DNA from: Aquabacterium olei
Lineage (GTDB): Bacteria > Pseudomonadota > Gammaproteobacteria > Burkholderiales > Burkholderiaceae_C
NCBI RefSeq assembly: GCF_003100395.1
Contig: NZ_CP029210.1
Location: forward strand, 3,826,088-3,890,087
DNA: 64,000 nucleotides
Reading direction: 5' to 3'
The notes below the pieces were generated by a model. It made no database searches and was not told where the DNA came from. It saw nothing but the letters and a program-made list of their open reading frames with translations. The stretch's first letter is position 1; every line of letters begins with the position of its first letter. Below are positions 1 to 64,000 of the stretch, piece by piece. The position numbers were made by a program, and so were the translations under genes.

Positions 1-70
1 CCCAGTCGGCCAGCGACAGGTCGGCGACCACGTACTGGTCGGAAGGCAGGGGTTTGAGAACAGCGTTCAT
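1..70 (-). CDS. ahcY: Adenosylhomocysteinase, N-terminal fragment (runs off the left edge)
   Basis: Only the first 23 codons are inside the window, beginning MNAVLKPLPSDQYVVADLSL, which matches the usual start of S-adenosylhomocysteine hydrolase in Burkholderiales. The enzyme splits SAH into adenosine and homocysteine in the cytoplasm and so relieves product inhibition of methyltransferases. The call rests on this short N-terminus together with the SAH riboswitch directly upstream on the same strand, which in proteobacteria is associated with ahcY. The ATG is at 70-68; a weak GGAG-type ribosome site lies about 10 bases upstream. The catalytic domain and NAD-binding domain are outside the window. 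Confidence 0.9.
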   Translation of the reverse strand, partial: MNAVLKPLPSDQYVVADLSLADW

Positions 71-135
71 GGTCAGGGCTCCGAAAGGATCAGAAGCCGC
101 CGTGCGCTGCCGGGGGTCGGAAAGGCAAATAGATG

Positions 136-249
136 CAACTCACCCAGCGGGACACATGCGGGTGAGCGCCGTTGCAAGAGGTCTTGTCTTTCGAGCCTGG
201 GGCCTGCGCCGACCGGAGGGTCAGGGGCCTTGCAACGCTCCTCGAAAGC
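136..249 (-). ncRNA. SAH riboswitch in the ahcY leader
   Basis: Read on the minus strand, the leader shows the conserved blocks of the SAH riboswitch in order: CGAGGAGCGTTGCAA near 243-228, CCCCAGGCTCG near 199-189, TTGCAACGGCGCTCACC near 177-161, and a closing hairpin whose arms are CTCACCCGC and GCTGGGTGAG. The CGAG at the 5' end pairs with the CTCG after CCCAGG, and the GAGCG pairs with CGCTC, as in the family model. The family raises expression of SAH-recycling genes when SAH accumulates. The ahcY ATG follows about 65 bases downstream. The 5' end coincides with the expected transcription start from the TATACT box. Confidence 0.95.
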
Positions 250-256
250 GGACGTG

Positions 257-262
257 AGTATA
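257..262 (-). promoter_or_regulatory. -10 element of the ahcY promoter
   Basis: TATACT on the minus strand, preceded by TT, lies seven to eight bases upstream of the first nucleotides of the SAH riboswitch. A -35 element is poor (AACACA at 17 bases spacing). The promoter sits in the short gap after the stop codon of the upstream minus-strand diguanylate cyclase gene. Confidence 0.6.
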
Positions 263-284
263 AATCGTCCGGGGCGGCCTGTGT

Positions 285-1352
285 TCAGGTTTCGGGCGAC
301 GACGCGAGGACGACGCGATTGCGGCCGGCCTGTTTGCCCGCATAGAGCGCACGGTCTGCGCGGGCCAGGGCCTGGTCGAAGGCGTCACCGGCCACCAGCA
401 CGCTGACCCCCACCGTCATGGCCAGGGTCAGGGGGCGGCCGTCGGCGCCCGCCACGCGCAACTGCTGGACGCCGGCCCGCAGGCGCTCGGCCACCGCCAT
501 CGCCTCCGGCACCTCGGTGCCGGGCAGCAGGATCAGGAACTCCTCGCCGCCCCAGCGGGCCACATGGTCGACCTGGCGCACCCCGGCGCGCAGCACCTCG
601 GCCACGGCCTTGAGGGCGTCGTCACCGGTCTCATGGCCATGGGTGTCGTTGATCGCCTTGAAGTGATCGACATCGCCCAGCAGCACCGCCAGCTGCCCCG
701 CGCCGCGGGCCACCCGCGCGGCCTCGCGTTGGGCGGCCTCCATCGCGGCCCGCCGGTTGCGCAACTGCGTGAGCGGGTCGGTGCGCGCCAGATCCTGCAG
801 GCGGGCGTGGGCCAGGGTCACCAGCCGGTAGTAGATGGTGGCCAGCAGGGCCAGGATGACGAGGGTGCAGGTGAGGTTGAAGTAGTACAGGACGTCGACC
901 ACCGTCTGGGACGCGGTCATGTAGGGCGCCGCCCCGCGCCAGCGCCAGTCCATCAGCAGATAGAGCAGCCCGGTGAGCACCACCAGCACCGTCTTCCCGG
1001 CGGGCGCCAGCATCGAGTTCACGATGAGCACCGGGATGATGAGGATGATGTAGAAGTGAAAGCCGCTGTCCCAGCCGATGGCCTGCACCGCCAGCACGCC
1101 GTGGGCGATGATTTCCAGCGCCATCAACCCCATCGACAGGCGGACGTGCCCGTTGCGCAGCAGCAGGCCGGTCAGCACGTACAGCAGGACGCTGGCGATG
1201 TTGACCAGCGCCAGCGATCGCACCCCGGTGAAATGGAAGACCAGGATCAGGCAGAAATGGGTGATCCCCGCCACGATGGCCACGGCCCCCATGAGTTCGC
1301 GGAAGACATCCAGCGACGAACCAGGGTGAAAGAGGGTGAGAAGGCGGCGCAA
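285..1352 (-). CDS. Membrane-anchored diguanylate cyclase (6 TM + GGDEF)
   Basis: The protein makes c-di-GMP from two GTP at the inner membrane. The first 175 residues hold about six hydrophobic segments with short loops, then a GGDEF domain (about residues 185-350). The active-site motif is intact (RWGGEEF), and an RxxD inhibitory site (RQVD) lies just before it, so product feedback is likely. A metal/substrate region is seen as DVDHFKAINDTHGH. The start is uncertain: TTG at 1352 gives 355 residues and keeps the first hydrophobic segment with a short basic N-terminus; ATG at 1292 would cut into the N-terminus. The open frame extends further upstream but with non-coding composition. Similar in plan to the two tandem cyclases at 28-30 kb. 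Confidence 0.85.
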   Translation of the reverse strand: MRRLLTLFHPGSSLDVFRELMGAVAIVAGITHFCLILVFHFTGVRSLALVNIASVLLYVLTGLLLRNGHVRLSMGLMALEIIAHGVLAVQAIGWDSGFHFYIILIIPVLIVNSMLAPAGKTVLVVLTGLLYLLMDWRWRGAAPYMTASQTVVDVLYYFNLTCTLVILALLATIYYRLVTLAHARLQDLARTDPLTQLRNRRAAMEAAQREAARVARGAGQLAVLLGDVDHFKAINDTHGHETGDDALKAVAEVLRAGVRQVDHVARWGGEEFLILLPGTEVPEAMAVAERLRAGVQQLRVAGADGRPLTLAMTVGVSVLVAGDAFDQALARADRALYAGKQAGRNRVVLASSPET

Positions 1353-1592
1353 GGCAGGGGGCTGGGTTTCAGCGCGGGTAAGCGGACTCGATCGTCCTGT
1401 GTATCGGCATTTGGCGATGCGGGCTTGAGCCGTGTGACGAACCCGTGGCGATCGTGACAAAACCGGCGCAAATACGGCTGCGGCTCGAGCATAACGACAC
1501 GTCGGCCACCCGACAATAACGCCGGGAGCCGACGCAAGGCACGCGAACGGGGCTCCCCCGCCCCCACCCTCCTCTGGTCCATACCCCTCTGG

Positions 1593-4500
1593 ATGACTTG
1601 CCCCGCCCCGCTGCCCCCCGATGAAGCCCACCGTCTGGCGCGCTTGAAGGCGCTGGCGGTGCTCGATACCGCACCCGAACCGGTGTTCGACGCGCTGACC
1701 CGGCTGGCCAGCCAGGTGTGCGGCGTGCCGATCGCGCTGGTGTCGCTGATCGATGCCGAGCGGCAGTGGTTCAAGTCGGCCACGGGCCTGGAGGGGGTGA
1801 GCGAGACGCCGCGCGATGTCGCCTTCTGTGCGCATGCCATCCTCGGAAGCGACGTGCTGGAGGTGAACGACGCCCGGCAGGACCCGCGGTTCGAACGCAA
1901 CCCGCTGGTGTGCGACGACCCGCACATCCGCTTCTACGCCGGCGCACCGATTGCGCTCGACGACGGCACCCGCATCGGCACGCTGTGCGTGATCGACCGC
2001 GAGCCCCGTGAACTGAACGCCCACCAGCGCGCCATGCTGCGCGAACTGGCCGATGCCGCGGCCGCGGCGCTGGCGATGCGCGGGCAGGCGATCGAGCAGA
2101 CGCTGCAGGCCAAGAGCCGCTACGAAGACGAACTGCGCGAGCGGGAGCACCGTTACCGCATGCTGGTGGAGGACCAGTCGGAGCTCATCTCGCTGATGGA
2201 CCCGGACGGCACGCTGCGCTTCGTCAACGGGGCCTATGCCCGCTTCCTGGGGGTCGAGGCGGAGGCGCTCGTGGGTCGCTCCATCTACGACCTGATCGCA
2301 CCAGAGGACTGTTCAGGGGTCCGCCAGCACCTGGCGGCGCTGTGCGAGCAGGGCGAGGTCTGGGATGGCGAGAACCGCATGCAGGGCCATGATGGCCGAC
2401 TGCACTGGTTCGGCTGGACGAACCGAGTTCGCCGCGACGCCGAGGGCCGCGTGCTGTGCATCCACTCCGTGGGACGAGACGTCACGGCCTACCGCGCGGC
2501 CGCCGAGGCACTGCGCCAGAGCGAAGCGCGCCTGCGCACGCTGTACGAGCGGACACCGGCGATGCTGTGCTCGATGGACGCGGCCAACCGGATCCTCACG
2601 GTCAGCGACACCTGGCTGGACAAGATGGGCTACGCCCGTGACGAAGTGGTGGGCCGCCCGGTCGATGCGCTGATGGCGCCGGGCATGGCACCCACCCGGG
2701 CCCACGCCCGTGCCGAACTCGAGCGTCACGGGCGGTGCCTGGACATGCCCTACCGCCTGCTCCGCAAGGACGGCTCCGTGCTGGAAACGCTGATGTCGGC
2801 CATCCTGGAGCGGGACGACCACGACCAGCATGTCCGCACGGTCACCATCCTGGAAGACGTGACGCGCCGGCGCGCCGTCGAGGCCGAGCTGAAGGCCCAC
2901 CAGGAGCGCCTGCGCGTGGCCACGCAGGCCAACGGCATCGGCATCTGGGAATTCGACATCGCGGCCGACCGCCTGATGTGGAGCGACGAGATGTTCGGCA
3001 TCTTCGGCTGCCCGCGGGAGACCTTCTCCGGCAAGCTGGACGACTGGCGGCGTTGCATTCACCCGGATGACCGCGCCCATTCGGCGCAGGTGTTTGCCGA
3101 GGCGCTGGCCGGCCGGCGTACGCTGGATTACGACTTCCGCGTGCAGCATCCCGACGGCACCATGCGTTCGGTCTACGCGCGCGCCACCATCTTCCGCGAC
3201 GACCACGGTCAGGCGGTGCGCGTGGTGGGCACGAACTACGACATCACCGAGCGCAAGCGCATGGAGCGCGAACTGGCCGAGAAGCACGAGCTGCTGCGGG
3301 TGACGCTGCTCTCCATCGGCGACGCCGTGATCACCACCGATGCACAAGGCCGTGTGCAGTGGCTGAACCCCGTGGCCGAACGCATGACGGCCTGGAGCAC
3401 CGAGGCCGCGCGCGGCCTGCCCCTGGCCGAGGTCTTCCAGATCGTGGACGAGCACAGCCGCCTGCCCGCGCCCTGCCCGGTCACGCGCTGCCTGTCCGAC
3501 CACCACGCGATTCCGCTGTGCCGCCATACGCAACTGCTCTCGCGCAACGGCAGCGAGTACGGCATCGAGGAATCGGCCGCGCCCATCCGCGATGACCAGG
3601 GCACCGTGCTGGGCGTGGTGCTCGTGTTCCACGATGTGACCGAGCAGCGCCGCATGGGCCGCGAGATGCGCTTTCGCGCGACGCACGACGAGCTGACGGG
3701 GCTCATCAACCGGGGCGAGTTCGAACGGCGCCTGACGCACACGCTGGAGAAGGCCCACGCCGACCGCACGCACCACGCGATGATGTACATCGACCTGGAC
3801 CAGTTCAAGCTCGTCAACGATGCGTGCGGCCACGCCATGGGCGACCAGCTGCTGTGCCAGGTCACCACGCTGCTGCAGGGTTGCGTGCGGTCGCGCGACA
3901 CGCTCGCGCGCCTGGGCGGCGACGAGTTCGGCGTGATCCTCGAGCACTGCACGGTCGAGCAGGCACAGCGTGTGGCCCAGCAGATCTGCGACGCGATGGA
4001 GGACTTCCGCTTCACGCACGAAGGTCGGCGCTTCCGCATCGGCACCAGCATCGGTCTCGTGCCGGTGGATGCGCGCTGGGCCAACGCCTCACTGGTGCTG
4101 CAGGCGGCGGACACCGCCTGCTACGCCGCCAAGGAGGCCGGCCGCAACCGCGTGCACGCCTGGTACGACACCGACCAGATGCTCAAGGCCCGCCAGGGCG
4201 AGATGCAATGGGCCAGCCGGCTGGAGCAGGCCATCGACGAAGACCGCTTCGTGCTGTACGCGCAGCGCATCGCCCCGCTGGGCCAACACGCCGCGCACGA
4301 AGGGCTGCACGCCGAGTTGCTGATCCGCCTGCGCGACGACGACGGCAAGCTCATCCCGCCCGGCGCCTTCCTGCCCGCCGCGGAGCGCTTCCACATGGCC
4401 TCCCGCATCGACCGCTGGGTGCTGCGCCACGCCTTCCGCGTGCTCGAGGCCCACGAAGGCGACCTGGGTCACGTGGCCACGCTGACCGTCAACCTCTCGG

Positions 4501-4979
4501 GCCAGTCCATCGGCGACAAGGCCTTCCACCGCTTCGTCGCCGAACTGGTGTCCCGCACCCGCATCGACGTGCGCAAGCTCTGCCTGGAAATCACCGAGAC
4601 CGCGGCCATCACCAACCTGGCCGACGCGACCGTCTTCATCGACGAGATGCGCCGCCTGGGCGTGCGCATCGCGCTGGACGACTTCGGTGCGGGCTCCTCG
4701 TCCTTCGGCTACCTCAAGAGCCTGGCGGTGGACTACCTCAAGATCGACGGCCAGTTCATCAAGACCCTGACCAGCAACGCGCTCGACCACGCCGCCGTGC
4801 GCTGCTTCCGCGACGTGGCCCAGGTGCTGGGCATCCGCACCATTGCCGAGTTCGTCGAGGACGAGGCGACGGTGACCGAACTGCGCCGCATCGGGGTGGA
4901 CTACGCGCAGGGCTACCTCGTGCACCGGCCAGAGCCGCTGGAAACCGCCCTCGGCCTGCACGCCCCGCAGACAGCCTGA
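1593..4979 (+). CDS. GAF-PAS4-GGDEF-EAL dual c-di-GMP protein
   Basis: A 1128-residue cytoplasmic sensor. An N-terminal GAF domain (about 20-165) is followed by four PAS units (about 187-300, 310-425, 440-553, 565-690), a GGDEF domain (about 695-855) and an EAL domain (about 870-1120). The cyclase motif is intact (LARLGGDEF at 771-779), with RSRD at the inhibitory-site position. The phosphodiesterase domain keeps the ExLxR glutamate as ELLIR (908-912), plus LEITET, LDDFGAG and KIDGQFI, so catalysis is possible. Which activity dominates cannot be read from sequence. No membrane segment is seen, so signals are likely intracellular (redox, light or small ligands bound by PAS/GAF). The gene is divergent from the cyclase at 285-1352. 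Confidence 0.92.
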   Translation: MTCPAPLPPDEAHRLARLKALAVLDTAPEPVFDALTRLASQVCGVPIALVSLIDAERQWFKSATGLEGVSETPRDVAFCAHAILGSDVLEVNDARQDPRFERNPLVCDDPHIRFYAGAPIALDDGTRIGTLCVIDREPRELNAHQRAMLRELADAAAAALAMRGQAIEQTLQAKSRYEDELREREHRYRMLVEDQSELISLMDPDGTLRFVNGAYARFLGVEAEALVGRSIYDLIAPEDCSGVRQHLAALCEQGEVWDGENRMQGHDGRLHWFGWTNRVRRDAEGRVLCIHSVGRDVTAYRAAAEALRQSEARLRTLYERTPAMLCSMDAANRILTVSDTWLDKMGYARDEVVGRPVDALMAPGMAPTRAHARAELERHGRCLDMPYRLLRKDGSVLETLMSAILERDDHDQHVRTVTILEDVTRRRAVEAELKAHQERLRVATQANGIGIWEFDIAADRLMWSDEMFGIFGCPRETFSGKLDDWRRCIHPDDRAHSAQVFAEALAGRRTLDYDFRVQHPDGTMRSVYARATIFRDDHGQAVRVVGTNYDITERKRMERELAEKHELLRVTLLSIGDAVITTDAQGRVQWLNPVAERMTAWSTEAARGLPLAEVFQIVDEHSRLPAPCPVTRCLSDHHAIPLCRHTQLLSRNGSEYGIEESAAPIRDDQGTVLGVVLVFHDVTEQRRMGREMRFRATHDELTGLINRGEFERRLTHTLEKAHADRTHHAMMYIDLDQFKLVNDACGHAMGDQLLCQVTTLLQGCVRSRDTLARLGGDEFGVILEHCTVEQAQRVAQQICDAMEDFRFTHEGRRFRIGTSIGLVPVDARWANASLVLQAADTACYAAKEAGRNRVHAWYDTDQMLKARQGEMQWASRLEQAIDEDRFVLYAQRIAPLGQHAAHEGLHAELLIRLRDDDGKLIPPGAFLPAAERFHMASRIDRWVLRHAFRVLEAHEGDLGHVATLTVNLSGQSIGDKAFHRFVAELVSRTRIDVRKLCLEITETAAITNLADATVFIDEMRRLGVRIALDDFGAGSSSFGYLKSLAVDYLKIDGQFIKTLTSNALDHAAVRCFRDVAQVLGIRTIAEFVEDEATVTELRRIGVDYAQGYLVHRPEPLETALGLHAPQTA

Positions 4980-5040
4980 TCCCCCGCAGGTCAACCGAAG
5001 CTGCGACAATCGCAGGTTCGATTCCCTGCCGAGCCTGCCC

Positions 5041-6657
5041 GTGAGCTTCACGCCCGAAACCCGCCGCCGCCGCACCTTCGCGATCATTTCCCACCCCGAC
5101 GCCGGTAAGACGACGTTGACGGAAAAGCTGCTGCTGTTCTCGGGCGCCATCCACATCGCCGGGGCGGTCAAGGGCCGCAAGGCCTCGCGCCACGCCACGT
5201 CGGACTGGATGGAAATCGAAAAGCAGCGCGGCATTTCGGTGGCCTCGTCCGTCATGCAGATGCTCTACCGCGAGCACGTGGTGAACCTGCTCGACACCCC
5301 GGGCCACAAGGACTTCTCGGAAGACACCTACCGCGTGCTGACCGCGGTCGACTCGGCCCTGATGGTCATCGACGCGGCCAACGGCGTGGAGGCCCAGACC
5401 AAGCGCCTGATCGAGGTCTGCCGCCAGCGCGACACACCCATCATCACCTTCATCAACAAGATGGACCGCGAAGGCCGCGACCCCATCGAACTGCTCGATG
5501 AAGTGGAAGCCGAACTGGGCATGCCCTGTGTGCCGATGACGTGGCCGGTGGGCCAGGGCAAGGGCTTTGGCGGCATCGTGAACCTGCGCACGCAAAGCAT
5601 GCGCCTGTTCGACGCCGGCGAAGACAAGCGCAGCGACGAGTACGAAGTGGTCTCGCTGGACCAGCGTGACAAGCTGGCCGAGCGCTTCGGCCACGACTGG
5701 GAGCTGGCCGAGCAGAACATGGAGCTGATGGCCGAAGCCGCCCCGGCGTTCGACCTCGAACAGTTCCTGGCCGCCAAGCAGACGCCGGTGTTCTTCGGCT
5801 CGGCCGTCAACAACTTCGGCGTGCAGGAGGTGCTCGACGCCCTGGTCGACCTGGCCCCGGCACCCCGCCCCCGTTTCAGCACCGAGAAGGACGGCTCGCA
5901 CAAGGAGATCGCGCCCGACATGGCCAACTTCTCCGGCGTCGTCTTCAAGGTGCAGGCCAACATGGACCCGTCGCACCGCGACCGCATCGCCTTCGTGCGC
6001 GTGTGTTCGGGCAAGTACACCCCGGGCATGAAGCTCAAGGTGCAGCGTTCGGCCAAGGAGCTGCGGCCCACGTCGGTCGTCACCTTCCTGTCGCAGCGCC
6101 GTGAAGCGGTCGACGAGGCCTTTGCCGGCGACATCATCGGCTTCACCACGCACGGCGGCGTGCAGCTGGGCGACACCATCACCGACGGCATCAGCCTGCA
6201 GTACACCGGCCTGCCCTTCTTCGCGCCCGAGCTGTTCCAGACGGTCGAGCTGAAGAACCCGATGAAGAGCAAGCAGCTTCAGGCCGGCCTGCTGCAATTG
6301 GGTGAAGAAGGCGCCATCCAGGTCTTCCGGCCCGAGGTGGGCGGGGCGATGCTGCTGGGCGCCGTGGGCCAGCTGCAGTTCGAAGTGGTGCAGCACCGCC
6401 TGATGGCCGAGTACGGCGTCGACATCCGCCTGATGCCCTGCCGCTTCACCGGCGCGCGCTGGATCACGGCCGACACGCCCGAGGCGATGAAGAAGTTCAC
6501 CGACGAAAACGCCAGCAAGCTGGCGCTCGACGCGGCCGACACCCTGGCCTACATGATGACTTCGGCCTACGACCTGCGCCTGACAGCCGAGCGCCACCCG
6601 CAGGTGCACTTCCACCCGCTGCGCGAGCACGCGGGCCTGAGCCTGTCGAGCCAGTGA
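5041..6657 (+). CDS. prfC: Peptide chain release factor 3
   Basis: RF3 is the GTPase that recycles release factors RF1/RF2 from the ribosome after peptide release. The 538-residue product has the G1 motif HPDAGKTT near residue 18, the G3 motif DTPGHKDF, and G4 NKMD, followed by EF-Tu-like domain 2 and the RF3-specific C-terminus. Length agrees with the usual 525-540. The GTG start at 5041 is chosen because it places the G1 loop at the usual distance from the N-terminus; no strong Shine-Dalgarno is visible. The nearest -10-like hexamer is GACAAT at about 5004. Confidence 0.96.
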   Translation: MSFTPETRRRRTFAIISHPDAGKTTLTEKLLLFSGAIHIAGAVKGRKASRHATSDWMEIEKQRGISVASSVMQMLYREHVVNLLDTPGHKDFSEDTYRVLTAVDSALMVIDAANGVEAQTKRLIEVCRQRDTPIITFINKMDREGRDPIELLDEVEAELGMPCVPMTWPVGQGKGFGGIVNLRTQSMRLFDAGEDKRSDEYEVVSLDQRDKLAERFGHDWELAEQNMELMAEAAPAFDLEQFLAAKQTPVFFGSAVNNFGVQEVLDALVDLAPAPRPRFSTEKDGSHKEIAPDMANFSGVVFKVQANMDPSHRDRIAFVRVCSGKYTPGMKLKVQRSAKELRPTSVVTFLSQRREAVDEAFAGDIIGFTTHGGVQLGDTITDGISLQYTGLPFFAPELFQTVELKNPMKSKQLQAGLLQLGEEGAIQVFRPEVGGAMLLGAVGQLQFEVVQHRLMAEYGVDIRLMPCRFTGARWITADTPEAMKKFTDENASKLALDAADTLAYMMTSAYDLRLTAERHPQVHFHPLREHAGLSLSSQ

Positions 6658-6663
6658 AGTGAT

Positions 6664-6697
6664 CCGTGCGCGGGCAAATCGCATGCCCCGCGCACGG
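6664..6697 (+). terminator. GC-rich hairpin after prfC
   Basis: CCGTGCGCGGG (6664-6674) and CCCGCGCACGG (6687-6697) form an 11-bp perfect stem with a 12-base loop, beginning six bases after the prfC stop codon. There is no T-run after it, so it may be a weak or factor-assisted terminator or an mRNA 3' stabiliser rather than a classic intrinsic terminator. Confidence 0.55.
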
Positions 6698-6799
6698 AAT
6701 CCGATCCCGCTCTCTAGGGATGGGGTGGTGACCGGCACGCCCGTAAGCTGCCGTCCGCGCGGTCCGCGCGTCCCCATCATTCATTTCAGGAGAGTCCCC

Positions 6800-7684
6800 A
6801 TGAACCAGCGCCACCTTGCCGTGGTCGTCGCGGCGTTTGCCGCCCTGTCGGCCCAGGCCGCCCCCAAGGCCACGACGGCCGATGTCATCGTGTTGATGGA
6901 CGAGTCCGGCTCGATGGCCGGCGAACAGGCGTGGATGCGCACCGTCGTCCCCACGCTGGACACCGAACTCGGCGCCCTGGGCCTGACCGGCAACCGCTTC
7001 GGCCTGACCGGCTTCGGCGCCACGGTGGCAGGCAAGCCGGACTACGTGCGCTCGTTCAGCATCGGGGGCAGCCAGCTGGGCACGGCGGCCGACTGGGTGA
7101 CGGCGAGCGCCGGGCTGGTGGCATCCGGCTCCACCGAGGACGGCTGGGCCGCCCTGAACCAGGCCGCCACGATCGCGCCCCGCGCCGGAGCCGCGCGCAA
7201 CCTCATCCTCGTCACCGACGAGGACCGCGACAGCACCGACCCCGGCCTGACCTTCGGGGGCCTGCTGGCCGACATGCAGGCCGACCGCACCCTGCTCAAC
7301 GTCGTGGTCAACAGCACCTTCCGCTGCGGTGACGGCAGCGCCGCCATGGGCATCATCGGCTCGACCGGGTTCAAGGCAGACGGCGCCGGCGGGTTCTCGA
7401 CCTGCACCGGCGCCTTCGCCACCGGGGCGGGCAGCACGCGGGCGGCGTATGTCGACCTCGCCCTGGCCACCGGCGGTGGCGCCTGGAACCTCAACATCCT
7501 GCGCAATGGCGGCCTGCACGCCGAGTCCTTCACCAGCGCCTTCGTGGCCGGCAAGGTGGGCGAGATCATCACGCAACCGCCGGCGGTGCCCGAGCCCGCC
7601 ACCTGGGGCCTGGCATGCGCCGGCCTGCTCGTGGCCGGGTGGGCCGCCCGACGGCGCGCCTGCGCGACCGACGCCGCAGCCTGA
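6800..7684 (+). CDS. VWA-like exported protein with PEP-CTERM sorting signal
   Basis: A 294-residue exported protein. A signal peptide ends near residue 20 (AALSAQA). Next comes a von Willebrand A-like domain with the metal-ion-dependent adhesion site start DESGSM and a later VTDEDRD acidic segment. The C-terminus is a PEP-CTERM signal: VPEP at about 264, a hydrophobic stretch, then AARRR. Such proteins are processed by an exosortase and usually accompany exopolysaccharide export; no exosortase is in this window. The ATG at 6800 has AGGAGAG at 6789-6795 upstream; an in-frame extension to 6659 lacks a signal peptide at its start. The VWA fold suggests protein or ligand adhesion, but the partner is unknown. 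Confidence 0.85.
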   Translation: MNQRHLAVVVAAFAALSAQAAPKATTADVIVLMDESGSMAGEQAWMRTVVPTLDTELGALGLTGNRFGLTGFGATVAGKPDYVRSFSIGGSQLGTAADWVTASAGLVASGSTEDGWAALNQAATIAPRAGAARNLILVTDEDRDSTDPGLTFGGLLADMQADRTLLNVVVNSTFRCGDGSAAMGIIGSTGFKADGAGGFSTCTGAFATGAGSTRAAYVDLALATGGGAWNLNILRNGGLHAESFTSAFVAGKVGEIITQPPAVPEPATWGLACAGLLVAGWAARRRACATDAAA

Positions 7685-7839
7685 GCCCCCCTGGAACGAA
7701 CGGGGGAAGCCGCGACAGGGCGTCCGGATTTCCCCCTAAGAACGGCGGCATCCATGGGTTCGGGGGGGACAACACAGGACAAGGGCTCGGTACAGTCGGG
7801 GCATCGGCGTGCGTTCTGCGCCATCCAGACATCATCACC

Positions 7840-8559
7840 ATGCACAGCCTGATCCGTTCCTCTCTCGCCGCCGCCGCCCTGATCGCGGCGACCGCCCACG
7901 CCGAAACCATCGGCTTCACGAACACCACGGTGGGCGGGGTGGCCCTCACGGCCGCCACCGGCACCCCGGGCTCGACCAACCTCTGCAGCAGCAGCGGCGT
8001 CTGCGCCACCTCGCTCAGCTACAACACCACCGCCGGCGGCCTGCTGACCGTCACCGCCAAGGACAGCCCCGACTTCGACACGCTGGCCCTCGTGCACCAG
8101 AGCAAGCTGAACAACGCTGGCCTGGGCGTGGTCACCGGCTACATGAAGTCCAGCGGCTTCGACATCGTCGACGGCAACTACTCGCTGAGCCAGCCGAAGG
8201 AAACGCTGACGCTGTCGTTCCAGCACACCGTGGCGCTGAGCCAGCTGGTGTTCTTCCCGGACGACCGCCTCTCGCTGAGCCTGACGCGCGAACTGGACGA
8301 CTTCGACGGCTTCACGGTGTCGGTGGACGGCCGTGCAGCCGTCGAATACAGCTTCGGCAGGAACGGCGGCCAGCCGGTCACCCTGAGCACCCCGCTGATC
8401 GGCAACACCTTCACCTTCGGCTATGCCGTGAAGAAGTCGCCGGAAGACTACTATCTGGCCGGCCTGAAGGTCACGGCCGTGCCGGAAGCCTCGACGCTGG
8501 CCATGATGGGCCTGGGTCTGGCCGGTGTGGCCGCCGTGGCCCGCCGCCGCCGCGCCTGA
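7840..8559 (+). CDS. PEP-CTERM exported protein of unknown function
   Basis: A 239-residue product with a signal peptide (ending TAHA near residue 21), a Ser/Thr/Gly-rich beta-type body, and a C-terminal VPEAS followed by a hydrophobic segment and ARRRR, the PEP-CTERM sorting arrangement. The body resembles other PEP-CTERM proteins with low-complexity beta structure and has no catalytic motif I recognise. It follows the VWA PEP-CTERM gene by about 155 bases on the same strand; a TACAGT box at 7791-7796 could be its own -10 element. The ATG at 7840 is chosen because the signal peptide begins there; no clear Shine-Dalgarno is present. Confidence 0.82.
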   Translation: MHSLIRSSLAAAALIAATAHAETIGFTNTTVGGVALTAATGTPGSTNLCSSSGVCATSLSYNTTAGGLLTVTAKDSPDFDTLALVHQSKLNNAGLGVVTGYMKSSGFDIVDGNYSLSQPKETLTLSFQHTVALSQLVFFPDDRLSLSLTRELDDFDGFTVSVDGRAAVEYSFGRNGGQPVTLSTPLIGNTFTFGYAVKKSPEDYYLAGLKVTAVPEASTLAMMGLGLAGVAAVARRRRA

Positions 8560-8580
8560 ACGGGAACACGCCGCAGCCGA

Positions 8581-9837
8581 TCAGGGCTGCGGCATCCACA
8601 GCTGGTCGAGGTGCTTGAAGCCCCACACGGCCGGTGACTCCCGGCTGACGATCTGATCGACCGACTTGCTCAGGTCCAGCCTTTCGGGCGGGATGTGCTG
8701 CTTGGCCTTGGTCGAGAAGAACACCCGCACCACCGGGTGCAGCAGCGAGCCGGCCCCCTGCTCCACCACGACGGCCAGCCGACCGGACTGCAGCCGCACC
8801 AGCGAGCCCGTCGGGTAGATGCCCAGGCTCTTGACGAAGGCCTGGAACACGCGCTCGTCGAAGTGGCCTTCCTTGGTCCACTGCGCCATCTTCTGCACCG
8901 ACTCGGCCGGGTCCCAGCCCGCCTTGTAAGGGCGGTTCGAGGTGATGGCGTCGTACACGTCGGTCACGGCACCCATGCGGGCGTACAGGCTGATCTGCTC
9001 GCCCTGGAGGCGGTGCGGATAGCCCGTGCCATTCATCTTCTCGTGGTGGTGCAGACACACCTCGAGCGGGATGGGGCCCACGCCGCGCCCCTCGACCAGC
9101 ATGCGGTGCCCGGCTTCCGGGTGGCCCTTCATGATGGCGTACTCGGCGTCGGTCAGCTTGCCGGGCTTGTTGAGCACGTCCAGCGGCATCATGGCCTTGC
9201 CCAGGTCGTGCACCAGGCCGGCCAGGCCCACCTCGCGGGTCTCGTCCTCGCTGAGCCCGAGCTGACGCGCCAGGGCCACCATCAGCGCACACACCGCCAC
9301 CGAGTGCATGTAGGTGTAGTCGTCGCTGGTCTTGAGCCGTGCCAGGCTCACGATCGCGCCCGGGTTGCGGGCCACCGACTGCGTGATCTCGTTGACCAGC
9401 GGCAGGCAGTGCTCGGTGTCGACGGCCTTGCCCATGCGGGCATCGGCAAACATCGACTTCATGGCGGGCCGGGCCTGCCCCAGGATGCGGCGCGCGCGCA
9501 CCACCTCTTCGGCCATGCCACAGGGCCGGGCAGGCACGGGCTGCGGCGCCGGGGCGCCAATGCCGCTCAGGTCGGCTTCCGGGGCGCCGGCACCCGCCGG
9601 CACCTCCACATCATCGACCCACTGTGTCGGCGCCGGGGGCCGCGGCGCCTCGACATCCACGCCCTTCGATGTGTCGATCCAGACCGTCCTGATGTTCGAG
9701 GCCTTCAGCTGCGCCACCTGCGCCGGCTGCTCCACCTTGAACGCCGACTTCCAGAACGGGTGGTCCAGCCAGGATGCGTCCAGCTCGTCGATGTACATGC
9801 CGACGCGAACCTGCGCCACGGGAATCTTTTTTCTCAT
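8581..9837 (-). CDS. DUF3391 + HD-GYP domain phosphodiesterase
   Basis: A 418-residue soluble protein. The N-terminus (about 1-130, MRKKIPVAQVRVGMYIDELD) is the DUF3391 type commonly fused to HD-GYP. The HD-GYP domain (about 150-330) retains HDLGK (H210, D211), the later HHHEKMNGTGYP block and the downstream DVYDAITSNRPYK signature. The aspartate usually before G in DGxGYP is asparagine here. The family hydrolyses c-di-GMP to pGpG or GMP with a di- or tri-metal centre. A longer open frame begins at 9867, but the ATG at 9837 starts the conserved domain. It is convergent with the PEP-CTERM gene at 7840. Confidence 0.9.
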   Translation of the reverse strand: MRKKIPVAQVRVGMYIDELDASWLDHPFWKSAFKVEQPAQVAQLKASNIRTVWIDTSKGVDVEAPRPPAPTQWVDDVEVPAGAGAPEADLSGIGAPAPQPVPARPCGMAEEVVRARRILGQARPAMKSMFADARMGKAVDTEHCLPLVNEITQSVARNPGAIVSLARLKTSDDYTYMHSVAVCALMVALARQLGLSEDETREVGLAGLVHDLGKAMMPLDVLNKPGKLTDAEYAIMKGHPEAGHRMLVEGRGVGPIPLEVCLHHHEKMNGTGYPHRLQGEQISLYARMGAVTDVYDAITSNRPYKAGWDPAESVQKMAQWTKEGHFDERVFQAFVKSLGIYPTGSLVRLQSGRLAVVVEQGAGSLLHPVVRVFFSTKAKQHIPPERLDLSKSVDQIVSRESPAVWGFKHLDQLWMPQP

Positions 9838-10080
9838 GATGGGGTGTGGCAGGCGACGGGGCCGCACTGCACGATCATCCTAGGGGCGCTGGAAGACATC
9901 GGATCGTTAAAAATGCGGGATACCGGTCAGTTTGTTGCTTTGGCCATCCGCCGATTAATGGAGATGAATTAACGGCTTCCGGACCCGGCAAAATCCCTCA
10001 TACCCCTGGGGCTATTGTGTGCCGAAAACCTGCTTGAGCCGCCCGCATGTCGTCGGGCCGCAAAACCAGGGAACCACGCC

Positions 10081-11625
10081 ATGAAACACGCCCGACTGGG
10101 CATCGCCGGCACACTGTGGGCCGGCCTGGGCCTCCTCATTGTCGCCGTGCTGACGCTCAACGCCGGAGCCGGCTGGATTTCGATGCAGGAGATGGCCGGT
10201 GCCGATGCGCAACGCGCCATCGCCGCGGAAAAGTTGAAGGCCGCACGCCAGTGGGCGCACCTCAGCGAGGTGGTCGTGACCCGCATCGTCGCGCTGACCG
10301 ACGCCCGCACTGACACCGGGGCCGTGGACAAGGTCCGCGCCCGCAACGAAGCCGACATCCGCAAAATCACCGAAATCAAGCAGCGAATTGAGACCCTGCC
10401 GCTGAGCGACGCGGACAAGGCGCAGATCCAGGTGATCGCCGAACGGCGTGCGACGGTGCTGGCCACCCGTGCGCGCATCGACGCGCTGCAGCAGGCAGGG
10501 GACGCCGAAGGCGCCCGTGCGCTGGCCGATGCCACCTTTCAGAAGGAAGTGAGCACCTACTACCAGGCGTTGGGCCGGTTTGCCGAGATGCAGGAAGAGG
10601 CTTCGAATGCCGTGAGCACCGAACTGGCGGCCAGCCACCGGCGCCACACGCTGTGGTCACTGGGCCTGATGGCGGCGCTGCTGGCTCTGGCGGCGCTCGG
10701 CGCGCAGCGCCTCATCAGCTCGATCCGCCATGCGCTGGACCGATCGGTGGAAGCCGCACGCCGCATTGCCGAGGGCGACCTGACGGTGCAGCTCGACACC
10801 ACCCGGCAGGACGAGCTGGGCCAGCTGATGCAGGCGCTGGAAGCCATGGCGCGCTCGCTCAGTGGTCTGGTCAGCCAGGTTCGGCAGGCCACCGACAGCA
10901 TCCACACGGCTTCCAGCGAGATCGCCACGGGCAACCACGACCTGAGCGCCCGCACCGAGCAGGCGGCCAGCAGCCTGCAGCAGACCGCTTCGTCGATGGA
11001 GCAGCTCTCGGGCACCGTGCAGCACTATGCGGACACCGCCCGCGAAGCCAACCAGCTCGCCACCGACGCCACCCAGGCCGTGCGGCATGGGGGCCAGGTG
11101 GTGGACGAGGTGGTGACGCAGATGGACGGCATCGCGATGGCCTCGCGCAAGATCGCCGACATCATCGGCGTGATCGACGGCATCGCGTTTCAGACCAACA
11201 TCCTGGCGCTGAACGCTGCGGTGGAAGCGGCGCGCGCCGGCGAGCAGGGCCGGGGCTTTGCCGTGGTGGCCGGCGAGGTCCGCACGCTGGCCCAACGCAG
11301 CGCGCAGGCGGCCAAAGAAATCAAGACGCTGATCAACGATTCGACCGAGCGCGTGGACAACGGCGCCAAGCTGGTCGACTCGGCGGGGCAGACCATGCGG
11401 CAGATCGTCTCGGCGATCGAGCGGGTCAACCAGATGATGAGCGAGATCACCGCCTCGGCCAGCGAGCAGAGCGAGGGCATCCGCCAGGTCAATGGCGCTG
11501 TGACCCACCTCGACCAGATGACGCAGCAGAACGCTGCGCTGGTGGAAGAGGCCGCGGCGGCCGCCTCCAGCCTGCGCGACCAGGCCGATCAGCTCAACGG
11601 CCTGGTGCGGGTGTTCAAGGTGTGA
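10081..11625 (+). CDS. Methyl-accepting chemotaxis protein
   Basis: A 514-residue transmembrane chemoreceptor. It has an N-terminal transmembrane helix (about 10-30), a helical periplasmic four-helix-bundle region to about residue 190, a second transmembrane helix (about 197-220), a HAMP domain (about 220-272) and a cytoplasmic signalling domain. The hairpin tip is fully conserved ([20 protein letters not shown]). It should couple ligand binding to CheA/CheW and flagellar or pilus control. No che genes are nearby, so it acts in trans. The ATG at 10081 gives a normal signal-anchor; the frame extends upstream to 10015 without coding character. Ligand unknown. Confidence 0.93.
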
Positions 11626-11712
11626 ACGGGGTTACAGGCCCGCTGCGCCACGGGCGGCTGACGCCCCCAGCGGCTCGCCGGAAGCCGGATACCGCGCTGA
11701 CGCGCGGCGGGC

Positions 11713-12897
11713 TTACAGCCCGGCGGCTGCACGCAGTGCAGCCGCTTTGTCTGTCTTCTCCCACGTGAACTCGGGCTCTTCGCGGCCGAAGTGGCCGTAA
11801 GCCGCGGTCTTGGAGTAGATCGGGCGCAGCAGGTCCAGCATCTGGATGATGCCCTTCGGACGCAGGTCGAAAATGCCGCTTTCGGCCACGATCTTCGACA
11901 GCTTGTCGTCAGGGATCACGCCCGTGCCTTCGGTGTAGACCGTGATGTTCATGGGCTGGGCCACGCCGATGGCGTAGGCCACCTGCACCTGGCACTGGCG
12001 AGCCAGGCCGGCGGCCACGATGTTCTTGGCCACGTAACGGGCGGCGTAGGCGGCCGAGCGGTCGACCTTCGACGGGTCCTTGCCCGAGAACGCGCCGCCA
12101 CCGTGCGGGCAGGCACCGCCGTAGGTGTCGACGATGATCTTGCGGCCGGTCAGGCCACAGTCACCCTGCGGGCCCCCGATCACGAAACGGCCGGTCGGGT
12201 TGATCAGGTAGCGGGTCTCCTTGAGCCATTCCTTGGGCAGCACCGGCTTGATGATCTCTTCGATGATGGCCTCGTTGAACTCGGGCTTCATCTTGTCGCC
12301 CAGGCTCCACTCGGGGGCGTGCTGGGTCGACAGCACCACGGTGTCGATGCTGTGCGGCTTGCCGTCCACATAGCGCATCGTCACCTGGCTCTTGGCGTCC
12401 GGGCGCAGGAAGGGCAGGCGGCCATCCTTGCGCAACTGGGCCTGGCGCTCGACCAGACGGTGTGCGTAATAGATGGGCGCGGGCATCAGCTCGGGCGTCT
12501 CGTCGCAGGCGTAGCCGAACATCAGGCCCTGGTCGCCGGCGCCGATGTTCAGGTAGTCGTCCGAAGCATGGTCCACGCCCTGGGCGATGTCGTTCGACTG
12601 CTTGTCGTAGGCCACCAGCACGGCGCAACCCTTGTAGTCGATGCCGTACTCGGTGTTGTCGTAGCCGATGCGCTTGATGGTGTCGCGCGCCACCTGGATG
12701 TAGTCGACGTGGGCGTTGGTGGTGATCTCACCGGCCAGCACGACCAAGCCGGTGTTGCACAGCGTTTCGGCGGCCACGCGGGACTTGGGGTCCTGCTCGA
12801 AGATGGCGTCGAGGATCGCGTCCGAGATCTGGTCGGCGACCTTGTCGGGGTGGCCTTCAGAGACGGATTCGGAAGTGAAGAGGAAATCGTTCGCCAC
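11713..12897 (-). CDS. metK: S-adenosylmethionine synthase
   Basis: MetK forms SAM from ATP and methionine. The 394-residue product begins [20 protein letters not shown] and has the ATP-binding GAGDQG motif and the P-loop-like GGGAFSGKD. Length fits the family. The GTG at 12897-12895 is preferred: CTGGAG lies eight bases upstream and the protein then starts like its homologues; an in-frame ATG at 12957 would add 20 residues of unusual composition. The upstream leader carries a SAM-II-like riboswitch. The 3' end contains a hairpin that may end transcription of the convergent chemoreceptor gene. Confidence 0.97.
11723..11755 (+). terminator. Terminator of the chemoreceptor gene, embedded in the metK 3' end
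   Basis: GCGGCTGCA (11723-11731) and TGCAGCCGC (11737-11745) form a 9-bp perfect stem with a 5-base loop followed by TTTGTCTGTC on the plus strand. It lies about 100 bases after the chemoreceptor stop codon but within the last codons of metK on the other strand. Confidence 0.6.
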
Positions 12898-12987
12898 AGT
12901 GGGTACTCCAGAAGATTGATGACGGGCACTCGGCGTCGCCGAGGCTGTGGAAGTCATGCAAGGTGCGGTTCTTCTGGCAGCGGCGAA

Positions 12988-13043
12988 CGCTTTAGCGGCA
13001 TTTGTGGATCGCCCCGCAAGTTGTCCTGTTAACTCGGCGATGG
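12988..13043 (-). ncRNA. SAM-II-type riboswitch candidate in the metK leader
   Basis: On the minus strand ATCGCC (13041-13036) pairs with GGCGAT (13013-13008) as P1. The loop between reads GAGTTAAC then, after seven bases, CTTGCGG; the 3' side reads CCACAAATGCCGCTAAAGCG. This follows the SAM-II plan: P1, a UU-AA-containing loop ending in CUUGC, then AAAUG-NN-GCUAAA with no length change in the 3' segment relative to the SAM-II RNAs I remember. GGAC in the loop can pair with GUUC just after GCUAAAGC, giving a possible pseudoknot. Deviation: the usual UGAUUU loop start is CGAGUU. The element begins at the expected transcript 5' end. The family represses translation when SAM is abundant, fitting metK. 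Confidence 0.75.
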
Positions 13044-13047
13044 CGCA

Positions 13048-13053
13048 ATTCTA
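13048..13053 (-). promoter_or_regulatory. -10 element of the metK promoter
   Basis: TAGAAT on the minus strand, placing the transcription start near 13041, exactly where the P1 stem of the riboswitch-like leader begins. The -35 position (around 13071-13076) is not a good match to consensus. Confidence 0.5.
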
Positions 13054-13209
13054 GAGGAAGGGCGCTCGCCGTGCTCGCCGCAGCGCCCCGGAAAACGCGC
13101 CAGATGCACCACAGAAGCGGGGTTGTTTTCCGGACCCGCGGGCGCGGAAGGTGCCGGGTTGTCCCGAAGCCGGTGTGCCCGCCGCGGCGGGCGCAGGCGG
13201 GGGACTCCC

Positions 13210-13215
13210 TACAAT
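13210..13215 (+). promoter_or_regulatory. -10 element close to the acyltransferase start
   Basis: TACAAT lies six bases before the ATG at 13222, which would put transcription initiation on or next to the start codon. No ribosome-binding site is visible, so a leaderless transcript is inferred. Confidence 0.5.
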
Positions 13216-13221
13216 CGCCGC

Positions 13222-14127
13222 ATGGCCCGCCTGTTCTCGCTCCTGTCCCGCTGGCCGCTCGGTCTCCTGCACGCCCTGGGCGCGGGCCTGGGCTGGCTGA
13301 GTTACCTGCTGTCGCCCACCTACCGCCGGCGCCTGCAGGCGCACGCCCGCGCCGCCGGGCTGAGCCACGCGCAGGTGCGGCAGGCCGTGGCCCATGCAGG
13401 CCGGATGGTCGGCGAGCTGCCCTGGATGTGGGGCCGCCCGCGCGACGAGGCCCTGGGCCACCGCGTGCAGTGGCGCCACCCCGAGGTGGTCGAGGCGGCC
13501 CTCGCCGAGGGGCGCGGCCTGCTGCTGCTGACACCGCACCTCGGTTGCTTCGAGGTCACGGCGCAGGCCTATGCCGAGCGCTTTGGCGCCGTCAAACCCA
13601 TCACGGCACTGTACCGCCCGGCCAAGCAGGCCTGGCTGGCCGAGATGATGAAGGATTCGCGCAATCGCCCGGGCATGCAGACCAGCCCAGCCACGCTGGC
13701 GGGCGTGCGCCAGATGCTGCGTGCGCTCAAGAAAGGCGAGACCGTGGGCCTGCTGCCCGACCAGGTCCCGCCCGAAGGCATGGGCGCATGGGCGCCGTTT
13801 TTCAGTCGGTCTGCCTACACGATGACGATGGCCGCCAAGCTCGTGGCGCAGACACGCTGCGCCGTGGTGCTGCTGCGCGGCGAGCGGCTGGACGCCGCGC
13901 AACGCCGATCGCTCGGGTGCGACTACGTCGTGCATGCCGAACGCGTGGCCCCCGAGGTCGAGGCCGTGCTGGCCGGCAGTGATGCGGCAGAATCGGCCGC
14001 CGCCGTGAACCGGCTGATGGAACACCAGATCATGCAAGCACCCGAGCAGTACCTGTGGGGCTACAACCGCTACAAGACGCCCCGCGCGGAGATCCTGACC
14101 TCGGCGCCAGCCGGGGACGCCGCCTGA
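13222..14127 (+). CDS. LpxL/HtrB-family lipid A acyltransferase, first copy
   Basis: A 301-residue member of the Kdo2-lipid A late acyltransferase family, which transfers a secondary acyl chain from acyl-ACP to the lipid A precursor on the inner membrane. An N-terminal hydrophobic segment (about 8-30) anchors it. The HX4D/E catalytic motif appears as HLGCFE at about 110, and the later DQVPPEGMG and APFF blocks are typical of the family. The stop codon overlaps the ATG of the second acyltransferase by one base (TGATG), so the pair is an operon. The -10-like TACAAT six bases before the ATG and lack of a Shine-Dalgarno suggest leaderless expression. LpxL versus LpxM-type specificity is not determinable. 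Confidence 0.9.
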   Translation: MARLFSLLSRWPLGLLHALGAGLGWLSYLLSPTYRRRLQAHARAAGLSHAQVRQAVAHAGRMVGELPWMWGRPRDEALGHRVQWRHPEVVEAALAEGRGLLLLTPHLGCFEVTAQAYAERFGAVKPITALYRPAKQAWLAEMMKDSRNRPGMQTSPATLAGVRQMLRALKKGETVGLLPDQVPPEGMGAWAPFFSRSAYTMTMAAKLVAQTRCAVVLLRGERLDAAQRRSLGCDYVVHAERVAPEVEAVLAGSDAAESAAAVNRLMEHQIMQAPEQYLWGYNRYKTPRAEILTSAPAGDAA

Positions 14128-15041
14128 TGCGCACGCGCGAACTCGCCCGCGAAGCCGGCATCCGCAGCGCCATCGGGGTGCTCTGGCTGCTGCATTTCCT
14201 GCCGCTGCCGGTGCTGGCCGGGCTGGCTGTGGTGCTGTCGAAGGCGCTGTACCGCCTGGCCGGCTCGCGCCGCCGCATCGGCCTGCGCAACCTCGAACTG
14301 TGCTTCCCGCAGATGGGGCCGGACGAGCGCGAAGCGCTGCTCAAGCAGCACTTCCGCTGGCTCACGCAGAGCCTGCTCGACCGCACCGTGCTGTGGTGGG
14401 CCCCGCCGGCTCGGGTGAGTCGGCTCATCCATGTCGAAGGCGACATTGGTCTGGCCGAACGCATGTTCCACGAGACGGGCCGCCCCACGATGTGGCTGTG
14501 CCCGCATTTCGTCGGGCTCGACGTGGCCGGCGCCGCCATCCTGCTCAAGCAGGCCCGTCCCGGCGCCTCGATCTACCAGACGCAGAGCCACCCGCTGATG
14601 GACGCACTGATGCGCCGCGGCCGCCTGCGCTTCGGCAATGCCGAGATCTTTCCCCGCAGCGATTCGGTCAAGCCGCTGCTGAAGGCCGTGAAGCAGGGCC
14701 GGGGCTTCTTCAACCTGCCCGACATGGACTTCGGCGCCAAGGACGCGGCCTTCGTGCCGTTCTTTGGCGTGCCGGCGGCCACGCTGCTGGCGCCGTCGCG
14801 GCTGGCGCGCATGCTCGACATGGTCGTGCAGCCGGTGATCGCCGAGATCCTGCCCGGTGGACGTGGCTGGCGCGTGCGCTTCGAGGCCCCGCTGACCGGT
14901 TTCCCCACGCCGGACGCCGAGGCCGACACCGCTGCCCTCAATCACTACATCGAGGGTGAGATCGCCAGGCAACCGGCCCAGTATCTTTGGGTGCACAAGC
15001 GGTTCAAGACCCGCCCGGAGGGCCAGCCCGGCTTGTATTGA
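14127..15041 (+). CDS. LpxL/HtrB-family lipid A acyltransferase, second copy
   Basis: A 304-residue paralogue of the preceding gene, starting at an ATG that shares one base with its stop codon (translational coupling). It has a hydrophobic N-terminal anchor (about 15-40) and the HX4D motif HFVGLD at about 132, with NLPDMDFG and PFFGVPA corresponding to later family blocks. The two enzymes probably add the two secondary acyl chains of lipid A in sequence, as HtrB and MsbB do in enterobacteria; the order cannot be read from sequence. The arrangement of two such genes divergent from metK is also known in other Burkholderiales. Confidence 0.9.
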   Translation: MRTRELAREAGIRSAIGVLWLLHFLPLPVLAGLAVVLSKALYRLAGSRRRIGLRNLELCFPQMGPDEREALLKQHFRWLTQSLLDRTVLWWAPPARVSRLIHVEGDIGLAERMFHETGRPTMWLCPHFVGLDVAGAAILLKQARPGASIYQTQSHPLMDALMRRGRLRFGNAEIFPRSDSVKPLLKAVKQGRGFFNLPDMDFGAKDAAFVPFFGVPAATLLAPSRLARMLDMVVQPVIAEILPGGRGWRVRFEAPLTGFPTPDAEADTAALNHYIEGEIARQPAQYLWVHKRFKTRPEGQPGLY

Positions 15042-15133
15042 TTGTGCTAACCGCGGGTTAGCCCACATCAAGCGCGGCGCGGTACCTGCCGATACCACTT
15101 CATCGTTCGTGTCTGGACAGATGGAGACAACCC

Positions 15134-16705
15134 ATGGCTTGGATCACGTGGCTGCGTGGTTTTTCGATTCGCTCGCGCCTGCTGGCCTGCATGGCCCTGG
15201 TGGTGGGCATCGGCACCATCGTCGGTGTCGGGATGACGGTGCAGCTGCAAAGCCTCAAGGGGGAGCTCGACGGCTTCGCCCGGCAGGAGTTCTCGGCCAC
15301 GCAGACCATGGCCGAACTGGCCCTCAACATGGGGCGGCTGCGGGGCCACGAGAAGGCCGCCATCATCAATGCGGGTGACTCCGTTTCGGCCGAAACCGAG
15401 TTCAAGGCCTGGCAGAAGCTGCTCGAGCAGACCCGCCAGACCATGGCCCGCATGCTGGAATCGGCCCCCAGCGAAGGCCTGCGGGATCAGGCGCGCAAGC
15501 TGCAGGAGCAGCTCGACGGCTACGGCAAGCTGCTGGCGCCCACGCTGCAGATGGTGGCCGACAACGCCCTGACCGCCCCGGGGGAAGCCTATCTCGCCAC
15601 CGAAGCCGCGCGCGCCAAGGCCGACGTGCTGGAACTGGGCGTGACGCAGCTCGACAAGGAAATCAACCAGCTGGCCGAGACCCGGCGTGACCGTGCGGCC
15701 GACAGCGCCACCCACACCGTCATCCTGCTGTGGGTGCTGCTGCTGTCGCCCGGTCTGGTCTTCCTGCCGCTGATGGGCCTGACGATCGCCTCCATCACCG
15801 GCCCGCTGCGCCGCGCGGAGGAGATCACCGAGGCCATTGCCCACGGCGACCTGACCCGCGAAATCAACCCGAGGGGCAAGGACGAAATCGCCCACCTGAT
15901 GCTGTCCATGCGGACCATGCAGACCGGGCTGCGCGACATGGTGGCCTCGGTGCGCAGTTCATCGGAAAGCATGCTGACGGCCAGCACCGAGATCGCGGCC
16001 GGCAACCAGGACCTCTCGAACCGCACCGAGCAGACGGCGTCCAACCTGCAGGCCACCGCCTCGTCGATGGACACGCTGAGCAAGACCGTGGAGCACTCGG
16101 CCGAATCGGCCGGCGTGGCCAACCACCTGGCCGACACCGCCAGCCAGCGCGCTGCACAGGGTGGCGAGGTCGTCGAGAGCGTGGTGGCCCAGATGCAGCA
16201 GATCACCGAGGCCTCGCGCCAGATCGCCGACATCATCAGCGTCATCGACGGCATCGCGTTCCAGACCAACATCCTGGCGCTCAATGCCGCGGTGGAGGCC
16301 GCGCGCGCCGGCGAACAGGGCCGCGGCTTTGCGGTGGTGGCCGGCGAAGTGCGCTCGCTGGCGCAGCGCAGTGCCGAGGCCGCCCGCGAGATCAAGACGC
16401 TGATCGGCCAGTCGGTCGACCGCGTCGAGGTGGGCTCGCAGAAGGTGCGCGAGGCCGGCTCGGTGATGACCGAGATCGTGGAGTCGATTCAGCGCGTTTC
16501 GCAGGCGATGAACGAGATTGCCGACGCGACACGTCAGCAGTCCACCGGCATCGGCGTGGTCACGCAGTCGGTCGGGCAGCTCGACCAGATGACGCAGCAG
16601 AACGCCGCGCTGGTCGAGCAATCGGCCGCCGCCGCCGACAGCCTGCGCCAGCAGGCCATCGACCTGTCGAAGACCGTGCAGCGCTTCCGGCTCGATCAGT
16701 CCTGA
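15134..16705 (+). CDS. Methyl-accepting chemotaxis protein
   Basis: A 523-residue chemoreceptor with a first transmembrane helix (about 14-36), a periplasmic helical region (about 40-190), a second transmembrane helix (about 196-218), HAMP (about 218-270) and an intact signalling tip ([20 protein letters not shown]). The C-terminus lacks the NWETF-like CheR/CheB tether. It is similar in size and plan to the receptor at 10081 but the ligand domains differ, so the two are likely to sense different signals. Its 3' end overlaps the convergent ugd gene by 10 bases. Confidence 0.93.
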
Positions 16706-17901
16706 CCGAAGAGGTCGCGGCTGTAGACCTTGTCGAGCACGTCCTGCAGGTCGGCGCCGATGCGGTTGGCGACGATCACGTCCGAGCGGGCCTTGAACTC
16801 GGCAAGGTCGTTGATGACCTTGGAGTTGAAGAACTCGTCCTGCTCGAGCACCGGCTCGTACAGGATGACTTCCACGCCCTTGGCCTTGATGCGCTTCATC
16901 ACGCCCTGGATGGAGCTGGCGCGGAAGTTGTCGCTGCCGGCCTTCATGATCAGGCGGTAGATGCCGACCACCTTGGGCTTGCGCGCCAGGATGCTGTCGG
17001 CCACGAAGTCCTTGCGCGTGGTGTTGGACGTGACGATGGCACCGATCAGGTTCTGCGGCACGGCCGAGTAGTTGGCCAGCAGCTGCTTGGTGTCCTTGGG
17101 CAGGCAGTAGCCGCCGTAGCCGAAGCTCGGGTTGTTGTAGTGCGTGCCCACGCGCGGGTCCAGGCACACGCCGTCGATGATCTCGCGGGTGTTCAGGCCG
17201 TGGGTCTGGGCGTAGGTGTCGAGCTCGTTGAAGTAGGCCACGCGCATCGCGAGATACGTGTTGGCGAACAGCTTGACGGCTTCGGCCTCGGACGGCCCCA
17301 TGAGCAGCACCTGCACGTCCGGCTTGAGCGAGGCCTGCTTGAGCAGCCCGGCAAAGCGCTCGGCCCGCTCGGACCGCTCGCCCACCACGATGCGGCTGGG
17401 GTAGAGGTTGTCGTGCAGCGCACGGCCTTCGCGCAGGAACTCGGGCGAGAAGATCACCTGGCTGGTGTTGAACTTGCGGTTGACCTCTTCGGTGTAGCCC
17501 ACCGGGATGGTCGACTTGATCACCATCACCGCGTTCGGGTTGACCTTGAGCACCTCCTGGATCACGGCTTCGACGCTGCGCGTGTTGAAGCGGTTGGTGT
17601 CGGCGTCGTAGTCGGTCGGCGTGGCGATCACCACGTATTCGGCCTCGGCATAGGCCTCGGCCGCCGCGGTGGTCGCGCGCAGGTTCAGCTGCTCGGTCTG
17701 CAGGTAGCGAGTGATGTCGGCGTCTTCAATGGGCGAGACGCGGTTGTTGACCATGTCGACGCGCGCCGGCGTGATGTCGACGGCCGTCACCTGGTTCTGG
17801 CGGGCCAGCAGCACGGCCATGGACATGCCAACATAGCCGAGACCGACGACGGCGATCTTCGACGGAGCGTGTTGCGACGGGGTGGACGACGGATGGCTCA
17901 T
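16696..17901 (-). CDS. ugd: UDP-glucose 6-dehydrogenase
   Basis: The enzyme oxidises UDP-glucose twice to UDP-glucuronate, a precursor of acidic exopolysaccharides and lipid A/LPS modifications. The 401-residue protein has an N-terminal NAD-binding VVGLGYVG (about 18-25), the [15 protein letters not shown] block with catalytic Cys266, and [11 protein letters not shown]. Along its length it closely follows the short enterobacterial Ugd type (about 388 residues) rather than the longer TuaD-like type, with 13 extra residues at the N-terminus before KIAVVG. No other sugar-nucleotide gene is adjacent. Its product could feed the exopolysaccharide with which PEP-CTERM proteins are usually associated (inference). 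Confidence 0.95.
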
Positions 17902-18036
17902 GTTGACGCGGGGCAGCGGGTGCGGATGGACACAGCGCCGATGCTAACCGCCTTCCTTTGCTGCAGCGCAACGAGGTGTGAGCACCCCCCTCGTTTCCAG
18001 CTGGGCCGCCCTCAAGCAGGGGGCACCCGATGGGCG

Positions 18037-18042
18037 GATAAT
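18037..18042 (+). promoter_or_regulatory. -10 element close to the dapF start
   Basis: GATAAT lies seven bases before the dapF ATG at 18050, putting the transcription start at the start codon. No Shine-Dalgarno is present, so the dapF operon transcript may be leaderless. No convincing -35 is seen. Confidence 0.45.
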
Positions 18043-18049
18043 CCGGCGC

Positions 18050-18913
18050 ATGAAGCTGCGTTTCACCAAGATGCACGGCGCGGGCAACGACTTCGTTGTG
18101 CTCGATGCCACCCGCGCCCCGATCGACCTGAGCCCGGCCCAGTACCGCTTTCTGGCGGACCGGCGCTTCGGCATCGGCGCCGACCAGATTCTCATCGTCG
18201 AGCCGGGCGACGCCGCCCGCGGCACCGACTTCACTTACCGCATCATGAACGCCGATGGCGGCGAGGTGGAACAGTGCGGCAACGGTGCCCGCTGTTTTGC
18301 GCGCTTCGTGCACGACACGGGGCTGACGTCCAAGGATGTGATCCGCGTGCAGACCCAGAAGGCCGTGATCGAGCCGCACCTGCAGGCCGATGGCCGCGTC
18401 ACGGTCGACATGGGGGCCCCCTTTCTGGTGCCGGCCGAGGTGCCCTTCGACGGCACCGGCCTCACGCCGCGCCTGGAAAACGGCGGGGAGCTGTGGCCCA
18501 TCGAGCTGGCCAACCACCCGGTGGAAGTGGCCGTCGTCAGCATGGGCAACCCCCACGCCGTGATGCGGGTGGACAGCACCGAACACGCCCCGGTCGATGA
18601 GCTCGGCCCGCAGATCGAAGGCCACCGCCGCTTTCCGCGCCGCGTGAACGCCGGCTTCATGGAGGTGGTGAACCGCGGCCACATCCGCCTGCGCGTGTAC
18701 GAACGCGGTTCGGGCGAGACGCTGGCCTGCGGCTCGGGCGCCTGCGCCGCTGTCGTGGCCGGCATCCGCCTGGGCTGGCTGGACGAGGCCGTCGACGTCG
18801 ACATGCCGGGCGGCCGCCTGACCATCCGCTGGGCCGGCCCCGGCACGCCCGTTCTCATGACCGGTCCGGCCGTCAAGGTGTTTGACGGCGAAATCGACGT
18901 CCCCGCACTCTGA
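18050..18913 (+). CDS. dapF: Diaminopimelate epimerase
   Basis: DapF converts LL- to meso-diaminopimelate, the last step but one of lysine synthesis and the source of the peptidoglycan cross-linking residue. The 287-residue protein has both catalytic cysteines: C76 in QCGNGARC and C227 in ACGSGAC, plus the N-terminal KMHGAGNDF signature. It is the first gene of a dapF-DUF484-xerC operon, the same order as in enterobacteria; the gap to the next gene is 14 bases. The ATG at 18050 starts the conserved fold; a longer frame to 17978 is not supported. Confidence 0.97.
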
Positions 18914-18927
18914 ACCCCATTCCCCTC

Positions 18928-19620
18928 ATGACCCTGCAAGGCATCACCGAAGAAGAAATCGCCAACTACCTGGTGAACACCCCGGCGTTTTTCGAACGCC
19001 ACGCGCAGCTGCTCGCCAGCATCCAGCTCAGCAGCCCGCACGGCAGCCGCGCCGTCTCGCTGCAGGAGCGGCAGATGGAAATGCTGCGTGACAAGATCCG
19101 TGGACTCGAGAAGCGCATCATGGACATGATTCGCCTGAGCCAGGAAAACGAAGCCATCGTGCACCGCCTGCACCTGTGGGTGCGCAGCGTGCTGCTGTGC
19201 CACGACGATGCGGCGCTGCCCGATGTCGTGGTCAAGGGCCTGCAGGACCAGTTCCTGATTCCGCAGGCGGCCGTGCGCATCTGGGGCACCACCACGCACC
19301 CGGTGCAGGCCGCGCTGACCGAGCGCGCCGGCGCCCTGCCCGCGCTGCAGCCCGTCAGCGACGACGCCCGCAGCTTCGCCGGCAGCCTGAGCCAGCCCTA
19401 CTGCGGCGTCAACGCCGGCTTCGAGGCCGCCAAGTGGCTGGACGACGCCGGCACCGTGGCCTCGCTGGCGCTGATCCCGCTGCACCGCGATGGCGCCTGC
19501 TACGGCCTGCTGGTGCTCGGCTCGCCCGACGCCACCCGCTACACGGCCGACATGGGCGTGGACTTCCTCGTCCAGGTCGGCGAGGTGGCCGGCGCCTCGC
19601 TCAGCCGCTTGCTGGACTGA
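18928..19620 (+). CDS. DUF484 family protein
   Basis: A 230-residue protein of the DUF484 family (the YigA position in enterobacteria), found between dapF and xerC. It starts with the conserved ITEEEIANYLVNTPAFFERH, then a coiled-coil segment (about 45-85: LQERQMEMLRDKIRGLEKR), then a GAF-like fold to the C-terminus. Function is not established; the conserved linkage with xerC suggests a role connected with chromosome dimer resolution or its regulation (inference). It ends two bases before the xerC ATG, so translation is probably coupled. Confidence 0.9.
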   Translation: MTLQGITEEEIANYLVNTPAFFERHAQLLASIQLSSPHGSRAVSLQERQMEMLRDKIRGLEKRIMDMIRLSQENEAIVHRLHLWVRSVLLCHDDAALPDVVVKGLQDQFLIPQAAVRIWGTTTHPVQAALTERAGALPALQPVSDDARSFAGSLSQPYCGVNAGFEAAKWLDDAGTVASLALIPLHRDGACYGLLVLGSPDATRYTADMGVDFLVQVGEVAGASLSRLLD

Positions 19621-19622
19621 GC

Positions 19623-20603
19623 ATGGGCGACGCGCCGGGCCACACGCTGATCACCCAGCACGTGGCCTACCTGCGCACGCAGCGCCGGCTGGCCGAGCGC
19701 ACGCTCGCGATGTACGGCGACGCCTTCGCCCGCCTGCAGGCGCTGTGCGAGCCGGAAGGGCTTGCACTCGACGCACTGCGATCGCACCATGTGCGGGGCT
19801 GGATCGCACGGTTGCACGCCCAGGGCCTCGGCCCGCGCAGCCTGGCCATCACGCTGGCCGCCTGGCGCGGGCTCTTCAAATGGATGGGCCGCGAAGGCCT
19901 GGCGAAGGTCAACCCGGCCGACGGCATCAAACCGCCGAAGGCCGCCAAACCGCTGCCCAAGGCCTTGTCGGTGGACCAGGCCGTGCAACTGGCCGAGCAG
20001 GCGCCGCGCCTCAGCCCGCCGACGGCGGCCTCGCCCGCCGCCGCGGCCCGCCAGGAACGAGAGGCCCCGTGGCTGGCCGCGCGCGATGGCGCCATGATCG
20101 AACTGCTCTACAGCAGCGGCCTGCGCAGCGCCGAGTTGATCGGGCTGGATGTGGCCGCCAGCCCGCAGGCGGCCGGCTGGATCGACCTGCAGGCCGCCGA
20201 AGCCCACGTGCTGGGCAAGGGCCACAAGCGTCGCAGCGTGCCGGTCGGCAGCGCGGCCCTGCGGGCCCTGCGGCACTGGCTGGACGTGCGTGCGAGCCTG
20301 ACCGCGCCTCAGGACAACGCCCTCTTCCTGAGCCGGCTGGGCACCCGCCTGACGCCGATGCAACTGCGCAACCGGCTCAAGCAACTCGCCCAACTGGCCG
20401 GGCTGCCCACGCATGTGCACCCTCACATGCTGCGCCACAGTTTTGCCAGCCACCTGCTGCAGTCCAGCGGTGACCTGCGCGCCGTGCAGGAGCTGCTGGG
20501 CCACGCCCACATCACGACCACACAGGTGTACACCAAGCTCGATTTTCAGCACCTGGCCAAGGTCTACGACGCGGCCCACCCCCGCGCGCGCCGCAAGCCT
20601 TGA
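19623..20603 (+). CDS. xerC: Tyrosine recombinase XerC
   Basis: XerC acts with XerD at the dif site to resolve chromosome dimers during FtsK-driven segregation. The 326-residue protein has an N-terminal SAM-like DNA-binding domain (about 8-95) and a catalytic domain with R168 (SGLRSAE), K199 (GKGHKRR), H268, R271 (HMLRHSF), H294 (LLGHAHI) and nucleophile Y303 (QVYTKLD). About 20 extra residues lie between the two domains (about 125-148), Pro/Ala-rich. Third gene of the dapF operon. The only tyrosine recombinase in the window; with housekeeping context it is XerC, not a phage integrase. Confidence 0.95.
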   Translation: MGDAPGHTLITQHVAYLRTQRRLAERTLAMYGDAFARLQALCEPEGLALDALRSHHVRGWIARLHAQGLGPRSLAITLAAWRGLFKWMGREGLAKVNPADGIKPPKAAKPLPKALSVDQAVQLAEQAPRLSPPTAASPAAAARQEREAPWLAARDGAMIELLYSSGLRSAELIGLDVAASPQAAGWIDLQAAEAHVLGKGHKRRSVPVGSAALRALRHWLDVRASLTAPQDNALFLSRLGTRLTPMQLRNRLKQLAQLAGLPTHVHPHMLRHSFASHLLQSSGDLRAVQELLGHAHITTTQVYTKLDFQHLAKVYDAAHPRARRKP

Positions 20604-20663
20604 GCCCCCTTGCCGCGGGGCACTGGGGGACAATCCGGGTTTTGCACCCACCCGGTTCCCACG

Positions 20664-21866
<1,203 letters not shown>

Positions 21867-21969
21867 CAGGCATTACGACTTTTAGTTAGGGTTATGTACA
21901 AATCACGTCCGACTTGGGGGGTGGACACCGCATAATCATTTGACTAATTCAGCGAGTCGTGAGTGTTTC

Positions 21970-23061
21970 ATGAGTCAAAAGCCGGTAACAAAAGGGAACA
22001 TCTGGGATTTTCGGCGCGGCATTGCCACCGCGCGGGTTCTCACCCAGCTGGGTTTCGACCATGGGGTCGGGGTCGACGCCATGTTGCAGCACACGGGCAT
22101 CACCCGGGCGGTGCTGGATGACCCGGCGGCCGAGATCGAGGCGCTGCAGGAAGTGCAGCTGATCCGCAACCTGCTTCACGCCCTGCCCCACCTGCCCACG
22201 CTGGGCCTGATCGCCGGCACGCGTTACCACGTGACCACGTACGGGCTGTGGGGCTTTGCACTGCTGAGCAGCCCCACGCTGGGGGCCGCCGTCAGCATGG
22301 CCTCGCGCATGCTGAACCAGACCTTCGCGCTCACCACGAACAGCGTCGAGCAGCACGACCAGCTGGTGCAGGTGAGCTATCACAGCGACCACCTGCCGCC
22401 CGACGTGCGCCAGTTCATCATCGACCGCGACCGTGCGGCGGCCGTGACGCTCCAGCGCGAAATCCTCGGGCGCCCGCTGGGCTACCGCCGCATCCAGATG
22501 CGCCGCGCCGAGCCCTCGCCCGAGGTGGCGAACGCCTACGCCGAGCTGTTCGGCATCCGGCCCGAGTTCGGCCAGCCGCGTGACGCGGGCATCTTCGATG
22601 CCAGTCTGCTGCACGTGCCGCTGCCCCAGGCCGACACCCACACCATGCAGCTGTGCGAGCAGATGTGCCGCCGGCTGGTGGACTCGCGCAAGGCCCGCAC
22701 CGGCGTGGCCGCCACCGTGCGCAACCGCCTGATGCGCACCCCTGGCCACATCCCCGACATGGAAGAGATCGCGGCCGAGATGCGCATGACCTCGCGCACG
22801 CTGCGACGCCACCTGACGGCCGAGGGCGCCACCTTCCGCGGGCTGCTGGAAGAAGTGCGCTCGACCCTGGCCGAGGAACTGATGGCGACTGCGGGGCTGA
22901 CGCATGGCGAGATCGCCGAGCGGCTGGGCTATGCCGACGTCACCACCTTCATCGAAGCCTTCCGCCGCTGGAAAGGCGTGGCACCCAGCACCTTCCGCCG
23001 CACGCAGGGTCTGCCGCCGCCGTCGAGCGGCCAGCTGCGCCGCCGCTTCATTCCGCGCTGA
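21970..23061 (+). CDS. AraC-family transcriptional regulator with arabinose-binding-like N-domain
   Basis: A 363-residue regulator. The N-terminal 200 residues belong to the arabinose-binding superfamily domain seen in OruR/ArgR-type AraC proteins; the C-terminal AraC double helix-turn-helix (about 255-345) is recognisable by MEEIAAEMRMTSRTLRRHL and then IAERLGYADVTTFIEAFRRW. The target is unknown; no obvious metabolic gene is paired with it. An upstream in-frame TTG at 21940 exists, but the ATG at 21970 is preferred. CATAAT at 21931-21936 may be its -10 element. The protein could respond to amino acids or fatty acids as relatives do (inference only). Confidence 0.88.
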   Translation: MSQKPVTKGNIWDFRRGIATARVLTQLGFDHGVGVDAMLQHTGITRAVLDDPAAEIEALQEVQLIRNLLHALPHLPTLGLIAGTRYHVTTYGLWGFALLSSPTLGAAVSMASRMLNQTFALTTNSVEQHDQLVQVSYHSDHLPPDVRQFIIDRDRAAAVTLQREILGRPLGYRRIQMRRAEPSPEVANAYAELFGIRPEFGQPRDAGIFDASLLHVPLPQADTHTMQLCEQMCRRLVDSRKARTGVAATVRNRLMRTPGHIPDMEEIAAEMRMTSRTLRRHLTAEGATFRGLLEEVRSTLAEELMATAGLTHGEIAERLGYADVTTFIEAFRRWKGVAPSTFRRTQGLPPPSSGQLRRRFIPR

Positions 23062-23192
23062 CGGGCGATGGGCCGACACGGCCCGCGCTTTTCGTGCCGT
23101 GGCGAGAGATAGCGCACGTTTTACGGGCGATGTCCGGCTTTTTGCGTCGGGTGCGGCCGCCTAGACTGACCCGGTATCCACGAGAGCCCGCC

Positions 23193-24020
23193 ATGTCCAT
23201 CGCCCCCCAGCTGCGCAACCTGAACATCGACCTGCCCGCGTGCCCCAACACGCTCGTCAAGTTGTCCCTGCTGATGGCGGACGACGAGAGCTCGGTCGAC
23301 CAGCTGGCCGCGCTGATCGAGACCGACATGGCGCTGTCGTCGGCCGTGGTGCGCACGGTCAACTCGGCGCTGTTCGGCCTGCTCAAGCGGGTCGAGACGG
23401 TGCACGAGGCGATCCGCTATCTGGGCATGGCGCAGGTGGCGGGCCTCACCTACGAAATCGGCCTGCGGGGCGCTTTCCCGCCCAGCCCGATCCTGCAGCG
23501 CATCTGGGATCGCGCCGGCGTGCGCGGCCTGGCCATGAGCCGCATCGCGCGCCAGCTCGATGTCGATCCCTGGCTGGCCCACACCGCGGGGCTGTTTGCC
23601 GAATCCGGGCGGGCGGTGCTGTACGTGTACGACAGCGCCCGCTACAGCACGCTGGAGAACTCGGCCGAGACGGACGACGAGGCCCTGCTGTGTGCGGCCG
23701 AGATCGAGTCCTTCGGCGTCAGCCATTCGGCGCTGGGGGCGGCCATGGTGCAGTCCTGGGGCCTGTCCCGGGACGTGGCCGACACCGTGCGCTCGCGGCC
23801 GCACAGCCCGACGCAATGGACGCAGGAGCGCCCCACCGTGCAGCGCCTGCTCACCATCGGCTCGGCCGTCGACGAACTGCTGCTCAATCCGACCCGCACG
23901 CGCGGCAACGATGCCGTGTGGGCCGAGCTCGAGCCGGTGGCCGCGCAGGTGGGGCTGCACTTCCAGGCGTTCCAGCTCGCGACCATGCGGGTGTGCGAGC
24001 GCCTCAACATGCAGGGCTGA
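23193..24020 (+). CDS. HDOD domain protein
   Basis: A 275-residue single-domain HDOD protein (about 10-210). HDOD lacks the HD metal-binding residues, and the family is linked to signalling, often next to c-di-GMP enzymes or kinases. Typical blocks are PACPNTLVKL, AALIETDMALSSAVVRTVNSA and VHEAIRYLGM. No GAF, GGDEF or receiver domain is attached. It precedes a hybrid histidine kinase on the same strand by about 230 bases, so a joint signalling role is possible. No good Shine-Dalgarno; the ATG at 23193 starts at the family boundary. Confidence 0.87.
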   Translation: MSIAPQLRNLNIDLPACPNTLVKLSLLMADDESSVDQLAALIETDMALSSAVVRTVNSALFGLLKRVETVHEAIRYLGMAQVAGLTYEIGLRGAFPPSPILQRIWDRAGVRGLAMSRIARQLDVDPWLAHTAGLFAESGRAVLYVYDSARYSTLENSAETDDEALLCAAEIESFGVSHSALGAAMVQSWGLSRDVADTVRSRPHSPTQWTQERPTVQRLLTIGSAVDELLLNPTRTRGNDAVWAELEPVAAQVGLHFQAFQLATMRVCERLNMQG

Positions 24021-24251
24021 CCACCCGGGGCCATCCGCAACGACGGGACGTGAGCGATTGCTCATGTCACGCCCCGGCGTCTCGCAGGCGTGTCCGGCAT
24101 CCGGCGAGGTCGGCGGGACGTCACTTGTCACCTTTTGACCCCGCGAGCGCGTGCATCCCGTCCGGTGAACAGGGGGGTTACAGGGTCTGCCATGAGTCCT
24201 CCGCGCGCCAGAGCAGGGATAAATGTGACATCGCTGTTGCAATCCGCCCTC

Positions 24252-26177
24252 ATGCTGTCCCCCACCGTCCTGACGCGCACCGCCTCGCAGGCCGACCCCG
24301 AGCTCGACACGCTGGTCCACCGCGAACGGCTGCGCATGCTGATGGCCCCCACCGTGCCGGTGGCCCTGGTCAGCGCCGTCTTTGCCGTGGCACTGGGCGT
24401 GCTGATCGCGCCCGTCTGCGGCACCGACCGCACCGCAGCCTGGGTGGCGCTGTGTCTGCTCGCCTCGGGGCTGAGGGTGGCGCTGGCCACCGCCTGGTCT
24501 GAGCGGGCGCAGCCCAACAGCGCGGGCTGGCTCCATGCGTTGACCGCCGGTTGCCTGTTCCATGGCCTGGTCTGGGGCCTGGCCGGTGCCTGGCTGGCGC
24601 CGGTGCAGGATCTGGTCACCAGCGCCGTCATTCTGGCGGTGCTGGTGGGGGCCTGTGCCGTCAGCACCTTCACGATGCAGGCCCACATGCTGCCCAACCT
24701 GGCGGCCAACCTGCCCATGCTGCTGCCGGCCGCCGCCGCCATTGCCATGCGGGGTGACCGCTACGGCGCCTTCGGCGGGCTCGGGCTGGTGGCCCTGCTG
24801 GCGTTGATGCTGTTCGAAAGCCGGCGGGCCGAACGCCGCATCACCGAGTTGCTGCGACTGCGCTTCACCACCGACCGCATCGCCCGGGAACGCGCCGAGG
24901 CGCTGAAACTCGCCTGGCGACACAGCGCCGTCAAGGACCAGTTCCTGGCCACCATGAGCCACGAGATGCGCACCCCGCTGCACGGCATCCTGGGGCTGGC
25001 CGGCCTGATCCGGCAACGCCTGCCCCAGCGCCCCGGCGTGCTGACCGAATGCCGACAGCAGGCCGAACTCATCGAGCACGCTGGCGAACACCTGCTCACG
25101 CTGATCAACGACGTGCTGGATTTCTCGCGCATCGAGGCGGGCCACCTGCACATCGAGCGCGCGCCGTTCGACCTCGGCACGGTGGTGCACGAGGTGCTGG
25201 GCCTGCTGCGCGTGACGGCACAGGGCAAGGGCATCGCCCTGCGCGCCCGCGTGGCACTGCCGGCGCCCTGCTGGGTGGAAGGTGACGCGGCCCGCGTGCG
25301 GCAGGTGCTGCACAACCTGGTGGGCAACGCCATCAAGTTCACCGACCAGGGCGAAGTCACGGTGCGCGTGACGCGCCAGGGGGACGGCACACAGGCGGGG
25401 ATGGCGTTCAGCGTGCAGGACACGGGCGTCGGCATTTCGGCCGACCAGATCGGCCTGATCTTCGAGGCCTTCCATCAGGCCGATGGCAGCTTTGGACGCC
25501 GCCACAAGGGCACCGGGCTGGGGCTGACGATCTCGCGCGAACTGGCGCGGGCCATGGGGGGCGACATCACCTGTGTGAGCGCGCCGGGCAAGGGCTCGAC
25601 CTTCGAGTTCACGGCGCCATTGCCGCCCGCCGATGTGGTGTCCGTGGACGTACCCTTGCCGATGGACGAGGGCGCCGATGCCGCCGCCGCACCCGACACA
25701 CTGCCGCTGGCCGACTTCGGCGACACGGCCCCGGTGGATGTGCCGATCGAGCCGGAAACCACCGCACGGCCGGGGCGGCGCGTGCTGCTGGCCGAGGACA
25801 ACCCGGTGAACGCGATGGTGGCCGAAGCGACGCTGCATGCCATGGGCCTGCACGTCACGCATGTGGAAGACGGCGCCGCCGCGCTGGCGGTGCTGACACG
25901 CCTGCCCAGGTCGATCGACCTGGTGCTGATGGACTGCCAGATGCCGCAGATGGACGGCCTGGAGGCCACGCGGCGGCTGCGCGACTGGGAGGCCCGTCAG
26001 GGCGTGCCGCGCATGCCGGTGGTGGCCCTCACGGCCAACGCCATGTCGGGCGACCGGGCGCGCTGCCTGGCCGCCGGCATGGACGACCACCTGCCCAAGC
26101 CATTCAGGCAGGTGGAGTTACAGGCCGTGCTGATGCGGCAGCTCGAGGCCGACGAGCCTCAACGGCTCATTGCTTGA
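24252..26177 (+). CDS. Membrane hybrid histidine kinase (TM-HisKA-HATPase-REC)
   Basis: A 641-residue sensor kinase with about five or six hydrophobic segments in the first 190 residues, no large periplasmic loop, then HisKA with H237 in ATMSHEMRTPLHG, a HATPase domain (N box LVGNAIKF, G boxes DTGVGIS and GTGLGLTIS) and a C-terminal receiver (about 509-625) with phospho-acceptor D561 in LMDCQMPQMDG and K near PKPF. No HPt domain is present, so relay requires a separate phosphotransferase. The ATG at 24252 leaves a hydrophilic N-tail; 24192 is possible. Its 3' end overlaps the convergent yceI gene by 11 bases. Signal unknown; the membrane domain suggests an intramembrane or quinone-type cue. 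Confidence 0.9.
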   Translation: MLSPTVLTRTASQADPELDTLVHRERLRMLMAPTVPVALVSAVFAVALGVLIAPVCGTDRTAAWVALCLLASGLRVALATAWSERAQPNSAGWLHALTAGCLFHGLVWGLAGAWLAPVQDLVTSAVILAVLVGACAVSTFTMQAHMLPNLAANLPMLLPAAAAIAMRGDRYGAFGGLGLVALLALMLFESRRAERRITELLRLRFTTDRIARERAEALKLAWRHSAVKDQFLATMSHEMRTPLHGILGLAGLIRQRLPQRPGVLTECRQQAELIEHAGEHLLTLINDVLDFSRIEAGHLHIERAPFDLGTVVHEVLGLLRVTAQGKGIALRARVALPAPCWVEGDAARVRQVLHNLVGNAIKFTDQGEVTVRVTRQGDGTQAGMAFSVQDTGVGISADQIGLIFEAFHQADGSFGRRHKGTGLGLTISRELARAMGGDITCVSAPGKGSTFEFTAPLPPADVVSVDVPLPMDEGADAAAAPDTLPLADFGDTAPVDVPIEPETTARPGRRVLLAEDNPVNAMVAEATLHAMGLHVTHVEDGAAALAVLTRLPRSIDLVLMDCQMPQMDGLEATRRLRDWEARQGVPRMPVVALTANAMSGDRARCLAAGMDDHLPKPFRQVELQAVLMRQLEADEPQRLIA

Positions 26178-26742
26178 TCGCTTCAATCTGGATGACCAGC
26201 TTCACGTCGTCCGGGATGTTGGGCACGCCGTAGGTCATGCCGTAGGCGCTGCGCTGGATGGTGGTGACGAAGTCGCCACCGCAGACCTCGCGCTGGATGC
26301 GCGGGTTCTGGTAGCAGCCATAGCCTTCGGCCTTCAGCGTGACGGGCTGGCTCTTGCCCAGCAGCGTCAGCGTGCCCTCCACGGCGGTCACCTTCTCACC
26401 GTCGAACACCAGCTTGTCGCTCTTGAACGTGGCGGTCGGGAAGGCTTCGCTGTTGAAGAAGTCCTTGCTCTTCAGGTGGCCGTCGAACGGGGTCACGCCG
26501 GTGTTGATCGAGCCGGTCTCGATCGTGATGTCGACCGTGCCCTTCTTGGCCTGCTTGTCCAGCACGATGGTGCCGCTCTTCTTGTCGAAGCGGCCACGGG
26601 CGGTGGAGGTGCCGAAGTGCTTGGCCTCGAACGTCACGAAGGTGTGCGTCGGGTCGATGTTGTAGGTGGCGGGGGCAGCCTGGGCCACCGAGGCCGACAG
26701 GGCGGCCACGGCGGCCAGGGTCGAGAGAGCGAGACGGGTCAT
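26167..26742 (-). CDS. YceI-family periplasmic lipocalin-like protein
   Basis: A 191-residue protein with a signal peptide (ending AAVAQA-type near residue 22: SVAQAAPATY) and the YceI lipid-binding beta-barrel, marked by YNIDPTHTFVTFEAKHFG at the start and a TFKSDKLVF central strand. YceI proteins bind isoprenoid or quinone-like lipids; function is often unknown. It is the last of a three-gene set with another YceI and a cytochrome b561. AGGAG lies upstream of the ATG. Two cysteines (about 142 and 153, GCYQNP and EVCGG) could form a disulphide in the periplasm. Confidence 0.93.
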   Translation of the reverse strand: MTRLALSTLAAVAALSASVAQAAPATYNIDPTHTFVTFEAKHFGTSTARGRFDKKSGTIVLDKQAKKGTVDITIETGSINTGVTPFDGHLKSKDFFNSEAFPTATFKSDKLVFDGEKVTAVEGTLTLLGKSQPVTLKAEGYGCYQNPRIQREVCGGDFVTTIQRSAYGMTYGVPNIPDDVKLVIQIEAIKQ

Positions 26743-26821
26743 GCAGGGCTCCTGAGAGGGGTGCGCGCGGCACCGTTGAACAAAAGGCGCGAGGAAAAGG
26801 GCTCGGGGGGAGACGGCCCGC

Positions 26822-27424
26822 TTACAGCGCGGGCACGCCCTTGAGGGTCAGCTTGAACTTCACCTGGACCTCGTTGGCGACGATGGAGGGATCCCCCCAG
26901 TCGCCACCGCCCACATTGAAGTCCAGGCGCTTGAGGGTGAAGCCGCCGACGGCCGTGGTCAGGCCGTTGGCCTGCGTCATCTGGACCGGCACGACGAGGT
27001 CGCGCGCCTGGCCCTTGATGCTCAGCTTGCCCGCCACATCGTAGCGGCCCGGGCCGGTGGCCTTGATCGCCGTCGACTGGAAGGTCGCCTTCGGGAACCG
27101 GGCGGTGTGGAACCAGTCGGGCTTGCTCAGCTCGGCGTCGGTCTCGGCGTTGATGGCGACGCTGCCCAGGTCGATGCTGAAGCCGACCTGGCTGGTGGCC
27201 AGCGCCTTCGGATTGAACGTGCTCTGCACGCTGAAGGCCTTGAAGCGGCCATTGAGCGGCACGCCCAGCTGGCGGGCCACGAAGGTCACTTCGCTCTGGG
27301 CGGGCACCAGGGCCTGCGCAGCCAGCGCCGCAGCCTGGGCACGGGCGGGCAGCGGCGTGGCGAGGGTCACCACGGTGGCGATGGCCAGCGCCAGCGCGCC
27401 GGTCAGTCGGAGGGAGGGGGTCAT
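26822..27424 (-). CDS. YceI-family periplasmic protein, second copy
   Basis: A 200-residue YceI-family protein with a signal peptide (ending LPARAQA near residue 30) and the same lipid-binding fold, less conserved than its neighbour: ALVPAQSEVTFVARQLGVPL opens the barrel. It has no cysteines. AAGGA lies upstream of the ATG at 27424; an in-frame ATG at 27442 is six codons earlier but close to the stop codon of the cytochrome gene. Gap to the downstream yceI gene is 79 bases. Paired YceI plus cytochrome b561 suggests handling of a redox-active lipid such as a quinone (inference). Confidence 0.9.
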   Translation of the reverse strand: MTPSLRLTGALALAIATVVTLATPLPARAQAAALAAQALVPAQSEVTFVARQLGVPLNGRFKAFSVQSTFNPKALATSQVGFSIDLGSVAINAETDAELSKPDWFHTARFPKATFQSTAIKATGPGRYDVAGKLSIKGQARDLVVPVQMTQANGLTTAVGGFTLKRLDFNVGGGDWGDPSIVANEVQVKFKLTLKGVPAL

Positions 27425-27448
27425 GAGGGAAGATCCTTTCATCAGCGG

Positions 27449-28000
27449 TCAGCGCCCGGGGCGCATGCGGTCGAGCAGGCCGTCGCGGTCGACGAACTGG
27501 TGCTTCAGTGCCGCCGCCACGTGCAGCGCCACCAGGCCGATCAGGCCCCAGGCGGCCAGCGCATGCAGGGGCTTGAGCGCCTGGGCCAGCGCCTCATCGA
27601 CCGGCACCCAGTCGGGCAGCGGCAGCACACCGAACCACACGATGGGGAAGCCCTTGGCCGAGCTGTAGGCCCAGCCCAGCAGCGGCACCGCGAAGAACAG
27701 CAGGTACATCAGGTGGTGCGTGCCATGGTGCGCCACGTGCTGCCACGCGGGCATGGCGGCGGTGATGCGGGCCGGCAGCGCCGGCGGGCGGTGCGTCAGG
27801 CGCCACAACAGGCGCGCCACCGACAGCACCAGAATGGCCACACCGGCCCACTTGTGCCAGTTGATCAACTTGAGCTTCGCCGGCGAGAAGGGCAGGCTGT
27901 CAAGGTACAGACCCATGGCGAACGCCCCCAGGATACCGGCGGCCAGCAACCAGTGCAGCGCAATGGCGGTGAGGGTGTAACGATGGGTGGATGACTTCAT
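27449..28000 (-). CDS. Cytochrome b561
   Basis: A 183-residue four-helix inner-membrane di-haem cytochrome of the CybB type that exchanges electrons with quinone. Histidines that could ligate haem lie at about 16 (ALHWLLAAG), 49 (NWHKWAGV), 95-100 (HHGTHHLMY) and 145-158 (KPLHALAAWG and ALHVAAALKH). The ATG at 28000 precedes KSSTHRYT; a frame extending to 28057 has no family support. It is the first gene of a set with two YceI proteins, an association common in proteobacteria. The membrane oxidase/reductase function is inferred from the family. Confidence 0.93.
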   Translation of the reverse strand: MKSSTHRYTLTAIALHWLLAAGILGAFAMGLYLDSLPFSPAKLKLINWHKWAGVAILVLSVARLLWRLTHRPPALPARITAAMPAWQHVAHHGTHHLMYLLFFAVPLLGWAYSSAKGFPIVWFGVLPLPDWVPVDEALAQALKPLHALAAWGLIGLVALHVAAALKHQFVDRDGLLDRMRPGR

Positions 28001-28211
28001 GGCGGTTTCAGCGAGCAGCGGACGGTGCCCGCCCTGTGTGAACAGTGTGCCCCGCACATCGTGAAATCGGTTGAGGCTGCTTCACGCCTGGCTTCAATTT
28101 TTTTGAATTGCGGTCCGCCGATTGGCCGAGCGGGTGATCCCGCGTTAAAGCGCGCTCGGAAACGTCCGAAAGAACAGATGAACCTCCGTCGGCCTTCCGG
28201 CCGGCCTTGCC

Positions 28212-29357
28212 ATGAGCGGCCTCCTCCCTCTTTTTCTCAGCACGGACCCCAAGCAGCGCCTGCGCATCCAGCGCTCGCTGCTGGCGGCCAGCGTGTTCAT
28301 TGCCTGCATTGCGCTGCAGGTGTACGCATGCTGGGCCGGCCTGATGGCGCGCAGCGAGGCCGAAACGCTGTCCGGCCTGATCGTCGCCAACGTCGTCTTC
28401 TGGTACGCCCTGCTGCGCTCGGGCCTCAACCTGCGCTGCCGGGATCCGGCCCTGACGCTGCCGCAGATCATTGCGGCGCTCACCATCATCGTGGGGGCCT
28501 ACGCCACCACCGGCGCCGCCCATGGCGCGGTGATGATGCTGCTGACGCTGGTCCTGGTGTTCGGCATCTTCAACCTCAAGCCGCGCGCGGCCCGCTTCGC
28601 CAGCACCTACACGGTGGTGGCGATGGGGGTGGCCATCCTCTACAAGATCCAGACCGATCCGGCCAACTACCCGCTGCGGCTGGAGGTGGTGCACTTCGCG
28701 CTGGTCATCGCCATCGTGCCGACCGTGTCGTCGCTGGCGGCCCAGCTCAGCAGCCTGCGCGCGCGCCTGCAGACGCAGAAGAACGAGCTCGCCCATGCGC
28801 TCACCCGCATCCAGATCCTGGCCACCCGCGACGAGCTGACGGGGCTGGTCAACCGCCGGCACATGATCGAGGTGATCAACCAGCACCAGAAACGGCTGCA
28901 GCGCTCGGGGCACCACCGCTTCTGCCTGGCTCTGCTCGACATCGACCACTTCAAGCGCATCAACGACACGCACGGCCACAACGTGGGCGACGAGGTGCTG
29001 CGCCATTTCGCGCAGGTGGCCCAGCAGGCGCTGCGCGAGACCGACGTGCTGGCGCGCTGGGGCGGCGAGGAGTTTCTGGTGCTGCTCAACGACACCATGC
29101 CCGAACAGGCGGAGGCGGGCATCGAACGCATCCGCGAGGCCATGGCCGATGCGCAGGTCGCGCCCTCCGTACCTGAGCTTCGACTCACATTTTCTGCCGG
29201 GCTGACCGCCTACGCGGACGACGAGCCGCTGGACCACTGCGTGGAACGCGCCGACCGGGCGCTCTACCAGGCCAAGGCCGCGGGCCGCAATCGCACCGTG
29301 CTGCACGCCGCCACGCCACGCCTGGCCGCGCCGCGCCAGACGGCCACGGAAAGGTGA
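28212..29357 (+). CDS. Membrane diguanylate cyclase, tandem copy A
   Basis: A 381-residue c-di-GMP synthase. Residues 22-180 form about six transmembrane helices with few loops. Residues 200-365 form GGDEF with an intact RWGGEEF (282-288), RETD inhibitory site just before, and LDIDHFKRINDTHGH. The stop codon overlaps the GTG start of copy B by four bases (GTGA), so the two are translated together. The two proteins are clear paralogues along the whole length. The ATG at 28212 gives a short hydrophilic N-terminus; the upstream region contains no other gene. Confidence 0.92.
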   Translation: MSGLLPLFLSTDPKQRLRIQRSLLAASVFIACIALQVYACWAGLMARSEAETLSGLIVANVVFWYALLRSGLNLRCRDPALTLPQIIAALTIIVGAYATTGAAHGAVMMLLTLVLVFGIFNLKPRAARFASTYTVVAMGVAILYKIQTDPANYPLRLEVVHFALVIAIVPTVSSLAAQLSSLRARLQTQKNELAHALTRIQILATRDELTGLVNRRHMIEVINQHQKRLQRSGHHRFCLALLDIDHFKRINDTHGHNVGDEVLRHFAQVAQQALRETDVLARWGGEEFLVLLNDTMPEQAEAGIERIREAMADAQVAPSVPELRLTFSAGLTAYADDEPLDHCVERADRALYQAKAAGRNRTVLHAATPRLAAPRQTATER

Positions 29358-30517
29358 CGACCGTGTCGGCCTGTTGGCGCGCGCTCACCGACCTCGTGCT
29401 GGGTGCCGATGCGCGCGTGCGCCGCCGCGTTCGCCTGTCGATGATCGCAGTCTGGGGCTATTCGATCAGCTCGGTGCTGCTGGTGTATGCCATGCAGATC
29501 GGCCTGGTGGCGCGCGTACCGGGCGAGATGCTGCTGGCCTACATGTGGGTCGGCATGACCACGTTCTATCTGCTGGTGCGCACCGACTGGTCGACCCGGC
29601 TGGGCAGTCCCGGCATGGACCTGCCCCAGTGCCTGTACGCGCTGGTGGCCATCCTGTTTGCCTACGCCATCACGGGGCCGGTGCGCAGTTCGGTGCTGAT
29701 GATGATTGCGCTGGTGCTGGTGTTCGGCATGTTCACGCTGTCGGCGCGGCAGGTCTTCATCATGGGCGCGGCCACCGTGCTCGGGCTGGGCGTCGTGATG
29801 GCCACCCTCGTCCAACTCTACCCGGCCGAGTTCGACCCCAAGCTGGAGCTGATCAAGTTCGTGCTGGCGGCCAGCACGCTGCCCGCCGTGTCGGCCGTCG
29901 CGTTCTACGTGGCGCAGGTGCGTGGTCGGCTCGTGCAGCAGAAGGCCGAACTGCGCAAGGCGTTCGACCGCCTGCAGGACATCGCCACCCGCGACGAACT
30001 CACCGGGCTGGTCAACCGCCGGCACATGCTGAGCCTGATCCAGCAGGCCATGCAGCGCCAGCAGCGCGCCGGTGAGGGCTTCTGCCTCGCGCTGATCGAC
30101 CTGGACCACTTCAAGCGCATCAACGACCTGCACGGCCACCAGGCGGGCGACGCCGCGCTGCGCCACTTTGCCGAGACCGCGCGCGCGGAGCTGCGGCAGA
30201 CGGACACACTGGCGCGCTGGGGCGGCGAGGAGTTCCTGCTGATGTTGCCCAGCCCCGATCCCGGGCCGGGCGGCGCGCTGCAGGCCCTGGGCCGCATCCG
30301 CGAAGCCCTGCAGGCCCAGCCGCTGGCCGACGGCAGTCTGCGCCTCGGCTTTTCGGCTGGCATCACCGAACACCCGGCAGGCGAGGCGCTGGACCTGACG
30401 CTGGAGCGGGCCGACCGGGCCCTTTACGCGGCCAAGGCCGCCGGCCGGCAGCGTACCGAGGTGCTGCCCGTGCCCGCACCGCGCGAACGCCCTCTGGTGA
30501 AGCCCGCACAAGTGTGA
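29354..30517 (+). CDS. Membrane diguanylate cyclase, tandem copy B
   Basis: A 387-residue paralogue of copy A with the same six-helix membrane domain and GGDEF with RWGGEEF and RQTD inhibitory site. The GTG start at 29354 overlaps the previous stop by four bases; another in-frame GTG at 29363 is possible. Membrane domains differ more than the catalytic domains, so the copies may sense different cues or form mixed dimers (inference). A PAS hybrid kinase follows 67 bases downstream on the same strand. Clearly related in plan to the cyclase at 285-1352. Confidence 0.91.
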   Translation: MTTVSACWRALTDLVLGADARVRRRVRLSMIAVWGYSISSVLLVYAMQIGLVARVPGEMLLAYMWVGMTTFYLLVRTDWSTRLGSPGMDLPQCLYALVAILFAYAITGPVRSSVLMMIALVLVFGMFTLSARQVFIMGAATVLGLGVVMATLVQLYPAEFDPKLELIKFVLAASTLPAVSAVAFYVAQVRGRLVQQKAELRKAFDRLQDIATRDELTGLVNRRHMLSLIQQAMQRQQRAGEGFCLALIDLDHFKRINDLHGHQAGDAALRHFAETARAELRQTDTLARWGGEEFLLMLPSPDPGPGGALQALGRIREALQAQPLADGSLRLGFSAGITEHPAGEALDLTLERADRALYAAKAAGRQRTEVLPVPAPRERPLVKPAQV

Positions 30518-30584
30518 GACAGTGCGCTCGACACGCCGTCGCGGGGACCGCCACCTTCCCGCCTCGGCACCGGAGGACGCGGCG

Positions 30585-32231
30585 ATGCGGCGCACAGACG
30601 CGGCACACCGTGCGGGTGGCGGCCAGACCGACTCGCCCCCATCCATGCTTTCCCCCAGCGCCGCACCGATTCTGTGTGACGGCGAACGCCTGACGGCATC
30701 CGACCCCTATCGGCAGATCTTCGAGGCCGCCGGCATCGGCATCGCGCGGGTGGCCCCTGACGGCCAGCTGCTGGAGGCCAACCAGCGCTTCGGCGAGATC
30801 GTCGGTCGCCGCTGTGATGCCCTCCCCGGCCTGCACATCCTCGACCTCACGCACCCCGACGACGTGGCGGTGAGCACCGCCGAAATGGAAGCCACGCTGC
30901 AGGGCCTGCGCCCGCGCTACAGCCTGGAAAAGCGCTACCTGCGGCCCGATGGTGCGGTCGTCTGGGTGACGCTGAGCGTGGTGCTGATGCGGGACGCCAA
31001 TGGCGAGCCGGTGCAGTTCATCGCCGTGATCGAAGACATCACCGAGCGCCGACAGCTGCAGGAAGCCATGGCCTCGGCACGGGCGGCCGAGCGGGCCAGC
31101 CAGGCCAAGACCGAGTTCCTGTCGCGCATGAGCCATGAACTGCGCACACCGCTGAACGCGATGCTCGGCTTCGCGCAACTGCTGCGCGTCGACCCCCGCC
31201 ATCCGCTCAACGAGACACAGTCGCGCAGCGTGCAGCACATCGAGCGTGCCGGCGCCCACCTGCTGGCCATGCTCACCGACGTGCTCGACCTGTCGCGCAT
31301 CGAGGCGGGCAGCATGCCGATCCACATCGCCCCGGTCTCGGTGCAGCAGGCGCAGGAAGAGGCGCTCGCGCTGCTCAGCAACCAGGCGAGCGCCTCCGGG
31401 CTGGAGATCCGCTGCGAGCCCCCCGACCCGCCCCTGTGCGTGCACGCCGACCATGTGCGCCTGCGCCAGATCCTGGTGAACCTCCTGTCCAACGCCATCA
31501 AGTACAACCGCCCGGGCGGTTGCGTGCAGCTGGAGGCCGTGCCCGTCGGGCCGGATGTCGTGCTGTCCGTGACCGACACCGGCCGGGGGCTGGACGCCGG
31601 GCAGATCGCCCACCTGTTCGAGCCCTTCAACCGGCTGGGCGCCGAGCGCACCGGCGTCGAAGGCACGGGCATCGGCCTGGTGATCGTGCACCGGCTGCTG
31701 GAGCTGATGGGGGGCCGCCTCACCGTCAGCAGCCGACCGGGCGAAGGCAGCGTCTTCCGCGTGTGGCTGCCAGCCGCTCAGCCCGCCGACGACGCCCCTC
31801 GGTGTCGCTCGCAGTTCGGCCACCTGGATGGCGCGCCAGACGTGCCCGCCGAGCACCGCATCTACACGGTGCTCTACGCCGAGGACAACCCGGTGAACGT
31901 GGAACTGGTGCGGCAGGTGCTGCGCATGCGGCCGCAATGGCACATCGAAGTGGCCCATACCGGGCAGGAAGCGATCGCGGCCGCGCGGGCCGCCCCACCC
32001 GACCTGCTGCTGCTCGACATGCACCTGGGTGACGCCAGCGGGCTGGAGATTGCCGACGCACTGGCCCACGACCCCGCCACCGCCGGCGTGCCGCGCGTGG
32101 CGCTGTCGGCCGACGCCATGCCGGATCTCATCAACGAAGCCCGCCGACGTGGCTTTGCCGATTACCTGACCAAGCCGCTGGATGTGGGCCGCTTGCTGAG
32201 GCTGCTGGACCAGTTGGCGGCCGGACGCTGA
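30585..32231 (+). CDS. Soluble PAS hybrid histidine kinase (PAS-HisKA-HATPase-REC)
   Basis: A 548-residue cytoplasmic kinase. A single PAS domain (about 40-155, ending EDITERR) leads into HisKA with H184 (RMSHELRTPLN), HATPase (NLLSNAIKYN, DTGRGLD, GTGIGL) and a receiver (about 425-545) with D478 in LLLDMHLGD. The start is decided by GGAGG at 30572-30576, eight bases before ATG 30585; a GTG at 30522 and an ATG at 30645 are also in frame. It follows the tandem cyclases, so it may be co-transcribed and regulate c-di-GMP output (inference). No HPt domain is attached. Confidence 0.92.
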   Translation: MRRTDAAHRAGGGQTDSPPSMLSPSAAPILCDGERLTASDPYRQIFEAAGIGIARVAPDGQLLEANQRFGEIVGRRCDALPGLHILDLTHPDDVAVSTAEMEATLQGLRPRYSLEKRYLRPDGAVVWVTLSVVLMRDANGEPVQFIAVIEDITERRQLQEAMASARAAERASQAKTEFLSRMSHELRTPLNAMLGFAQLLRVDPRHPLNETQSRSVQHIERAGAHLLAMLTDVLDLSRIEAGSMPIHIAPVSVQQAQEEALALLSNQASASGLEIRCEPPDPPLCVHADHVRLRQILVNLLSNAIKYNRPGGCVQLEAVPVGPDVVLSVTDTGRGLDAGQIAHLFEPFNRLGAERTGVEGTGIGLVIVHRLLELMGGRLTVSSRPGEGSVFRVWLPAAQPADDAPRCRSQFGHLDGAPDVPAEHRIYTVLYAEDNPVNVELVRQVLRMRPQWHIEVAHTGQEAIAAARAAPPDLLLLDMHLGDASGLEIADALAHDPATAGVPRVALSADAMPDLINEARRRGFADYLTKPLDVGRLLRLLDQLAAGR

Positions 32232-32249
32232 GGACCGCGCCAGCCCGGC

Positions 32250-32771
32250 TCAGATCGGCAGGTCAGTGAAGAAGCGGCCGCCGTGGTAGACCAGCGGCGC
32301 GGCGCCCACGCGCCGGTTGCAGTGCTCGACCTGGCCCACGAAGATGACGTGGTCGCCGGCATCGTGCCGGCCGTGGTGGCTGCATTCGAACGTGGCGACG
32401 GCGCCGTCGATCAGCGGCGCGCCTGTCAGGCCGGCCCGCCACGGCGTGCCCTCGAAGCGGTCGATGCCCTTGCGCGCGAACCGCTCGGCCAGCAGGCGCT
32501 GGTCGGCCGCCAGCACGTTGATCGCGTAGTGCGAGGCGCGCAGGAAACCGGGCATCGACGTGGACTGCCGCGACAGGCTCCACAGCACCAGCGGCGGTGT
32601 CAGCGACACCGAGTTGAAGGAATTGGCCGTCAGGCCGATCAGCTGCCCCTGCGGGTCCCGGGCCGTCACGATGGTGACGCCGGTGGTGAACTGGCCCAGC
32701 GCGGCACGGAACACCTCGGCGGTGAACGGCGGCTGGACGGCGGCGGGGGCGGAATCGGGCAGGGTCGACAT
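32250..32771 (-). CDS. Flavin reductase-like (FMN-binding split-barrel) protein
   Basis: A 173-residue protein of the flavin reductase-like family, which binds FMN and supplies reduced flavin to a partner monooxygenase, or acts as a general NAD(P)H:FMN reductase. Conserved blocks are TTGVTIVTARDPQG, GLTANSFNSVSL and PPLVLWSL near the N-terminus, and HVIFVGQVEHC near the end. No partner monooxygenase is encoded nearby, so the physiological electron acceptor is unknown. Start at the ATG 32771 gives normal family length; a frame extending to 32864 has no support. Downstream end is 18 bases from the convergent hybrid kinase. Confidence 0.9.
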   Translation of the reverse strand: MSTLPDSAPAAVQPPFTAEVFRAALGQFTTGVTIVTARDPQGQLIGLTANSFNSVSLTPPLVLWSLSRQSTSMPGFLRASHYAINVLAADQRLLAERFARKGIDRFEGTPWRAGLTGAPLIDGAVATFECSHHGRHDAGDHVIFVGQVEHCNRRVGAAPLVYHGGRFFTDLPI

Positions 32772-32818
32772 GGCAGAGGGGTCGTTCAAGACCCCAGTGT
32801 AGTGGGCTGGGCCTGCCC

Positions 32819-33634
32819 TCAGGGCGCGACGGGCTGTCGGCCGTCGGCAATGCGGTAAACCCACACGGGGCGCCCCCCGGGCAGCGCCAGGCAGGCGTGG
32901 GGCGCCCAGGCCCGGCCCGCCTCGTCGCGCGCCTCGAACTCCAGGCTCACGAACCAGCTGCCCGCCGGCATCTCGGCACGGGCCTTGGCCATCGCGCGCG
33001 GCATGGTTTCAGGCCGTTGGAACAGGTAGAGCAGCGCACAGCCGGCCCAGTCGTCGGCCCACATGTCCCCGCGGCGCACGCGCGCAAAGCGGCAGCGCAG
33101 CGCGGCCACCGCCCACCACAGCCAGCTCCACTCCACGCCTTCGATCCGGGCCGCCGGGTAGGCAGCGCGCAATTCCCGCAGCCCGTCGCCGAGGCCGCAG
33201 CCCGCGTCCAGCACGCGGCCCTGCGGGTCGGCCAGGGGGGCGCAGGCAGCCAGGTCCTTCAGCGCCCCGCGCGGGGTGGGGAACACGGGCGCGTCACGCC
33301 AGGCGTTGACCGGGTAGGCCAGCAACAGCACGGCCAGCGGCAACAGCCAGAGCCAGCCCGGCAGCCCGGCCCCCTGCCCCAGCGCGATCACGCTGAGCGG
33401 GAAACCGGCGGCCACGAACACCCGGCGCCACGGCGTGGCGGCCACGGCAGGCCACAGGGCGATCAGCGCCCCTGCCGCGGCGGGCAGGCCGAGGAAGGCC
33501 CACGACGGGGCGCTGGCGCCCTTCAAGGCGAGCGCCAGGGCCCAGGCCCCACCCCAGGTGGCCAGGGCCGGCAGGGGCCACGGGCACAGCCGCCCCAGCT
33601 TCTGTCGGAGGCCGGAGCGTTCAACGGGTGTCAT
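32819..33634 (-). CDS. Membrane-anchored class I SAM-dependent methyltransferase
   Basis: A 271-residue protein whose first half holds about three hydrophobic segments (about 22-115) and whose second half is a Rossmann methyltransferase with motif I VLDAGCGLGDGL at about 150. Homologous proteins occur beside parB in some Burkholderiales, but function is not established. It begins 19 bases after the parB stop codon and reads in the same direction, so it is probably the last gene of the partition operon. An earlier ATG at 33676 would overlap parB. Substrate unknown. Confidence 0.8.
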   Translation of the reverse strand: MTPVERSGLRQKLGRLCPWPLPALATWGGAWALALALKGASAPSWAFLGLPAAAGALIALWPAVAATPWRRVFVAAGFPLSVIALGQGAGLPGWLWLLPLAVLLLAYPVNAWRDAPVFPTPRGALKDLAACAPLADPQGRVLDAGCGLGDGLRELRAAYPAARIEGVEWSWLWWAVAALRCRFARVRRGDMWADDWAGCALLYLFQRPETMPRAMAKARAEMPAGSWFVSLEFEARDEAGRAWAPHACLALPGGRPVWVYRIADGRQPVAP

Positions 33635-33653
33635 GCGCTGCCCGGGACGGGCG

Positions 33654-34565
33654 TCAGGCGGCCGGCGTCGCGCCACCGCGCAGCTTGTCGATCAGGCCGT
33701 TGAGCTCTTCCAGGCTGCCGAAGCCGATGGTGACCTCGCCCTGCTCGCCGCGCTTGGTGCGCTTCTTCACGTGGATCTGCACGGCGGCGGTCAGCAGGTC
33801 GGAGAGTTCTTCTTCCAGCCGCAGCACGTCACGCGACTTCTCGCCCTTCACGCGCAGCAGCGGCGTCTGCCGGCCGGCCGAGCCCTGCACCTTGGCCACC
33901 AGCTTCTCGGCTTCACGCACGTTGAGCTTCTTCGCGATCACCTCGTTGGCGGTCGTGATCTGCAGTGCCTTGTCCAGCGGCAGCAGCGCGCGGGCGTGGC
34001 CCATGTCGATGTCACCGGCCATCAGCATGGACTGCACCGGCTCGGCCAGATTCAGCAGACGCAGCAGGTTGGAGGCGGCGCTGCGCGAGCGGCCCACGGC
34101 CTGCGCGGCCTGCTCGTGCGTGAGGCCGAACTCGTGCGTGAGGCGCTGCAGGCCCTGCGCCTCTTCCAGCGGGTTGAGGTCTTCGCGCTGGATGTTCTCG
34201 ATCAGCGCCATGGCGGCCGCGGCCTCGTCTGGCACGGCCTTGACCAGCACCGGCACCTCGTCGAGCCCGGCCAGCTTCGCGGCGCGCGAGCGGCGCTCAC
34301 CGGCGATGATCTCGTAGCGACCCTCGCCCACCGGACGGACCAGGATGGGCTGCATGATGCCCTGCGACTTGATGCTCTCGGCCAGCTCGTAGAGCGAGCC
34401 CTCGTCCATGCGCGTGCGCGGCTGGTACTTGCCGGGCTGCAACAGGTCGAGCTTGAGCACCGACGGGTTGCCTTCGCCGGCCGGTGCGGGGGGGGTGTCG
34501 CTGACTTTGGGGCCCAGCAGGGCCTCCAGGCCCATGCCCAGGCCTTTGGATTTCTTGGTCGCCAT
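33654..34565 (-). CDS. parB: Chromosome-partitioning protein ParB
   Basis: ParB binds parS, spreads along DNA as a CTP-dependent clamp and drives origin segregation with ParA. The 303-residue protein has the N-terminal KGLGMGLEALLG ParA-interaction segment, the CTP-binding domain with GERRSRAAKLAG, IENIQREDLNPLEEA, and the helix-turn-helix (about 150-175, LTHEQAAQAVGRSRSAASNLL) followed by a C-terminal dimerisation domain. Unlike the usual compact parAB pair, a PEP-CTERM gene lies between parB and parA. parS-type sites lie near rsmG and mnmG, 5-6 kb away. Start ATG at 34565. Confidence 0.97.
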   Translation of the reverse strand: MATKKSKGLGMGLEALLGPKVSDTPPAPAGEGNPSVLKLDLLQPGKYQPRTRMDEGSLYELAESIKSQGIMQPILVRPVGEGRYEIIAGERRSRAAKLAGLDEVPVLVKAVPDEAAAAMALIENIQREDLNPLEEAQGLQRLTHEFGLTHEQAAQAVGRSRSAASNLLRLLNLAEPVQSMLMAGDIDMGHARALLPLDKALQITTANEVIAKKLNVREAEKLVAKVQGSAGRQTPLLRVKGEKSRDVLRLEEELSDLLTAAVQIHVKKRTKRGEQGEVTIGFGSLEELNGLIDKLRGGATPAA

Positions 34566-34637
34566 GGGCGCGATTGTCCGCTGTTTCAGCGCCGGCACAA
34601 CGGCCGGCTCGCGCACGCCGCCAAAAGGCGGCGGGCC

Positions 34638-35768
34638 TCAGTGGCGCAAAGCCACGCTGCGCCGACGGGCCACCGCGCCGATGCCGATCAGCCCGGCCAG
34701 CATCAGGGCCCAGCTCTGCGGCTCGGGCACTGCCGACACGCTCAGCTGGAACATCCCGGCCGGTCGGGGCAAGGGGTTGCCGTCCGGGCCGAACGCGACG
34801 TCGAACGGATCGCCCGAACTCGCTTCGGAGCCACTGACGTAGCCCGCATAGAAGCCGCCCCCGGTGGTGACGGTGCGAGCCGGGATGACCTCGGTCCACG
34901 CGGGCACATTGACCCGCTCCACATGGCCACCGACGCCGCAACCGAAGGCCGGCTGATCCCCAACCGCATCGGACATCGGGCACAACCATCCACCCCCTTC
35001 GACGCCGTCGTAGACGATGCCCTCGTAACTGGCGGCCGGATGGAACACGGTCTGCTCGGGGATGAGGACCTCCGTGACCGGCTCGGTGTAGCTGCTCGGG
35101 GTGCTGACGCCCTGTGCATTCGCCACGATCTCGTACGAGATGGTCACGCTCTCGCCCGCGCCCAGCAAGCCGAGATCCAGCGACTGCGCGGTGCCGCCCA
35201 CACGGTAGCGCGTGGCATCGGTCTGAACGTAGATGTCGGCACCCGACTGGCTGAAGGTCGTGCCGGTGCCGGTGGTGCGCAGCTGCGCCGAGCTCGACCA
35301 GATGGTGTTGCCGTCGGCCCGGACATTGAACGAGATGGACGAGGACAGGTACTCGTCGCCCACGAGCGTGGACTGCACGAAGGACTGCAACGCCCCGGGC
35401 GTGATGTAGAAGCTGAAGGTGGCCCGCTGGGTGGTGCTGGCCGTGTTGGTGATGGTGTCGGTGAGGCGGAACACCCCCGTCACGTCGTACACCCCATAGC
35501 CCGTGGTGCGGCTGCCGAAGTCGCCGCCGGCATAGCCGTAGGTGTGGATGAACGCGCTGCTGGTGCCGCCCTCGCCCCCCCAGCCGCCGGCGCTCTCGTA
35601 AAGGTCGACGGAGAACGCGCCGGTGGCGCTCTGGGTGATGGCGGTGCCGTTGTTCAGCGCGTAGCGGCTGTCGGCCTCGAGGGAGGCCGCCTGGGCCGTG
35701 GTCAGCGCCATCGCGAGGGCGACCGACAGGGACAGCGTCTTCAGAGGAAGTGCGCAGGGGACTTGCAT
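34638..35768 (-). CDS. PEP-CTERM exported protein lying between parA and parB
   Basis: A 376-residue exported protein with a signal peptide (ending ALTTAQAASL near residue 28), a Gly/Ser/Thr-rich beta-type body with repeated aromatic-glycine patterns (YGYAGGDFGS) and a C-terminal PEP-CTERM signal, VPEP at 347-350, followed by a hydrophobic segment and VARRR. It lies on the same strand as parA and parB, with 137 bases of upstream spacer and 72 bases to parB. No catalytic motif is recognised. Base composition is in keeping with its neighbours. An exosortase elsewhere in the genome would be needed for processing. Confidence 0.87.
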   Translation of the reverse strand: MQVPCALPLKTLSLSVALAMALTTAQAASLEADSRYALNNGTAITQSATGAFSVDLYESAGGWGGEGGTSSAFIHTYGYAGGDFGSRTTGYGVYDVTGVFRLTDTITNTASTTQRATFSFYITPGALQSFVQSTLVGDEYLSSSISFNVRADGNTIWSSSAQLRTTGTGTTFSQSGADIYVQTDATRYRVGGTAQSLDLGLLGAGESVTISYEIVANAQGVSTPSSYTEPVTEVLIPEQTVFHPAASYEGIVYDGVEGGGWLCPMSDAVGDQPAFGCGVGGHVERVNVPAWTEVIPARTVTTGGGFYAGYVSGSEASSGDPFDVAFGPDGNPLPRPAGMFQLSVSAVPEPQSWALMLAGLIGIGAVARRRSVALRH

Positions 35769-35841
35769 GGATGGACTCTCTGTTCTTTTGGATGGTGGGC
35801 GCCCTCTCCCCGGGCACCAATCTCCAAAAATAACAAAGGGT

Positions 35842-35868
35842 CCTTCAGCGGGCCATCACCGTTGAAGG
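35842..35868 (-). terminator. Possible terminator between parA and the PEP-CTERM gene
   Basis: On the minus strand CCTTCAACGG and CCGCTGAAGG pair at nine of ten positions around a 7-base loop, and are followed by ACCC and then TTTGTTATTTTT. It lies about 40 bases after the parA stop codon. It could end parA transcripts or act as an operator for the PEP-CTERM gene; if it terminates, parB depends on a separate promoter. Confidence 0.45.
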
Positions 35869-35905
35869 GGGACATACCCCGCCATCGGGCGAGGTCCGGC
35901 GCGGG

Positions 35906-36691
35906 TCAGGCCGCAGAGCGCAGCCCGCCTGTCACCCGCTGCACCACTTCCTGGGCGAAGGCCACAAAGGCCTGGGCGCCCTTCGAAGCCGGGTCGAAGA
36001 CGACGCCGGGCACACCGTAGCTGGGCGCCTCGGCCAGACGCACGTTGCGCGGGATCACGGTGTCGAACACCTTGTCCCCGAAGTGGCCCTTGAGCTGTTC
36101 GCTCACCTGCTGCTGCAGCGTGATCCGCGGGTCGAACATCACCCGCAGCAGGCCGATCAACTGCAGTTCGCGGTTGAGGTTGGCGTGCACCTGCTTGACG
36201 GTGTTGACCAGATCGGTGAGGCCTTCGAGCGCGAAGTACTCGCACTGCATCGGCACGATCACGCCGTGGGCACAGGTCAGGCCGTTGAGCGTGAGCAGGC
36301 TGAGCGAGGGCGGGCAGTCGATCAGCACGAAGTCGTAATCGGCCGCCGCGGCCTCGATGGCGGTCTTCAGGCGGCGATCGCGGCGCTCGAGGTTGACCAG
36401 TTCGATCTCGGCGCCCGAGAGCTCCCGGTTGGCGCCCAGCACGTCGTAGCCGCCCTTGGGGCTGCGCACGCGCGCCTCGGCAATGGCGGTGTGCTCCAGC
36501 AGCACGTCGTACACGGTGTGCGCCAGCGTCCGCTTGTCGACCCCGGAGCCCATGGTGGCGTTGCCCTGCGGGTCCAGGTCGATGATCAGCACGCGCTGCC
36601 CAATCTGGGCCAGGCCGGCAGCCAGGTTCACGGTGGTGGTGGTCTTGCCCACCCCGCCTTTTTGGTTCGCGATGCAGAAGATGTGCGGCAT
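35906..36691 (-). CDS. parA: Chromosome-partitioning ATPase ParA
   Basis: ParA is the Walker ATPase that moves ParB-parS complexes. The 261-residue protein starts MPHIFCIANQKGGVGKTTTT, with the deviant Walker A at residues 11-18, the DLDPQGN (switch I) and FVLIDCPPSL (Walker B) blocks. Length matches Burkholderiales chromosomal ParA (about 256-265), not plasmid forms with an N-terminal helix-turn-helix. A -10-type GATAAT lies six bases before the ATG with no Shine-Dalgarno. parB is separated from it by a PEP-CTERM gene. Confidence 0.97.
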   Translation of the reverse strand: MPHIFCIANQKGGVGKTTTTVNLAAGLAQIGQRVLIIDLDPQGNATMGSGVDKRTLAHTVYDVLLEHTAIAEARVRSPKGGYDVLGANRELSGAEIELVNLERRDRRLKTAIEAAAADYDFVLIDCPPSLSLLTLNGLTCAHGVIVPMQCEYFALEGLTDLVNTVKQVHANLNRELQLIGLLRVMFDPRITLQQQVSEQLKGHFGDKVFDTVIPRNVRLAEAPSYGVPGVVFDPASKGAQAFVAFAQEVVQRVTGGLRSAA

Positions 36692-36697
36692 GGGCAG

Positions 36698-36703
36698 ATT
36701 ATC
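36698..36703 (-). promoter_or_regulatory. -10 element close to the parA start
   Basis: GATAAT on the minus strand, six bases upstream of the parA ATG at 36691; initiation would fall on the start codon. No convincing -35 or Shine-Dalgarno is seen, suggesting a leaderless parA message. Confidence 0.45.
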
Positions 36704-36836
36704 GCCTGCGCCCTCCCCCTCAACCGCGGGCCCACCTCACCGCCCGCCGTCACGGCACCGTCACCCGGCCTGCGCAAGCTGTCCGGCTCGTGCGGCCGCC
36801 TCTGCAGCCGCTTGGCAAGTCCTGCAGTCCCACCCC

Positions 36837-38396
36837 ATGAAAAAAAACTGTGTTTCCCTGCTCCTCAGCACCGCGCTGGCTGCCCTGTCCGCCCCCGCCA
36901 CCGCCGGCCTGCTCGACGGCGCCCGCCAGGCCTGGACGCACCAACATGCCGCCACCGACGGCTACCTGGCCGAGATCCTGAGCTTCGACGCCGGTCGCAA
37001 CGAAATCTGGGTCTCGGGCGTGAGTGGCATCGACATCCTGGACGCCCGTACCGGCGCGCTGCAGCAGCGCATCGATGTGCGCGCCTCGGGCAGCGTCAAC
37101 AGCGTGGCGATCCACAACGGCGTGGCCGCGATCGCGCTCGAACACCCCACCCAGCGCGAGCTGCCCGGCATCGTGCAGACCTACAGCACCGCCACGCGCA
37201 CGCTGACCGGCCAGTACACTGTGGGCGCGCTGCCCGACATGCTGACCTTCACGCCCGATGGCCACCGCCTGCTGGTGGCCAACGAAGGCACGCCCGACAA
37301 CACCAGCCAGAGTGGCGTCAAGGCCGCCAACAGCCACTACGGCGCGCTCACCTCGCCGAGCGGCACCTTTCCCCGCCGCTACGGCAGCCATGCGCTCGAC
37401 CCAGTCGGTAGCATCAGCATCATCCACCTGGGCACCGGCACCGTGACCACGGTCGGCAACCTGGATGCCGCGCCACGCACCGGCAGCCACCTGCGCACCA
37501 ACACGGGCATGAACTTCGAGCCCGAGTACATCGCCGTGAACGCAGCCGGCACCAAGGCCTACGTGACCCTGCAAGAAGCCAACGGACTGGCGGTGGTGGA
37601 CCTGGCCAGCGGCACGGTGGACAAGGTCGTCGGCCTGGGTGCGAAGGATTTCAGCGCCGCCGGTCAGCGCATCGACCCGAAGAACGACGGCAGCATCGGC
37701 CTGGTGTCGGTTCAGGCCAAGGGCCTGTACATGCCCGACGGCATCGCGACCTACACCCGCGGGGGCCAGACCTTTCTGGTGATGGCCAACGAAGGGGACT
37801 TCCGCGAGGACGACGCCGACCGCAGCGCGGCCAGCAGCGTGGACCCGAGCCTGTCGGGCACCCTGCTGTCCAACCTGCGCGTGTCGAACACCGACTCGTC
37901 GGCGGGCGCCTTGTATGCGGCGGGCGCCCGGTCGTTCTCGATCCGGGATGCCGAGGGCCAGCTGGTGTACGACAGCGGTGAGATCCTCGACCGCGAAGCC
38001 ATGGCCCTCGGCATCTACGACGACGGCCGCAGCCGGGACAAGGGCGTCGAGCCGGAGAGCATCGAGCTGATGGAGATCGACGGCCGCACCCTCGCCTTCG
38101 TGGGACTGGAGCGCACGACCAAGGCGGCCGTCGCCGCCTTCGACATCACCGACCCGCGCAACGTGACCTTTCTGCGCATGCTGGTGGCCGAAGGCAGCGT
38201 GTCGCCCGAAGGTCTGAAGGGCTTCCGCCTGGGCAACGCCTACTACCTCGGACTGTCCAACGAGGTCAGCAACACAACCACGCTGTTCCACCTGGGTACC
38301 GCCGCCGCGCCCGTACCAGAGCCGGGCAGCCTGGCGCTCGTGATGGCGGGGTTGGGTGTGCTGGCGGCCGTGCAACGCCGCCGTCCCAGTCACTGA
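36837..38396 (+). CDS. Choice-of-anchor I domain PEP-CTERM exported protein
   Basis: A 519-residue exported beta-propeller-like protein with a signal peptide (ending SAPATAG near residue 22), several repeats with conserved PDMLTFTPDGHRLLVANEG and EGxFREDD-type blocks typical of choice-of-anchor I / alkaline-phosphatase-associated families, and a C-terminal PEP-CTERM signal (VPEPGS near 490, then a hydrophobic segment and QRRR). Family members are often predicted phosphatase-like or surface proteins with calcium-binding loops, but catalysis is not established. It is divergent from parA with 145 bases between starts. No clear Shine-Dalgarno is present before the ATG. Confidence 0.87.
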   Translation: MKKNCVSLLLSTALAALSAPATAGLLDGARQAWTHQHAATDGYLAEILSFDAGRNEIWVSGVSGIDILDARTGALQQRIDVRASGSVNSVAIHNGVAAIALEHPTQRELPGIVQTYSTATRTLTGQYTVGALPDMLTFTPDGHRLLVANEGTPDNTSQSGVKAANSHYGALTSPSGTFPRRYGSHALDPVGSISIIHLGTGTVTTVGNLDAAPRTGSHLRTNTGMNFEPEYIAVNAAGTKAYVTLQEANGLAVVDLASGTVDKVVGLGAKDFSAAGQRIDPKNDGSIGLVSVQAKGLYMPDGIATYTRGGQTFLVMANEGDFREDDADRSAASSVDPSLSGTLLSNLRVSNTDSSAGALYAAGARSFSIRDAEGQLVYDSGEILDREAMALGIYDDGRSRDKGVEPESIELMEIDGRTLAFVGLERTTKAAVAAFDITDPRNVTFLRMLVAEGSVSPEGLKGFRLGNAYYLGLSNEVSNTTTLFHLGTAAAPVPEPGSLALVMAGLGVLAAVQRRRPSH

Positions 38397-38444
38397 GCCG
38401 GCATCGGCGGGGGCGGGACGCCTGGGCACCGTCCCCTCGCGGGG

Positions 38445-39380
38445 TCAGCGGCGGGCTTTCTGGTGCGCCGGCTGCACGGCGCCCTTGCGCTGCGGAGCGG
38501 CAGCCGTCTTGCCCTTGCCGCGGCGGGTCTGGAGCGACTGCGCATGGCGTGATGGCGATGTGCCCGTCTCCACCGCCGCCGGCTTGGTGGCCATCCCGGG
38601 CTTCGGGCCTGCAGCCTTCACCGAGGCGTTGGCGGCACGCGCGCTGGGTTTATGCGCTGGCACCGCCGGCTGGCCGGCGCGCGGGCGCTGCCGAGCCACC
38701 GCCGTCGGGGCGGTCTGCCGGGGAGCGGGCGCTGGCCTTGCCTGCGCGGGCCTGTGGTGCGCGCCCGCCCGCTCCGTGGTCCTGGCCTTCACCGCCCCAC
38801 TTCGCGGGCTCTCGCTGCGTGGCGCGGGCTGCATGTGCTGGGCGCGGTTGGCCACGCGCTGCGAGTGCGGCGCGGCGGCCGAGTTCCGGTCCGACGCGGG
38901 CGCCCCCCGCAGATCGGCACGCGTGATCGCCCGGCCCGCCTGGCGCTTCTCGGGCTCGCGGGGCGCCTTGTTCGTGACGTTGCGGAGGGAGGCGGCACCC
39001 TGCTGCGGTGCCCCGGCCACGCGCGGCTCGGCCACGGCCGTGGTGGTCGCACGGGCACGGGGCTGCATTGCACCACGCGGTGCGTCCCGCTTCCCAGCCA
39101 CCGCTGAGGTCGCTTGCTCCGCGCGCGCTGTCACCGGACGCGTGGGCGCCACACCCCGCATCTCTGCCGCCCTTTTGCTGCCGGCCACCGGCTCTTCTTC
39201 TGCAGCAAACAGCGGCGTGTCCGGTGTCCACCCCTTGGGCGGCGGCACCTCCACCGCCCGACTGACGGCGGGCTGGGCCTGACCACCGGCGGACAGCAGC
39301 CCGGCCGCCAAGCCAGCCAGAAGCTGCGCGCACAAGGCCACACGGCGCAGACGGCTGCCGGGTCGCTGGGGCAGGCTCAT
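38445..39380 (-). CDS. Arg/Ala/Pro-rich exported protein of unknown function, coupled to rsmG
   Basis: A 311-residue basic protein with no family I recognise. A signal peptide (about residues 1-34) precedes VEVPPPKGWTPDTPLF, a more ordered stretch to about 60, then a long low-complexity region rich in Ala, Arg, Pro, Gln and Lys without hydrophobic segments. Its ATG overlaps the rsmG stop codon by four bases (ATGA), implying coupled translation. The opposite strand is open too, but its product is Cys/Arg-rich with no start signal; the minus reading has a signal peptide and coupling, so it is preferred. Possible periplasmic or surface role in binding nucleic acid or polyanions (inference). Confidence 0.7.
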   Translation of the reverse strand: MSLPQRPGSRLRRVALCAQLLAGLAAGLLSAGGQAQPAVSRAVEVPPPKGWTPDTPLFAAEEEPVAGSKRAAEMRGVAPTRPVTARAEQATSAVAGKRDAPRGAMQPRARATTTAVAEPRVAGAPQQGAASLRNVTNKAPREPEKRQAGRAITRADLRGAPASDRNSAAAPHSQRVANRAQHMQPAPRSESPRSGAVKARTTERAGAHHRPAQARPAPAPRQTAPTAVARQRPRAGQPAVPAHKPSARAANASVKAAGPKPGMATKPAAVETGTSPSRHAQSLQTRRGKGKTAAAPQRKGAVQPAHQKARR

Positions 39381-40018
39381 GCTGCGCTCCGCATCCACAC
39401 CAGGCAGCGCTCCGCGTCCAACTGGGGAACCGTCAGTTGTTCCACGTGAAACACCTCCACCTCGCTGGGCAGCGCGGCCTGCTCGTCACCCGGCGGTTTG
39501 CCCTTCATCGCCATCCACACGCCGCCGGGCGCCAGCAGCGCGTGCGTCAGGCCCACGAAATCCGACAGCGAGGCAAACGCCCGTGAGGTGATCACATCGA
39601 ACGACGATTTCAGCTGCTCCACGCGGGCGTGCTCTGCCTTCAGATTGGGCAGACGGAGCTCCGCAGCCACCTGACGGATGAAGGCTGCCTTCTTTCCCAC
39701 CGTGTCGACACAGGTCACGTGGACGTCGTCACAGCAAATGGCCAGCACCACCCCGGGCAGCCCGCCTCCGCTGCCCACATCCAACACGCGGGTCGGCTGG
39801 GCACCGCCAGCAGCACGACGCACTGCCAGGTGCCGACCCAGCGGGGGCAACACCGCCAGGCAATCTGCCAGGTGGTGTGTCAGCATGTCCGGCGCGTCCC
39901 GCAGGGCAGTCAGGTTGTAGGTGCTGTTCCAGTGCTGCAGCATGCCCATGTAACGGGCCAGCAGCGCCTGGCGCTCGGCCGACAGCCCCACCCCCAAAGC
40001 CGTCAGCGTCGGCTGCAT
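39377..40018 (-). CDS. rsmG: 16S rRNA (guanine527-N7)-methyltransferase
   Basis: RsmG methylates N7 of G527 in 16S rRNA. The 213-residue product has the N-terminal YMGMLQHWNSTYNLTALRD block, the SAM motif VLDVGSGGGLPGVVLA and the SRAFASLSDF block. The start is uncertain: the ATG at 40018 gives the usual length (207-220); the frame stays open to 40207 with an ATG at 40147, adding 43 residues of basic, non-conserved sequence. The gene lies downstream of mnmG with a parS site between, and a second parS-like site lies inside its 3' end. Confidence 0.93.
   Translation of the reverse strand: MQPTLTALGVGLSAERQALLARYMGMLQHWNSTYNLTALRDAPDMLTHHLADCLAVLPPLGRHLAVRRAAGGAQPTRVLDVGSGGGLPGVVLAICCDDVHVTCVDTVGKKAAFIRQVAAELRLPNLKAEHARVEQLKSSFDVITSRAFASLSDFVGLTHALLAPGGVWMAMKGKPPGDEQAALPSEVEVFHVEQLTVPQLDAERCLVWMRSAA
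39438..39453. promoter_or_regulatory. parS-like site inside rsmG
   Basis: TGTTCCACGTGAAACA matches the universal parS palindrome TGTTTCACGTGAAACA at 15 of 16 positions. It lies in the last quarter of the rsmG coding region. Confidence 0.75.
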
Positions 40019-40237
40019 GGCCTCCACCCAGGCATCAGGTGCCCATGTCACAGGGGGCCGCGCACGAGCCACCGGCGATGTACGGGTAAGGAATGTCGGC
40101 GAAGCCGGCGGGCGTCGTGGCCCCTTGCCACGCGAAAACGAAGACATGAATACTCCACTCTGGCCCCACCATTCGCGAGACCGTCTGTCCATCATAGCCA
40201 GCGACACGGTGACCGCATGCGTGCGCCAGACTTCCGC

Positions 40238-40253
40238 TGTTTCACGTGAAACA
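40238..40253. promoter_or_regulatory. parS site between rsmG and mnmG
   Basis: TGTTTCACGTGAAACA, a perfect 16-base match to the ParB-binding palindrome, lies 14 bases after the mnmG stop codon (minus strand). Confidence 0.95.
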
Positions 40254-40266
40254 GCTGCCTTTGTGA

Positions 40267-42339
40267 TCAGGCCGGTGCGCCCGCCTCACCGTTGACCGTC
40301 TCGCCGTCCTGGCTCGTGAACCCCTTGAAGCGCCCCTTCTTCAGGTGGATCAACAACAAGGAAATCGCTGCCGGCGTCACTCCGGACAGGCGCGACGCCT
40401 GCCCCAGCGTTTCCGGCCGGTGCTTGCTCAGCTTCTGACGCACTTCGAAACTCAGCGCCGCCACCTGCATGTAGTCCAACTCAGGGGGCAGCACCATGTT
40501 CTCGAAATGAGCCGCGCGCTGCACTTCTTCGTTCTGCTTGGTGATGTAGCCGGCGTACTTGATGCTGATCTCGACCTGTTCGATGACAGCCTCCCCCACT
40601 GCATCGCCCAGCTCTGCCCGAAGGGTCGCGCGGGTGACCGGCGTCTTGAGGTCCGCCTGCCCTTCCGCGCCGGCATGGGCACGCAACACCGCCTGCTCGC
40701 GCGCGGCAATCGCGTCGATCTCGTTGATCTGGTCGTAGCTCACACCCGGGCGGCGCAGCAGGTCCGCGAGGTTGTATTCATGCTCCAGGGCCTTGCCGAG
40801 CAGGCGCTCCGCATCGGCAGCGGGCAGCGTCACGGGCCGCACCCAGGTCGTCCGCAGCCGCTCTGTTTCACGTGAAACAGCATCCCGTTTGCGGTTGAAG
40901 GCGTCCCAACGCATGTCGTCGACCAGACCGATCTGGCGCCCCAGCTCGGTCAGGCGCATGTCGGCGTTGTCCTCACGGAGCTGCAGGCGGAACTCGGCGC
41001 GGCTGGTGAACATGCGATACGGCTCCGTCACGCCCTTGGTGATCAGGTCGTCGACGAGGACGCCGAGGTAGGCCTGGTCGCGCCGAAGGGTAAAGGGCGC
41101 TTCACCCTTGGCCTGCAGCGCCGCGTTCACGCCCGCATACAGCCCCTGGGCCGCGGCCTCTTCATAGCCGGTCGTGCCGTTGATCTGTCCAGCAAAGAAC
41201 AGGCCCTGGATGGCCCGGGTCTCGAAGGTCGACTTCAGTTCGCGCGGATCGAAGTAGTCGTACTCGATGGCGTAACCCGGGCGCAGCACATAGGCGTTCT
41301 CCAGGCCCGGCATCGTGCGCAGCGCCGCGAGCTGGATGTCGAACGGCAGCGAGGTGCTGATGCCGTTCGGATAGAACTCGTTCGTCGTCAGGCCTTCCGG
41401 CTCGAGGAAGATCTGGTGCGAGTCCTTGTCCGCGAAGCGATTGATCTTGTCCTCGATCGACGGGCAGTAGCGCGGCCCCACCCCTTCGATGATGCCGGTG
41501 AACATCGGGCTGCGGTCGAACCCGGACCGGATGATGTCGTGCGTCTGCTGGTTGGTGTGCGTGATCCAGCACGGCAGCTGGGCAGGATGCTGCTCGGGGG
41601 AACCGAGGAAGCTGAACACCGGCACGCCCGGGCCCGTGGGTGCCGAAGCCCCCCACCGTCCGACCGGTGCCACCCCATCGCCAGGCTGCTCGCTGAGCTG
41701 GCTGAAGTCGATGCTGCGCCCGTCGATGCGGGGCGGCGTGCCGGTCTTCAGGCGACCTTGCGGCAGCTTCAGTTCCTTCAGGCGCGCCGACAGCGACACC
41801 GCCGGCGGATCCCCCGCGCGGCCGGCGCTGTAGTTCTGCAGGCCCACGTGGATCTTGCCGTCCAGGAAGGTGCCGGCCGTCAACACCACTGCGCGCGCGC
41901 GAAAGCGCACGCCCACCTGGGTCACGGCCCCCACCACCCGGTCGCCTTCGACCATGAGGTCGTCCACCGCCTGCTGGAACAGCCACAGGTTGGACTGGTT
42001 TTCCAGCCGCTTGCGGATGGCCGCCTTGTAGAGAATCCGATCGGCCTGGGCACGGGTGGCGCGCACCGCAGGCCCCTTGCTGGAATTCAGGATGCGGAAC
42101 TGGATGCCGCCCTCGTCGGTCGCCTGCGCCATGGCCCCCCCCAGGGCATCCACTTCCTTGACGAGGTGGCCCTTGCCGATGCCGCCGATCGACGGATTGC
42201 AGCTCATCTGCCCCAGCGTTTCGATGTTGTGGGTCAGCAGCAGCGTGGCGCACCCCATGCGGGCCGCGGCCAGTGCCGCCTCGGTGCCGGCATGGCCTCC
42301 ACCGACCACGATGACGTCAAATTCCTGGGGATAAAGCAT
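40267..42339 (-). CDS. mnmG: tRNA uridine 5-carboxymethylaminomethyl modification enzyme MnmG
   Basis: MnmG, with MnmE, modifies the wobble uridine of several tRNAs using FAD and methylene-tetrahydrofolate. The 690-residue protein has the FAD-binding [17 protein letters not shown] at the N-terminus, the conserved [18 protein letters not shown] block and the [11 protein letters not shown] region. Length is slightly above the E. coli protein (629), with insertions near 205-240. A perfect parS site (40864-40879) is embedded in its coding sequence. TACAAT near 42404-42399 may be its -10 element, giving a leader of about 55 bases. mnmE is encoded about 16 kb away. Confidence 0.97.
40864..40879. 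promoter_or_regulatory. parS site inside mnmG
   Basis: TGTTTCACGTGAAACA is a perfect 16-base match to parS located inside the mnmG coding region. In the mnmG reading direction it contributes part of [10 protein letters not shown], so the palindrome is read as normal codons. Confidence 0.95.
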
Positions 42340-42568
42340 GGCGGACCTCTGAAAGGAGCACGGGGCGACGCCTCACGGCGTGCCACATTTTTGAGCAACC
42401 TTCCATTGTACTGAAACCCGCCCGAACCGGGGCCCGCCCGCCATCGCCCCGCCGTGGGCCGGGGTGTCTCCCCACGCGGCCTCAAGTTAGGGATGGGCGA
42501 CGCCCGAGGCACGGGTCTACAGTGAATCGGCAGTCGCTGTCATCACGACGATCATTCAAACGGGGTTG

Positions 42569-42597
42569 TTGTTGCGCGCAGGGCCGGCGGCGACAAT
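42569..42597 (+). promoter_or_regulatory. Promoter of the YkgJ-type gene, close to its start codon
   Basis: TTGTTG (42569-42574), 17 bases, then GACAAT (42592-42597), five bases before the ATG at 42603. Initiation would fall at or next to the start codon and no Shine-Dalgarno is present, so the transcript is likely leaderless. Confidence 0.55.
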
Positions 42598-42861
42598 GCG
42601 GGATGGCCCACACGCCCTTCCCGCCTGTCGCCGCCGCGCCGGCATGCCGCCCGGGCTGCGGCGCGTGCTGCACCGCCCCCTCCATCAGTTCGCCGATGCC
42701 CGGCCTGCCTCACGGCAAGCCCGCCGGCGTGCCGTGCCCCCACCTCGACGCCGCCTTGCGCTGCCAGCTGTTCGGTCAGGCCACGCGGCCGGCCGTGTGC
42801 GGCTCGCTGCAACCCTCGCCCGAGATGTGTGGCAGCAGCCGGGCCCACGCCATGCTGTGGC

Positions 42862-43893
<1,032 letters not shown>

Positions 43894-44013
43894 GCGCCCA
43901 CCATAAGGAGGCGCCCGCGCGGTGTCTGCCGGGGAAGCCCTTCCGCCCCCCATTTAACCCCGCGGATGGGGGCCTGCACAGCGCAGCGCGGGGGGTGAGC
44001 GGACGCCAGGCGG

Positions 44014-44433
44014 TCAGGTGCCGTCGTCCAGCGCCTTCACGTAATACCAGCGCCCGTCCTCGCGCACGAAATCGCTGACCTCCTCCAGCCGATGGGCGCG
44101 ACCGCCCAGCTTGCTGCGGGCCACGAAGTCCACCAGGCCGCGGTCGGGCCCCGTCATCCCGGTGCGGCGCACCGTCAGTCCCAGCCACTGCAGACCGGGT
44201 TCAGGCGGCTCGATCAAGGCGGGCCGGGTGTCGGGATGCCAGGTGGCCAGGAGGTATGCGCGCTCATCCAGGACGAAGGCGCTGTACCGCGAGCGCATCA
44301 GCGACTCGGGATCCGGCGCCTGCAAGGCCAGCGGGCCGGCATGGTAGCGCCCGCAGCACGACGCATACGCGGCGGGTCGCCCGCAAGGGCAGGGGCGGGC
44401 ATCGGCGGCAAGGGCGGGGGCACGGCGTGACAT
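44014..44433 (-). CDS. YchJ family protein (SEC-C-like motif)
   Basis: A 139-residue protein of the YchJ family. An N-terminal zinc-binding SEC-C-type motif [17 protein letters not shown] (about 14-30) is followed by an NTF2-like domain with [22 protein letters not shown]. Function is not established. The ATG at 44433 gives normal length (about 140-160); the frame runs to 44466 without support. Short gap upstream to the membrane protein gene on the same strand. Confidence 0.9.
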
Positions 44434-44493
44434 GGCCGCGATGATGGCACGGCCGCCGTGCGCCATGTCCGTGCGATGCGTGCAACGCGGCCT

Positions 44494-45474
44494 TCAGGCC
44501 TGCTCGACGCCTGCCTCCGCCACATCCGCCTGCTGCAGCGCCAGGAACACCTCGCACACCCCGCGCAGGTAGACCACGGTGGGCAGCACCAGCGCCAGTG
44601 CGAACACCACGCCCCCGCCCACTGTCGCGGCGCGGATGTAGGGCAGCGCGTCCGCTGGCACAGTCAGATCGACCACGCGCACGTTGTAGCCCATCAGGCC
44701 CGCCATCAGCATCTCTGGCTTGATGTCCACGCCCAGCACGAAGATCGACGCCTCGGCCATCACCCGGCCACCCGCCATCACCATGAAGCTGGTGGCCGCC
44801 CCGGTCAGGCCGGTGACCAGGCTCAGCCCTCCGACGAGCACCGCGGACTGCAGCAAGCGTTCGCGCACCAGCCGCACCAGCGCCCGGCACGCCTGCCACG
44901 ACGAGGCGCCCGACCAGACGACCGGCCCGGTCAGCGGGGCGATGACCGCCACCACCGACAACATGGTGAGCCCCAGCAGCAGCACCGTGGCCGGCACCAC
45001 CAGCACGAACAACCACGGGCCCACCTTCGGCAACCCGCTGAGCCAGTACAGCCCGGCCACCCCTGCCGCCAGCGTACCGACCACCAACACGGCGGCGAGC
45101 ACCGCGAGCAGCATCCGGTGGCCCACGCCCAGGCCGTCCTGCACGGCAGACCACCCATCGCGCGGCACGACGCCCCGCGCGCGGTCCATGGACATCAACC
45201 CGGCGGCATTCGCGCCGTAGAACGCAATGAAGAGCGCGGCGGCGCCCTGCCCGATCGCCCAGTTCGTGTCACCCCGCCCCAGTGAGGCCTGGGCACTGGC
45301 CACCGCGAGGCCTGCGCCGGAGAAAGCGGCCAGCAGCACGTAGATCACCTGGCCATCGCGCACGGCTTCGATGCTGGCGAGCACGCGCACCAGCGCCTGC
45401 CACCAGTCGAACCGGCGACGGACCGCCCGCGGGCTGGCGTTTTCGGGGGGAGATGCAACAGATTCTGGGCTCAT
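44494..45474 (-). CDS. Integral membrane protein of unknown function
   Basis: A 326-residue hydrophobic protein with about six transmembrane segments (near 40-65, 75-95, 120-150, 160-185, 210-235 and 285-310). The N-terminal 25 residues are hydrophilic. I do not recognise the family with certainty; it resembles uncharacterised multi-span proteins with a DUF-type fold. The ATG at 45474 is preferred to a TTG at 45498. No catalytic or transport motif is visible. The gene ends 60 bases upstream of ychJ and may share its transcript. Confidence 0.7.
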   Translation of the reverse strand: MSPESVASPPENASPRAVRRRFDWWQALVRVLASIEAVRDGQVIYVLLAAFSGAGLAVASAQASLGRGDTNWAIGQGAAALFIAFYGANAAGLMSMDRARGVVPRDGWSAVQDGLGVGHRMLLAVLAAVLVVGTLAAGVAGLYWLSGLPKVGPWLFVLVVPATVLLLGLTMLSVVAVIAPLTGPVVWSGASSWQACRALVRLVRERLLQSAVLVGGLSLVTGLTGAATSFMVMAGGRVMAEASIFVLGVDIKPEMLMAGLMGYNVRVVDLTVPADALPYIRAATVGGGVVFALALVLPTVVYLRGVCEVFLALQQADVAEAGVEQA

Positions 45475-45738
45475 CAGGGTGGGATGTCGGGCGTTCAACG
45501 GGGTTCCCTGCCGGGCCGATCATAGGGGCTAGCCCTGATGCAGGCATGAAGCGCAGGCACAACAACGCACCCGGATGGTTGACACGCTGGCACAAATAAG
45601 GGTTGAAAACGCTGGCCGATCGTGCAGGCATCCACCATAATGGTTTCGTCTGTGTCTGGAAGCGGCACCGTCTTTGGAATGGGTCCTGATGGGTTGAAGC
45701 TCCACATGGTTACTTAGTTACTTGAAAGGGGCTCTCTC

Positions 45739-46203
45739 GTGGGCAACAAACTTTACGTGGGCAACCTGGCCTACAGCGTGCGCGATCAGGATCTGCAGGA
45801 CGCTTTCTCGGAATACGGTGCCGTGAGCTCGGCCAAGGTCATGATGGACCGTGAAACTGGCCGTTCGAAGGGCTTCGGCTTCGTCGAAATGGGTTCGGAT
45901 GCCGAGGCGCAAGCCGCCATCAACGGCCTGAACGGTCAGCCCGTGGCCGGCCGTGCCGTGGTCGTCAACGAAGCCCGTCCTCGTGAAGAGCGCCCGGCTG
46001 GCTTCCGCAGCCCGTACGGTGGCAGCGGCGGTGGCGGCGGCGGTGGTTTCGGCGGCGGCCGTCGTGAAGGCGGAGGCGGCGGTTACGGCGGCGGCGGCGG
46101 TGGCCGTGGCAATGGTGGCGGCGGCTACGGCGGTGGCCGTGGCAACGGCGGCGGTGGTTACGGCGGTGGCCGTGGCGACGGCGGCTACGGCGGCGGCTAC
46201 TGA
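45739..46203 (+). CDS. Glycine-rich RRM RNA-binding protein
   Basis: A 154-residue RNA-binding protein. An N-terminal RRM (about 3-82) carries RNP2 KLYVGNLAYS and RNP1 KGFGFVEM, followed by a Gly/Arg/Tyr-rich tail (about 92-154) with GGGGYGGGRGNG repeats that could mediate phase separation or RNA binding. Bacterial homologues in cyanobacteria and betaproteobacteria bind A/U-rich or stem-loop RNA and are often cold-induced; the target here is unknown. The start is GTG at 45739, with GAAAGGGG about 10 bases upstream. Leader about 95 bases from a possible -10 CATAAT at 45636-45641. A strong terminator follows. Confidence 0.93.
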   Translation: MGNKLYVGNLAYSVRDQDLQDAFSEYGAVSSAKVMMDRETGRSKGFGFVEMGSDAEAQAAINGLNGQPVAGRAVVVNEARPREERPAGFRSPYGGSGGGGGGGFGGGRREGGGGGYGGGGGGRGNGGGGYGGGRGNGGGGYGGGRGDGGYGGGY

Positions 46204-46223
46204 TCGGCCCCTGCTCCGGCAAG

Positions 46224-46254
46224 AAGGCGGTGTCTCAAGGCACCGCCTTTTTTC
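46224..46254 (+). terminator. Intrinsic terminator of the RRM gene
   Basis: GGCGGTG (46226-46232) pairs with CACCGCC (46241-46247) around an 8-base loop, flanked by AA before and TTTTTT after: a standard intrinsic terminator. Confidence 0.92.
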
Positions 46255-46395
46255 TTGGGCGCTCGCTGCCGCACCACGATGCGGGCCCGGCGGCACATCT
46301 GGTCACAAGCGCGACACAGCCAGACACAGGCGCGCGCGGCCCGACGCGCACAATCGGGCTCTGGCCTGGCCTCGCCGGGCGCTCTGCACAAGACC

Positions 46396-46818
46396 ATGAA
46401 GAAGTACACCCTTCCCCGCCTGGCCGCCATCGCTGCCCTGGCCTCGCTGGCCGGCCTGGCCTCGGCTCAGAACGTCGGCGTCAGCGTGAGCATCAACCAG
46501 CCGGGCTTTTACGGCCGCGTCGACATCGGCGATGCCCGCCCCGTGCTGGTCTACCCCCAGCCGGTGATCATCCAGCAGGGGCCGGTGGCCGTGGTGCAAC
46601 GCCCGATCTACATGCGCGTTCCCCCTGGCCACTCGAAGAACTGGGCGCGCTACTGCGGCCAGTACAGGGCCTGCGGCCAGCCGGTCTATTTCGTTCGCGA
46701 CGACGGCGGCCCGAAGAAGGGCAAGGGCCGACGCGGCCATGACCATGACGACCACGGGCATGACCACCACCACGACGACCACCCGGGCAAGGGCCACGGC
46801 AAAGGCCGCGGTCACTGA
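46396..46818 (+). CDS. Exported protein with His/Asp-rich C-terminal tail
   Basis: A 140-residue protein with a signal peptide (ending GLASAQN near residue 25), a conserved-type body with MRVPPGHSKNWARYCGQYRACGQPVYFV near the middle and a C-terminal tail (about 110-140) rich in His, Asp, Gly and Lys (HDHDDHGHDHHHDDHPGKGH). The tail could bind divalent metals such as zinc, nickel or copper. The central VPPGHxKNW-type region recurs in uncharacterised Burkholderiales proteins. The 3' end overlaps the convergent SDR gene by 7 bases. ATG 46396 is chosen because the signal peptide starts there. Confidence 0.85.
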   Translation: MKKYTLPRLAAIAALASLAGLASAQNVGVSVSINQPGFYGRVDIGDARPVLVYPQPVIIQQGPVAVVQRPIYMRVPPGHSKNWARYCGQYRACGQPVYFVRDDGGPKKGKGRRGHDHDDHGHDHHHDDHPGKGHGKGRGH

Positions 46819-47603
46819 CCGGCAGCGGGCCGGCGGCGCTTCTTGCGGTGCTGCTGGCCGCCCACGAGGCGGTCGAACAGGCGGCGCGGCATCCACTTGA
46901 GCACCGCCGCGACCACGCCCATCTGCCAGGGGATGACGCGCCAGCGCACCCCGGCCGCAATCGCATCGACCGCTTTTGCCGCAAACACGTCCGGGGCCAT
47001 CAGGAAGGGCATCGGGTAGTCGTTCTCGCGGGTCAGCGGCGTGTCGATGTAGCCCGGCGCGAGCGTGACCACGCGCACGCCATGCGCCTGCAACTCGCCG
47101 CGCAGGGTTTCGCACAGCTGCACCACGGCCCCCTTGGCGGCGCAGTAGCCGGCATGCCCGGGCAGCCCCCGCACCGAGGCCACACTGGCCACGCCCACCA
47201 GCGTGCCGCGGCCGCGCGTCTTCATCGGCGCGATGAAAGGCTGGAAGGTGGCGGCCACACCGATCACATTGGTGTCCAGCAGGTCACGCAGCACCGGCAG
47301 ATCTTCGGCCAGCGACAGGTCGATGCCGATGCTGATGCCGGCGTTGGCCACGACCACATCGGGCAGACCCTGCTGCGCCAGGCAGGCTTGCGCGGCGGCC
47401 TGCATCGCGGCCTCGTCGCGCACATCGGCCGCATACACCGCCCACTGGTCGGCGGGCCAGCCCTGCGCGTGCACCCACTCACGCAACCGCTCGGCACGGC
47501 GCGCCACCAGGGCCACGCGCCAGCCCAGCGCTGCATAGCGGGCGGCCAGGGCCTGCCCGATGCCGCTGGAGGCGCCGGTGATGAAGGCCAGCGGGGCCGT
47601 CAC
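46812..47603 (-). CDS. SDR family oxidoreductase, coupled to lptC
   Basis: A 263-residue classical short-chain dehydrogenase. NAD(P)-binding TGASSGIG is at 10-17, NAGIS at 87-91, and catalytic S143, Y153 and K157 (YCAAK) are present. A basic tail (QQHRKKRRRP) ends the protein. Its start codon overlaps the lptC stop by four bases, so it is the last gene of a kdsD-kdsC-lptC-SDR operon. In many betaproteobacteria lptA and lptB follow lptC; here they do not. Substrate unknown; location in an LPS operon hints at a lipid or sugar substrate (inference). Confidence 0.92.
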   Translation of the reverse strand: MTAPLAFITGASSGIGQALAARYAALGWRVALVARRAERLREWVHAQGWPADQWAVYAADVRDEAAMQAAAQACLAQQGLPDVVVANAGISIGIDLSLAEDLPVLRDLLDTNVIGVAATFQPFIAPMKTRGRGTLVGVASVASVRGLPGHAGYCAAKGAVVQLCETLRGELQAHGVRVVTLAPGYIDTPLTRENDYPMPFLMAPDVFAAKAVDAIAAGVRWRVIPWQMGVVAAVLKWMPRRLFDRLVGGQQHRKKRRRPAAGQ

Positions 47604-48229
47604 GGGCGGCTCGCCAGCTCGTAGCGGCCGGTCACCCGGCCCTTGAACTCGGTCACGCCGGTGCGCTCGTCATGGCGCATGGTGTTGCCGCGCACCACGC
47701 TGCCCGCCTGGTACAGCGTGGTGGGCTGGTCGGCGCTCAGCACGCGGGTGCGGCCGTCCATCTTCAGGCCTTCGCCCACCAGGCGCACGGGCGCGGTGCT
47801 GTCCATGCCTTGCCGCTTCGCCGTGCCCGGCACCGGCATCGCGGTCACGCGCACGGCCCCGGTCAGCGTGATGACCTCGGTCGTGCCGACCGCTTCGCCA
47901 CGACGGGACAGCGCGTGCACGCTGTCGCCTTCGTCGCCCCGGGCCGACAGCTCGAGCACGTCGATCTCGATGCGGTCCCCTTCGGGGTAGTGCCGGATCA
48001 CCTCGCCATCGATCACGGCCTTGAGCCGGCCTTCCGTATCCAGCCGCGAGATGCGGGCGCGCTCGAGCGTGTAGTCGGGCACCGTCGGCGCCACGGCGGT
48101 GCGGCGAGCCGATTCGGGTTGCGGCGAGGACTGCACCAGCCACCAGGTGAAGCCGGCCAGCAGCCCCGCGCCCAGCACGGGCAAGCCGGCCTGCGCGTAC
48201 GACAGCCACTCCCAGCTGCGCGGCTTCAT
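47600..48229 (-). CDS. lptC: LPS export protein LptC
   Basis: LptC is the single-span inner-membrane protein that joins the LptBFG transporter to periplasmic LptA. The 209-residue protein has one N-terminal transmembrane helix (about 13-33) and an OstA-like beta-jellyroll periplasmic domain (about 50-195) with LTGAVRVT and ADQPTTLYQAGSVVRGNTM. Start ATG 48229 overlaps the kdsC stop by four bases. The position immediately after kdsD/kdsC is the standard one in proteobacteria. Confidence 0.92.
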   Translation of the reverse strand: MKPRSWEWLSYAQAGLPVLGAGLLAGFTWWLVQSSPQPESARRTAVAPTVPDYTLERARISRLDTEGRLKAVIDGEVIRHYPEGDRIEIDVLELSARGDEGDSVHALSRRGEAVGTTEVITLTGAVRVTAMPVPGTAKRQGMDSTAPVRLVGEGLKMDGRTRVLSADQPTTLYQAGSVVRGNTMRHDERTGVTEFKGRVTGRYELASRP

Positions 48230-48813
48230 CGGCGGGCGCCCTCGGCGGTGGTGTCCAGCGTCTGCAGGTGGCCGTGCAGCAGGGCCTCGTAGCGGCCGGT
48301 GGCCCACAGCAGCAGGTCACAGGCCTCGCGGGCCGCCCCCTGCCCGCCGGGCAGCGCGCTCACGTGGTCGGCGATGGCCTTGACCTCCGGGTGCGCGTTG
48401 ACCGGGGCGATGGCAAAGCCCGCCCGGGCCAGCAGCGGCAGGTCCGGCCAGTCGTCGCCCATCACGGCGAGCTCGTTCCAGGTCACGCCGAGCTCGGCCA
48501 GCAGCGGCGTGGCCACGGCCAGCTTGTCGTGCGCGCCGAACACCGCGTGCTTCACCCCCAGGTCGGCCAGGCGACGGCGCACCGCCGGCGAATCCCGGCC
48601 AGTGATCACGATGGGCGTGATGCCACCCTGGGCCAGCAGCTTCAGGCCGTGGCCGTCGAGCGCATGAAAGGCCTTGAGCGTTTCGCCGGCCTCGCTGATG
48701 TAGAGCGTGCCGTCGGTCAGCACCCCGTCCACATCGAAGATGGCGGCACGGATGCCGCGCGCCTTGGCGCGCAGCGGTTCGGGAAAGGTCAGGGTGGCGT
48801 GAAGCGGGCGCAT
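48226..48813 (-). CDS. kdsC: 3-deoxy-D-manno-octulosonate 8-phosphate phosphatase
   Basis: KdsC removes the phosphate from KDO-8-phosphate in the synthesis of KDO for LPS. The 195-residue HAD-superfamily (C0-type) protein has the nucleophile motif FDVDGVLTDG with D27 and D29, the TGRDSP block and MGDDWPDLPLL. Its length is close to the enterobacterial protein (188). Start codon is one base after the kdsD stop region and its stop overlaps lptC. Confidence 0.95.
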   Translation of the reverse strand: MRPLHATLTFPEPLRAKARGIRAAIFDVDGVLTDGTLYISEAGETLKAFHALDGHGLKLLAQGGITPIVITGRDSPAVRRRLADLGVKHAVFGAHDKLAVATPLLAELGVTWNELAVMGDDWPDLPLLARAGFAIAPVNAHPEVKAIADHVSALPGGQGAAREACDLLLWATGRYEALLHGHLQTLDTTAEGARR

Positions 48814-48814
48814 G

Positions 48815-49810
48815 TCAGATCACCTTCGCGCGCATCAGGTCGTTGGTGCTCACGGCGCCCACCAGCGCGCCGGCGGCGTCCACCACCAGCAGGGTGTTGA
48901 TCCGGTGGGCCTCCATCAGCGACACGGCTTCGGCGGCCAGCACGTCGTCGCGGATGGTGCGGGGAGCGGGCGTCATCAGTTCGGCGGCCGTCAGCCCGCG
49001 CAGGTCGACACCGGCTTCGATCTTGCGGCGCAGGTCGCCGTCGGTGAACACACCGAGCAGGCGGCCGGTGGGCTCGATCACCGCTGCGGCGCCCAGGCCC
49101 TTGGCGCTCATCTCGCGCATCAGTTCGCCGAACGGCGCCTCCGGGGCCACACGGGGCACGGCCTCGCCCGAGCGCATCACATCGCGCAGGTGGGTCAGCA
49201 GGCGGCGGCCCAGGGCGCCACCGGGGTGCGAGCGGGCAAAGTCTTCGGCCTTGAAGCCGCGCGCCTCCAGCAGCACCACGGCCAGCGCATCGCCCAGCGC
49301 CATCTGTGCGGTGGTGCTGGCGGTGGGCGCCAGGTTCAGCGGGCAGGCCTCGACCGACACGGCGCTGTCGAGCACGATGTCGGCATGGCGGGCCAGCGAC
49401 GAGGCCGGCTTGCCCGTCATCGCCACCAGCGGCACGCCGATGCGCTTGATCACGGGCAGCAGCGCGGTCAGCTCCTCGCTCTCACCGGAGTTGGAGATCG
49501 CGATCACGACGTCGCCCGGCTGCACCATGCCGAGGTCGCCATGGTGCGCCTCGGCCGGGTGCACGAACATCGCCGGCGTGCCGGTGGAGGCCAGCGTGGC
49601 GGTGATCTTGCGGCCCACATGGCCGCTCTTGCCCATGCCCATCACGACCACCCGGCCGCGGCACGCCAGCATGGTGTGCACCGCACGGGTAAAGGCAGCG
49701 CCGGGCTCGCCCTGCAGGCGGGCCTTGAGGTCGAGCAGCGCGCGGGCCTCGATGTCCAGGGCCTGGCTGGCCATCGCCACCACGGCGTCTTGGGAAGGAA
49801 GTGCAGACAT
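48815..49810 (-). CDS. kdsD: Arabinose-5-phosphate isomerase
   Basis: KdsD converts ribulose-5-phosphate to arabinose-5-phosphate, the first step in KDO synthesis. The 331-residue protein has an N-terminal SIS domain (about 30-185, GMGKSGHVGRKI and SNSGESEEL) and two CBS domains (about 200-330, ending LMRAKVI). Length agrees with family (about 328). An ATG at 49810 (GAGAA-type weak ribosome site) starts the conserved region. First gene of the kdsD-kdsC-lptC-SDR operon, divergent from the Kef transporter. Confidence 0.95.
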   Translation of the reverse strand: MSALPSQDAVVAMASQALDIEARALLDLKARLQGEPGAAFTRAVHTMLACRGRVVVMGMGKSGHVGRKITATLASTGTPAMFVHPAEAHHGDLGMVQPGDVVIAISNSGESEELTALLPVIKRIGVPLVAMTGKPASSLARHADIVLDSAVSVEACPLNLAPTASTTAQMALGDALAVVLLEARGFKAEDFARSHPGGALGRRLLTHLRDVMRSGEAVPRVAPEAPFGELMREMSAKGLGAAAVIEPTGRLLGVFTDGDLRRKIEAGVDLRGLTAAELMTPAPRTIRDDVLAAEAVSLMEAHRINTLLVVDAAGALVGAVSTNDLMRAKVI

Positions 49811-49894
49811 GAAAGGAGAAAGCGTCGGAAGTCTGGCCCGGGCGGGCGCAACGGCACCCCTGCCCGGGTAGGATCGGGTGATTCTAGGGACAAC

Positions 49895-51910
49895 ATGGCC
49901 AGCACGCTCGACCTCACACTGCTCTATCTGTTTGCCGCCGTGATCGGCGTGGTGTTGTGCCGGCTCATCAAGCTGCCCCCGATGCTGGGCTACCTGGCCG
50001 TGGGGGTGGTGATCGGGCCCAATGCCCTCGCCCTGGCCAAGGACTCCGCCGGGGTGAGCTACCTCGCCGAGTTCGGCGTGGTGTTCCTGATGTTCGTGAT
50101 CGGGCTGGAGTTCAACCTGCCCAAGCTCAAGAGCATGAAGTCGCTGGTGTTCGGGCTGGGCCTGAGCCAGGTGGGGCTGACGATGCTGGCCACGCTGCTC
50201 GGGCATCTGGCGCTGGGTGCCGGCCTGGCCTGGCTGGGGGTCGAGGGCGGTCTGCTGGGATGGGGCTTGAGCTGGCAGAGCGCGTTGGCCCTGGGTGGCG
50301 CGCTGGCCATGAGCTCCACCGCCATCGTCGTCAAGCTGATGGCCGAGCGGCTGGAGCTGGAAAGCGAACACGGCCGACGCGTGATGGGCATCCTGCTCTT
50401 CCAGGATCTGGCCGTGGTGCCGCTGTTGGTGCTGATTCCGTCGCTGGGTGACAGCGCCAGCGAGCTGACGCGCACGCTGGCACTGGCCGGCCTGAAGGCC
50501 GCCGCGCTGCTGACGGTGCTGCTGGCCGGTGGCCAGAAGGTGATGCACTGGTGGCTGGACATGGTGGCGCGCCGCAAGAGCGAAGAGCTCTTCATGCTCA
50601 ACCTGCTGCTCGTCACCCTCGGGCTGGCCTGGCTTACCGAGCACTTCGGGCTGTCGCTGGCGCTGGGCGCCTTCGTGGCCGGCATGCTGATCGCCGAGAC
50701 CGAATACAAACACCAGGTGGAGACCGACATCCGGCCCTTCCACGACGTGCTGCTCGGGCTGTTCTTCATCACGATCGGCATGAAGCTCGACTGGCACAGC
50801 CTGGTCAACCAGTGGGGCCTGGTGCTGCTGCTGGCCACGGTGCCGGTGCTGTTCAAGCTCGGGCTGGTGGCGGCACTGGCCCGGCTGTTCGGCGCGCCCA
50901 CCGGCGTGGCGTTGCGCACCGGCCTGTATCTGGCTCAAGCTGGTGAGTTCGGCTTCGTGCTGCTGAACCTGGCTGCCGAGCAGCGGCTGCTGCCGCACCA
51001 CGTGCAAAGCCCGCTGCTCGCGTCGATGGTGCTGTCGATGCTGGCCACGCCCTTCATCATTCACTACAGCAACTGGATCGTGATGAAGGTGTCGGCCACC
51101 GACTGGCTGATGCAGTCGCTGGCGATGACGAAGATCGCGTCGAAGGCCATCAACACCGAGAAGCACGTCGTGATCTGCGGCTATGGGCGCAGCGGCCAGA
51201 ACCTTGCGCGCCTGCTGGAGCAGGAGCACATTCCGTACATGGCGCTCGACCTCGATCCCGACCGCGTGCGCCAGGCTGCGGCTGCGGGGCAGAACGTCGT
51301 CTTCGGCGATGCCACCCGCCTGCAGAGCCTGGTGGCCGCGGGCCTGACGCGGGCTGCGGCCGTTGTGGTGACCTACCCCGACACGCCCACGGCCAACAAG
51401 GTGCTGCACCACGTGCGCGAGCACGCCCCCCATGTGCCGGTGGCCGTGCGCACGATTGACGACCAGTCGCTCGATGAGCTGCAGTCCGCGGGCGCCAGCG
51501 TGATCGTGCCCGAAGCCATCGAGGGCTCGCTGATGCTGGCCTCGCAGACGCTGGCCCTGGTGGGCGTGCCGATCCGCCGCGTGATCCGGCTGGTGCAGGA
51601 CCAGCGGGTGGCGCGCTATGGCCTGCTGCGCGGGTATTTCCACGGGGCGGACGATGACAGCGTCGATGAACTCGAATTGCAGCGTCTGCAGTCGGTGACG
51701 CTGGAGCCCAGCTCGGTGTGCGTCGGGCGGACGCTCGATGGCAGCCTGGATCCGGCGGGCGTCGGCGTGACGGTGGTCTCGGTGCGCCGCGCCCAGGGGG
51801 CGGTGATGTCCCCGTCGCCGGGTCTGCTGCTCGAAGCGGGCGACACCCTGGTGCTGTCGGGCCGACCGCAGGATCTTGCACGTGCCGAAAGCGTGTTGCT
51901 CAAAGGCTGA
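49895..51910 (+). CDS. Kef-type CPA2 cation:proton antiporter with RCK domain
   Basis: A 671-residue inner-membrane transporter of the KefB/KefC/YbaL family. About 12 transmembrane segments (1-380) carry the family blocks MLGYLAVGVVIGPNAL, EFGVVFLMFVIGLEFNLPKL and LAQAGEFGFVLLNLA; then comes an RCK_N domain (about 420-530, VVICGYGRSGQNLARLLEQE nucleotide-binding loop) and a TrkA_C domain (about 570-665). It probably exports K+ in exchange for H+ under control of a nucleotide or glutathione adduct bound by RCK. The gene lies divergent from kdsD, the usual arrangement in Burkholderiales. KefB versus YbaL cannot be decided. Confidence 0.92.
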   Translation: MASTLDLTLLYLFAAVIGVVLCRLIKLPPMLGYLAVGVVIGPNALALAKDSAGVSYLAEFGVVFLMFVIGLEFNLPKLKSMKSLVFGLGLSQVGLTMLATLLGHLALGAGLAWLGVEGGLLGWGLSWQSALALGGALAMSSTAIVVKLMAERLELESEHGRRVMGILLFQDLAVVPLLVLIPSLGDSASELTRTLALAGLKAAALLTVLLAGGQKVMHWWLDMVARRKSEELFMLNLLLVTLGLAWLTEHFGLSLALGAFVAGMLIAETEYKHQVETDIRPFHDVLLGLFFITIGMKLDWHSLVNQWGLVLLLATVPVLFKLGLVAALARLFGAPTGVALRTGLYLAQAGEFGFVLLNLAAEQRLLPHHVQSPLLASMVLSMLATPFIIHYSNWIVMKVSATDWLMQSLAMTKIASKAINTEKHVVICGYGRSGQNLARLLEQEHIPYMALDLDPDRVRQAAAAGQNVVFGDATRLQSLVAAGLTRAAAVVVTYPDTPTANKVLHHVREHAPHVPVAVRTIDDQSLDELQSAGASVIVPEAIEGSLMLASQTLALVGVPIRRVIRLVQDQRVARYGLLRGYFHGADDDSVDELELQRLQSVTLEPSSVCVGRTLDGSLDPAGVGVTVVSVRRAQGAVMSPSPGLLLEAGDTLVLSGRPQDLARAESVLLKG

Positions 51911-52024
51911 AAATGTCGCGGCATCGGCTGGATGTCCCTCTAGGCCTGCGCAGCGACTCGCGGCACACTTTGCGCCAAAAGGCCGGGGCCCGCGCTCCCG
52001 CATCAGGCACCAGGAGAGCCCCGC

Positions 52025-56065
<4,041 letters not shown>

Positions 56066-56102
56066 ACCGCGGTGCCCCGGCGGGGCCCGTACTCACACAC
56101 CG

Positions 56103-57164
56103 TCAGGCGGCGTCGCTCACCGTGCCGCGCTCGTCGGCGTACAGGTTCATGATGCGCAGGATCTCGAACTGCTGCGCAAAGAAGCAGTCCAGCAGGTTGG
56201 GGTCGAAATGCTTGCCGCGCTCGTCGGCCATGATGGCCAGCGACTGCTGGGCGCTGAAAGCCGGCTTGTAGGGCCGTCGCGTCATCAGCGCATCGAACAC
56301 GTCGGCCAGCGCCACGATGCGCCCGAAGATCGGGATCTGCTCGCCCTGCAGCCCCTGCGGATAGCCCGTGCCGTCCCAGCGCTCGTGGTGGGTCAGCGCA
56401 ATCGTGCGCGCCGCCGCCAGCAGTTCGTTGTCGTGCTTGCCCAGGATGTCTGCGCCAATCTGCGGGTGGCGGCGCATGATCTGGCGCTCTTCCTCGGTCA
56501 AGGGTCCCGGCTTGAGCAGGATGTGGTCGGGCACGCCGATCTTGCCCACATCGTGCATGGCCGCCGCCTGGAAGACCAGCTGCACCGCCTCGGGACCCAT
56601 GCCGGCCTGCTGCGCCACCAGCCGCGCGATGTGGCTCATGCGCACCACGTGGTTGCCGGTCTCGTTGTCCTTGTACTCGGCAGCGCGGCCCAGCCGGCGG
56701 ATGATCTGCTGGCGCGTGGCCACCAGCTCGCTGGTGCGCTGCGCCACCATGCGTTCCAGCTCGCGCGACTGGTCGTACAACGCCAGATGGGTGCGCACCC
56801 GCGCCTGCACCAGCGGCGGGCTGATCGGCTTGGTGATGTAGTCCACGGCGCCCAGGCTCAGGCCCAGCGCCTCGTCCTCGATCGTGCTCATCGCCGTCAC
56901 GAAGATGACCGGGATGCGGCGGCGATCCGGGTTGGCCTTCATCCGGCGGCACACCTCGTGGCCACTCAGGTCGGGCATCATGATGTCCAGCAACACCAGG
57001 TCCGGCGGCTCGTCCGAGTAGACGATCTTCAGCGCCTTGTCACCCGAGGTCGCCACCTTGATGCGGTAGTCCTGCCCCAGCACCCTGGACAGCAGCTCGA
57101 TGTTCTGGGGCGAGTCGTCCGCCACCAGAATGGTGGGACGCCGCAGGGCCGGAAGGGGGGACAT
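56103..57164 (-). CDS. REC-HD-GYP response regulator (RpfG-like)
   Basis: A 353-residue two-domain regulator. The receiver (about 10-130) has phospho-acceptor D60 in LVLLDIMMPD and the ITKP lysine; after a coiled linker, HD-GYP (about 165-340) has MHDVGKIG (H204, D205), GHPQIGADIL-type sequence, HHERWDGTGYP and DVFDALMTRRPYK, so it should degrade c-di-GMP. RpfG pairs with hybrid kinase RpfC in Xanthomonas; here the convergent large hybrid kinase is a candidate partner (inference). No rpfF-like DSF synthase gene is present nearby. ATG at 57164. Confidence 0.93.
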   Translation of the reverse strand: MSPLPALRRPTILVADDSPQNIELLSRVLGQDYRIKVATSGDKALKIVYSDEPPDLVLLDIMMPDLSGHEVCRRMKANPDRRRIPVIFVTAMSTIEDEALGLSLGAVDYITKPISPPLVQARVRTHLALYDQSRELERMVAQRTSELVATRQQIIRRLGRAAEYKDNETGNHVVRMSHIARLVAQQAGMGPEAVQLVFQAAAMHDVGKIGVPDHILLKPGPLTEEERQIMRRHPQIGADILGKHDNELLAAARTIALTHHERWDGTGYPQGLQGEQIPIFGRIVALADVFDALMTRRPYKPAFSAQQSLAIMADERGKHFDPNLLDCFFAQQFEILRIMNLYADERGTVSDAA

Positions 57165-57256
57165 CCTTGTTCACTCCACTGAAACCGTTGCTGTTTTCTT
57201 GATTTGTGATCTTGGACAGCCCCAGGCCCGGCTGTCGAGGCGAATGCGGCGCGGTC

Positions 57257-57724
57257 TCAGGCGGCCGGCACCTGACGACTCAGGTTGCTGCGCTGGCGCA
57301 CCAACATGACGGCACCCGCCGCCCGCAGCACCTCGGCGGCGACCAGCGGCACGCGCGCCATCAGCTCTTCGAAGCGCGGCAGCCGCAAGGCAAACACCAC
57401 GCAGGGCGTCATGGCCTCGACGTTGGCCGAGCGCGGCACATCGGCAAACACCGCGGGCTCACCGCACATGGCACCAGGCCGCAGGATGGCAATGCGGCTC
57501 GCCCCGGGTGCTGCACCGGTCACGAACACCTGCAGCGACCCCTGCCCGAGAAAGTACACCGTGCGTTCCCGGTCCCCCTGCTTGATCAGCAGGTCCCCCG
57601 CGCGAAGCTCGTGGCGGGTCAGGTACTGCACAAACGTGCGCCATTGTTGGGGATCCAGACGCGGCCGGAACGCATCGTCCGTGTTCAGCGTCTGAATGGC
57701 CTGAATCAGTTCGTTGCCGTCCAT
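57257..57724 (-). CDS. Cyclic nucleotide-binding domain protein (Crp/Fnr-type sensor domain only)
   Basis: A 155-residue single-domain cyclic nucleotide-binding fold (about 30-145) with DLLIKQGDRERTVYFLGQGSLQVF and RPGAMCGEPAVF, the phosphate-binding cassette region in which the usual GExAL/R-type motif is CGEPAVFADVPRSANV with an R. No helix-turn-helix, kinase or transporter domain follows, so it may be a partner protein rather than a DNA-binding regulator. It lies 61 bases after the mnmE start-side strand end, on the same strand. The ATG at 57724 is favoured over a frame start at 57760. Confidence 0.88.
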   Translation of the reverse strand: MDGNELIQAIQTLNTDDAFRPRLDPQQWRTFVQYLTRHELRAGDLLIKQGDRERTVYFLGQGSLQVFVTGAAPGASRIAILRPGAMCGEPAVFADVPRSANVEAMTPCVVFALRLPRFEELMARVPLVAAEVLRAAGAVMLVRQRSNLSRQVPAA

Positions 57725-57784
57725 CTTGTCCTCGTTGCCACCGTGCGGTTCAGCGCGCACCGACCGGCGTCGTCCAGGGCTGCG

Positions 57785-59245
57785 TCATTTGCCAATGCAG
57801 AAGCGGGTGAAGATTTCACCGAGCAGGTCATCGGCCGAGAAGGCGCCGGTGATGGCGCCCAGGGCATTGTGCGCCAGGCGAAGTTCTTCCGCCAGCAAAT
57901 CGAGGGCCCCATCCCGCAGTGCGGCATGGGCTTGCGCCTGTTGCAGATGCGCACGCGCGACACGCAGCGCCTGCACGTGCCGCTGACGGGCAATGAAGAC
58001 ATCCTCGCCCCCGGCCTGCCAGCCCGCCAGCGTCAGCAGGCGTTCGCGCAAGGCATCCAGCCCGGTGCCCGTCCGCGCCGACAGCGCCACGGCCTGTTCC
58101 CCCTCGGCCTGGCGCGTGCCGAGCCAGGTCTGCATGCGCAGCGCGGCGTCATCGGCGCACGCGTCGGCCTTGTTGAACACGTGCACCACCGGCACGCCGT
58201 CGGGCAGCCGGCCGGCGATGTCGGCGTCGATGGCGGCGTACACCGCGTCGTCCACCCGCGTCAGGTCGTGCAGGAACAGCACGGCATCGGCCTGGGCAAT
58301 CGCCTCCCAGCTGCGCGCCATGCCGATGCGCTCGACCTCGTCGGCGGCCTCGTGCTCGGCCCGCAGGCCGGCCGTGTCGATCACGTGCAGCGGCACGCCG
58401 TGAATCTGGATGGTCTCGCTGACCTTGTCACGTGTGGTGCCTGCAATCGGCGTGACGATGGCCAGCTCCGCCCCGGCCAGCGCATTGAGCAGCGAGCTCT
58501 TGCCCGCGTTGGGCTGCCCGGCCAGCACCACCTGCATGCCCTCGCGCAACAGCGCACCCTGCCGCGCCTGCGCCAGCACCGCATCGAGCGCCCCCAGCAG
58601 GCCATCGAGCTTGCCGCGCGCGTCGGCCTTCTCCAGAAAGTCGATCTCTTCTTCCGGAAAATCGAGCGTGGCCTCCACCAGCATGCGCAGGTTCACCATC
58701 CGGTCGCGCAGCGCGTTGACCTCGCGCGAAAACGCGCCGCCCAGCGACCGGCTGGCCGACCGCGCGGCCGCCTCGGTGCTCGCGTCGATCAGGTCGGCAA
58801 TCGCCTCGGCCTGGGCCAGGTCGATCTTGTCGTTCAGGAAGGCGCGCTGGGTGAACTCACCCGGCTCGGCCAGCCGCAGACCGGGCAAACGGGGCTGCCC
58901 CGTGGCGGCATCCGGTTCTTCAGCCGCCTCCAGGCACCGCGCCAGCAGCAGCTGCATCACCACCGGACCACCATGGCCCTGCAGCTCCAGCACGTCCTCG
59001 CCGGTGTAGCTGTGCGGCGCCGGAAAGTACAGCGCCAGGCCGTGGTCGATCGCATCGCCCCGCGCATCGCGGAAGGGTCCGTAGGTGGCCACCCGCGGCG
59101 CGAGCGCCCGCCCGCACAGGGCCTGCGCCAGCGCATCCAGGCCCCGGCCCGAGACCCGCACGATTCCCACTGCACCGCGCCCCGCCGCCGTGGCCACCGC
59201 CACGATCGGGACCTGCCCCTGCGTGTTCACCATCTCCGCTTCCAT
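57785..59245 (-). CDS. mnmE: tRNA modification GTPase MnmE
   Basis: MnmE works with MnmG to place the carboxymethylaminomethyl group at wobble uridine 34. The 486-residue protein has an N-terminal tetrahydrofolate-binding domain (about 1-130, [21 protein letters not shown]), a helical domain, a G domain with GQPNAGKSS (G1), DTAGLR (G3) and NKADA (G4), and the C-terminal FCIGK catalytic cysteine motif. ATG at 59245 is used; an ATG four codons later at 59233 is about as good. It is part of the rpmH-rnpA-yidD-yidC-mnmE order on the minus strand, although a small plus-strand gene and a sterol-desaturase-like gene now separate it from yidC. Confidence 0.97.
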
Positions 59246-59388
59246 CCTTTGGCTTGCTGCGGCCCGCCTGTCGCGCGGCCGCCCGCCATTGTCACCGGCC
59301 GTCCCCCCGATCCAAGGGCTGCGCCGCGCAAACCCCGATGACGGCCGCGCGCCCCCCTCCTACCCTGAGGGTGAATGGAGATCGTTGC

Positions 59389-60372
59389 ATGGTTCGTCAC
59401 TGCGTCAGCTGGCTCTTTCTTTTCGGCTCGGTCGCGCTCGGCATCGCCACAGTGCTGCACTTCGATTTCGACCCCGCCCCGATTGCCACGCACTTCCTCT
59501 TCCCCTACTACGCGCTGTGCACCGGCCTGCAATACGTCTGGCCGGAGACGCCGAACCGTTTCGAGCGCGGCGAGGTGCTCACCGACGTGCTGCACAACCT
59601 GATGCTGATTGCGGTCACCGGCTTTCAGAACTTCGTCATCCATGCGCTCGTGGCGCTCACCGGCACCGGCCTGCTCTTCCAGTACGGCGTGCTGTCCGAC
59701 GCCTGGGCCGCCCACCACCTGCCGCTGTGGGGCCAGGTGCTGGTGGCCTGGCTCGTGTTCGACTTCATGTTCTACGTCACCCACCGCATCGGGCACGAGG
59801 TCGACTTCTTCTGGCGCCTGCACAGCGTGCACCACTGCGCCCACCGCCTCAGCGTGCTCAACGCCAGCCGCGCCCACCCGCTCGATCTGATCTGGCGGCG
59901 CATCGTGCCCGTGTTCGTCACCTTCCAGACCGGGGTAAGCCAGGAGGCCTTCATCCTGAGCGGCGTGATCGGCAGCGTGCTGGCCACGATCACGCACATG
60001 AACGTGCGCTTCCGCTTCGGCTGGCTCAACTACCTGATCGGCACCAACGAGATCCACCGTTGGCACCACTCCAACCGCATCGAGGAGGCCAAGAACTACA
60101 GCATCGTGATGCTGTGGGACCACCTCTTCGGCACCTTCGTCTACCCGCAGGGCCGGCGCGCGCCCGAGCGGCTCGGCCTGTTCGACGAACGCCACTACCC
60201 GCTCCACGGCTTTCTGGGCCAGCAACTGGTGCCGCTCACGTGGGCGCGCATGAAGGCCCGCCGCGCGCGCGAGGACGCAAGCCTGGCGCAACCGGGCAGC
60301 ATGGCGGCCACCCCGGCACCCGGTGGCCTCGCGCACCCCGCTGGCGCGCCCCAACCCACCGCCGCGCCCTGA
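59389..60372 (+). CDS. Sterol desaturase / fatty acid hydroxylase family protein, copy 2
   Basis: A 327-residue membrane protein of the di-iron fatty acid hydroxylase family, with about five transmembrane helices and the histidine clusters HRIGHE, HSVHHCAHRLSVLNASRAH and NEIHRWHHSNRI. GGAG at 59377-59380 lies eight bases before the ATG at 59389. It shares the fold with copy 1 at 42862 but only the His clusters are clearly alike. A low-complexity Ala/Pro tail (about 295-327) is added. It lies on the opposite strand between mnmE and yidC and so interrupts a normally contiguous operon order. Confidence 0.9.
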   Translation: MVRHCVSWLFLFGSVALGIATVLHFDFDPAPIATHFLFPYYALCTGLQYVWPETPNRFERGEVLTDVLHNLMLIAVTGFQNFVIHALVALTGTGLLFQYGVLSDAWAAHHLPLWGQVLVAWLVFDFMFYVTHRIGHEVDFFWRLHSVHHCAHRLSVLNASRAHPLDLIWRRIVPVFVTFQTGVSQEAFILSGVIGSVLATITHMNVRFRFGWLNYLIGTNEIHRWHHSNRIEEAKNYSIVMLWDHLFGTFVYPQGRRAPERLGLFDERHYPLHGFLGQQLVPLTWARMKARRAREDASLAQPGSMAATPAPGGLAHPAGAPQPTAAP

Positions 60373-60492
60373 ACTGGCGCAGCCCCCGCCATCCCGCGGT
60401 GCAAGATGTGTCATCACCGCGTCATTGCGGGTTTTCACCATGGCATCATTGTTGCGTTGCAACAAGAACCAAACCCCTCGGAGGAAACCGCC

Positions 60493-60621
60493 ATGTTCGA
60501 CCTGATTCAGGATCTCCTGCGGCTCGGCGTGCCCGACAACCAGGATCCCTCGCTCTGGACGCTGGGCCTGGCTGCTGCCGGCGCCGCCCTGCTCATGAGC
60601 CGCCGCCAGAAGCGCGACTGA
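60493..60621 (+). CDS. 42-residue single-span membrane peptide
   Basis: A short open frame starting ATG 60493 with GGAGG at 60480-60484, eight bases upstream. The peptide is MFDLIQDLLRLG, a polar PDNQDPS stretch, one hydrophobic segment (about 22-36, LWTLGLAAAGAALLMS) and a basic tail RRQKRD. The strong ribosome site, the length and the hydrophobic segment with a positive end suggest a real small inner-membrane protein; the arrangement loosely resembles a PEP-CTERM tail without a body. It ends 36 bases before a bidirectional terminator. No function can be assigned. Confidence 0.65.
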   Translation: MFDLIQDLLRLGVPDNQDPSLWTLGLAAAGAALLMSRRQKRD

Positions 60622-60656
60622 CCCCGCCCCACCCTTGCGGCGCCATCCGCGCTGCA

Positions 60657-60701
60657 TGAAAAAAGCCGCCTGGCATCGCTGCACAGGCGGCTTTGTCTTT
60701 T
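60657..60701. terminator. Bidirectional terminator between the small peptide gene and yidC
   Basis: AAGCCGCCTG (60663-60672) pairs with CAGGCGGCTT (60684-60693) in an 11-base-loop hairpin, with an A-run before it on the plus strand and T-rich sequence (TTTGTCTTTT) after it. The T-rich runs occur on both strands, so it can end the plus-strand small gene and the minus-strand yidC operon. Confidence 0.85.
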
Positions 60702-60714
60702 CAGACCCGGGCGA

Positions 60715-62400
60715 TCAGTTCTGCACGCCCAGTTGCTTGTTGATCATCCACTGCTGGGCAATCGACAGGATGTTGTTCGTCAGCCAGTACAGCACCAGAC
60801 CGGCCGGGAAGAAGAAGAACATCACCGAGAACACCAGCGGCATGATCCACATCATCTTGGCCTGGACCGGATCCGGCGGCGTCGGGTTCAGCCAGGTCTG
60901 CAGCAGGGTGGACGCCGTCATCAGCGCGGGCAGCACGAAGTACGGGTCCATCACCGACAGGTCGGTGATCCAGCCGATCCACGGTGCGTTGCGGATTTCG
61001 ACCGACGACGACAGCACCGAGTACAGCGCGATGAACACCGGGATCTGGATCAGGATGGGCAGACAGCCGCCGATCGGGTTGACCTTTTCCTCGCGGTAGA
61101 TCTTCAGCATCTCCTGCTGCATCTGCTGCGGGTTGTCCTTCAGGTTCTCACGCAGCTGCTGGATGCGCGGGTTCAGGGCCTTCATCTTGGCCATCGAGCG
61201 GTACGCGCTCGCATTCAGCCAGTAGAAGGCGGCCTTCAGCAGCACCACCAGCGCCACGATGGCCCAGCCCCAGTTGCCCAGGATGCCATGCAGCTTGTCG
61301 AGCAGCCAGAACAGCGGCGCGGCCATGATGTGGGTCCAGCCGTAGTCCTTGGTGTACTCCAGGCCTTCGGCCAGGGCCTTCAGGCGGTTTTCTTCCTGCG
61401 GGCCCACGAACAGCGTCGACTCGAAGGCCTTGCTCTGGCCTGCGGCAACCTCACCGAGGCTGAACAGCATGCCGGTGGCGTACAGGCCGGTGCCGATCTT
61501 CTTGCCGAAGAACTCGCGCTCCACCGGCTCGTTGTTCAGCCAGGCCGAGGCGAAGTGGTGCTGCACCATGGCCACCCAGCCACTCTTGTCGGTCTTCTCG
61601 AAGCTGGCCTTGCCGCTGTCCAGATCGTCGAACGACAGCTTCTGGTACTTGCCCTTCTCGTTGTAGACCGCCATGCCGGTGTAGGCCACCGGGCCACCCA
61701 GGAAGGCGGGGCCGGCTGCGGCGGCCGGGTCGCTGCGGTCACGCGTGAGCTGCAGGTAGACCTGCGGGTGCACGGCCACCGCCGAGGCGTTGACCACTTC
61801 CTGCTTCACGCCGATGGCGTAGTCGCCGCGCTTGAAGGTGTAGGTCTTGACCAGCTTGACGCCATTGACCGGCTGCGATTCCAGCGTGAGCGTCAGCGCA
61901 TCCGCGCCATCGGCCAGCGTGCGGGTGCCCGGCAGCACAGTGAACGGCGTCGTGTGGTTGGGCAGGGTCTCGCCTGCACGCTGGCCCACCAGACCGGTTT
62001 CGGCCACATAGGTGTGCGTGGCCGTCTTGTCCAGCACCACCATGTTGCGGCCGCTTTCGTGCTGGTCGCTGTGCTTGAGCAGCTCGACCTTCACCAGGCT
62101 GCCGCCATCGGTGTCGACGGTGGCCTTCACCACGTCGGTGGTGACGGTGACCATCTCGCGCGGCACGGCCGGCGCAGAAGCCCCGGCCGAGGCCGCTGCT
62201 GCCACCGCGGGCGCTGCCCCCGGCAGGGCCGCGGCGGTGGGCACCGAACCCTGGCTCGCTGCCGACGCGGGGGCCGTTGCCACAGCGGGCGCAGGCGCAA
62301 ACAAGGACGGCTGGCCGGTGTGCCGCAGCCAGCCATCCCACAACATCAGCAGTGAGACGGCAAACACCGACCACAGCAGGGTGCGACGCAGATCATTCAT
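60715..62400 (-). CDS. yidC: Membrane protein insertase YidC
   Basis: YidC inserts and folds inner-membrane proteins, alone or with SecYEG. The 561-residue protein has an N-terminal transmembrane helix ([20 protein letters not shown]), an Ala/Pro-rich linker, a large periplasmic P1 beta-domain (about 70-335) and five C-terminal helices (from about 365) with [20 protein letters not shown]. The start at ATG 62400 overlaps the yidD stop codon by four bases. Part of the rpmH-rnpA-yidD-yidC operon. Confidence 0.97.
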
Positions 62401-62732
62401 GAGCGAGGTGAATCCGACGAAGGGTTGCAAAGACGGGAAAACAGGCCCGGCGCCCGATCGGGCACCGGATCATGGCCACCGGCACAGGCCGGATGGCAAC
62501 GCAGCAGGCGGCGGGCCGCCAGGTAGGAGCCGGCGGCCGGCCCGTGGCGCTCCAGCGCCTGAAGCGCGTACTGAGAACAGGTGGGCGTGAACCGGCAGGC
62601 CGATCCCAGCCAGGGGCTGAGGAAGAAGCGGTAGGCCCGCACCAAACCGATCAACAGCCCATTGATCCCCCGGCTCACCAGGGTGCACACGCGGTGCGCC
62701 CATGCAGCCAGGGAAGCGACGCCGGTCATCAT
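62397..62732 (-). CDS. yidD: Membrane protein insertion efficiency factor YidD
   Basis: YidD is a small amphipathic protein that assists YidC. The 111-residue product has [33 protein letters not shown], the family signature with three cysteines, and a C-terminal tail [16 protein letters not shown]. It begins at ATG 62732 (MMTGVASL), overlapping the rnpA stop by four bases; a second ATG at 62729 is possible. Its own end overlaps the yidC start. Fully conventional gene order for the origin region. Confidence 0.95.
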
Positions 62733-63241
62733 GCCCCAGCTTCCTTGCCGCCTGAAGCGGCGGGGAGGGTCTGAGGGGCAGAACGGGCGGGTTTGAGCAA
62801 ATGGGACCAGAGCTGGTCGAGTTCGGCGCGCACGGCAGCGCCCAGCGCAGCGGACGCGGCACTGGGAAACTGCTGGCGATCGAACGGCGCCTTCAGGCGC
62901 ACCACCCAGCCCTCGGCGCCCTGGGCGCAGGCAGCCGTCCCCACGAGGAGACCATACCGGCGCAAGGCGTCGCGGGCCTGATGGCGAATGAGGGAGCGCG
63001 TCACGGAGCGCCGGGCCTGCTTCTTGGGCAGGACCATGCCCAGCCGCCACGCCGTCACGACGCCCATGTCTTCCACAGCCTCGAACCCTGAGGGCAGCGA
63101 GGGTGTTGACAAGTCGCCCGGAGTCGGGTGGCCGACAGACTGGCGCGGCAGCACATGCAGCACGAAGTGCGCCGTGCGCGAGACCGGACGTGTTCCAAAA
63201 GCCCTGTGGAAATCAGTGGCTTTCAGGCTGGGTGCACGCAC
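62729..63241 (-). CDS. rnpA: RNase P protein component
   Basis: RnpA is the protein subunit of RNase P, which matures tRNA 5' ends. The 170-residue product has [54 protein letters not shown], the RNR-type basic motif, and an extended C-terminus. It is longer than the enterobacterial protein (119), with an insert after HVLPRQ as in many Burkholderiales. The start is uncertain: GTG 63241 gives [14 protein letters not shown] 63259 adds six residues. No Shine-Dalgarno is seen before either. A hairpin between rpmH and rnpA (63270-63286) could affect its expression. Confidence 0.92.
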
Positions 63242-63269
63242 GGTATGAGGAGGTGTCAAGTCGCAACAA

Positions 63270-63291
63270 AGCCGGGCAATGCCCGGCCTCG
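63270..63291 (-). terminator. Hairpin between rpmH and rnpA
   Basis: On the minus strand GCCGGGC and GCCCGGC are separated by three bases and followed by TTTGTT. It lies about 95 bases after the rpmH stop codon and about 30 before rnpA. It could be a partial terminator that sets the high rpmH to low rnpA ratio, or an mRNA processing site. Confidence 0.55.
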
Positions 63292-63382
63292 TTCAAACCA
63301 CGCCCCCGGCGCACAGGGCACCGGGTTCATGGCAGGCGGACCGGGCCACAGGCCGGCACCGCTCGCGTGTGGCCCGTCAGGC

Positions 63383-63517
63383 TCAGACGGCCAGGCGCTT
63401 GCGGCCCTTGGCGCGGCGGGCGTTGATGACCTTGCGGCCGCCCTTGGTCTTCATGCGCACCAGGAAACCGTGGGTGCGGGCGCGGCGGGTCTTGGAGGGC
63501 TGGTAGGTACGTTTCAT
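63383..63517 (-). CDS. rpmH: Ribosomal protein bL34
   Basis: A 44-residue ribosomal protein, [20 protein letters not shown] at the start and [11 protein letters not shown] at the end, the standard bL34 sequence. AAGGA lies upstream of the ATG at 63517. It is the first gene of the rpmH-rnpA-yidD-yidC operon, divergent from the presumed dnaA across the origin region. Confidence 0.98.
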
Positions 63518-63699
63518 GGTGGTCCTTCATCAGGCCTGAAAGCCCACACCTGCTGGCTGGCCCCGGAAAACACCCGGGCCGGACAACCAATGCGGGGCGC
63601 TTGCGGCCCAGGGTTCTGTTGTTGACTCGTTGAACCCGCACGATGCAATTGCCGTGAGGGTGACGCCGGCGGAAAAAGCCCCAGCCGGACGAACCCGCG

Positions 63700-63728
63700 A
63701 TTACAGCAGTTTTAAGCCCGACGGTCAA
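63700..63728 (-). promoter_or_regulatory. Sigma-70-type promoter of the rpmH operon
   Basis: On the minus strand TTGACC (63728-63723), a 17-base spacer and TGTAAT (63705-63700) form a good sigma-70 promoter. The transcript would have a leader of about 175 bases before rpmH. Confidence 0.8.
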
Positions 63729-63848
63729 CCGCGCAAGCGAAATCCGGCGCAACCCGATGAACGCCGGCCCGCCGATTGCATGCCTTGCCAGCTTGCACCA
63801 CGGAAGGGCAGCCCACCGCAAAGCGCGTGCTTGAGCTGGGTGAAAATC

Positions 63849-63857
63849 TGTGGATAA
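63849..63857 (-). promoter_or_regulatory. DnaA box
   Basis: TGTGGATAA on the plus strand, i.e. TTATCCACA on the minus strand, a perfect match to the high-affinity DnaA box. Confidence 0.9.
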
Positions 63858-63908
63858 CCTGTCCGCAACCTCGCCCGGGGCGCTTAGAATTCGCACCCCA
63901 AGAAGGAC

Positions 63909-63917
63909 TTGTCCACA
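63909..63917 (+). promoter_or_regulatory. DnaA box next to the dnaA start
   Basis: TTGTCCACA fits the TTNTNCACA consensus and lies two bases before the ATG at 63920, a position that could mediate autorepression of dnaA. Confidence 0.7.
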
Positions 63918-63919
63918 AC

Positions 63920-64000
63920 ATGAGCGCCGCCGACCTGCCTGCCCCCGCCCACGACCTGGGAGCAGACATGACCCATTCCTCTGCTTCCGACCTCGCCACG
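63920..64000 (+). CDS. dnaA: Probable chromosomal replication initiator DnaA, N-terminal fragment (runs off the right edge)
   Basis: Only 27 codons lie inside the window, reading MSAADLPAPAHDLGADMTHS and onward; this is not diagnostic on its own. The identification rests on context: divergent from rpmH across DnaA boxes, the standard place of dnaA. AAGGA at 63904-63908 is upstream of the ATG at 63920; an alternative ATG at 63968 has GGGAG close by and would skip the first 16 residues. Domain I (DnaB-interacting) would follow beyond the window. Confidence 0.75.
   Translation, partial: MSAADLPAPAHDLGADMTHSSASDLAT

Follow-up and report, generated by a model that had tools for sequence, protein, structure and literature searches.

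A SAM-II-like riboswitch subtype in the metK leaders of Burkholderiales and its proposed role as a translational OFF switch

The window analyzed here (the whole 64,000-nt stretch of Aquabacterium olei DNA) carries the SAM synthetase gene metK at 11713..12897 of the minus strand, identified by its Pfam S-AdoMet_synt domains and beginning with a conserved GTG. An ATG at 12957 would extend metK in frame, and among 29 aligned same-genus relatives an ATG is found at the same place only in L002. The metK leader (12985-13041, minus strand, as are all features below) consists of a P1 hairpin and a P2/P2a pseudoknot with a SAM-II/SAM-V-type core. The minus strand from 13044 to 12985 reads GCCATCGCCGAGTTAACAGGACAACTTGCGGGGCGATCCACAAATGCCGCTAAAGCGTTC, and the GTG lies 87 nt downstream. 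Covariation and the alignment place the 5' strand of P1, AUCGCC (DNA ATCGCC), at 13036..13041, and covariation places its 3' strand, GGCGAU (DNA GGCGAT), at 13008..13013. Between them lie L1, GAGUUAA (DNA GAGTTAA; 13029..13035), the P2a 5' strand GGAC (13023..13026) and the P2 5' strand UUGCGG (13014..13019), with CTTGC inside 13014-13026. L1 is the presumed third strand of a triplex when mapped on the SAM-V contacts described in PMC6061858, and G13033 occupies the SAM-V U8 equivalent. The P2 3' strand CCGCUAAA (12991..12998) includes the UAAA predicted from the pocket mapping to contact SAM; the core AAATGCCGCTAAA has its 3' end at 12991, and the P2a 3' strand GUUC (DNA GTTC) is found at 12985..12988. 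Both P2 strands were assigned by covariation and both P2a strands by partner variants together with covariation. The initial annotation had named P1, a loop with UUAA and CUUGC, the 3' core and GGAC/GUUC, and all of them are present on the minus strand. Its boundary at 12988 cuts off the last three P2a bases.

For the analysis of base pairing, 62 metK sequences (61 distinct) were aligned with a model holding P1 only. Since P2 and P2a were absent from the aligning model, the alignment does not favour them. Standard pairs occupied 97.4 % of the pair cells in P1, P2 and P2a, and 39-47 % when the 3' partners were slid by 1-3 columns. Changes on both sides were observed in 8 of the 15 pairs (five in P1, two in P2 and one in P2a). 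None of 500 shuffles, which ignore kinship, came up to the covariation score or to three other measures; the fifth measure, further pair types, was matched by 62 of 500. The two outer P2 pairs change from G-C to A-U in 16 and 5 sequences, respectively; the four inner P2 pairs are invariant and thus uninformative on pairing. In P2a, GUUC is partnered by GAAC, GAGC or GGAC in all ten cases, and GUC mostly by nGAC. The suspected GGAC/GUUC pseudoknot covaries across families, as do P1 and P2, and the P1 plus P2 pseudoknot topology of SAM-II is present. The link following P1 is at least 18 nt long in 24 of the 62 copies, all 24 of which contain a hairpin of at least 4 bp there. This extra hairpin, missing in the window, sits in the same place as the stem-loop right after P1 in SAM-V (P3, as described in PMC6061858), and is optional in the metK type.

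A MetK search over 61 genomes yielded 30 loci from the same genus as the window, counting the window's own. The motif is nearly unchanged in all 30, more than chance would give, and with six further leaders it was found in 36 of 36 examinable same-genus genomes (37 in the set). G042 (contig edge) and G032 (metK start missing) were left out of the leader check. The 400 nt upstream of metK were also tested in 23 other families of the order, each represented by a single genome; 8 families were positive with E-values of about 1e-11 or lower, and the only other match had an E-value of 2; the element was missing from the metK leader tested in 15 of the 23. Thus, the element is widespread and not universal. 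With a model built from same-genus metK leaders only (R1) and a cut-off of E ≤ 0.1, 304 of the order's 399 genomes had a match somewhere in the genome, of which about 40 could be due to chance; the R1 matches reported with their places were all below 1e-8.

An exact-pattern scan of named genomes, using the motif only, gave at least 120 stretches, of which 80 were listed as loci and examined. Matches came from Cupriavidus, Massilia, Herbaspirillum, Acidovorax, Polaromonas, Roseateles, Bordetella, Achromobacter, Dechloromonas, Accumulibacter and others, and from one Pelagibacteraceae. Among the matches listed, 73 of 80 loci precede metK, one precedes a MATE gene and one a metZ-like gene (Pelagibacteraceae); five were given no gene, four of which have 248 nt or less downstream. 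The link to metK thus came from the motif, in a scan blind to the gene. Of the 80 listed loci, only the Pelagibacteraceae contig (L227), with the GAGTT form ahead of the metZ-like gene, has a title naming a non-Betaproteobacteria group.

Across the phylum, model R2 matched 48 of 398 genomes at E ≤ 1e-4, 28 of them in the order and 20 outside. Seventeen of these 20 were fetched (G491, G703 and G725 were left out); all carry GATTT and none was assigned to metK. One locus outside the order was metZ-like and one metF-like. In another family of the class, the GATTT form is followed by a short ORF of 101-109 aa in all seven loci examined (L174, L178, L179, L181, L183, L186 and L188); the L179 ORF had only a sub-threshold Pfam match, to a methyltransferase domain.

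The relation to SAM-II was examined with Rfam 15. No SAM-class match was found in the metK leader of the window, either at the gathering threshold or up to E = 10, so that by Rfam's own score the leader is not a member of RF00521 (gathering score 36 bits), the family that the initial annotation had proposed as a check; SAM-V (no match at E ≤ 10) and the SAM/SAH riboswitch were likewise not matched. Among 20 other metK loci, none reached the RF00521 gathering score and one scored below it at 21.8 bits; the same 20 had no match to the SAM/SAH riboswitch, and L040, L041, L053 and L055 had no RF00521 match at E ≤ 1. Of 20 non-metK loci, three reached the cut-off and 13 more scored below it, and 0 of 16 further loci reached it, including the metZ-like L182 and L192 and the metX locus L194. 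Non-metK copies, too, thus find this cut-off hard to reach, but metK copies score far lower than these or not at all. The metK-only model R1, applied to the window's own genome, found the metX leader (35.8 bits, E-value 3.1e-7; the next place had 0.85). That leader is recognized by Rfam as SAM_alpha (38.5 bits, cut-off 36) and has a terminator-like hairpin after it. This match to a recognized SAM-II copy of the same genome points to common descent and supports homology of the metK element to SAM-II. The initial observation is confirmed, and its reading as a divergent SAM-II-like element is supported. We consider that the metK leader is a real, conserved and covarying SAM-II-like riboswitch subtype, a candidate by homology that lies below the Rfam score.

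Gene classes were compared in an order sample of 120 hits in 100 sources, namely the window and 99 of the 110 loci L040-L069 and L080-L159 (all but L048, L052, L056, L057, L059, L062, L063, L065, L068, L156 and L157). By tblastn, 62 hits were called metK, 37 MATE, six metZ-like, two metH and one metX; three more fell to two other genes and nine to none. The name metK rests on Pfam, metH and MATE on Pfam for one member each, and the others on tblastn to these. The metX of L069 is homoserine O-succinyltransferase MetX by NCBIfam, and L126 is O-succinylhomoserine sulfhydrylase MetZ. As the metZ reference L142 is a cystathionine gamma-synthase family protein, the six hits are called metZ-like. GAGTT was present in 56 of 62 metK hits, 6 of 37 MATE hits and none of the nine metZ-like, metH and metX hits.

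Pocket positions were mapped from the SAM-V crystal contacts given in PMC6061858, not from a SAM-II structure. On this mapping the equivalents of SAM-V U9, U10, U19, U20, U47, A48, A49 and A50 are invariant in all 62 metK copies, and the SAM pocket appears conserved with mostly G at the U8 equivalent (G in 57 copies and U in 5). In SAM-V, U8 is described as bonding to U47 (PMC6061858). At the A18 equivalent, 59 metK copies have C and 3 have A, and the nine metZ-like, metH and metX hits have U at the U8 equivalent. The changed GAGUU loop and the metK target, which the initial annotation took as marks of a divergent subtype, are real marks of it, with the qualification that GAGUU is not strict, U being present at the changed base in 5 of 62 metK copies.

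Two SAM-II-like aptamers in tandem were seen ahead of the MATE efflux gene in 17 of 20 MATE loci (L082, L087, L090, L096, L111, L113, L114, L117, L124, L127, L131, L143, L145, L147, L148, L150 and L159). In most cases the first looks like an ordinary SAM-II, sometimes with a terminator, and the second resembles the metK type. It would be unexpected for SAM to control a MATE exporter. Small ORFs lie right after SAM-II-like aptamers at L113:316-618, L148:299-643 and L185:1277-1471; the first two precede the MATE gene, and neither the L113 nor the L185 ORF matched a Pfam family. At L042:1384-1563, a recognized SAM-II (36.9 bits) and a GAGTT type stand in tandem, followed by a 154-aa protein without a Pfam match.

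For the expression platform, 171 of 240 pattern matches had a MetK start. Removal of duplicates left 164, and in 155 of these the start was 55 nt or more away. A TANNNT box ending 3-9 nt ahead of P1 was present in 134 of 163 metK leaders, and in 19, 9, 3 and 7 of the 163 in equal-width windows further upstream. In the window this is the -10-like TAGAAT at 13048..13053, 6 nt ahead of P1; a full sigma-70 consensus had no match in 12850-13220. The position of the box suggests that the aptamer is probably at the 5' end of the mRNA.

Pairing between the 32 nt that follow the aptamer and the ribosome-binding region of the same leader has a mean energy of -16.0 kcal/mol, compared with -11.8 kcal/mol for swapped regions (155 leaders). 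None of 10000 permutations was as low, and these ignore relatedness in leader sets that contain relatives (29 of the same genus). In L094, for example, CUUCAGACUCCAA pairs with UUGGAGUCUGAAG. In the window, CCAGAAGA pairs with UCUUCUGG at -15.0 kcal/mol, which ranks 17th of 155 for its tail. The anti-Shine-Dalgarno segment CCAGAAGA is at 12970..12977, and its complement UCUUCUGGAG, with the Shine-Dalgarno GGAG included, at 12906..12915. An antisequestor, formed by GCG plus the next 8 nt with the region between, had a mean of -13.4 kcal/mol in the 155 leaders, whereas shuffles gave -9.8 and swaps -12.1. It was below its own shuffle mean in 143 of 155 leaders, and below all 60 shuffles in only 30 of 155. 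Its 5' strand in the window is GCGUUCGCCG (12981..12990), which overlaps P2a, and its 3' strand is CGGCGACGC (12933..12941). Both the tail-to-RBS and the antisequestor pairings are lineage-specific. With the overlap of the antisequestor strand and P2a, this supports a translational OFF switch by antisequestor exclusion. Equilibrium folding of the 155 leaders showed no switch: the probability of an unpaired SD was 0.215 when the aptamer 3' strand was locked and 0.216 when it was free. The model therefore depends on kinetic, co-transcriptional folding. Two further candidates were dropped: a leader peptide, as the ATG in ACAAATGCC is lost in relatives (e.g. L008, L013 and L022), and a CGUUCGCC/GGCGAACG pairing at the metK start in computed folds, which is not kept in L015, L023 and L024 among others.

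The metK leader is thus likely to be a translational SAM OFF switch of a new SAM-II subtype, in which we infer SAM as the ligand, the transcript start, the switch direction and the kinetic nature. Transcription of metK would begin no more than a few bases from P1, and the leader would fold co-transcriptionally into an H-type pseudoknot of the SAM-II/SAM-V kind. By analogy with SAM-V as described in PMC6061858, SAM would stack into P2; the adenine would lie on U12994, the sulfonium at the U13018:A12993.U13032 triple and the aminoacyl end on A12991. Bound SAM would hold GCUAAAGCGUUC in P2/P2a and so keep GCGUUCGCCG from pairing with CGGCGACGC; CCAGAAGA would then pair with UCUUCUGGAG, hiding the ribosome-binding site and switching translation off. 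If no SAM is bound, the antisequestor would form first and metK would be translated. Probably, metK is in this way under feedback by SAM, the product of its own enzyme. Counted against this reading were the G at the U8 equivalent, the failure to score with RF00521 and the 15 families with a metK leader lacking the element.

It is rather unlikely that the same aptamer binds SAM with an output other than occlusion of the ribosome-binding site, such as Rho-dependent or weak intrinsic termination, while the tail pairing merely keeps the ribosome site at a low constant level. In computed folds the SD does lie in a helix, both with the aptamer strand free and with it locked, and a lax test for terminator-like hairpins was passed by 24 of 164 metK leaders (15 of 37 MATE and 9 of 9 metZ-like, metH and metX hits). 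However, no terminator-like site was found in 12850-13220 of the window, and the lineage-specific pairings, with an antisequestor that uses the aptamer 3' strand, argue for control at the ribosome site.

The prevalence of G at the U8 equivalent in metK copies, where the metZ-like, metH and metX hits have U, could instead mean that the metK subtype senses a ligand other than SAM through the same fold. A precedent is the SAM-I variant at metK for which PMC10853860 describes spermidine as the ligand. We regard this as quite improbable, since the remaining mapped pocket residues are invariant, including the sulfonium triple, and the metK product makes SAM. Moreover, U is kept in a few metK copies and G occurs in 6 of 37 MATE hits, so that the two bases seem interchangeable. 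A ligand-free leader structure, conserved for protein binding or RNase protection, is very improbable; nothing specific was found in its favour, and the pocket-level match to the SAM-V contacts and the homology to recognized SAM-II both speak against it.

Like SAM-II (RF00521), the metK element has a P1 hairpin, pairing between the P1 loop and the 3' tail, and a core of GAnUU, UUGC and GCUAAA. It differs from SAM-II in its target, in the third base of GAnUU (G rather than U for most copies), in covarying outer P2 pairs, in a P2a of GAC/GUC or GRAC/GUUC and in ribosome-site pairing rather than a terminator. Translational control has a SAM-II precedent at metA of Sinorhizobium meliloti (PMC9373788). 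SAM-V, described from marine alphaproteobacteria and Bacteroidetes (PMC6061858), shares the H-type pseudoknot, the proposed translational control and the pocket residues, and differs at the U8 and A18 equivalents. The SAM/SAH riboswitch of Rhodobacterales is also described as a pseudoknot ahead of metK (PMC2864571; PMC7367207), but that is a different order and its Rfam model had no match at the metK loci tested. A 2007 paper noted terminator-linked SAM-II in alpha- and betaproteobacteria (PMC2258182), and a 2022 paper tandem SAM-II, in some cases with a terminator first and ribosome-site control second (PMC9481103). The metXZ element of betaproteobacteria described by Leyn et al. 2014 (PMC4239095), a pseudoknot leader with a terminator, has metX/metZ and not metK as its target; judging from the descriptions, it probably corresponds to the SAM-II copies found here. 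For the 5'UTRs of metK, metX and metZ in B. thailandensis, a footnote of a 2022 fluoride riboswitch paper (PMC8814607) mentions suspected regulatory elements confirmed in unpublished data, and for metK this footnote gives no class, structure, ligand or mechanism. In the open-licence PMC literature consulted, no class, structure or mechanism was found for a metK SAM-II-like element. A metK element was thus already suspected in B. thailandensis.

If this assignment is correct, it would provide a class and a mechanism for SAM synthetase regulation in some of the Burkholderiales. PMC4239095 states this gap, and in the literature seen it has since only been hinted at in the PMC8814607 footnote. As the current Rfam model does not call the metK copies tested, annotation would miss them. 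The natural U-to-G pocket variant, together with terminator-linked and ribosome-site versions of one aptamer, would make ligand recognition and the evolution of expression platforms directly testable. As a speculation, one SAM pseudoknot may have evolved into two branches in the order, a terminator-linked one (metX, metZ-like and metH) and a ribosome-site one with a mostly-G pocket (metK), stacked in tandem before MATE; the U-to-G change might then adjust the SAM set-point, or the ligand, to whether SAM-related compounds are made, used or exported.

A different element, the SAH riboswitch RF01057, was also found in the window at 157-249 on the minus strand (59.6 bits). L055 and L098 also carry an SAH riboswitch, a short way downstream of metK and on the strand of that gene.
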